Assembly: GCA_903918595.1 (NCBI GenBank)
Contig: CAIXFB010000301.1
Coordinates: forward strand, 1-38,561
Length of the DNA: 38,561 nucleotides
Source of the DNA: an uncultured Actinomycetes bacterium
GTDB taxonomy: Bacteria; Actinomycetota; Actinomycetes; S36-B12
Reading direction: 5' to 3'
The notes under the pieces were generated by a model, which saw nothing but the letters and a program-made list of their open reading frames with translations, was not told the DNA's origin and made no database searches. Position 1 is the stretch's first letter. Every line of letters begins with the position of its first letter. Positions 1-38,561 of this stretch are shown piece by piece. The translations under genes and the position numbers were made by a program.

Positions 1-2
1 CC

Positions 3-1079
3 GTTCTTTTTGTTTCATTCGCATCGACTGCTAACTCTTGGCGTGCCCATGTAACAAATGGTCCATTCGATGCAAATCAATCAGGAGACTGGCTGCTGAA
101 TTATTCGGGTGGCTTTGTGCGGCGCGGTCTTTCCGGCCAACTATTTGAGATTGTTGTCCCGGCGAATGTTTCCATCGTCGCGGCCGTGGGTGTCTTTCAA
201 ATCCTGTTGCTTGCCACCCTTTACATACTCATATCAATACTTTTTATGCGCTCATCGCGCACGACAGCAATCCTGATGCTGTGTTTGTCACCGGCGTTCT
301 TACTATTCCCAGCGATCAATGTCGAAGGGGCTTTTCGAAAAGAAATCATGGCTTTGGTTTCCCTGGCTGTACTGGCGATTGATACCCATAAAGGAATTTC
401 ACGGCCCATTCTCATCACTTCACTGGCAATCTATACATTTGCGGTGTTTTCTCACGAGGCAACAATTGCGGTACTTCCAGGACTACTTTTTCTGATTCAT
501 AGATATGTCCCGGCCGCAAAGTCGTTTGCTGCAAAAATTGCGAACGTATATCTGATTGGGGTTTCGATCGCCGCTGGACTCTTGGCGTTACTTTTCCCGG
601 GAAACAGTGAACAAGTCTCTGCGATCTGTGAGTCATGGGCAGCCCGGGGGATCGGCCCCTGCGACCAAGGCGCTTTGGCGGCTTTGACTGTGTCAACGGG
701 TGAGAGCGTTGAGTTTCTCATCGCTAGTTATTTTCCTGACTATCTTGCTTACGGGGTGGTCATCGCGCTGGCAGTCATCCCCTTGTTCCTAGTGTGTTTT
801 CTGCCTTCACATTGGAAAATCAGCCTTGTCGTACTGATTTTTTTGGCGCCCCTATTCTTCGTTGCTTGGGACTACGGCCGTTGGATCTACATCGGAATTG
901 CCCAACTGTCCATCGTGGCGTTAGCTATGGAAAGCCGAAAAGATCTACCGCGAGCTTTTGCTGTTCCCCTCATTGTGGGGCTGGGATATGTATTGCTCTG
1001 GGGCTTCTCCTGGTACGAGCAGGTGTGGCGAGATGGAGTTGTGGTGCAACTTTTGCAACAGCTTGGAATTATTTCTTAA
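3..1079 (+). CDS. Multi-TM membrane protein of a polysaccharide cluster (EpsG/polymerase-like), 5' end truncated by window edge
   Basis: ORF track starts at 117 (GTG), but the frame is open back to base 3 and reads ...DWLLNYSGGFVRRGLSG, so the real start is upstream of the window. Many hydrophobic segments. Confidence 0.7.
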   Translation, partial: VLFVSFASTANSWRAHVTNGPFDANQSGDWLLNYSGGFVRRGLSGQLFEIVVPANVSIVAAVGVFQILLLATLYILISILFMRSSRTTAILMLCLSPAFLLFPAINVEGAFRKEIMALVSLAVLAIDTHKGISRPILITSLAIYTFAVFSHEATIAVLPGLLFLIHRYVPAAKSFAAKIANVYLIGVSIAAGLLALLFPGNSEQVSAICESWAARGIGPCDQGALAALTVSTGESVEFLIASYFPDYLAYGVVIALAVIPLFLVCFLPSHWKISLVVLIFLAPLFFVAWDYGRWIYIGIAQLSIVALAMESRKDLPRAFAVPLIVGLGYVLLWGFSWYEQVWRDGVVVQLLQQLGIIS

Positions 1080-2320
1080 CCGACCAGCTCAAGAACTTGT
1101 TTGTTCGGTTGTTGACTCCTGTGCAAGGAAACACCTGCCGTGACCACCGCCAATATCAACAGCATGCCTGTAACAGAGGGGCTCATCCACTGATTACGGG
1201 GCTCGGTGATGCCCGTAACAAGATAGGCAGCAATAATTGCCAAAGGGCCTGCAAGACCCCTTCGTGCTGCCAAGATCGCGATAGCCACACCGAGAGCAAT
1301 TGCGGCAAATTGGGTCAGGAATCCAATGAGTCCATATCGAGCCAATTCATCGATGTAGAGGTTGTGTGCGTGACCAAACTCCTGGGTTATCCCACCGCTG
1401 ACGGACACTCCGGAGGAGCCGACCCCCACGATAGGGGATGTCCTCCAAAGCTCGAGAAATGCCGGCCAAAATGCGTTTCTTCCAGTTGCGCCCGCCTGCC
1501 ACATGTACATAAAGACCGCGCCGGCAGCAAGAACTAGGAGACCGCCCACGAAACGAACGCTCTGAGGAACCTTTGCAAAAAAGCCCTCTCGGGCAAACAT
1601 GACGAGTATGACGATTCCCGTTGCAGCGGCGCCTATGGACGCTCGACCGCTTGTGATCAGGAGTGTAAAAACGCCGACGGAAAGAAATACCCAGCTTGAC
1701 TTCGTCCGGTGAGCGATAGCGATAACAATGAGAAAGGCCCCCATCATCGCGGTATCCCCATTGTGACCAAAAGGACCAGGCCACCTGCCTTCTATCCCCA
1801 TAAGGTCATTGAAAGGTAGAAAATATCGGGCTTCATCAAAGTCAATAACAAACTGCGCTTGCGCCTTGATGGCAAGAATTCCCAGCATCTCGAGCACTCG
1901 CGTAACGATGAGGATAAGCGTTACTGCCCAGGCGAAAGCAAAAATCGAGCTCCAGGCATCACGAACTGTAGGTGGCTTCCACCAGATCATGAGCAAAATC
2001 GGCACGTAGAGCAATGCCGTGTAATTAAAGGCATCACCGTGGATGCGATACAAAATCAGGTGAGCCAGCCAAGCGATGGACATCAAGATAAGAAAACTTG
2101 TTAACCAAGCGCCTGCGCGTTCCCTGGCCGGCACTCGTAGCCATGCCATGAAGGACACAGCGAAAACAACAAAAAAAAGCAGGATGTTTGCTGACTGCCC
2201 ACGATAGAGGGGCTCTTCGAACCAGAGGTAGTTTGCGAACTGGGAGAGCACGATCCCTACGGAGAGGACGCTCAGGTAGACAGACGGAAGCTGGGATCGG
2301 GAAAGCTCCGTCGTCTTCAC
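1076..2320 (-). CDS. O-antigen ligase/polymerase (Wzy/WaaL-like) family membrane protein
   Basis: 414 aa, multi-TM. Region GVGSSGVSVSGGITQEFGHAHNLYIDELARYGLIGFLTQFAAI is typical of the O-antigen ligase family (H-N-x-Y...G..G). Confidence 0.8.
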   Translation of the reverse strand: MKTTELSRSQLPSVYLSVLSVGIVLSQFANYLWFEEPLYRGQSANILLFFVVFAVSFMAWLRVPARERAGAWLTSFLILMSIAWLAHLILYRIHGDAFNYTALLYVPILLMIWWKPPTVRDAWSSIFAFAWAVTLILIVTRVLEMLGILAIKAQAQFVIDFDEARYFLPFNDLMGIEGRWPGPFGHNGDTAMMGAFLIVIAIAHRTKSSWVFLSVGVFTLLITSGRASIGAAATGIVILVMFAREGFFAKVPQSVRFVGGLLVLAAGAVFMYMWQAGATGRNAFWPAFLELWRTSPIVGVGSSGVSVSGGITQEFGHAHNLYIDELARYGLIGFLTQFAAIALGVAIAILAARRGLAGPLAIIAAYLVTGITEPRNQWMSPSVTGMLLILAVVTAGVSLHRSQQPNKQVLELVG

Positions 2321-2439
2321 GGCTCTTAGTCTAAGACCCTTCTTCTTTATGTTCTGTGGGCTCTAGGTGCCAAACACTGGTTCTTTCCTTCCCTAGAATG
2401 GATAGGACGCGGTCGGGCAGTTAGCGACCTAAGGGTGAG

Positions 2440-3930
2440 GTGGGGAGGGTTATGGAACCGAGCTTGCCTTTGTCGTATCAGGAGCGTTATCAGTCCTCGA
2501 TAGGAAGCGGCTCAAGCGCATCGGATGGCCCCACTGACCGGATCATGACGCCCTATCGCAGTCGCTTGATAGTGAGCGATTCGGTGATGATCACCGTGGC
2601 TATCGGTATTGGTCTGTTGATCAGTTCCCGACAATCCGAATGGGCAATCGACCCAACCCTGGCAATTTACGGCACACCCTTTTTGATTGGTGTGCTCTGG
2701 CTTGCTCTACTTCTTGTGCGAGGTTCATACAACCGGCGGGTGATCGGTGTGGGTAGCGAAGAGGTGCGTCTTGCGCTTTCGGCCACGCTGATTCTCTTTG
2801 CGATCGTTGCAGGCACCAGCTATTTGATTAGGGCAGATATTTCTAGAGCGTATGCCTTTGTGGCGCTTCCACTTGGATTATTGCTGATCGCAATTTCTCG
2901 ATTTAGTTGGCGGCAGTGGCTCTACCGAAAGAGGCAAGAAGGACAGTTCCTTTCGAGGATTATTGTCATTGGCTCTGATCGAACTGCGCCCCTTCTGGCT
3001 GAAAAACTCGATCAAGAAAGCTTCGCCGGGTACCACGTTGTGGCTCTGATGAATCTTCCGGTCGATTCTCTGTCAACCTCCAAAAATCTTAAGGAGTGGC
3101 TCACTGCCGTAATGGACGCTATCGAAGAACAGGGCGCGTCAGCTGTCGCAATAGACCCGGGTGATGACGCATCATATGACGTGATCCGGCAACTCTCATG
3201 GCGCCTAGAAGGCAGAAATATTGATCTCTTGATTTCTCCGGGTTCACTAGACATTGCCGGACCTCGATTGAGCGTTAGGCCAGCTGCCGGCTTACCCCTT
3301 CTGCACCTTGATGAGGTATCGCTATCCCGTTCTCAACGTGCGATAAAGAGAATGCTTGACGTCACAGGATCTCTCATAGGGATCGCACTGCTCAGTCCGG
3401 TCATGATCAGCTGTGCTCTAGCTGTTCGCTTCACATCACATGGCCCAGTGGTTTATCGGCAAATGCGTGTAGGGCGAGGAGGTGAGATCTTCAGCATGTA
3501 TAAATTCCGAACGATGCGCGATAGGGCGGAACTGGAAATTGAATCCCTTCGAGATCAGCACGATCTCGAAGAGCCCATGTTCAAGTTGATAAACGATCCG
3601 CGGGTGACGCGGGTTGGCGGGTTCCTTCGGCGTTGGTCTCTCGATGAACTTCCCCAGTTATTTAATGTGTTGGGGGGATCGATGAGTTTGGTCGGCCCGC
3701 GCCCGCACCCTCTTGATGATGTTGACAGGTATCAGAGCGAAGCTTTCAGGCGACTTGCGTTGAAACCAGGAATGACTGGGATTTGGCAGGTTGAGGGTAG
3801 ATCCAACCTCACCTGGGATCAGGCACTTCAGATGGATTTGCATTACGTTGAAAAATGGTCACTTGAGTCGGACATTTACCTACTTGCCAAGACAACAAAA
3901 GCGGTTATTAGCAAAAGCGGTGCGGCTTAG
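2440..3930 (+). CDS. Exopolysaccharide polyprenyl-phosphate sugar-1-phosphate transferase (WcaJ/CpsE/WbaP-like), initiating enzyme
   Basis: C-terminal motif KRMLDVTGSLIGIALLSPVM...YRQMRVGRGGEIFSMYKFRTM...RRWSLDELPQLFNVLGGSMSLVGPRPHP...LKPGMTGIWQVEGRS. N-terminal TM and CoA-binding-like region. Start may be ATG 2452. Confidence 0.93.
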   Translation: MGRVMEPSLPLSYQERYQSSIGSGSSASDGPTDRIMTPYRSRLIVSDSVMITVAIGIGLLISSRQSEWAIDPTLAIYGTPFLIGVLWLALLLVRGSYNRRVIGVGSEEVRLALSATLILFAIVAGTSYLIRADISRAYAFVALPLGLLLIAISRFSWRQWLYRKRQEGQFLSRIIVIGSDRTAPLLAEKLDQESFAGYHVVALMNLPVDSLSTSKNLKEWLTAVMDAIEEQGASAVAIDPGDDASYDVIRQLSWRLEGRNIDLLISPGSLDIAGPRLSVRPAAGLPLLHLDEVSLSRSQRAIKRMLDVTGSLIGIALLSPVMISCALAVRFTSHGPVVYRQMRVGRGGEIFSMYKFRTMRDRAELEIESLRDQHDLEEPMFKLINDPRVTRVGGFLRRWSLDELPQLFNVLGGSMSLVGPRPHPLDDVDRYQSEAFRRLALKPGMTGIWQVEGRSNLTWDQALQMDLHYVEKWSLESDIYLLAKTTKAVISKSGAA

Positions 3931-5849
3931 AGACCGAGCAATTCAGCTTGGCTGGCGAATTCAGCGGATTGCGCTCGCACCTCAGCAAAGGTGCCTTGTG
4001 CTGTGATTGCCCCCTTCTCCATGTAGTACAGGCGATCGACTTCTCGCACCGTGGCCAGCCGGTGCGCGATGGTGATCGTGGTGACGTCGCCTTCAAGATC
4101 TCGAAGCGTCGCCACGATTGCTTGCTCGGTCTCGGCATCTAGGGCGCTTGTTGCTTCATCAAGGACTAGCAGGCGGGGCCTGGTATAAAGAGCCCGAGCA
4201 ATCCCCAAGCGCTGGCGTTGCCCGCCGGATAATTTGAACCCTCGTTCGCCAATCCAGGTATTGAGCCCCTCACGCTCTTCATCGAGAAATCCAGCCAGAT
4301 GGGCCCTTCTGAGGGCATCCAGCACGAGTGAATCATCGATCAAATAATCTGGTAGCCCTAAGGCGACATTCTGTTTAACGGTGCCGGCCACCAAGGCCAC
4401 ATTTTGTGGCACATATGCGATACCCCCGGGCCAGCGCTCAATTGCCTCATGCGGGCGTAATCCCCCAATGAGGACCCTTCCGTCATCTGGGCGCAGAACC
4501 CCGAGCACGACATCTGCCAAAGTAGATTTGCCCGCACCCGTAGAGCCCACAAAAGCCGCAGAGCTCCCTGCTGGCACTTCCAGACAGATATCGGCGAGGA
4601 CTGGTTCCCGAGCATCTGAGAAGGTTAGAAAAACGTTCTCGACACGCACTGTGGCTGCGAGATCTGGGTAGCCCTGCTCGATCCGATCGTGAATGTGTTG
4701 AGTCAAGACAACGGCATCTGCTTGAGCTGGTTGGGCGGGTGTGGATTGCAACTGGTCATACATAAAGAACGTGGGCTGCGCCATCACGGCAGCATTGCGA
4801 ATAGTGATGCCCGCACCTTGCAGCCGCAGCATGGAAGGGATAACCCGTGAACCGGCTGCAAGGAAGAGAGCGGTAGTTGTTGCTGCCGCCGACCAGTCTT
4901 TAGTCAGGAACTGCACGATACCGAGCAGCAACACACCTAGGTAAAGGGCTACCTCGAGCACATATTTCGGAAGCTCCATGATGAAGGCGTTTCCAGCACT
5001 CGCACCGGCATATCGGGTGACTACTCCCTCATAACGCGCAACATACAACTCTCGTCGGTTAAGCACCGTTGCCTCGCGGTACGTTGAAAGCGCCTCTGCA
5101 ACAGCACTCAATGTATCTATAGAGGAGTCCTTGATTATGGCGGCATTGCGGGAGGACCAGTGGGTGAGAACCTTGTGTAGAACCAGAACGACGAGTGTGA
5201 AAAATACTGCGCTGACCAATGTCAGGATCGGATCGAAGAAAAGCAAACTGACGCCAATAATGGTGAAAAGGAATACCTCCGAGGCGATGATGATTGCTGA
5301 ACCAAGTAGGGAAACAGTTGCCGCCCCCGCCCCCTGACCAAGGGCGTAGGTGGCCTCTGACGTGGTCCAGCGTTGCACCTCAGACAGCGGCCTTTGCAGA
5401 AATGCTCTAGCCAGCGCGACTGAGAGATCGGCCTGGCGATTTGCTAGGAATCGGGTCATGATGCGTGTCATGACGGCGCTCAAAATCGTCTTCGCAACCA
5501 GAACCGTCACGGCCAGCAATGCAATGGTCACGCTCAATTGAGAGATGCTCAAGTTTTCGAGTCCGAGGAAATTGAGGAGTGACTGAGCCCAATCTGGTAG
5601 AGAGCCGGGGGCAATCCCCGATACTGCCACTGCCGCAACAAGGCCTACCAGCGCAATACCCAACAGGTCGAGCAAACCTAATGAAAGCTGGACGATCGCA
5701 CCGAAGTACAACAGATGCCTTTTACCCTCAGGCAGAAGTTCCGTTCCCTTACGAACTGCCCAGAGAAGGCTTGGCTTACCAAAATCCGCATAATTCAAGC
5801 TTCCATTGCCGGGATTGTCATCACTCAAGACTGGTTCGACCTCTGACAC
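3927..5849 (-). CDS. ABC transporter, fused permease + ATPase (MsbA/PglK-like glycolipid flippase)
   Basis: Walker A GSTGAGKST, signature LSGGQRQRLGIARAL, Walker B LLVLDEATSALD, N-terminal TM domain. Confidence 0.93.
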   Translation of the reverse strand: MSEVEPVLSDDNPGNGSLNYADFGKPSLLWAVRKGTELLPEGKRHLLYFGAIVQLSLGLLDLLGIALVGLVAAVAVSGIAPGSLPDWAQSLLNFLGLENLSISQLSVTIALLAVTVLVAKTILSAVMTRIMTRFLANRQADLSVALARAFLQRPLSEVQRWTTSEATYALGQGAGAATVSLLGSAIIIASEVFLFTIIGVSLLFFDPILTLVSAVFFTLVVLVLHKVLTHWSSRNAAIIKDSSIDTLSAVAEALSTYREATVLNRRELYVARYEGVVTRYAGASAGNAFIMELPKYVLEVALYLGVLLLGIVQFLTKDWSAAATTTALFLAAGSRVIPSMLRLQGAGITIRNAAVMAQPTFFMYDQLQSTPAQPAQADAVVLTQHIHDRIEQGYPDLAATVRVENVFLTFSDAREPVLADICLEVPAGSSAAFVGSTGAGKSTLADVVLGVLRPDDGRVLIGGLRPHEAIERWPGGIAYVPQNVALVAGTVKQNVALGLPDYLIDDSLVLDALRRAHLAGFLDEEREGLNTWIGERGFKLSGGQRQRLGIARALYTRPRLLVLDEATSALDAETEQAIVATLRDLEGDVTTITIAHRLATVREVDRLYYMEKGAITAQGTFAEVRAQSAEFASQAELLGL

Positions 5850-6000
5850 GCCATCACCCTACTACTCGAGGTTTCACCTTCCATGCGATCACGGGTGATG
5901 AAATGACCGAGCTACAAGCAAGTCATAGAGCTGAGGGAATTAGTCGTTATCGTTAGCCTGGCAAGTGGAGGTATCTCTCAACGGGGGACAGGGACACCGA

Positions 6001-7298
6001 ATGCGAACAAGAGGCAGACTTGAAGCCTTGGCTGTAGGTGTAGTTGTTGGCTTGTTGGGGATTGTGCGACTGGTGTTGGGAAACCCCGAAGCACTGACCC
6101 AAGTTCTTTGGGCTGAAGATGGTCTCTTTGCGCTGTGTGTTCGATCATTCGATGCAGTTTCATGCACCATCGAGCCATTCGCCGGCTACTTACTTTTATT
6201 ACCGAGAGTAAGCACCGCACTCGTTTCAGTGCTTCCGATGTCAGTATGGCCTCTTGCCTCTGTGATGTTGGCTCTGATTGTTGCCGGTGCCCCATCAAGT
6301 TCGATCTCCGTTGCGCTACGAGGGTTTGGTCTCTCAATCATCGGATCGGGCGCATCGGCTCTGTGTTCATCCTGATGCCGCTTTCAGGACTTGAAGTGAT
6401 CGGTGTGATCGGGAGTTTGAGTGCACCGCTCCTGATAGCAAGTGCGGTTTTGGTCATTGCCGTTCCTCGCTCTGAAATAAGTCACATTGGTGTTTCGTTT
6501 CTGCTCCTCGTTACGGCTTTTACTATGCCCGCCACTGTAGTTCTTGCACCCTTCATTATTCTCAACTGGTACTGGCAAAGAATCTCCTCACGTATTGCTT
6601 ACTTGTGGTTCGCAGCTTTGTCAGTGGGTCTAGCTCTGCAGGCATTGGTGGTTTTAACTGCTGAAAACAGCCGCAACATGAATATTTCAGTTGTATCGGT
6701 GGGTGACTGGGCCCGAGGAATGGTCGCCAGCATTTTGACCGTGATACCTGGCCTCGAACTAGGAGAGGTTTCCCTTACACCATTCACCACGCTCCGCCCA
6801 TCACCTTACCTAGCATGGCTTGTGGTGGTTTCATTAATTCTATTCGCCCAATTCGGGATCCTTCGCGGTCGAGTCGAGCAGAGCGGCCACCAAGTGCGAC
6901 CTTCTGTTGCCGCTCAGCTGGTTTCAGTTGCCCTTGCAACCGCATTGGTGCCGTGTGTGAGTGGCACATTCAGCTTCCGGTATTTCGTCGCACCGTTAGC
7001 ACTTCTGTTGATCTCATTAATCGTGTTGATTGATGCAAGGGTTGGGCAACTTGCGAGGTGGAAGGTTGCTCTTGGAGTTCTACTTCTTGTTTGCTTGTGG
7101 TACCCAGCTTTTGCCGCGAGTGAACTTCGCTCATCTCCTGCACCAGCGTGGTCAGATGAGCTCGCTCGTGCAGCACAAGAGTGTCGAGTAGAAGGAGTCA
7201 CATCTGTTGAACTCGCAATGACTCCCGCGTGGCCACCGGATGGAACGATGTGGACCCTACTTAACGAACCTGTGCTTGACTGCGGCCTGAGTGACTGA
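6001..7298 (+). pseudogene. Multi-TM membrane protein (GT-C/EpsG-like), disrupted by an apparent frameshift near 6361
   Basis: Frame 1 reads MRTRGRLEALAVGVVV...GSGASALCSS* (stop about 6375). A different frame continues LMPLSGLEVIGVIGSLSAP... to 7298. Inserting one base near 6361-6364 would join them. Confidence 0.6.
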
Positions 7299-7303
7299 CT
7301 ATG

Positions 7304-7468
7304 GCTTTGTGGCAAATGAAGGGTTGATGAGTTCGAGTTGCGTGGCGCAGCCGCCAATCCAATCTACTTCGCGATCTTCGATGATTCCCGGGATTAGAGC
7401 AGGACCATCACGCCATGCTGACTCTCGCTCCACAATGCTTGCGCTCAGATCCAACGTTGAGCCAACAG
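7304..7468 (-). pseudogene. C-terminal CDS remnant of unknown gene, truncated at IS end
   Basis: Minus-strand open frame GSTLDLSASIVERESAWRDGPALIPGIIEDREVDWIGGCATQLELINPSFATKP* abuts the IS left end. Family not recognised. Confidence 0.3.
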
Positions 7469-7507
7469 GGACTGCCCCCGCTTTAGTTACGTCGCGGGGT
7501 TGAGGGT

Positions 7508-8380
7508 TCAGGCCGCGAGTGCGGCCTGTGTGTGGATGGTCTCAAACTCGATCGGGGTGAGTTTGCCGAGGCCTCGTTGGCGCCTGCGGTGGTGGTAGGT
7601 CCGTTCGATCCAGGTGATGATCGCGAGGCGGAGTTCCTCGCGCGTTGTCCACTGTCACCGGTTGAGGACGTTCTTTTGCAGGAGCGCGAAGAAGGACTCC
7701 ATTGCGTCGTTGTCTCCGGCTTATGCGACGCGGCCCATGGATCCGACCAGTCCGTTGTTGCGCAGGGTCATGGAGAACTTCTTGGACCTGAACTGGCCGC
7801 CTCTGTCGCTATGAACGATCGTGCCGGCTGGGCGGCCCCGCAGCATGATCGCCATCCGCAGCGCCTCGACGGCCAGTTCCGAGGTCATCCGTGAGTCGAT
7901 CGCGTATCCGACGATGCGCCTAGAGGCGCAGTCCTTGATCGCGCAGAGGCAGATCTTGCCCTCGAGCTTCCAATGCTCGGTGATGTCGAGAAGCCACTTC
8001 ACGTTCACCGTCTCAGCGGTGAAGTCGCGCATCACATGATCGTCATGCACCGCAGGCCCGGCCTTCTTCCCCGAGCCGCGGCGCTTGATGATGGTGGAGG
8101 AAATCCCCTGAAACGAACACACCCGTTGGACACGGTTCTCGCCAACGTGAAGGCCCTTCGCATGGATCAGCTCATCAGCGATGAGCCGGTATCCGAACTC
8201 TGGGTCATCAGCGTGGACGCCCATGGTGGCGTTGATCAGATGTGCGTCATCCCAGTCCCGCTGGGACACCGGGCTCCGGCGCCAGTCGTAATACGCCGTC
8301 GTAGAAAACACCAGCACCCGACACGACACCGTGATCGGGATTCCCTCGAAAGCGAGATCACCGACGAGGGGATACATCAT
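7508..8380 (-). pseudogene. IS3-family transposase OrfB (DDE integrase core) with two in-frame stops
   Basis: MYPLVGDLAFEGIPITVSCRVL...WLLDITEHWKLEGKICLCAIKDCASRRIVGYAIDSRM...IVHSDRGGQFRS...GSMGRVA*AGDNDAMESFFALLQKNVLNR*QWTTREELRLAIITWIERTYHHRRRQRGLGKLTPIEFETIHTQAALAA*. Stops TAA 7721-7723 and TGA 7655-7657. Confidence 0.85.
7510..7527. terminator. Perfect 7-bp hairpin at 3' end of IS transposase gene
   Basis: AGGCCGC-GAGT-GCGGCCT overlaps the OrfB stop codon. Terminator role is inferred; no U tract. Confidence 0.3.
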
Positions 8381-8661
8381 TTTGGGTTCACGCCCCGTTC
8401 CAGGTACACCGCCGCTCGACGCAAAACCTCGTTCTCCTGCTCCAGCAGGCGGATCCGCTTGTTGGCCTCACGCAGCTCCGCCGACTCGCCCTGCTTCACC
8501 CCGGGGCGGGGACATTCTTCAATATCGTCCATCTTCAGCCACCGCTAAAGGCACGACTCCGAGACGCCGAAATCACGGGCGACTTGAGACATCGGTGCAT
8601 CGGACTGTCGGGCAACCGCGACGACATCGCGGCGGAACTCAATCGGAAACGCTTTCGGCAT
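8377..8661 (-). pseudogene. IS3-family transposase OrfA with internal amber stop
   Basis: MPKAFPIEFRRDVVAVARQSDAPMSQVARDFGVSESCL*RWLKMDDIEECPRPGVKQGESAELREANKRIRLLEQENEVLRRAAVYLERGVNPK*. TAG at 8545-8547. Confidence 0.85.
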
Positions 8662-8730
8662 GACAGACATCCTTCCAGCGAGGACAAATCTTCACAGGCT
8701 AGGAGGGAACCAAACTCGGGGCAGTCCCAA

Positions 8731-8935
8731 ATATTTCTTCATGCGCTTGTTGTATCTGCGAAAGTGATCGATTCTTTCAACGAACTTCCTATACAAAGCG
8801 TTGTGGGCCGGCATGAGCACAATCAAATTCCCCCCTAGGTCGAGTGATTCCGCGGGGGAATGCAAGTGCCATCGGTTGTTCTTCACGCACCGCAAATTGC
8901 CAAGACAACGAACTACTTCGAAAAAAATGGATAAT
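8731..8935 (-). pseudogene. Internal fragment of class I SAM-dependent methyltransferase, cut by IS
   Basis: FEVVRCLGNLRCVKNNRWHLHSPAESLDLGGNLIVLMPAHNALYRKFVERIDHFRRYNKRMKKYL resembles the methyltransferase pattern LxPGGxLVxLVPAHxALYxxxDxxIGHxRRYxxxxL. Confidence 0.5.
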
Positions 8936-8958
8936 TAACTTAAGTAGTGATAACAAGG

Positions 8959-9867
8959 TCAGGCGCGACCAAGAGTGATCCAGTTTGGGGGTAATAAATC
9001 TCGTTCGTTGAAGTTTGGGTCATCCAGCCAAGGTCTAGGGCAGATCACCATTCTGTCCTCATTATCTCCGATCCACGCAGACCACCAGCTAAAACTGCTA
9101 TTTGCAGTGATGAGGTTATGTGCGGAGCTCATCAGAAGCAGTGACTCCAACGGGGAACTTTCGGAAGGAGGCTCAATAAATTGGATTAAACTTGGGGTTA
9201 ATTGCAAAGCAGCCATACTTTTGGCAGCTTCGATGTCATCCGAAAAAACTAACAGAGGGCCGGAGTTTACATTCAGACGTAGCAGCCGGAGTGCGCGTGA
9301 GTAATAGTCATCCTGCGCTAGCCCCATATTTGATAGCCCAACGTAATTACCTCGTCGAACATGAATTGCAGACCAAACAGGGAGAGCATTCAGAGCGTCA
9401 AAGGTTTCAAGAAACCAGTGTGATGGATTTACTGGATTACGAACTTCTTCTCGTATAGCGGCAGCATGACGATCAAAGTACAGGTGTGATTGAAAGTAGC
9501 CGCGTATTGTTGTTCCGTCCGGAATCTTATTTATTCGAGTATCGAATACAGTGGATTCCTCTATCGCATAATTTTGGGACCCGAATCTTGGCTTCATACC
9601 TATTCGCCTGAAGCCACGCCGACTCCAGTCGGATCCCCGCCGAATCAATTCCTTCGGAAACCGGGCTGACTCTGAGATTGACAACTGACTGTGAAAAGTC
9701 TGGAGCTCAAAATTATGCCATTCGTAATTTCTAAAGTTTCGCAGATCAACCTGTAGATCAGTATTGAGATCAATTGCTCTAGCGCGGCCTGTGGCATATA
9801 CAAAGAGCTGATTTCCTAAGCCTCCGAGTGGTTCAATATAGATTGTCACTTCCGAATTAACCTCCAT
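8959..9867 (-). CDS. GT11-family alpha-1,2-fucosyltransferase-like glycosyltransferase (fucosyl or colitosyl)
   Basis: GGLGNQLFVYATGRARA, IHVRRGNYV, LVFSDDIEAAKSM, SSAHNLITANSSFSWWSAWIGDNEDRMVICPRPWLDD: hallmark GT11 motifs. Confidence 0.92.
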   Translation of the reverse strand: MEVNSEVTIYIEPLGGLGNQLFVYATGRARAIDLNTDLQVDLRNFRNYEWHNFELQTFHSQLSISESARFPKELIRRGSDWSRRGFRRIGMKPRFGSQNYAIEESTVFDTRINKIPDGTTIRGYFQSHLYFDRHAAAIREEVRNPVNPSHWFLETFDALNALPVWSAIHVRRGNYVGLSNMGLAQDDYYSRALRLLRLNVNSGPLLVFSDDIEAAKSMAALQLTPSLIQFIEPPSESSPLESLLLMSSAHNLITANSSFSWWSAWIGDNEDRMVICPRPWLDDPNFNERDLLPPNWITLGRA

Positions 9868-10016
9868 TCAAACAATTAGGGTTCGTCGGACAAACTTTAT
9901 CGCTTACCTCGAAAGTTAATCAGATTGCGCTCACTGCATGGATCCAATACTGTAGGTTTCTCCAAAAGCAATATCAAAGTCTCTCAGTAGACCTCTAATT
10001 TAGACTCTACCCGATC

Positions 10017-10997
10017 GTGCGAAAAGGCAAAACATTGAAAATTAGAGCCATTCCGAGCCGTTCTGATTACAAGGTTCTTGTAACGGGAGGCTCTGGTTTA
10101 GTGGGTGCTGCAGTTGTCCGATATCTAAGATCTCTCGATATGCAGGTGATCGCTCCTTCTCACCGTGAGTTAAACCTGATGAACGGAGAGGCTACTCGCG
10201 ATTTTTTCGATAATTGCCGACCGCAAATAGTTGTTGCCTGTGCTGCTCGTGTGGGAGGCATCGCCGCCAACATAGCGAACCCAGTTGATTTTTTAGTGGA
10301 AAATTTGGCAATTCAAAATAGTACGTTTCTCGCAGCGGCAGATGCCGAGGTTTCACAATTCGTTTTTATGGCGAGTTCATGTATTTTCCCTCGCAATGCT
10401 CCGCAGCCAATGTCTGAATCGCAGCTCATGACGGGTTTACTCGAACCAACTAATGAGTCTTATGCAATCGCCAAATTAGCTGGCATCCAGCTTGCAAAGG
10501 CACTCAAGCAGGAGGGGAGACTTTCGACTAATGTTTTGGTCCCATGTAATGTATATGGCCCTGAGGACAACTTTAATCTCGAAAAGGCTCATGTAACCTC
10601 TGCTCTGGTGAGGAAGTTCGTTGACGCCGTTGATGAGAGAGACAAATTTGTGTCAGTTTGGGGCACAGGAACTGCTCGGCGTGAACTTATGCACAGCCAT
10701 GACCTAGCTTCGGCAGTGGCTCACGTTTTGAACAACGAGGATGTACCTTTCATTGCGAATGTAGGAACTGGCGTCGACCACTCAATCAAACAGTTGGCTG
10801 AATTAGTGGCTGAGCTATCAGGGTTTGACGGTGAAATAGTTTTTGACGACAGATTTCCTGATGGCATGCCTCAGAAAGTGCTGGATACGTCTGTTCTTGC
10901 CAACAGTGGGTGGCGAGCACAAGTGGGACTTAAAACCGGTGTTGCTGAACTAATTAAGACATACCGATCACTCATCACTGCCCAATTAAACAACTAG
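10017..10997 (+). CDS. GDP-L-fucose synthase / GDP-L-colitose synthase-like SDR (Fcl/ColC-like)
   Basis: VLVTGGSGLVGAAVV, VGGIAANIANPVDFLVENL, SSCIFPRNAPQPMSESQLMTGLLEPTNESYAIAKLAGI, VYGPEDNFNLEKAHVTSALVRKF, WGTGTARRELMHSHDLA. Confidence 0.88.
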   Translation: MRKGKTLKIRAIPSRSDYKVLVTGGSGLVGAAVVRYLRSLDMQVIAPSHRELNLMNGEATRDFFDNCRPQIVVACAARVGGIAANIANPVDFLVENLAIQNSTFLAAADAEVSQFVFMASSCIFPRNAPQPMSESQLMTGLLEPTNESYAIAKLAGIQLAKALKQEGRLSTNVLVPCNVYGPEDNFNLEKAHVTSALVRKFVDAVDERDKFVSVWGTGTARRELMHSHDLASAVAHVLNNEDVPFIANVGTGVDHSIKQLAELVAELSGFDGEIVFDDRFPDGMPQKVLDTSVLANSGWRAQVGLKTGVAELIKTYRSLITAQLNN

Positions 10998-11006
10998 GAG
11001 CCTCTA

Positions 11007-12287
11007 ATGTCAGATCAAGAATTACGCGAACTTCTCCGGGCAAAAATGTTGGAGATACCCACTGCATTTAATGTGGACAATCCCCGGTACTGGTTTCCCC
11101 TAGCCACTGTTTCCTATGGGGTAGATGAAGTGATGCAGGCAGTGGAATCAATGACGAGTTTTCGAACAAGCATGTGGAACAAGACCCGACTTTTCGAGGA
11201 ACAATTCGGCACTCGATATTCCAGCCAAGCAGTCATGGTGAATAGCGGCTCTTCAGCAGACTTTTTGTTAGTTTTGTCGCAAATGGAGAATTCTGGTGGA
11301 AAATTACATCCTGGCGATGAAGTGTGTGTCCCAGCAGTGACTTGGCCCACTCACATATGGTCGGTTTTAATGGCAGGGCTGACTCCTGTCCTCATCGATG
11401 TAGACCCAGCTACCTTGAATATGTCGATGGATGATCTCCAGCGAAAGTTGACCCCGAATACGCGAGCGATCTTCCCAGTCCATTTGATGGGAAACCCAGC
11501 CCCCATGGATCAGATTCTGGAGATTGCCTCGGCTTCAGAAGCCATAATTCTCGAGGACTGTTGCGAAGCTCTGGGAGCAACGTGGCAAGGAAAATCGGTT
11601 GGAACCTTTGGCGCGGGCGGGTCATTCTCATTTTTCTTCAGTCACCATATCACCACCATGGAAGGTGGCATGGTTCTAACGCCTCATGAGGAAATTGCAG
11701 AGCGCATTCGTCTCTTGCGAGCACATGGATGGTCCAGAAATCTAAGGAACCCGGAGGCGGTATTGGGAGAGACCAATGGTGAGTTTTCAGGGCTTGATTC
11801 CCGATATACGTTTATCGAGTGGGGATTGAACGTTCGACCAACTGAATTGCAGGCGGGCTTCGGTATTGAGCAATTGAGGCGACTTGACGGATTTGAGTAC
11901 TGCCGAAAGCGCAATTTTGACTTGTTTGTCAGGCTTCTCGAAGAAACCGGCATGGCTACCTTCTTTACACTGCCAACAGTTGATCGGAGAGCTACTCCCA
12001 GTTGGTTTGCGCTGCCCTTGTTGCTTTCAGACTTGTTGCCGTACTCTCGAGATTCATTAACTGAGTTTCTCGATGACAATGGAATCGAGACACGCCCAAT
12101 CGTTGCGGGAAATCTAGCTCGACATCCGGTGCGAGCTAGATTCCCCTCCGTGTTTTCGGGAGTATTCCCGGGTGCCGATATTGTACACAATCGCGGTTTC
12201 TATGTTGGTCTCTATCCTGAACCAATGGATGAGCTTCTTGAAAGGTTTGTTGGGCTGTTGCTTGAATTTCATAAGCGTAATGTTTGA
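11007..12287 (+). CDS. DegT/DnrJ/EryC1/StrS-fold PLP enzyme with Lys-to-His substitution; ColD/E1-type sugar 3-dehydratase-like
   Basis: NSGSSADFLLV, HPGDEVCVPAVTWPTHIWSVLMAGLTPVLIDVD, EDCCEALGATWQGKSVGTFGAGGSFSFFFSHHITTMEGG. The schiff-base lysine position (SFxxxK) is H213 here. Confidence 0.85.
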   Translation: MSDQELRELLRAKMLEIPTAFNVDNPRYWFPLATVSYGVDEVMQAVESMTSFRTSMWNKTRLFEEQFGTRYSSQAVMVNSGSSADFLLVLSQMENSGGKLHPGDEVCVPAVTWPTHIWSVLMAGLTPVLIDVDPATLNMSMDDLQRKLTPNTRAIFPVHLMGNPAPMDQILEIASASEAIILEDCCEALGATWQGKSVGTFGAGGSFSFFFSHHITTMEGGMVLTPHEEIAERIRLLRAHGWSRNLRNPEAVLGETNGEFSGLDSRYTFIEWGLNVRPTELQAGFGIEQLRRLDGFEYCRKRNFDLFVRLLEETGMATFFTLPTVDRRATPSWFALPLLLSDLLPYSRDSLTEFLDDNGIETRPIVAGNLARHPVRARFPSVFSGVFPGADIVHNRGFYVGLYPEPMDELLERFVGLLLEFHKRNV

Positions 12288-13240
12288 ATGTTTTGGTCCC
12301 TATCGACGCCTTGTTAAGCAAATGAGGTTTTGACTACTTCTGGTGGGAATAGGTTAGAAAACACACATGCTCTGGCAGCATGGCCTTTTCAAACGAAAAC
12401 TGCTCAGCCACTTTTGCGGAACCGAATCTCTATGGGCATTTGCTGAGCAATCGCGGTGAAGTTCTGTCCGAAACGTCACACAGCTAGAGTGTTGTTTGTT
12501 AGCGTTCGGCTGTGCGGATGTCGCGGAAACATAAACGAATTGGGCTGATTCGGCAGGATGTAGGGATTCTCTCGCAGTGACTGCTCTTCCAGACGGTCTA
12601 CGCTTTCCTCTTTGACGTTTTCCACGGGTCAATTCAAGTCACTTGGTATGGCATCAGGTCATTTGAATACCTATAAATTTTTTTGTCTTTCATCGGAAGA
12701 AGTGAATTACGAAGATTGCTATCGAGCAATTTTCTGAAGTGACTCTGTGTTGATGGGGATGGGGCTCCTTAGCTTGCAATTGGCCTGTAGCGGAATTTTC
12801 TGTCTTGGCCACGTGACAACCCCAAGATTGAAAAGAGTAACTACGTTACTGACTCTGGTAAGCGTCATTGAAATTGTTTGGCGTGAATAGCTTTCAAGGT
12901 CACCGACGTCCTACAAACGTTATCACTGAAGTCCCGACTTTGGGTCTGATATCAAGTGAATGAAATCGGGGTTAGGTGAGGACGTATCGTTACGGTGGTC
13001 GTAAACAAGTTGTTTTTTTGAAACCAGCGGTCACTTCAAAGGCCCGGGATAACAACTACGTTTCGCGCGGAGAGGCGTCGCCCTTATTGATTATCTATCC
13101 GCATAATAATCACACAAGCAGTCTCATTTTCTGAGTTTACTTTGAATTATTCAATCACTGGAGGAATTGAGTTCACTGGACAATGAGGCGGCTAATTAAT
13201 GGAGGACAGATTTCTCAAGTAATACATGCCTCAGATGAGA

Positions 13241-14431
13241 TCAGTTCAGACTAGTCAAGTGCGCCTCAAGTAGCGCGTCGTTCCATGAGGTTGCGCTGAA
13301 CCTTTCCTGATATAACTCGCGCGCGGCTTCTGCCTGCTTTTGCCATAGTTTGTCATTGCGGAGGAGTTCAATAGTTGCTGCTGCTGCTGCATTAACGTCC
13401 CCGACCGGCACGACAAAGCCATTTACACCGTCCAGCACCACCTCAGGAAGCCCTCCGGCATCTGTCACTACCGCAGGGAGGCCATACCGCAGGGCATCGA
13501 CAACTGACAGTCCAAGAGACTCCTTTGAACTCATTTGTAAATAGACACGAGACAGTTCGTAGTAATTGCTTAATTCATCTGACCATCCAGGAAATGTTAT
13601 TGAACTCTCTCCGGTCCTCCGAGCCATAGCTTCCGCAGCTGATCGTTGGGATCCTTCCCCCAGCCATGTAAACGCAAATGATTCCAGACTGGATTGTGAA
13701 CGAAACACTTCGTTTGCTACCGCAATCCAGTCGAAGGGATTTTTGTAGTTCTCAATCAGTGCTGCGGTCATTACAAGTGACTTTCTGTTTTCGAGTGGAA
13801 CCGGAGATAATTCCGGACCGCAGGTGCTCCGGATTGTTTGAATATTTAATCGATTTCTGCTTGCATCCCAATTTGATCTAAATTGATTTCCGCTATAGTC
13901 AGACACGGCTAAGATCTTCAGACTTTCAGGAACCCGCGGAGTGAGCACCATTCGACCTAAGGTTCTTTGTCGAATGCCATGTGGGTATCCATGTGCAATC
14001 ATGATGGCGTTCGGCATACCCGAGACCGCGCTGAGAAATATTCCTGAAGTGCCCACGGATAGTGTGACAGCGTCTAAACCGTACTGAGCTCTTAAAGTGG
14101 AGAACATGCTCACTTCGGTGTTGTAGAGATTTCTTGACCAGATCGCGGGTCGCAAATCGTCGCGTTCACATCTCAAGGGAGCAATGACATCGGAATATCG
14201 AATCAATTGGAATCCTAGCGACTCGACAAACAATGTCATGTCAGGATCTTTTCGTGCGAATGATGTTACTGCCACGACATCAGCTCCGTTGTTGCTATAA
14301 AAACGAAGTAAATCTTTAAAGTAAGCACGTGTGCCACCAAACTCGACGTATTCTGCTGCAAGTAGGTAGCGTTTGCCGCTTAAAGCTCTATTTGAACTCA
14401 TCCGATGTCCCATCGCTGACTGAACAAGCAT
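13241..14431 (-). CDS. GT4-family glycosyltransferase
   Basis: C-terminal KESLGLSVVDALRYGLPAVVTDAGGLPEVVLDGVNGFVVPVGD typical of glycosyltransferase group 1; FPGWSDELSNYYELSRVYLQMS. Confidence 0.88.
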   Translation of the reverse strand: MLVQSAMGHRMSSNRALSGKRYLLAAEYVEFGGTRAYFKDLLRFYSNNGADVVAVTSFARKDPDMTLFVESLGFQLIRYSDVIAPLRCERDDLRPAIWSRNLYNTEVSMFSTLRAQYGLDAVTLSVGTSGIFLSAVSGMPNAIMIAHGYPHGIRQRTLGRMVLTPRVPESLKILAVSDYSGNQFRSNWDASRNRLNIQTIRSTCGPELSPVPLENRKSLVMTAALIENYKNPFDWIAVANEVFRSQSSLESFAFTWLGEGSQRSAAEAMARRTGESSITFPGWSDELSNYYELSRVYLQMSSKESLGLSVVDALRYGLPAVVTDAGGLPEVVLDGVNGFVVPVGDVNAAAAATIELLRNDKLWQKQAEAARELYQERFSATSWNDALLEAHLTSLN

Positions 14432-14883
14432 GAGGAATGTTCCTCAATATTCTGCCAGATTGCAAATCTGATTCCAAACTCGCAATTATCTGACTATGAG
14501 TAGTTTCTTAAGTGTTGTCGGGTGTGTTGATTGTTGACTGATGCGAACCAGCAAAAATTATGTTTTTTTATCATTACTCCATATATAGTGCAGGTGTTAC
14601 GAAGACTTTTGCTGAGTTCATTTGTTCTCTATACGAACACGATTGTTCAAAGATCACCAAGGGAAAAGGCAATTTGGTCAGAGTCTTGCCGTTGCATATC
14701 TCGAAACATTGGCAATCCCGAAGCCGTCTCTGCGATACGTGAAGTGTTCGGGAAAACCTCTATGTAATATGCCGAGAAATCCATAATTGAATGCAACCAC
14801 TTTAGACGCCAAGTTCTTCAAGTAGTTGTATCACATAAGCAGTTGTTGACTTTATGGTAATGGTCTGAACTGAAATTCTAAAA

Positions 14884-16716
14884 TCATAAGCCTAGTATGG
14901 TGGCTTGGTGATCAAAATTCGGCTCAGACTTTCTCACTGAATCAAAACTTCCAATCGATCTGATCACTCCACCTTCTATGTAAGCGACTTGGCTGCAATT
15001 GCGAATGGTGGCGAGGCGGTGTGCAACTACAACGAGTGTAACTTCGCCTTCCAGTTCTTGTATGGCCTCTGAAACAGCTTGCTCAGTTGTAGAATCCAAG
15101 GCGCTTGTAGCCTCATCCATCACGAGCAATTTAGGACGAGAATACAACGCTCTTGCTAGTCCTAGACGCTGCCTCTGACCCCCACTAAGTTTAACTCCAT
15201 GTTCACCCACCACGGTATCCAGCCCATCCCGTTGCTCCCGCAGAAATGCCGCAAGATGAGCGCGCTCTAGCGCCTCCCAGATTTGTTCATCATCAAGTGC
15301 ATCCGTTGGAAGCGCTAATCCCACATTTTGGCGGATGGTGCCTTCTAAAACTGACGTCTCTTGGGGAACATATGCGACTGCACCTGGCCAAGTAGCAGCC
15401 ACTTGACCAGGGGAGATTCCGCCAATTGTTACGGAACCCTCGTCAGGGACGAGAACGCCAAGAATTACGTCGGCAAGGGTCGACTTGCCCGCGCCCGTCG
15501 GTCCCACAAGAGCCAATGATTCTCCAGTTTTTGCGGTTAAGGAAATATTGAAAAGAGCGGGTGAATCTGCTCCTGGGTACGACATCACGATGTTCTTTAG
15601 CTCAATCGAAGGTTCGAAGTCAGGGTGCCCGAAACGGATGCCCTCCATTATTTGGAATCTGCTCTGGGAGGCAGTAGTTGGGTCATATTCGCCAATCCAA
15701 GGTTGCTCATTGAGTTCAAATGTTGGTGCAGCAACACCAGCCGCATTTCTAATATTCAAGGATGCCTGCTGGAGTCTGAGCAAGGCAGGCATTGTTCGAG
15801 ATGCTGCCGCAAGAAAGATTGCCATAACAGTCACAGCAACGGAGACATCTCTGGTGAGCGCTTGAGAGAAAGCAAGTGCACCGGCGCCAATCACCAAAGA
15901 AATCTCGAATATGTATTTTGAGATCTGACTCATAATTTGCATTTCCGCTTGAACTTGCGCTGCTCGCCATCGCAGATCTTGAAATTGGGTTACAGTTATT
16001 CCTCGACGACCAGAAACTGAGACCTCTCGATAAGTTCGAATTGCATCCTGAACGGCACGGTAACTTTCAATTTCTGCCTGGGAAGAGACAGTTCCAAGAC
16101 GACGTGCCCTCGCACCCAAAATTCTGCTCAAGATAACGCCTATGAATGCAAAATATACAACGGTGAGAATTGCTACGAATGGATCAATAGCCATTAGACC
16201 TACCGCGACTACGATTAGTACAGCAACTTCGGCAGCCACGACAACTGCTCCCCCAAGGACCCCAAGTGTGGCGGAATTGACTCCAATTGTCAGGGCGTAG
16301 GCCGTCTCTTGACTTGGCTTCCCGAGAACTTCTAGCAGTGGCCTAGATAGAAGCCGAGCCGCCAGTCGGCTGGAAATTATTGCCTGCCTGTTAGCAAGAA
16401 ATCGGTAAGACTTCCTGACGAGAATAAAACTGAGAACCGATTTAGATATAAAAGTAATTCCGGCGACGATTGCTAGAACAATTGTCAATTCCAGCTCGTT
16501 GGTCTCAGATAATCCGAATCGTGACAATATGTCAATCAAAAACGATGGCGCATCACCGGTAACCATTGTGGTTGCAATCGCTGCCACTAAGCCTAGCAAT
16601 AAAATTCCAAGCAGATCCAAGGAAGCCAGCATCATTTGAACTAAAACAAGAAGAAGTAGTATTCGTTTACTTCTTCGATCAAGGAGTGCCAAAGCGCTTC
16701 TAATACTACTAAGCAT
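14884..16716 (-). CDS. ABC transporter, fused permease + ATPase (MsbA/PglK-like), paralogue of 3927-5849
   Basis: GPTGAGKSTLADVILGVL, LSGGQRQRLGLARALYSRPKLLVMDEATSALD. TM domain collinear with the first ABC protein (LDLLGI, RFLANRQA, FLAAASRTMPALLRLQ). Confidence 0.93.
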   Translation of the reverse strand: MLSSIRSALALLDRRSKRILLLLVLVQMMLASLDLLGILLLGLVAAIATTMVTGDAPSFLIDILSRFGLSETNELELTIVLAIVAGITFISKSVLSFILVRKSYRFLANRQAIISSRLAARLLSRPLLEVLGKPSQETAYALTIGVNSATLGVLGGAVVVAAEVAVLIVVAVGLMAIDPFVAILTVVYFAFIGVILSRILGARARRLGTVSSQAEIESYRAVQDAIRTYREVSVSGRRGITVTQFQDLRWRAAQVQAEMQIMSQISKYIFEISLVIGAGALAFSQALTRDVSVAVTVMAIFLAAASRTMPALLRLQQASLNIRNAAGVAAPTFELNEQPWIGEYDPTTASQSRFQIMEGIRFGHPDFEPSIELKNIVMSYPGADSPALFNISLTAKTGESLALVGPTGAGKSTLADVILGVLVPDEGSVTIGGISPGQVAATWPGAVAYVPQETSVLEGTIRQNVGLALPTDALDDEQIWEALERAHLAAFLREQRDGLDTVVGEHGVKLSGGQRQRLGLARALYSRPKLLVMDEATSALDSTTEQAVSEAIQELEGEVTLVVVAHRLATIRNCSQVAYIEGGVIRSIGSFDSVRKSEPNFDHQATILGL

Positions 16717-17064
16717 TCTGCCTCTTTCGGTTGTCAGAAGACTAGAGCTCTAGATGCCTAATCTGAAGTGACACAAAAGCCTCCTTACCTTACCGCTGAA
16801 AGCCGAATGACCTCATTGATGTTAGAGGATGGAGTTCCCGGCAACGCAACTCAGTTCAGAGTTTCCATAAGACCCAAACTATAGATCGAAACAAGTAATG
16901 GGTACAGATTGAAATTGGGAACTAATAGTTTAGTCTTCATGAAGGAGGGCTCCCACCGGAAGTAACCAGGAACTCTACTGACCTCAGCTCGCAAACAAGG
17001 GGTATTCTAAGTATGAAGTGGACAGGTCTGCGCGAATAAGGAAATAATGATCTGGGAGACTTCG

Positions 17065-17937
17065 TCATTTCCGATTCAGTTGCTCTGCAATGGAGTCAAA
17101 AAATCTTTCAACCCGCAGCCTCCACAATAGGCGCGTGGTCAATGAAGCGGAACGTATGAATTGTTGGCAGTAAATTTTCCACTCGAGAGTCGAATGACCT
17201 GCGGGGTCAACCGCCCAAGGCCTACGATTCGGATTGTAGCCACACACAAGAGGGTCTGCTTCACTGACCCAAGATACGGCGTTTGACATTATTGCCTTGT
17301 GGAGCAGTGCGCAATCAAGCCAATCGAAATCATTGGGCGGGAAGGCGGACCTAAGCCAATCTCCGCGCCAGAGGCCAAAGACCCACGTAGGTTGAATCTC
17401 CCGGGCAACCTCGATTCGACGCTTGCCGGCTGAAATGGGTTCAAGACGATCAAGCAGATCTCCAAACTTAGCCGTGGCCCTATCGTAAGGCCTCAATTCG
17501 ATAGGGGGCAAAACAAGGCATGTTTTCTCTGGCAGTGGGTGTGCCACCAAACTCGTAAAGTTCCGTGGAATTGAGTCATCGTCAGCGCAGATGGAAATCC
17601 ATTCTGCGGTAGAGGCCAATACAAGTCGTCGAAAGTTTCCGTAAAGTGTCAGGTCCCCATCTGGAGGAAGGAGTTTCACCCCTGACAATCCATTCAAAGC
17701 TTGCTCAAACTTGAGCCAAGAGTTTGGGTCGCTCACACTGACGATTATTGAACATCCGTCCCGATAAGACTGATGTTTGAATTCATCAATGACACGCAAT
17801 GCGCCGACGAGATCATCACGTGTCGGCAAGAGCAACTCGACACGACATTGCGAATTTTCCAAACCATCTTCCCCTTTGCCTGATCCGAGGTGCAAGGCGA
17901 TACAGATACTTCGAGACCCTGCTAGAGCCGCTGACAC
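17065..17937 (-). CDS. Glycosyltransferase, GT-A/GT2-like
   Basis: VELLLPTRDDLVGALRVIDEFKHQSYRDG...NFRRLVLASTAEWISICADDDSIPRNF: GT-A fold with DDD motif. Confidence 0.6.
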   Translation of the reverse strand: MSAALAGSRSICIALHLGSGKGEDGLENSQCRVELLLPTRDDLVGALRVIDEFKHQSYRDGCSIIVSVSDPNSWLKFEQALNGLSGVKLLPPDGDLTLYGNFRRLVLASTAEWISICADDDSIPRNFTSLVAHPLPEKTCLVLPPIELRPYDRATAKFGDLLDRLEPISAGKRRIEVAREIQPTWVFGLWRGDWLRSAFPPNDFDWLDCALLHKAIMSNAVSWVSEADPLVCGYNPNRRPWAVDPAGHSTLEWKIYCQQFIRSASLTTRLLWRLRVERFFDSIAEQLNRK

Positions 17938-17966
17938 AGGACCAAGAGAGGCACTAGTCTAGGGGA

Positions 17967-18686
17967 ATGATCGGCATCTTGCCAGCGGCGGGGACAGCGA
18001 CTCGACTTGGTGGACTACCCAAATTCCTTCTCCCAGTAACGTCGAGTGAAGATACTTTGTTGCGACGCCATATTGAGGCGTTGAGAGGATCGGTTGACCA
18101 AGTGCTAATTCCTACCAGGCCGGAAAACGCCATGTTGATTGCACCGTACATCGATGATCTGGTGACTGTCCTTGTAATGGAAACCCAAACAATGTCTGAG
18201 ACGGTGTGTCGGGCACTGAGCTGGGTTGACGGATCAGGATTTCTATTGGGTATGCCTGACACCTTCTTTACTCGTTCCAATCCATACCTCAAGATCGCTG
18301 AATCCTTGTCACCAGGAATCGACATGGTCCTGGCGGCTTGGGCCATTGCGCCAGATCAGAGAGGGCAACTTGGACAAATTGACATTAGCGCAAACGGCAA
18401 TGTTCTGGATTCCGTTGACAAGGATCCGGAGTGCACTTTCCGATACTTTTGGGGAGCCATGGGGTTTCAAAAGCGCGTGTTAGCGGACATAGACCCAGGC
18501 ACAGCACATGTGGGCTATTCCATTCGGAGCTTGTTGGATCGTGGGGGCAACGTACTCGCCGTCGTGCAGGAAGGACGTTATATCGATAGCGGAACTCCTC
18601 AGGGATTTCGATTCGTCTTAGAAGAGGCGTTTGAGATTTCACGCTCTACCCTGACGCATGAGCGGGCCGAAGAGCCTGTTGTGTAG
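17967..18686 (+). CDS. Sugar nucleotidyltransferase-like protein
   Basis: MIGILPAAGTATRLGGLPKFLLPV (GxxxRLxxxPKxLLP), GMPDTFF, FRYFWGAMGFQK, GRYIDSGTPQGF. Confidence 0.8.
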   Translation: MIGILPAAGTATRLGGLPKFLLPVTSSEDTLLRRHIEALRGSVDQVLIPTRPENAMLIAPYIDDLVTVLVMETQTMSETVCRALSWVDGSGFLLGMPDTFFTRSNPYLKIAESLSPGIDMVLAAWAIAPDQRGQLGQIDISANGNVLDSVDKDPECTFRYFWGAMGFQKRVLADIDPGTAHVGYSIRSLLDRGGNVLAVVQEGRYIDSGTPQGFRFVLEEAFEISRSTLTHERAEEPVV

Positions 18687-18764
18687 TTTATCGGCAGTGA
18701 CCATAAGCAATAGACATCAATCTGTAGAGTTTGACGCTGTTGGAATGGTGGGACTTCTTCCCTA

Positions 18765-19502
18765 TCTAATCCGGAGGAGTACCGTCGCGATGTTGTTTCG
18801 ATCGCGCGGAGAAATGAAATCTTCATTGCCCTGGGTTTTAAGGGTTTGGGAATTTTTCATGCCGTTAAGGGTAAGAGCCGCATCCATCTCTAACGACTAG
18901 AAGGCATTTTGTGTTCCAACACTATTCGCCCCAATCGCAAATCAGGCAAAAAACCCAGGACACCGGTCAATGCTGATTTACTCGAGTGTAATTTCACTGC
19001 TGAACACGTGAATGAGAAATGGGCCCTCGACATTATTAAAGAAATCAGAGGTTCTCAGAAGCGTTACTTGTGCGCAATCCTGTACTGCGTACCACTACGT
19101 TTCGTGGGACATATTCTAGTGTCTCTAGCATGAGATTATCTGTGGCCGTGAATGGTCTACGCCACTCAGTGAACGCATATATAACGGTAAAAATGATTCT
19201 TCACTCCGATCGGGGAGTCCAAGGTGGGTTCAATTGGTCGTCGTAACACCATCAGGTATTGGCGGTGTTCGATGATGGCAACGGAGGACTTCAGCAAAAA
19301 GACCATCGATGCTCTCGAGGGAGAGTGCCTCACGTGGATCGAATATTGGGTCTGCCAAGAATTCTATTTACGATATTGCAGCGAAGATGGTGGTGCCCGC
19401 TTTTGGGTCGAGTTGTTTTTGGTGCGTGGCAACTGTTCGACCCAAACTTCGATGTGGAGGTGCTTGGCGCCGCAAAAATTCTCTAGTGAACTCGGTCGTT
19501 GA
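18765..19502 (+). mobile_element. Decayed IS3-family remnant (orfA and orfB fragments)
   Basis: NPEEYRRDVVSIARRNE (OrfA-like) at about 18768; KKPRTPVNADLLECNFTAEHVNEKWALDIIKEIRGSQKRYLCAILY (OrfB-like) at about 18945-19090; ILHSDRGVQ at about 19196. Many stops and frameshifts. Confidence 0.7.
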
Positions 19503-19504
19503 CT

Positions 19505-20314
19505 TCATCTCGCGATAAATTGTTCGAAAGCTTTCTGTATTTGTTCATCAGTCGCCGCGTGAAACCACTCAGGCAAAGACTGTGTCCAGGTCTGATCGAA
19601 TTCCATAGGTGAGGATGATTCACCCAGCAAACTTTCCGTATCAAGCGGTTTATGTCCAAGTTTCCTCCAAACGACAGTTTGGTGACGACCGGATCCGACG
19701 TAGGTGTAATACTCTAAGTCTGGATGAGCTATTGAAAGCGTCTGGACAACCTTGTACACGTCTCCCATCCACGGTCGGGGGAAAGGCAAGTTGGAAGCAA
19801 TTGCCACACGAACTGCTTCCTTTTGGCTTGGGATTGCAGAAGCAGCATCAGCAGGTACCGTGTCGTCGATGAGAATAAAGCCACGAGGTCCCAAATGTTT
19901 AAGTGCGTTAAGTAAATCCCTGTAAGTTTGAGTAAACGCGTGAAGGCCATCCAGCAGCACGGCGTCAAAAGACACTCTTTGATCCAAACGCGCGAAAAAC
20001 TGGTCTGAGGTCACGCTGTGGAATGAAAGCCCTCGTGGAAGCCGGTCCAACGCGAATACAGGGCTTGGGTCAACTCCTGTGCGCCGCTCGGCGCGCACTG
20101 ACTCCAACGTCTCGCCGTGCGCCACTCCTATTTCGAGATACGAAATACCTAGGTTCAATTTCAAGAGCTCGTTGATGCGTGCTGCGGTTGCACTACCTGT
20201 GGAAAGATCCGGATTATTGTTCAATTCCCTCAAGTGCGCTTTCCCCATCATGCGAGAAAGTTTATGTCGCAATTGTCGAACCTTATTGCGTGCGCTAGTC
20301 GAAGTAGCATCCAC
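19505..20314 (-). CDS. Class I SAM-dependent methyltransferase (Methyltransf_24-like)
   Basis: ISYLEIGVAHGETLESVRAERRTGVDPSP...FDAVLLDGLHAFTQTYRDLLNALKHLGPRGFILIDDTVP. Confidence 0.8.
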   Translation of the reverse strand: MDATSTSARNKVRQLRHKLSRMMGKAHLRELNNNPDLSTGSATAARINELLKLNLGISYLEIGVAHGETLESVRAERRTGVDPSPVFALDRLPRGLSFHSVTSDQFFARLDQRVSFDAVLLDGLHAFTQTYRDLLNALKHLGPRGFILIDDTVPADAASAIPSQKEAVRVAIASNLPFPRPWMGDVYKVVQTLSIAHPDLEYYTYVGSGRHQTVVWRKLGHKPLDTESLLGESSSPMEFDQTWTQSLPEWFHAATDEQIQKAFEQFIAR

Positions 20315-20358
20315 TTAAATCACCTCACCAAGCTAAAGAAACGACATTGAAAATTGTG

Positions 20359-21140
20359 CTACTGATTATGTCCCCACATCAACACATAATTGCTAGGGAA
20401 AGCTTCGTGGAATTCTGGCAGTATGTCTGGTTTGAGTGCTGCTGCCCACTCCTCCCGGCTCAAACGGTCAAAATCCCAACAGTCATGCATGATTAGAAAT
20501 CCACCCTTCGGATGCCTCAGGACCTTTTCAAAGCACTTGATTTGTAGTGGGTGACGTCATTCGGACAGTCCAGACATTAACAGAGTTGAATCCGGTTCAA
20601 GTTACTTGGTTCGGTCAAGAGTAATCAAATCGTGCCTTCCATTTAGTACAAGGCACTCCAAGTAACGAGCAGTTAATTTCAGTACTGGATCGAGATCGAA
20701 CATCACGTATGAATTTCCAATCCCAACGGCATCAAGCACCCGAGTCTGACCTCCATAGCCCACTTCGATCCCAGCAAGGCTTTGAATCTGCGAGATGTCA
20801 AAGTGAGTATTGATATCCGATGCGACTTTGAGATATCGAAGGGTGGTCGGACTCAATTCAACTTGACCCATCTCAGGGAGTTCAGGAGGGTTGTCTGCCA
20901 CCTTATTCTCCGCAACACGGGTGAGATGTTCTAGCCTGAGAGGCGGAATGCCCAGTGACTCTAAATGTCGAAAAATCTGCTTACCTTGCTCAACAGTGAG
21001 GTGCTCCAAGACCACCTGATATTTAGGGTCTGACCTGAAGCGATTGAACTTCCCCGCATCAGTACTTGCGCGTGCACAGAACTCTGGATAGGTACCATCG
21101 TCAGAGACGCTTCTCGCACTAGCAGTCGTAGCCGAAGCTT
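20359..21140 (-). pseudogene. Putative sugar O-methyltransferase, nonsense-disrupted and start-less
   Basis: One continuous frame: SDDGTYPEFCARASTDAGKFNRFRSDPKYQVVLEHLTVEQG...VLDAVGIGNSYVMFDLDPVLKLTARYLECLVL...LDRTK*LEPDSTLLMSGLSE*RHPLQIKCFEKVLRHPKGGFLIMHDCWDFDRLS...YVLMWGHNQ*. Stops TAA 20602-20604, TGA 20557-20559. Confidence 0.7.
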
Positions 21141-21233
21141 CATTTGACTAACGAGCCACGTTCTTCCTTAACTTGGACGTCGCCTCCGAACCTATACCCG
21201 TAAGGAGACACCACCGTTAGTTCTACCGAGATC

Positions 21234-22118
21234 ATGGTCAGCCAGTGCTGGTATCCTTCTCACGTGTCATTGACAGAGATAAATCTCGTCGACTCGTATT
21301 TTGCAAACGATGACTATTGCGTTGCTGGAGTCCTTTCGGACAGTATTGTGTGGCGGCGAGGAAATCACTTAGGCACTTTGCCCACGGTTATTACGCACGA
21401 AGACATGTATCGATATAATTATCATTCTGTTCCCAAATCCAAGAGGTTCGGGCTTCTTCTTGAATCACAGAGCATCGTTCCTCGCGTGTATTCCCGTGTG
21501 AGGAAAGTTATCCCTGACTATGAGATGGTCTTCACGCACAGTGAGAAGCTTTTAGAAGACTTCGAAAATACTCGCTGGATTCCGGGTGGTGGCATTTGGA
21601 TCGGCGGGACTTATGCAGGAGGACAAATTGGAGTGATCCCGAAGTCCCTGATGGTCTCAATGCTCACTTCGAACAAGTTGCAAACTCCACTTCATCGGCG
21701 CCGGTATCTGTGGGCATTGTGGTTGGAAAGCACAAAACTCAACGTCGATGTGTACAGGCAACATTGGCGAACTAATGCAAGAATTTCTACCTACGACACT
21801 CTCCGCGATTACAGGTATTCTATCGTCATTGAAAACTTCATTGATGACCGCTACTTCACTGAGAAGTTGTTGAATTGCTTTGCTACAGGCACTGTCCCGA
21901 TTTATCTTGGCGCCCGGAATCTTGATCATTTTTTCGATCCTGGTGGCTTTATCTCCTTCAATGGCTGGCGCGATCTGAGAAGAATCATTCCCAGCCTTAG
22001 TGAGAATGACTATTTGAGCCGCTTACCTGCAATTCACGCAAATCTTAAAAAAGCTCTCGAGTTTCGGTCAATTGAGGATTACATTTTTAACAATTACTTA
22101 GAGGGTAGGTCAGGCTGA
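21234..22118 (+). CDS. GT10-family (alpha-1,3/4-fucosyltransferase-like) glycosyltransferase
   Basis: YRYSIVIENFIDDRYFTEKLLNCFATGTVPIYLGARNLDHFFDPGGFISF: GT10 C-terminal donor-binding motif. Confidence 0.85.
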   Translation: MVSQCWYPSHVSLTEINLVDSYFANDDYCVAGVLSDSIVWRRGNHLGTLPTVITHEDMYRYNYHSVPKSKRFGLLLESQSIVPRVYSRVRKVIPDYEMVFTHSEKLLEDFENTRWIPGGGIWIGGTYAGGQIGVIPKSLMVSMLTSNKLQTPLHRRRYLWALWLESTKLNVDVYRQHWRTNARISTYDTLRDYRYSIVIENFIDDRYFTEKLLNCFATGTVPIYLGARNLDHFFDPGGFISFNGWRDLRRIIPSLSENDYLSRLPAIHANLKKALEFRSIEDYIFNNYLEGRSG

Positions 22119-22470
22119 AATATCTTTCAACTCAACATGCAGAATTTGCGCAATTGCGATTCCAGCCCCGGGAATGGTCACGCGGCTGTTTCACATTTAT
22201 TCGGGTGAATCCTGGATATGGTGTGCTCACTCTTCTTCAGGAAGCGTACAGTGTGAGCGCACAGCATGCTTGCGGCACGCGAACCACGAACTTGATGTGG
22301 AGAACCAACCGCGTAGCGCTGTCGAAATAGGAACTGAAAGGGAAGCGGACAGCGCCATGCGAACTGGTGTGACTAGGTACATCTACACGTTTATGGACGC
22401 CCTGACTTGGATGCGACCCGCAACTAATTAAGGTTGCAGCCCAAGAGGACCGGCGGTAGAGACGACAGGT

Positions 22471-23314
22471 GTGGTCTTCTCAAAAGATCGACCCATACAA
22501 CTGGACGCGCTTCTCCGTTCATACAAGTTGGCAGTCACAGGTAATGCAAGATTGGAAATCATTTTCTCGGCCTCCTCAGAGCGGTACCTTGCCGCCTACG
22601 CGGAAGTGGAAGCGGCCCACGGATCAGATCAGATGACCTTCCACTCGGAGGCTACTTACGGTGCATTTCGAGGTACCCTTGAAACCGTCATGGCAGGTGT
22701 CGAGACAAAGACCATGTTTTTTGGTAGATGACATCCTGTTCATCCGCGAGTTAGACATCAGCGTTTTCGCCTCCCTTGCTTCGATCAACGTGATTCCGTC
22801 CATGAAGCTTGGCCGAAATATCACGTGGAGTTACATGTTCGGGCGTTCACAAGGTCAGCCGTCACTGAGAAAGCTTGACCTAAACGAGGATTGTGATCCG
22901 TTTGGGGAACAGCAAGATTCTGGAAACCTGTGGGTATGGCGTTGGAGGAACGGCCAATGTGACTGGGCCTACCCACTATCAGTTGACGGCAACATCTTCA
23001 TGACAGACGTGATTAGAGATTTGATAAGAGCTTGCGACTTTTCCTCACCAAATACTCTGGAGGCTGGGCTACAAGTATTTGCGGCGGAAGCCCAATTAAA
23101 TTGGGGCGTATGCTTTGATCACTCTAGGCTCGTGAACTTGCCGATCAACAAGGTTCAAGTCGATTACGAGAATCGCCATGGTTCAACACATCAGGATCTG
23201 CTCTTGGAGAAGTGGGTGAATGGCTACTACGTCGATTTACCGCTCGCCAGCGATCTGAAAATCACTAGTGTTCATACCGAGCTAGATTTGGTCTTCATGA
23301 AGCGCAGCTTGTAA
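22471..23314 (+). pseudogene. Glycosyltransferase-like protein with single-base frameshift in a T6 tract
   Basis: VVFSKDRPIQLDALLRSYKLAV...GVETKTMFF in one frame, then LVDDILFIRELDISVFASLASINVIPSMKLGRN... to 23314 in the +1 frame. Removing one T from 22717-22722 restores TMFLVDDILFI. Confidence 0.7.
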
Positions 23315-23436
23315 ACAGAATTTCCTGTCAATTGGTCCAGAGCACCATTGGCAGGAATGGTGCAGCGCCAGACCCTAGGTTGAGCATAATCCGCCAGTCT
23401 CATTAGTTACTTCCATTGAGTTGATACCCTGCCTCT

Positions 23437-24327
23437 AAACGGATTCTCCTCAGTGGTGCTACTGGATTGCTTGGACAGTACCTGATCGCTTCCGCTCCTG
23501 CAGGTGCCGAGATTGTGGCACTGTCGCGTGACTCCAGCAGGCTTCCCGCTGCTGGTATCGCGCGAGCCGTGGATATTGACTTCCGTGACTCAGAGAACCT
23601 TGCTGTCCTTCTTGCAGATATCAGCCCTGACGTAATCATTCACACCGCCGCTGAGGGCAGTGTTGATGCAGTTCAAGGAAACAGCGCTGATTTCCAAGAC
23701 ATCAATGTCAAAGTTGGTGCCGATCTTGCCCGCTGGTGCCGCGACGTTGGTGCGCATTTGACTTTCGTCTCTTCCAACGCTGTCTTCGGTGGTTCATCGA
23801 CTGTATACTCTGATTACAGCCCCCTTCAATCGGTAAACGACTAGCGGCGACTTAAGGCGATGGCTGAGACTACGGTCCGCTCGATCCGGCCAAGTGCCTT
23901 CGTTCCCCGCCCCATCCTCTTGTATGGATGGCAACTTCACGGAATCCGCAGTAATCCCGTTGCTGATTGGGTCAGATCGCTGCGATTTTGATCGGGACTG
24001 CGCATAGTCAATGACGTCACCACCCAGCCGCTCGCTGCATCTGATGCGGCAATGGCCATCTGGCGTGGAGTAGGGGCGCAAACTACCGGACCGGTCAATT
24101 TAAGCGGCGGAACTTCACTGACACTCTATGAGTTTGCTCTCACAGTTGCCGAAGCCTTCAATTTGGATGCCGCTCTCATCGATCAAATATCAAGCCAAGC
24201 ACTGACAGGGCTTGCTCATCGACCGATGCAGGCGTCATTCGCTCTCAAGCGTATGATTAAACAACTGGGTTTCGAGCCCATGAGTCCGGCGATTGGTCTC
24301 CTGGCCACGCGTGAACAGGAGGTCTGA
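23437..24327 (+). pseudogene. dTDP-4-dehydrorhamnose reductase-like / sugar-nucleotide SDR pseudogene
   Basis: KRILLSGATGLLGQYLIASAP...VIIHTAAEGSVDAVQGN...YSDYSPLQSVND*RRLKAMAETTVRSIRPSAFVPRPILLYGW...SLRF*SGLRIVNDVTTQPLAASDAAMAIWRGV...GPVNLSGGTSLTLYEFALTVAEAF. One frame, TAG 23842-23844 and TGA 23989-23991, no start codon. Confidence 0.8.
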
Positions 24328-24333
24328 AACCTG

Positions 24334-25188
24334 ATGTTCAGATCATCTTCTGGCAATGAGCCAACTGTCTCAGTCGTAATTCCCACCTATAACATGGAGA
24401 AGTATTTACCTCAGACACTCAAGTCCGTCAGTTCACAGACTTTGTCAAATATCGAGGTGATCGTGATTGATGATGGCTCAACCGATGGCACGGTCTCACT
24501 CATTCAACAATACTGTCTCGAGGATTCCCGAGTGAGACTTGTCAAACTGGCAAGCAACAGCAACCGTCCCGCGGTCCCCCGCAATAGGGGAATCGCGGAA
24601 TCAAGAGGAAAGTTTGTTGCGTTTCTCGATGCTGATGATTTATGGGTGCCTTGGAAACTTCAGCGTCAAGTCCAAGTGTTGGAAACCCATCCTGAACTAA
24701 CCATGGCGCATTCAGCCATGTGGATATATCCGGGTCGTAAGAGTTTAGAAACCCTGCGCCATCTCCCCAACCCAATTCACAGAAGTTCAATCACGAATTT
24801 GAAACGTTGGAATGCAGTCTCATGCTCATCTGCAATTGTGAGAAGGTGTGCATTGGTGGCTTTGGGTGGTTTTGATGAAAGTGTCGAACTCAGAGCGATT
24901 GAGGATTACCACCTCTGGTTGCGTCTTGGGATGGCTGGCCAGTTCGGGTTCATCACTGAGATTCATGGGTACTACCGAACTAATCCGTCCAGTACTTACG
25001 CCCTGGAGGACATGGCAGCTCGATTGCAGTACCTTCGGACTATTGGGCTAATTGATGCAGTTCCGGACACTCGGAGAACTCCAAGCAGGGTGCTGATTCG
25101 TGCCGCGGGCTATCCAGCATCTATCTATCGGTATGCGATCGAGGCTCCGATGCGACGAGCACTTGGGCGTTCTGCGAACGTTGCTTGA
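24334..25188 (+). CDS. GT2-family glycosyltransferase
   Basis: VSVVIPTYNMEKYLPQTLKSVSSQTLSNIEVIVIDDGSTDGT...PRNRGIAESRGKFVAFLDADDLW. Confidence 0.95.
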   Translation: MFRSSSGNEPTVSVVIPTYNMEKYLPQTLKSVSSQTLSNIEVIVIDDGSTDGTVSLIQQYCLEDSRVRLVKLASNSNRPAVPRNRGIAESRGKFVAFLDADDLWVPWKLQRQVQVLETHPELTMAHSAMWIYPGRKSLETLRHLPNPIHRSSITNLKRWNAVSCSSAIVRRCALVALGGFDESVELRAIEDYHLWLRLGMAGQFGFITEIHGYYRTNPSSTYALEDMAARLQYLRTIGLIDAVPDTRRTPSRVLIRAAGYPASIYRYAIEAPMRRALGRSANVA

Positions 25189-25310
25189 CACGGCGACTGG
25201 TGGAACTTTACAAATTGGAGTTACCCGAAGATAGTCCTTAGTTGTTCAAGTTCGATGGAAAAATTGAAAGCCATTTGAGCTTTAGATGATATGAGCCCTA
25301 GTCTTATCCC

Positions 25311-26006
25311 GTGCATACGTTGGAGATTAAGGTTCGACTTAGATCCCGGATCAGTGCCTTTAAGGACTCTGCACTGTTTTTTCTGAACCCGCCCAATTGG
25401 AATGCCTACCAATTCCAAGCGGTGCCTTTTGGTATAGAGGGATCACTCGCTTTTCATGATCTAGTGAATCGTTCCAATCAGTATTTGGAGTTCGGTTCAG
25501 GGGCCTCAACTATGGCAGTTGCGCAAACTTCAGTGCCCATGGTTGTTGTGGAGTCCGATTCACGCTTTCTCTCGACAGTGAAACGAAAGTGTCATGAAGT
25601 TCGGGAAGGATTATTGAGCAGTCGCATGGAATTTCTCCACGGAGATATTGGCCCAACAGGTCCCTGGGGAAAACCCATTTTCCCATCCGTGCCCAGGCCG
25701 AAAATCTGGAGGAACTATCCCCTTGCGCCGTGGACAGCCCTTGGCTCGGAATTTCAGTCAGACTTGATTCTGGTGGACGGACGCTTTCGGGTTGCGTGTG
25801 CTTTGGCTGTCGTCCTAAATCAGTCGGATTCCGATTGGGCTCTGCTTTTTGATGACTATGCAGACAGACCGCATTACAGGCCAATTGAGTCTTTCGCCGA
25901 ATTGGTTTCGATGCATGGCCGTATGGCGGAGTTTCGACCCAAAAAGCAGGTGTCGCGCCGCTTAGCCAGTAAGGCATTTGAAAAATTTGTTTCGGATTGG
26001 CGCTAG
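25311..26006 (+). CDS. SAM-dependent methyltransferase-like protein
   Basis: QYLEFGSGASTMAVAQTSVPMVVVESDSRFLSTVKRK...DLILVDGRFRVACALAVVL...LLFDDYADRPHY. Confidence 0.65.
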   Translation: MHTLEIKVRLRSRISAFKDSALFFLNPPNWNAYQFQAVPFGIEGSLAFHDLVNRSNQYLEFGSGASTMAVAQTSVPMVVVESDSRFLSTVKRKCHEVREGLLSSRMEFLHGDIGPTGPWGKPIFPSVPRPKIWRNYPLAPWTALGSEFQSDLILVDGRFRVACALAVVLNQSDSDWALLFDDYADRPHYRPIESFAELVSMHGRMAEFRPKKQVSRRLASKAFEKFVSDWR

Positions 26007-26008
26007 CA

Positions 26009-27901
26009 CTACTCGAGTGATCGCAGCCACAGTTCAAGGGTTAGAAGTCTCAAGGCAATTTGATTTATGCGACCTGAATGATCCGTCGGACTGCTCATCC
26101 AAGATTGCACATACTCAGGGTTGAGTGTGGTGTTGGAAATTATTGCTTCTCCGGAGAGGGCGTCCCTGTTCGCTTGCCAAATTGCTCGAATCCATTCGCG
26201 AACAGGAGGTGTAAAGCCGCGCTTTGGGCGGTTAACAATCTCAGCAGGCAAATACTCTCGAGCAATTTCCCGTAGCCGTGATTTTGGTGGCAAGAATTGA
26301 TCCCTATTGCTTAGTCGTCCAGACAAAATAGTTGTGGTGAGATCCGCATCTGCGAGAGGAGTTCGACTCTCAATTGAGTAGGTCATTGCTAGACGATCGA
26401 CTTGTACCAGGCTATTCACACGGAGGTACGTCTCGTTGCTTGCGATGGTGTAAAAGGCACCCACCCACGCTGGATCAGCACGACCAAAAAACTCCGCTGT
26501 TTGAGGTTTTTTTGGAAGGCCAACGAGGTCTTTGACAGCCCGACTAACCGAGCGGTACCCGGGTTGAAATTCATAGAAGGGAAGCGGTGCGAGTCCTTCT
26601 CGAACGTTCTGACTCATGAACGCCCTCATTTGCGAATCCTGAATCAGTCCACCCACCGCAGTGATCCAATCAACCTGAGCCTGTCTCACCCGGGGAATGG
26701 GGCTGAACCGAGGGCGCCTCACATTTCGACCTTGCATACGGTTCTCAAGATAGTTTGAGGTCCATACGGCTAGCTGTCGTGTCCAGTCATATCCCCAGAA
26801 CAGTTCATCGCCACCTATGCCTGTCAAGAGAACTGGGACCCCCGCCGCTCTGGCAGCTTGAGGTAGAGCAGAGAGGGCTGGCCCCGCGATGTCAGATATT
26901 GGCTCATCTCGCGCCGCACACACACCAGCAAAATCACGTGCGATCTTTTCGGTATCGAGGATAGAGGTATGGCACTCAATTCCCAGATGCGCGGCTAGGC
27001 CCTGTGCAAGAGATGACTCATCTGGGCTTCTAGTCGAATACCCAATTGTGAAGGCGCTTAAGTCGGTACGTGTCTTACTTGCGATCGCAGCCACTAACGA
27101 GGAATCGAGGCCACCAGAGAGCGCAATTCCCACTGGTACATCGCTTGTACAGGTGGCCACAACGGCATTCTCGATTGCGAGTGCGATGTCGGGGTTTGAG
27201 AGCGGGCGGTTTCCTACTTCGTCGAGTGGATCCCAGTATCTGGTCTCTGAAATATCACCGTCTGCGAGCCCAATCGTTATGAAGTGTGCTGCTGGTACTT
27301 TTCGAACACCTTTGATGAGCGAATCCGGCTCTGGAGTAAAGCCATGCAGGAGGTAACGGGGTAATTGGTCGTTGTCGAGTGTTAAGGGCGCAACGCCAGC
27401 TCTTACGAAACTACTCTGTTCGCTCGACAGAAGGATGGTTTCCCCATCACTGAATAGGCAGAGAGGTTTTTCCCCCATCCGATCACGCACCAAAAGTATG
27501 TTGTCGTTTCTTCGATCAATGATCACTAGTGCAAACATTCCTCGCAAACGGATGAAAGTATCGTTGCCAAATTCTTCCATCATGTGAGGAACGACTTCTA
27601 TGTCGGATCTTGTAGCGAATGTGTGACCCTTTACCTTCAAATGTTCACGAAGGGAGCTGGCGTTGTAGATCTCCCCATTTCCAAGGACGCCCCAGCGCTG
27701 GTCCTCACTCCAAAACGGTTGCCAGCCGTGGGCTGGATCCATGATACTGAGTCGGTGCATGCCGAGCAAAGCTTGCCCATCTCGAATGTAACCTGAACCG
27801 TCTGGCCCCCGGTGCAGCAATTGTGCGCCCAGCTTTGCTAGAACATCATCATCAGCCTTCAACACTCCTCCGGGCCGAATCACACCAAATAAGCCACACA
27901 T
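26009..27901 (-). CDS. asnB: Asparagine synthase (glutamine-hydrolysing)-like amidotransferase
   Basis: MCGLFGVIRPGG (class II GATase Cys2), LLHRGPDGSG, LGNGEIYNA, VPVGIALSGGLDSSLVAAIA (PP-loop), TGIGGDELFWGY. Confidence 0.93.
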   Translation of the reverse strand: MCGLFGVIRPGGVLKADDDVLAKLGAQLLHRGPDGSGYIRDGQALLGMHRLSIMDPAHGWQPFWSEDQRWGVLGNGEIYNASSLREHLKVKGHTFATRSDIEVVPHMMEEFGNDTFIRLRGMFALVIIDRRNDNILLVRDRMGEKPLCLFSDGETILLSSEQSSFVRAGVAPLTLDNDQLPRYLLHGFTPEPDSLIKGVRKVPAAHFITIGLADGDISETRYWDPLDEVGNRPLSNPDIALAIENAVVATCTSDVPVGIALSGGLDSSLVAAIASKTRTDLSAFTIGYSTRSPDESSLAQGLAAHLGIECHTSILDTEKIARDFAGVCAARDEPISDIAGPALSALPQAARAAGVPVLLTGIGGDELFWGYDWTRQLAVWTSNYLENRMQGRNVRRPRFSPIPRVRQAQVDWITAVGGLIQDSQMRAFMSQNVREGLAPLPFYEFQPGYRSVSRAVKDLVGLPKKPQTAEFFGRADPAWVGAFYTIASNETYLRVNSLVQVDRLAMTYSIESRTPLADADLTTTILSGRLSNRDQFLPPKSRLREIAREYLPAEIVNRPKRGFTPPVREWIRAIWQANRDALSGEAIISNTTLNPEYVQSWMSSPTDHSGRINQIALRLLTLELWLRSLE

Positions 27902-27904
27902 GAC

Positions 27905-29128
27905 TTAGATCCGAGAATCCAACGACGCTGAAGGAGCAACCACTTGAAATCCTGGAACGATAGCTGCAATCTCTTTCCGCAGTTCGTTTACGTTCACTTT
28001 CGAATCGGAATGATCGATCCAATAACTTATTTGACTCAGTAGCGGCTCAACGACGACGGATTCGTTGTTCCGTATGAGGCCAAGATCCTCCGTCCAACTA
28101 ACCAGTGTCTCTTCGGACTGCAGAAATTCCTCTTGCTTCTTCTCACCTGTCGTATCACGAGGAGTGCAGACGAGGGGGTACTCGTCTTGGGCATAGTTAG
28201 TTGGGGAAGTGATGGTTGGGTCTTGGTTCCATGTTTCCATTGAGATTGAGACAGGAGTTTTACCGTGGAAAGCTAAAAAGTTGCGGGCAAGGTCGATGAG
28301 GCTGATCGGCTGCACTAAGGGTGTATCGGGAATGACGATTGATCGATCTACTGCAGTGACCGCATTGGCACATATAAGTCCGGATTCCTCAGGTGTGACG
28401 AAGTATCGATAAGTATCCAGGGGCGCACTGAGCGGTTCACTCCTTGCAATTCGATCAAGCCAAGATTCCGTGATTGAACCGGAGGAGAATAAAACATTCG
28501 CAAAACGAGCGCTCGTACAATGACCCGTGTACGCCCACAACATGCTTTCCATGATCAATTTACTCGCACCCATCATGCTGGTAGGACGGGCGGCCTTGTC
28601 GGTGCTTACTGCGAAAACCTGTGGGGGGGAATCCATTTCACCAAGTGCCTCTAGAAGTAGCTTTGTTCCTCTCACATTGACATCGAGAATACGCAAAGCT
28701 GAAGCAGTGTCACGCTCAGTCCGGACATGCTTGACTGCGGCGAAATGCAACACCAAATCTAGATCTCCCATTTCGCGAATTGCACGCCGGATCAGCGGCG
28801 AAGTCACGTCAGCCAGAACCATGTAAATTTCTGTTGGATGCCCCTGGCGGCGAGTCGCGACGAGTTTTCGAGCTAAGGCCGCCAACCCGTTTTCTGAAGA
28901 ATCAAGAAGATAAATCCGCTTTGGCCCAGTCGCCAGCACATGTGGAAGCGTTGATTGGGCAATAAAACCGGCTGCACCAGTGATCAATAAAGACGAGCCT
29001 TGACAGATTCCTGTAAACTTAAGATGTTGCTCAGGACGAAGAGCAAATAAGTTGCCGTTCGGACGATTCACACAGGACGCCGACAACTTCTCGAGGTCAA
29101 CGGTATGGATAGTGTACATCAACTTCAA
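27905..29128 (-). CDS. CapD/FlaA1-like polysaccharide biosynthesis SDR (NDP-sugar dehydratase/epimerase)
   Basis: LLITGAAGFIAQSTLPHVLATGPKRIYLLDSSENGL...HFAAVKHVRTERDTASALRILDVNVRGTKLLLEAL...VSTDKAARPTSMMGASKLIMESML...GSITESWLDRI. Confidence 0.88.
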   Translation of the reverse strand: MKLMYTIHTVDLEKLSASCVNRPNGNLFALRPEQHLKFTGICQGSSLLITGAAGFIAQSTLPHVLATGPKRIYLLDSSENGLAALARKLVATRRQGHPTEIYMVLADVTSPLIRRAIREMGDLDLVLHFAAVKHVRTERDTASALRILDVNVRGTKLLLEALGEMDSPPQVFAVSTDKAARPTSMMGASKLIMESMLWAYTGHCTSARFANVLFSSGSITESWLDRIARSEPLSAPLDTYRYFVTPEESGLICANAVTAVDRSIVIPDTPLVQPISLIDLARNFLAFHGKTPVSISMETWNQDPTITSPTNYAQDEYPLVCTPRDTTGEKKQEEFLQSEETLVSWTEDLGLIRNNESVVVEPLLSQISYWIDHSDSKVNVNELRKEIAAIVPGFQVVAPSASLDSRI

Positions 29129-29143
29129 TCTGGGAGGGCTAGG

Positions 29144-29848
29144 GTGGGAGAGCGGGCTGTAATTCTAGCGGGCGGCCAAGGCCGGCGTCTTGCACCGTAT
29201 ACAGCGATCCTTCCTAAACCTCTCATGCCCGTTTCCGAAGATGAATCCATCATTGAGCATTTGCTTAGGGGTGTTGCATCTGCAGGCATCTCTGAGGTTA
29301 CGATCACGTTGGGTCACTTGGGCCACCTGATAGAGGCGGTGGTGGGGAACGGCAAACGGTTTGGATTGCGAATCGATTACACACGGGAAGACAAACCGCT
29401 TGGAACGGCGGGTCCATTGGCACTCGTGCGCGGGGTCACGGCAGAAGACAGCATTTTAGTTATCAATGGCGATACTTTCACAAATCTTGATTTCCGTGAA
29501 GTCTTGAACAGGCTCAATGAATCTACTGAGGCCGTAATCACTTGCGTTGAGCGGCGTCTTGACTCTAATTATGGTGTTGTTCATTTTGACGAAAGGGGGT
29601 TAATGTCCGCTTACGACGAAAAGCCTTCTTTTGGCTTTGTAGTTAGTACGGGGATTTACGGATTGCGGGGCAGCGCTCTTGATTGTATCCAACCCAATGA
29701 ACGTTTAGATATGCCGGATTTACTCAGGACTTTACGGGCAAGGGGTCGAAGTGTGGTTTGCTTTCTAGCCGAATGTGAATGGAAAGACTTGGGACGCCCA
29801 GCGGATTTCGAGGAACTGCATCAGCAACGATCGACCGAGTCAAGTTAA
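29144..29848 (+). CDS. Sugar-1-phosphate nucleotidyltransferase (GCD1/HddC/RmlA-like)
   Basis: VGERAVILAGGQGRRLAPYTAILPKPLMPVSEDESIIEHLLRG...YTREDKPLGTAGPLALV...VINGDTFTNLDF. ORF track start 29105; GTG 29144 follows a GGGAGG ribosome-binding-like site. Confidence 0.92.
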   Translation: MGERAVILAGGQGRRLAPYTAILPKPLMPVSEDESIIEHLLRGVASAGISEVTITLGHLGHLIEAVVGNGKRFGLRIDYTREDKPLGTAGPLALVRGVTAEDSILVINGDTFTNLDFREVLNRLNESTEAVITCVERRLDSNYGVVHFDERGLMSAYDEKPSFGFVVSTGIYGLRGSALDCIQPNERLDMPDLLRTLRARGRSVVCFLAECEWKDLGRPADFEELHQQRSTESS

Positions 29849-29853
29849 TTTAA

Positions 29854-30702
29854 ATGAGATTGCTCAACTCGGGTCGCGCTTTAATTCTTGGCTCAGGTGG
29901 CTACCTAGGGCAACGTATCTTGGACTCGGGTGGTGACCGATATCAACCGCTATCTGTATCCCGCATTCGCACTCAAAAGGATCTTGTTCGTTTTGCACAA
30001 GAGGTTGAGGATGCCCTCGAGACAAGTCCTGAGGCCGCATTAGTCAATTGTATTGGCGCCCGCATAGGCTCACAAGATGAACTGGAGCTTCTGAACGCGC
30101 TTGTCCCGCAAGCGCTAGTGAAAGTATCGGCCATCCGTGATACTAAATTGATTCACTTGGGATCTGCAGCTGAGACTCTCAAAATCACCGATCAGGCTAA
30201 TCTCGGTACGAATACTCAAGTTAGTGTTTCGTCAAGATACGGTCAATCAAAGAGATCTGGAGCTCAAGCGTGCCTCGCTTATGACAATTCGGCCGTATTA
30301 AGAATCTATAATTTGCATGGACTACCACATCCCCCAAAGAGCGGTTTGCATGAACTATGCAGAAGGGTGAGGGGAGTCTCTGAGGATTGGGAGACCCTGC
30401 CGCTTGTTAATACCACCCGAGATTATGTTCACTGGCGGGAAGTTTCCGCAATGGTTGAGAAATGTTTGAATGGTGAATTGCATGGCCTAGTTGATGTCTG
30501 CTCGGGTTTTGGAGTATCCATGTCTGAAATTGTTGAGGGATTTCAATCGGATATCCGAGAGAAAGTTTCACAGCAACTCGCCGCCGCTGACCTTTTCCAA
30601 TCTTCCATCGGCCCAAATCAACCTGGGCATTCATCATATAAAGATAAGAATGAGTTGCTGGAAGTCCTGCGATCAGAGGTTATTGAATGCGCATCCTCCT
30701 AG
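29854..30702 (+). CDS. NAD-dependent epimerase/dehydratase-like SDR
   Basis: ALILGSGGYLGQRILDSG, LVNCIGARIGSQDELELLNALVPQALVK, SRYGQSKRSGAQACL (YxxxK), VNTTRDYVHWREVSAMVEKCL. Confidence 0.8.
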   Translation: MRLLNSGRALILGSGGYLGQRILDSGGDRYQPLSVSRIRTQKDLVRFAQEVEDALETSPEAALVNCIGARIGSQDELELLNALVPQALVKVSAIRDTKLIHLGSAAETLKITDQANLGTNTQVSVSSRYGQSKRSGAQACLAYDNSAVLRIYNLHGLPHPPKSGLHELCRRVRGVSEDWETLPLVNTTRDYVHWREVSAMVEKCLNGELHGLVDVCSGFGVSMSEIVEGFQSDIREKVSQQLAAADLFQSSIGPNQPGHSSYKDKNELLEVLRSEVIECASS

Positions 30703-31808
30703 TCCACAGCTTTTATCGTCCTGGATTGCCATCAGGCGAAAATTCAGTCGTTATCGACCAAGCGAAACTCCTGAGCGATAGTGGATATGAAGTTGAAGTG
30801 TGGGGACCAACGAGTCCCGATCAAATGAGTCCTAAAAATCAAATCAAACTTGGTTCTCAGATTGCGACAGGTAGAGGCCTAGATCCACTCTCATTTATTG
30901 AAAGTTTCCAACCGGATATGGTGCACGTTCATAACACATTCCCAAATGTTGGCACCCGATGGCTGGCTCGATGTGAAGTTCCTATCGCTATGTCACTTCA
31001 CAACTACCGCACAGTATGTGCAAACGGTGTGCTTACCCGAGACTCACAGCAATGCACCAGCTGCCTAACTGGTTCAACAATCAATGCAGTGATACACAGT
31101 TGTTACAAAGATTCTGTAATTGCCACCGCACCGATTGTTTTTTTTCAGCGACATTTGCGAGCAGCTATTTCGAGGAGTATCGAGACACTTATTTTCACCT
31201 CGGAAATCTCACGGGAAATTCTGAGCCCACATCTCTCGTTCACGAATTCAATTGTGCTTCCAAATTATGTGGCGGAAGTGCAAGCAAAAGTAGAGTGTGT
31301 TCCTGCGCACACGACTGAACCTTATTACGTCGTCGTAAGTCGATTAACCCCGGAAAAGGGAGTGAAGCAACTGCTTGATATTTGGCCTCGCGAGAGGAAA
31401 CTGTTTGTCATCGGAGATGGACCTCAACGGACCGAGCTCGAACGGATTTCCGCTCAGTCCAATGTGCATTTTTTGGGATACGTCCATTCTGAAATCCGAG
31501 ACGCATTACTTAGTCAGGCACGAGCGCTCATTCTTCCTAGTGTCACATTGGAGGCTGATCCAGTTGTTGTGGCACAAGCCTTGAGCGCTGGTACGCCATG
31601 CATCGTGAATCAGTTCACCGCGACAGCGAGCTTGGCCAACGAGTCCCCTGCAATTCGTGTTTACCAAGACTCCAATTCATTGGCTAAAGTGATCGCAGAC
31701 CTAACGTCATGTGATGTAAGGCATTCTGCTCGCATACTCTATGAAGATAGATGGTCTGCGAAGTCATGGCTATGCACGTATGAGGCGAGTGTTTTGCATC
31801 GTAAGTAG
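30687..31808 (+). CDS. GT4-family glycosyltransferase
   Basis: MRILLVHSFYRPGLPSGENSVVIDQAKLLSDSGYEVEVWG...MVHVHNTFPNVG...YVVVSRLTPEKGVKQLLDIWP...ALILPSVTLEADPVVVAQALSAGTPCIV. Confidence 0.92.
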   Translation: MRILLVHSFYRPGLPSGENSVVIDQAKLLSDSGYEVEVWGPTSPDQMSPKNQIKLGSQIATGRGLDPLSFIESFQPDMVHVHNTFPNVGTRWLARCEVPIAMSLHNYRTVCANGVLTRDSQQCTSCLTGSTINAVIHSCYKDSVIATAPIVFFQRHLRAAISRSIETLIFTSEISREILSPHLSFTNSIVLPNYVAEVQAKVECVPAHTTEPYYVVVSRLTPEKGVKQLLDIWPRERKLFVIGDGPQRTELERISAQSNVHFLGYVHSEIRDALLSQARALILPSVTLEADPVVVAQALSAGTPCIVNQFTATASLANESPAIRVYQDSNSLAKVIADLTSCDVRHSARILYEDRWSAKSWLCTYEASVLHRK

Positions 31809-31865
31809 TTAAAGAAACTAGCAGGTCACCCCGTTGATCTACAGCGCAACGTCTATCATCATCCC

Positions 31866-33266
31866 ATGGCAGTGAACAAATTGGCAAGATCGTGGGCGTT
31901 CACTGCTGTTGGAATGGTAGCTCTATTTGTTGCGCTTACATTTTCATTTTTGACAAATGGATTTGCTGTCGCGCCTTGGAATGAGTGGGCTGCGTGGGAG
32001 CGGGGTTCAGAGGCAATGGTCATGAAAAGAATAGAAGTGGATCTTGTTAACCGAGATTCCTCGGTGTTGGGACTGGCGGCATACGCCGGCGATGACTTTA
32101 GTGTCTACGACAGACTCTCCTCGGAAGGCCTTTTAACTCTTGAATCCACAGCTCCTAATGAATTCATCGCCTATGAAAGTGAGGTCGGTGGTCAAGCGTA
32201 CTTTTGGTCAGTCATCTGGCGTGATTTTGGATGTTCATCGATCAGTTGTTTACGTGCAGTCGGCTCTGCCCTGACGGCTGCTTCAGTTATTGCCATGTTT
32301 TTCGTGCTTAGCCAAGTCGGATCCAAAGGGCTAGGTTGGGCGTGGCTCATTTCCACAGGTTTTTCTCCGTGGATTGCATTTGCTGCAAGAAACCTTTTTT
32401 GGTCTCCATGGTTGTATTTTCTACCCGCAATCGCAGCCCTCGGCGTTGTGGTCGCTCGATCATCGCGTTGGCGTTGGATCGCATTAGGCGGTGTATTTTT
32501 AGCATTCGTAGTCAAATACTTGGGAACGGGTTATCACGAATTTACTGCATTCACCATGCTCGCAGCAGCTATGCCAATTATTGCCATCATCTTTCGAAGC
32601 AGATTCATGGGGAATCGAAGCTATCAATTGGCTAATTCGATACTCATCCTCGCAAGTTCAGCTCTAGCATTCGCCTTAGTGCTGTCTTTCCATGCGGTCC
32701 TCTTGACTGGAAGTATCATCACGGGACTTCAGCGAATATGGTCCAACACCATTGTCCGAAGAACTCATGGAGGCCTAGGTGAGAGCGATCCAATCTATTC
32801 AGATTCATTGAATTCGAGTCCCCTTGATGTTGTTTGGAAATATGTGTGGAAGGACTGGTCTACGGATCTTCTGAGCTTTTCCATTGACAAAAACGGGAGT
32901 GTCATCTCAATCAGTCTTGGTAGCGCTGCGTTCATCCTCCTGATTTTTGCAAGTTGTGTGATTGTTATCCTGCGATTAGCAGTTGGCGATCAGCTGTGGC
33001 GTAGAGACGCCACGCTCCTTGCAATGGGATTCCTGATCCCGGTGGTCTGGTTCATATCCGCAAAGGGATATTCCTACCTTCACACATTCATTCTCTTTTT
33101 TCTTTGGTATTTCCTCTTTGTTCCGGTGCTTTTGTTCGTTGTTGGATCATTTGCCTGGGGATACCGCTATGTTCTGGGAATCAAAGCCCCGATCCCTGTT
33201 TCTTCAGCCACCAAGAGCTTGGAAGGCTCCGCAAATAACATTGTGAGCAATGAGGCAAATGGATAG
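31866..33266 (+). CDS. Multi-TM membrane protein, possibly GT-C-like
   Basis: About 466 aa, TM1, then a long polar loop (WNEWAAWERGSEAM...YESEVGGQAYFWSVIWRDF), then multiple TMs. No catalytic motif confirmed. Confidence 0.65.
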   Translation: MAVNKLARSWAFTAVGMVALFVALTFSFLTNGFAVAPWNEWAAWERGSEAMVMKRIEVDLVNRDSSVLGLAAYAGDDFSVYDRLSSEGLLTLESTAPNEFIAYESEVGGQAYFWSVIWRDFGCSSISCLRAVGSALTAASVIAMFFVLSQVGSKGLGWAWLISTGFSPWIAFAARNLFWSPWLYFLPAIAALGVVVARSSRWRWIALGGVFLAFVVKYLGTGYHEFTAFTMLAAAMPIIAIIFRSRFMGNRSYQLANSILILASSALAFALVLSFHAVLLTGSIITGLQRIWSNTIVRRTHGGLGESDPIYSDSLNSSPLDVVWKYVWKDWSTDLLSFSIDKNGSVISISLGSAAFILLIFASCVIVILRLAVGDQLWRRDATLLAMGFLIPVVWFISAKGYSYLHTFILFFLWYFLFVPVLLFVVGSFAWGYRYVLGIKAPIPVSSATKSLEGSANNIVSNEANG

Positions 33267-34038
33267 GCGGGATCTTTACTCAAAACAAACATGGGTTGTG
33301 ATGCCAGCTTTTAACGCTGCCAAAACCATTATTGCGACTTATGAAGATCTCCCTCGCGAACTTCAAGATCAAGTCATTGTTGTTGATGATTCATCCAAAG
33401 ATGAAACTGCAGTGATCGCTGAATCAATGGGCTTGATCGTAATTCGCCACAAAGAGAACCGCGGTTACGGGGGAAACCAAAAGACCTGTTATAAGACAGC
33501 GCTTGAGCGCGGAGCTGAATATGTGGTCATGGTCCATCCGGATTTTCAATATGACGCGCGAATGGCATCTGTGATGGTAGAAATCATTGCACTAGGGAAC
33601 TGCGATGTGGTTTTGGGGAATCGAATAAGAACCCGAAAAGAAGCTAGAGAAGGTGGAATGCCTCTATGGAAGTACCTGGCCAATCGATCTTCCACATTAG
33701 TTGAGAATCTGATCTTAGGTCAATCAATTGGAGACTTTCATTCGGGAATGCGAGCATACTCACGAAGAGTTCTGGAGACACTGCCGCTCGAATACAACTC
33801 AGACGATTTTGCCTTCGATCAGGAATTCCTAGTGCAAGCAGTTGCAGCGGGTTTTCGAATCGGCGATGTGCCAGTACCAGTTAGGTACATGTCGGAAGCT
33901 TCGTCAATCAGCTTCCAAAGGAGCATGACATATGCGTGGGGCGGCCTGAGCGTCGTGGGCGCGTTTCTTTTACACAGGGCTGGTCTGCGTAAGGATCGAC
34001 GTTTTATTTTTCGTGGAGAGGAGGACCTTAGTGGTTAG
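33250..34038 (+). CDS. GT2 / DPM1-like glycosyltransferase
   Basis: TWVVMPAFNAAKTIIATYEDLP...QVIVVDDSSKDETAVIAE...HKENRGYGGNQKTCYKTALERGAEYVVMVHPDFQYD. Confidence 0.93.
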   Translation: MRQMDRRDLYSKQTWVVMPAFNAAKTIIATYEDLPRELQDQVIVVDDSSKDETAVIAESMGLIVIRHKENRGYGGNQKTCYKTALERGAEYVVMVHPDFQYDARMASVMVEIIALGNCDVVLGNRIRTRKEAREGGMPLWKYLANRSSTLVENLILGQSIGDFHSGMRAYSRRVLETLPLEYNSDDFAFDQEFLVQAVAAGFRIGDVPVPVRYMSEASSISFQRSMTYAWGGLSVVGAFLLHRAGLRKDRRFIFRGEEDLSG

Positions 34039-34711
34039 GTATGAAGTCAAGGGTCACAAGTTTTCCAGCCATTCTGTGGTTCTTCAGGAGGTGGGCGAGG
34101 GAGGTGGGAGAAAATTGCTCGATGTTGGCTGCGCTGATGGTCAAATGTCAGAGCGCTTTGCGGATCAAGGGTGGAACGTGTTCGGGATAGAGCCTCACTC
34201 GACAGATGCTGTTCGAGCTCGTGAGCGAGGGATAGCTGTAATGCAGTTGTCTCTAGAAGAAGCACTAGACGAGTTGGGTGGGAAATTCTCCGCCATAATC
34301 CTTGCAGATGTGTTGGAGCATTTTTCGGACCCTTGGACCCAACTTGAACGTCTTACTCAGCTTCTAGAGCCTGATGGTTTGGTAATCATTTCGATCCCGA
34401 ACATCGCACATTTGGTTCCCCGCGCTCGACTGCTCGCAGGTAAATTCGAGTATGAAGAACGAGGCATCATGGACCGCACTCACTTACGTTTTTTCACCCG
34501 AGGTTCGGCTCTGACTATGGTTACAGAGAGCGGATTAGATTGTGTAAAACTGATTGTTACTCCGACTCCTCTGGAGTTAGTGTTTCCAAAAATCCTCAAT
34601 AGTCCGCTTGGTCGCCGTACATTGTCGATAAATGCCAGATTATCGAGGGCTGCTCCCAAGTTATTCGGGTATCAATTCGTCATGGTGTGCCGATCAAAAA
34701 ACTATGAATAA
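34031..34711 (+). CDS. Class I SAM-dependent methyltransferase (Methyltransf_23-like)
   Basis: KLLDVGCADGQMSERFADQGWNVFGIEP...FSAIILADVLEHFSDPWTQLERLTQLLEPDGLVIISIPNIAH. ORF track start 34013; GTG 34031 is preceded by GAGAGGAGG. Confidence 0.9.
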   Translation: MVRYEVKGHKFSSHSVVLQEVGEGGGRKLLDVGCADGQMSERFADQGWNVFGIEPHSTDAVRARERGIAVMQLSLEEALDELGGKFSAIILADVLEHFSDPWTQLERLTQLLEPDGLVIISIPNIAHLVPRARLLAGKFEYEERGIMDRTHLRFFTRGSALTMVTESGLDCVKLIVTPTPLELVFPKILNSPLGRRTLSINARLSRAAPKLFGYQFVMVCRSKNYE

Positions 34712-34812
34712 ACTTTCAAAGGATATTGAGCCAAGTTTTGTGTTGACGTTAGCAAGAATTAACAAGGCCTGTTCCAACCCACAGTATTGGCACGGTTAAA
34801 GGAGCTGATGGA

Positions 34813-35952
34813 TTGAGTCGACTAATGATTGTGCAACCGTATATCCCTGCTTACAGGGTTTCCTTTTTCCAGGGTTTGCGCGAGGAACTTGCTAATTCTG
34901 GTATCGATTTGAAAATAGTAGCCGCAAGGCCCACGGGCGCAGCAAAAGCACGGAAGGATGAAGCCGGATCGAGAGTCGTTGATGGTTACCTTACTCAACG
35001 GTCGGCCACTTTTGCGGGTAAATCTACGAGTCTCCGGTTTATTGGTAACTCCATACGTCACTATCGTCCCAACCTCATTATTGTCGAGCAAGCGGTGAAA
35101 AATCTGGAGATCTATCCGCTGATGGTCAGGCATCGCCTTGGAAAGTCAGCTCCTATTGGCATGTGGGGTCAAGGAAAGACTTTCTCATCGCAACAGCACA
35201 GGGTTATTAGTGCTGCGAAGGACTGGATCACAGTACATAATGACTGGTTCTTTGCGTACACTGAGGAAGGCGCGAACTACCTAGTTAGTCGTGGATATGA
35301 CACGAAGCGCATTACAGTTCTTCAAAACACAATTGATACCCGAGAACTTCTAGCAGATCTGCGCGAAGTTGGTGACGAAGAAGTTCAAGCTTTCCATCAT
35401 CGCCACCAATTAGTCAAAGGTAAAACAGCAATATTCATAGGCGCTGTCGACCCGTCAAAAGGTATTGAATTTTTACTTGAGTCGGCACGAATAGTGCAAA
35501 GGGAGATCCCTGAATTCAAATTGCTAATCGTTGGAAATGGCGTAAGTACTGACTTGGTCCGGCAGGCTGAGTCTGCCGGCGATCCGATTATTTATTTGGG
35601 AAGGCTCGAAGGAAGCTTGAAGGCTCTTGCCCTTCGTGCCTCTGATTTTATGATGATTCCGCAGTGGGTTGGCCTAGTTGCAGTGGACTCTCTAGTGGCG
35701 GGGTGTCCGATTGTCACTTCGGACCATCCAACGCACTCGCCAGAATTCAGTTATTTAGAAAACCGCCGTAATTCAATCGTTGTTCCGCATGATGATGTGG
35801 CATATTCAGGTGCCGTGATTGCACTCATCAGGGACCCTTCAATGTTGCTAACTTTGCAGGATAGGGCCGCTCTTGATTCCGCAAATTTCACTATGGAACA
35901 GATGATTGACAATTTCGCGAGTGGGGTGCGAAACTGGCTCTCTTCAAAATGA
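34813..35952 (+). CDS. GT4-family glycosyltransferase
   Basis: MIVQPYIPAYRVSFFQGLREEL...AIFIGAVDPSKGIEFLLESARIV...LLIVGNG...DFMMIPQWVGLVAVDSLVAGCPIVTSDHPTHSPEF. Confidence 0.9.
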   Translation: MSRLMIVQPYIPAYRVSFFQGLREELANSGIDLKIVAARPTGAAKARKDEAGSRVVDGYLTQRSATFAGKSTSLRFIGNSIRHYRPNLIIVEQAVKNLEIYPLMVRHRLGKSAPIGMWGQGKTFSSQQHRVISAAKDWITVHNDWFFAYTEEGANYLVSRGYDTKRITVLQNTIDTRELLADLREVGDEEVQAFHHRHQLVKGKTAIFIGAVDPSKGIEFLLESARIVQREIPEFKLLIVGNGVSTDLVRQAESAGDPIIYLGRLEGSLKALALRASDFMMIPQWVGLVAVDSLVAGCPIVTSDHPTHSPEFSYLENRRNSIVVPHDDVAYSGAVIALIRDPSMLLTLQDRAALDSANFTMEQMIDNFASGVRNWLSSK

Positions 35953-35994
35953 ATTGCTGCAGAGACTGTTAGGTGCTTTAGATATGCTTAAGTT

Positions 35995-36672
35995 ATGAGC
36001 ACGTCATTACGTTCAACTATCAGTATGGTTCTCACGCGGTTGAATCAACCAATCGGAAGATATAAGTTCAAGAAGGCACTAGAAAAGGCGCAGGAACCGC
36101 TTCGCATCGAGATAGGCGCATGGACTACCCGCCGTGAGGGCTGGATTTCTACGGATGTGCATTGGCGCAGTCAGACATATCTTGACGCCACTCGTAAATG
36201 GCCGGTCGCTGACAACTCAGTCGATTACATATATGCCGATAACGTGGTAGAGCACCTCACACTCGAACAAAATCGTTTCTTTTTTGAAGAGTCGCAGAGG
36301 GTTTTGAGACCTGATGGCCGTATTCGCTTAGTCACTCCTGACATAAGTGCGCTAGCGAGGCTTTACCTAGCTAGTCCTGAGGATGCAAGGCCTCTTCGAG
36401 ATGAACTATTACGGGAAGGCTATTCAATTCACCATCAAGTAGATCTACTGCGTTTTGCTTTTCAAGATGATGGTCATCATGAGGGCTATCTCTGGGATTT
36501 AGGCTCTCTTTCGGATGAATTGCTGCGTGCTGGACTCACTGGAGTGAGTGTCCATGAAGCAGGCTCGAGCCTTTATCAAGAGCTTAGTGGGCTGGAGGCT
36601 AGAGTTGGGACTCCGGTAGCAAACATATGCATAGTCGTCGAAGCCATGAAGCCACCTTCGATTTTGAAGTAG
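35995..36672 (+). CDS. SAM-dependent methyltransferase-like protein
   Basis: RIEIGAWTTRREGWISTDV...WPVADNSVDYIYADNVVEHLTLEQNRFFFEESQRVLRPDGRIRLVTPDI. Confidence 0.85.
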   Translation: MSTSLRSTISMVLTRLNQPIGRYKFKKALEKAQEPLRIEIGAWTTRREGWISTDVHWRSQTYLDATRKWPVADNSVDYIYADNVVEHLTLEQNRFFFEESQRVLRPDGRIRLVTPDISALARLYLASPEDARPLRDELLREGYSIHHQVDLLRFAFQDDGHHEGYLWDLGSLSDELLRAGLTGVSVHEAGSSLYQELSGLEARVGTPVANICIVVEAMKPPSILK

Positions 36673-36885
36673 TATTTTTTGCACTTCAGATTTTTTAGGT
36701 TCAGGATTATTTCCTGCGCTTTGAGCCCCTTGATTTGACAAGTGTCAGCTGCCGCTCGCGTAAGAAATCCATAGCCATTCTTTTCTTTGGCCGGATTACG
36801 ATTAATGGCACCGAACCTCAAAAGATCCCCATGGCTGTTACTTCTCAACCAGGGCGCGTAGACCTCATCGACATTTCATTTATCA

Positions 36886-38298
36886 TCATCCGAGTTCTAC
36901 CAGTACGACCTGGCTCCTTTCGCAAATGATTTGCTTGGGGATTTGTTCGGGCAAAGAGCTACCGCGCAAGAGAATCAAATGGGTTGTGTTTACATCCCGC
37001 TCGCCTCTTGAAAGAGTGGAATCTAAGTGGACGATGCCAGACCATTCAGGATTATTGATCCGGGTGTTTTCCGCAATCCTGATTGGACCTTCTTCGGAAC
37101 TAGTGACGTACAACCAATTGCCAAGGATTTCAGTTTGGCTGTTGGGAACTTGAGCCAGACATTCACTCGCATGAAGCATTAATGAATTCGTATTCAAAAC
37201 AAAAGTGAGGCTCGCTTTTAGTATCCAGACGGCGATTAAAACTGGAACTATGAACCCGATTGCCAGAGTTCGTAAGCGTATATTTTGTGGATTTGTCAAA
37301 ACACTTGCAATTAGAAGTCCGAGAAGAAATGAAATTGGACCCATGTAGTAGGCCGTGAACCCCCAGGGGATCATTTGAACGTAATACCCGATTGCCGCGA
37401 ATGCGAAAATAGGGAAGTCCTTGCCCCGGGCTATTGGGGTTTGAGTCACCAGCAGCCACCACAAGGCTGCAATCAAGATTGCTCCATTGACTGGTTCCAA
37501 GATGCTAGATGCCCGGTTCCAAAATTCAGGGTCAAAAACATTAATGTCGTACCGTCCGGCATATGTGCCACTTCTAGACCACAAGAAATTTATGAGGAGG
37601 GTGGCTGCTCCTAGCCCAGCGCTGCTTAACGCGAGTTTACGTCTACCCTCTGTCCAGAGGACGATTGAATAGCCAAAAAGTATCCAGAGGAAGGGTCCCT
37701 TGAACCAAGCAGCAAGAAGCCAGAAAACTAGCCGAGATATTCGACCGTTGACCATAAGGCCCAAGGAGATGAGGGTTATACCGCCAACTTCTTGAATGGA
37801 GAGTAAAAGTAGCCCCTGATACAGAGTGCCTGCAGATATGAGGAGGATGATAAATATCATTCCAAGAAGGGGAAGTCTGGCTCCGTTGCGACGGAAATAC
37901 ACGAGTGGCCCGAGAATAATGCTGATCACCATGATTAATCGAATGAGGTGCGCAAGGTCAACAGGTAGTCCGTAAAGGAGAGGTGGGTACACCCAAGCTA
38001 AGGGACGGAAGACGCCACCCGCGAGGTCTCCTGATGCAAGTTCATTAATGCGCACGAGGATTCCCCGAATTACGCCTTGAGACTCAAAGAGGTCCTTCAT
38101 GGCAAGTACTTGACCGGGATCATCAACAGGTGACCATTGCCAGGGAATGCGCATCCAAAATATCATCAAGAAAATTGAAACTGCTCCCACGGAAATCCAG
38201 AAGAGCCGACCGCCTACTAACTTTTCCGAATTATGGGAATGGTTAGAGGTATTCACTAAATGTCCTATCGAATTGGAGAGCAGTGAATCGAACCACAA
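36886..38298 (-). CDS. Multi-TM membrane protein of unknown function
   Basis: 470 aa, about 10 hydrophobic segments (ISVGAVSIFLMIFWMRIPW..., LLGMIFIILLISAGTLYQGLLLL...), then a soluble C-terminal region. Confidence 0.7.
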   Translation of the reverse strand: MWFDSLLSNSIGHLVNTSNHSHNSEKLVGGRLFWISVGAVSIFLMIFWMRIPWQWSPVDDPGQVLAMKDLFESQGVIRGILVRINELASGDLAGGVFRPLAWVYPPLLYGLPVDLAHLIRLIMVISIILGPLVYFRRNGARLPLLGMIFIILLISAGTLYQGLLLLSIQEVGGITLISLGLMVNGRISRLVFWLLAAWFKGPFLWILFGYSIVLWTEGRRKLALSSAGLGAATLLINFLWSRSGTYAGRYDINVFDPEFWNRASSILEPVNGAILIAALWWLLVTQTPIARGKDFPIFAFAAIGYYVQMIPWGFTAYYMGPISFLLGLLIASVLTNPQNIRLRTLAIGFIVPVLIAVWILKASLTFVLNTNSLMLHASECLAQVPNSQTEILGNWLYVTSSEEGPIRIAENTRINNPEWSGIVHLDSTLSRGERDVNTTHLILLRGSSLPEQIPKQIICERSQVVLVELG

Positions 38299-38393
38299 TA
38301 GATTGAGAGTGTACCTGACATGACTCCTTGTGGCGGGTTCACCTGATTTGAGAGTCTCAGTTCACCCATTTAGGTTGGGAAGGCTCGGTTGTT

Positions 38394-38561
38394 ATGGCTT
38401 GTCGAAGAAATCAATCGCCAGCGGAGACTGTCCAGCTTTTACAGCGCTTTGATGAGGTTCTGGATCAAGGTGTCAAGGTATAGCGCGCATGCAGGGAAAT
38501 CGACGCTAGTGCCCCGCGTACTACAAGTGGCGGAGACGCTACGACGGGATGAGTATGAACC
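38394..38561 (+). mobile_element. IS3-family orfA remnant, truncated by window end
   Basis: MACRRNQSPAETVQLLQRFDEVLDQGVKV*RACREIDASAP then, in another frame, YYKWRRRYDGMSMN. Internal TAG 38481-38483 and an apparent 1-base deletion. Confidence 0.7.

What the first reader, a model, noticed from the sequence alone, without database searches (positions are those of the whole stretch)
8959..12287. Possible colitose-type sugar cassette: GT11 + Fcl/ColC-like SDR + His-substituted ColD-like enzyme
The three genes sit together. GDP-L-colitose is made from GDP-4-keto-6-deoxymannose by ColD (3-dehydratase) then ColC (an Fcl-like epimerase/reductase), and the known colitosyltransferase WbgN of E. coli O55 is a GT11 protein. 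The usual Fcl partner Gmd is absent from the window, and a His-type DegT protein occupies that place. A 3,6-dideoxy sugar in a Gram-positive glycan would be notable. Plain GDP-fucose with an unrelated DegT enzyme is the alternative.
Basis: inference. Interest (0 to 1): 0.62.

Follow-up and report, generated by a model that had tools for sequence, protein, structure and literature searches.

The report
Colitose-type sugar genes in an actinobacterium
Two adjacent genes in this environmental actinobacterium most likely make a rare sugar, colitose (fucose lacking one oxygen), known mainly from the surface sugars of Gram-negative bacteria; they belong to an apparently undescribed enzyme lineage found in many phyla, including one relative in which the two enzymes are fused into one protein.

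Summary
The DegT protein has the ColD dehydratase signature (S212-H213 in place of the PLP lysine, no [2Fe-2S] cysteines), and ColD is its closest solved relative by sequence and fold. A bona fide gmd lies elsewhere in the genome (contig C239). The window SDR is the genome's only full Fcl homologue. It falls in a 98/94-supported clade of Fcl-like SDRs from several phyla, all next to orthologues of this DegT; a Pelagibacteraceae genome carries both as one 732-aa fusion directly after gmd. All 32 fucose-type Fcls examined have Thr164; all 12 SDRs of this lineage and all 8 of the ColC lineage do not (mostly Cys). So the colitose reading is supported: Gmd -> C3-dehydratase -> C5-epimerase/C4-reductase -> GDP-L-colitose. 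It is a different lineage from E. coli ColC/ColD, though one common SDR clade is not rejected (AU p=0.29). GT11 cannot decide colitose versus fucose, and a GT10 gene also lies in the locus. No biochemistry exists, so the product is inferred.

The parts
11007..12287 (+). His-type DegT, ColD-like PLP/PMP-dependent nucleotide-sugar C3-dehydratase (426 aa) with an N-terminal extension of about 28 residues
   Evidence: PF01041; ColD best in PDB by sequence and fold; S212-H213, RAHGW, no Fe-S cysteines
10017..10997 (+). Fcl-like SDR, predicted C5-epimerase/C4-reductase of the DegT product (ColC-like step)
   Evidence: NF047922 333 bits; Ser107/Cys109/Tyr136/Lys140/His179 kept, Thr164 replaced by Cys; DegT-coupled clade
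8959..9867 (-). GT11 glycosyltransferase, candidate colitosyl- or fucosyltransferase, divergent from the SDR-DegT pair
   Evidence: PF01531; 31.5% identity to WbgN of E. coli O55; only GT11 of the genome
10998..11006 (+). 9-base gap between the SDR stop and the DegT ATG; an AGGAG ribosome-binding sequence spans the SDR stop and this gap
   Evidence: sequence read
21234..22118 (+). GT10-type glycosyltransferase, tentative second user of the GDP-L-sugar
   Evidence: PF00852 46.3 bits, cut-off 23.9; GT10 genes also lie near the cassette in L087, L088, L091, L093, L096
29105..29848 (+). short nucleotidyltransferase, weak candidate for the GDP-mannose source
   Evidence: best NCBIfam model mannose-1-phosphate guanylyltransferase 122.7 bits, cut-off 440

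Best explanation
The SDR-DegT pair makes GDP-L-colitose (or a very close 3,6-dideoxy-L-hexose) for a surface polysaccharide. Gmd, encoded on contig C239, turns GDP-mannose into GDP-4-keto-6-deoxymannose. The DegT protein, using PMP regenerated from glutamate and His213 as acid/base, removes the C3 hydroxyl and then loses the amine by hydrolysis, as ColD does. The Fcl-like SDR epimerises C5 with its Cys/His pair and reduces C4 with NAD(P)H. GT11, perhaps also the GT10 gene, adds the sugar to the glycan assembled by this locus. Shown here: gene content, signatures, conserved pairing, one fusion, gmd in the genome. Inferred: the chemistry, the product, and which transferase uses it.
For: ColD-type active site without Fe-S cysteines, ColD first by sequence and fold (feature definitions from PMC8987622). 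gmd present in the genome. Only full Fcl homologue of the genome. SDR-DegT pair conserved in several phyla, SDR clade made only of DegT-paired members (98/94). SDR-DegT fusion after gmd in L092. Thr164 lost in all 20 SDRs of the two DegT-coupled lineages, kept in all 32 fucose-type Fcls. Epimerase Cys/His and reductase triad kept. GT11 or GT10 genes beside the cassette in several loci.
Against: The SDR is closer to Fcl than to ColC, and at the columns that separate Fcl from ColC it matches Fcl 9 times and ColC 3 times. The DegT-paired sister L097 keeps Thr164. gmd is not in the same cluster here. No canonical ManC was found in a 90% complete assembly. The fusion rests on one genome. No enzyme of this lineage has been assayed.
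Confidence: 0.74

Rival explanations
1. The SDR is an ordinary (or dual-substrate) GDP-L-fucose synthase feeding GT11 and GT10, and the DegT enzyme works separately or competes for the same intermediate to make a minor 3-deoxy sugar.
For: SDR is nearer to Fcl than ColC in identity and at most diagnostic columns. It is the only Fcl of a genome that carries GT11 and GT10, both classed as fucosyltransferase families.
Against: Strict pairing with DegT across phyla, the L092 fusion, and loss of Thr164. GT11 enzymes accept colitose as well as fucose (PMC11987014).
Confidence: 0.14
2. The cassette makes a GDP-3,6-dideoxy-heptose, as in Campylobacter jejuni capsules, rather than a hexose.
For: C. jejuni C3-dehydratases acting on GDP-6-deoxy-4-keto-heptose are 62-67% identical to ColD (PMC10440746), so substrate size cannot be read from the family; Fcl-like C4-reductases serve there too.
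Against: The genome's Gmd passes the GDP-mannose model, and no HddC-type guanylyltransferase stands out among its five PF00483 proteins. In that pathway epimerase and reductase are separate proteins, whereas here one SDR keeps both catalytic sets.
Confidence: 0.05
3. The DegT protein removes the C3 hydroxyl but the sugar is finished differently (no C5 epimerisation), giving a D-configured 3,6-dideoxyhexose such as a GDP-linked tyvelose epimer.
For: Product stereochemistry cannot be read from sequence with certainty.
Against: The epimerase pair Cys109/His179 is kept throughout the lineage, and the GT11/GT10 families found beside the cassette use GDP-beta-L-sugars.
Confidence: 0.04
4. The DegT protein is an aminotransferase making a 4-amino sugar (perosamine type), unrelated to the SDR.
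For: PF01041 is mainly an aminotransferase family.
Against: Catalytic Lys replaced by His with the dehydratase Ser before it; perosamine synthases score far lower (E 6e-44 against 6e-67 for ColD).
Confidence: 0.02

Closest known systems
ColD / ColC colitose pathway of E. coli O55 and O111 and Y. pseudotuberculosis
   Same: DegT enzyme with the Ser-His signature and no Fe-S motif, adjacent Fcl-family SDR with the same catalytic residues, Cys at SDR position 164, gmd in the genome, GT11 nearby (as in O55)
   Different: 35% identity to ColD and 33-35% to ColC; both proteins fall in separate well-supported clades; DegT carries an N-terminal extension; gene order is SDR then DegT without gmd in the same cluster; host is an actinobacterium
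GDP-L-fucose synthase (Fcl/WcaG, GFS)
   Same: Same fold (TM 0.94 to E. coli Fcl) and catalytic residues; 40% identity
   Different: Thr164 replaced by Cys, Pro182 by Ser, Trp311 lost; always paired with a His-type DegT in its clade
E1 / RfbH (CDP-4-keto-6-deoxyglucose 3-dehydratase)
   Same: Same superfamily and His in place of Lys
   Different: No [2Fe-2S] cysteine motif in the window protein; separate clade (100/100)
WbgN, alpha-1,2-colitosyltransferase of E. coli O55 (GT11)
   Same: Same family; 31.5% identity over nearly the whole length
   Different: Donor cannot be assigned from family: WbgN and FUT2 both use GDP-colitose, GDP-fucose and GDP-L-galactose (PMC11987014)
GDP-3,6-dideoxy-heptose pathway of C. 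jejuni HS:5/HS:11
   Same: GDP-linked 4-keto-6-deoxy sugar, ColD-like C3-dehydratase, then C5 epimerisation and C4 reduction
   Different: Seven-carbon substrate, separate epimerase and reductase proteins

Membership tests
ColD (GDP-4-keto-6-deoxymannose 3-dehydratase) | His in place of the PLP-binding Lys, preceded by Ser (ColD S187-H188) | tested here: met
   S212-H213, invariant in all 16 aligned proteins
ColD (GDP-4-keto-6-deoxymannose 3-dehydratase) | No [2Fe-2S] cysteine motif (hydrolytic, not E3-dependent) | tested here: met
   no C.C motif; RfbH-type relatives have DWGRDCYC-type motifs
ColD (GDP-4-keto-6-deoxymannose 3-dehydratase) | Member of the ColD clade | tested here: not met
   ColD clade 100/100 excludes it; window protein in another clade, 97/90 with 16 rows
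ColD (GDP-4-keto-6-deoxymannose 3-dehydratase) | C3-dehydration of GDP-4-keto-6-deoxymannose | not testable with these tools
   needs enzymology
ColC (GDP-L-colitose synthase) | Fcl-family SDR with reductase triad and epimerase Cys/His | tested here: met
   all five residues kept
ColC (GDP-L-colitose synthase) | Adjacent to a ColD-type gene | tested here: met
   9-base gap; conserved in relatives, fused in L092
ColC (GDP-L-colitose synthase) | Member of the ColC clade | tested here: inconclusive
   best tree places it elsewhere, but a joint clade with ColC is not rejected, AU p=0.29
GDP-L-fucose synthase (Fcl) | NF047922 equivalog score of at least 500 bits | tested here: not met
   333 bits; only 4 of 14 control genomes pass, so a weak test
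GDP-L-fucose synthase (Fcl) | Thr164, invariant in 32 gmd/fucose-type Fcls examined | tested here: not met
   Cys in the window protein
E1/RfbH | [2Fe-2S] cysteines and NF011936 cut-off of 423 bits | tested here: not met
   no cysteine motif; 266.7 bits
GT11 family | PF01531 cut-off of 23.9 bits | tested here: met
   59.2 bits
WbgN-type colitosyltransferase | Use of GDP-L-colitose as donor | not testable with these tools
   GT11 donors are promiscuous (PMC11987014)

The most novel reading that the evidence does not exclude
A second lineage of GDP-3,6-dideoxy-L-hexose synthesis, spread by horizontal transfer over several phyla including Actinomycetota, in which an Fcl was recruited independently of ColC. 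Both recruitments replaced Thr164 of the SDR. In one marine Pelagibacteraceae lineage the two enzymes are fused into one bifunctional GDP-colitose synthase, and GT10 as well as GT11 enzymes serve as colitosyltransferases.
Probability: 0.35. Interest if true: 0.62.

Novelty: new variant of a known kind. Interest (0 to 1): 0.5.

Why it matters
Colitose is known experimentally from Gram-negative O-antigens. A conserved, mobile colitose-type module in actinobacteria, Omnitrophota, Desulfobacterota and others would widen the range of 3,6-dideoxyhexoses in surface glycans. It suggests a simple sequence rule (SDR position 164 plus a neighbouring SHH-type DegT) to tell such genes from fucose genes, which annotation pipelines now lump as 'GDP-L-fucose synthase'. 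The natural fusion could be a convenient single enzyme for making GDP-colitose.

Tried and rejected
Aminotransferase (perosamine-type) reading: rejected, the catalytic Lys is His and the preceding residue is the dehydratase Ser. RfbH/E1 reading: rejected, no Fe-S cysteines. 'No gmd, so the pathway is broken': rejected. Firmly separate origin of this lineage and ColC: not claimed, AU p=0.29. GT11 as proof of colitose: rejected on published donor promiscuity. ManC beta-helix search PF22640 was negative, but Corynebacterium also gave no match, so it says little; PF00483 gave proteins that read as GlgC, GalU and GlmU, one unassigned protein and the window gene. A fusion search over 297 genomes of the L092 family found no second intact SDR-DegT fusion among the loci read; DegT proteins there carry SHQ and often follow gmd. 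PHROGs, plasmid and phage searches gave only distant homologues of the window proteins. The paper library gave no Gram-positive colitose glycan, but it lacks most subscription journals.

Full report
OBSERVATION. The window (contig C301 of the genome) holds GT11 8959-9867(-), an Fcl-like SDR 10017-10997(+) and a DegT protein 11007-12287(+). Family assignments are firm: PF01531; PF01370 with NF047922 as best NCBIfam model; PF01041. The DegT ATG follows the SDR stop by 9 bases with an AGGAG spanning the stop, so the two are probably a coupled pair; GT11 points the other way across a 149-base gap. The rest of the window is a surface-glycan locus: polyprenyl-phosphate sugar transferase, Wzy/ligase-like protein, two ABC exporters, GT2/GT4 genes, methyltransferases. 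The genome encodes five WhiB proteins, so the host is an actinobacterium.

GENOME CONTEXT. The genome (2.46 Mb, 439 contigs, 90% complete) has gmd on contig C239 at 2310-3314, over the TIGR01472 cut-off, followed by a second Gmd-like gene at 3333-4337 below it. The window SDR is the only full Fcl homologue, and the window GT11 the only GT11. No canonical ManC was found; the short nucleotidyltransferase at 29105-29848 is a weak candidate. In 395 genomes of the class only this genome and G279 gave a DegT match at E<=1e-70; in the 85 genomes of its family the best other hits are RfbH-type at 34-38% identity. Together with an IS3-type transposase fragment at 7721-8380 this suggests horizontal acquisition (inference).

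THE DEHYDRATASE. ColD is the closest solved protein (E 6e-67), and the predicted model (pLDDT 85) matches ColD first (2gms, E 5e-36). S212-H213 correspond to ColD S187-H188, the two positions changed in the ColD H188K S187N structure (3gr9, title). The protein keeps RAHGW and lacks the DWGRDCYC-type cysteines of the RfbH relatives. PMC8987622 gives these features as the distinction between ColD (hydrolytic, no Fe-S) and E1/SpnQ. The window enzyme and its orthologues share an N-terminal extension of about 28 residues that ColD lacks.

THE SDR. It keeps Ser107, Cys109, Tyr136, Lys140 and His179 of E. coli Fcl, equivalent to the reductase triad and epimerase pair of GDP-fucose synthase (PMC12362431); the model (pLDDT 91.6) matches E. 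coli Fcl with TM 0.94. In the trees it lies in a clade of ten (98/94), all next to a DegT orthologue, from Omnitrophota, Desulfobacterales, a delta- and a betaproteobacterium, Dormiibacterota and Acidimicrobiia. The Pelagibacteraceae rows join next (99/94). E. coli ColC, alphaproteobacterial gmd-fcl-degT operons and the actinobacterium G279 form a separate clade (100/98). Forcing the two DegT-coupled groups into one clade is not rejected (AU p=0.29), so independent recruitment is suggested, not shown. Position 164 is Thr in all 32 gmd/fucose-type Fcls, Cys/Ser/Ala in all 12 of the window lineage and Cys/Ser in all 8 of the ColC lineage. The synechococcal sister L097 keeps Thr although DegT-paired, so the rule is not absolute. 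The window SDR's own branch is long, so its exact place within the clade is unsure.

COUPLING. L092, a Pelagibacteraceae genome, encodes Fcl-like SDR and ColD-like DegT in one uninterrupted 732-aa frame, directly after gmd. This Rosetta-stone arrangement is the strongest sign that the two act in sequence. It rests on one genome; its relative L094/L183 has the two parts on different contigs. gmd lies next to or near the pair in L082, L090, L092 and L095.

TRANSFERASES. GT11 genes adjoin the cassette in L084 and L097 and occur in the colitose-type operons of Chelatococcus (L075) and G279. GT10 genes follow DegT in L087, L088, L091 and L096 and lie near it in L093, all over the Pfam cut-off, and the window has one at 21234-22118. 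Both families use GDP-beta-L-fucose-type donors, so the product should be an L-sugar of that shape; L-colitose is 3-deoxy-L-fucose. They cannot separate the two sugars: WbgN and FUT2 accept both (PMC11987014).

MECHANISM. Shown: gene content, signatures, pairing, one fusion, presence of gmd. Inferred: GDP-mannose -> GDP-4-keto-6-deoxymannose (Gmd) -> GDP-4-keto-3,6-dideoxymannose (DegT) -> GDP-L-colitose (SDR) -> glycan (GT11, perhaps GT10). The main rivals are a fucose-making or dual SDR with DegT on the side, and a heptose substrate as in C. jejuni (PMC10440746).

NOVELTY. ColC/ColD chemistry is known, and colitose genes have been sought across 12,939 genomes by homology (PMC7725333). New here, as far as the searched library shows, are the separate SDR/DegT lineage, its spread over phyla, the fusion and the shared change at position 164. 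It works like ColD/ColC; clade membership in ColD is not met and in ColC is inconclusive, so it is filed as a new variant of a known kind.

Noticed in passing
L092:6966-9161: Pelagibacteraceae genome with an Fcl-like SDR fused in frame to a ColD-like DegT (732 aa) directly after gmd.
   Followed up: yes
window 21234-22118: GT10-type (alpha-1,3-fucosyltransferase family) gene in the same locus, so two transferases of the fucose type share the window.
   Followed up: partly
L175:4946-9144 (genome G279): Another actinobacterium of the class has a compact SDR - DegT - gmd - GT11 cluster whose SDR and DegT belong to the ColC/ColD clades proper.
   Followed up: partly
L079:2508-7167 and L102:4276-10131: ColD-type DegT next to a two-gene thiamine-diphosphate dehydrogenase-like pair and an NAD(P) oxidoreductase: perhaps a branched 3,6-dideoxy GDP-sugar.
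   Followed up: no
L082:996-5947: RfbH- and RfbG-type genes with a thiamine-diphosphate enzyme sit just before the SDR-DegT cassette (yersiniose-like set).
   Followed up: no
L188-L206: Pelagibacteraceae genomes often carry, after gmd, a DegT with SHQ instead of SHH; still His at the catalytic site, so possibly another dehydratase type.
   Followed up: partly
L099:4274-7525 and L101:5839-9188: Thaumarchaeal genomes carry a ColD-type DegT with Gmd-like and Fcl-like genes, although PMC7725333 reports fucose and colitose pathways absent from the TACK group.
   Followed up: no
L009:2310-4337: Two tandem gmd paralogues on C239; the second (35% identical to the first) falls below the Gmd cut-off and its function is unclear.
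   Followed up: no
window 7721-8380: IS3-type transposase fragment (rve, HTH_21) just beyond the GT11 gene, a possible sign of recent gene movement.
   Followed up: no
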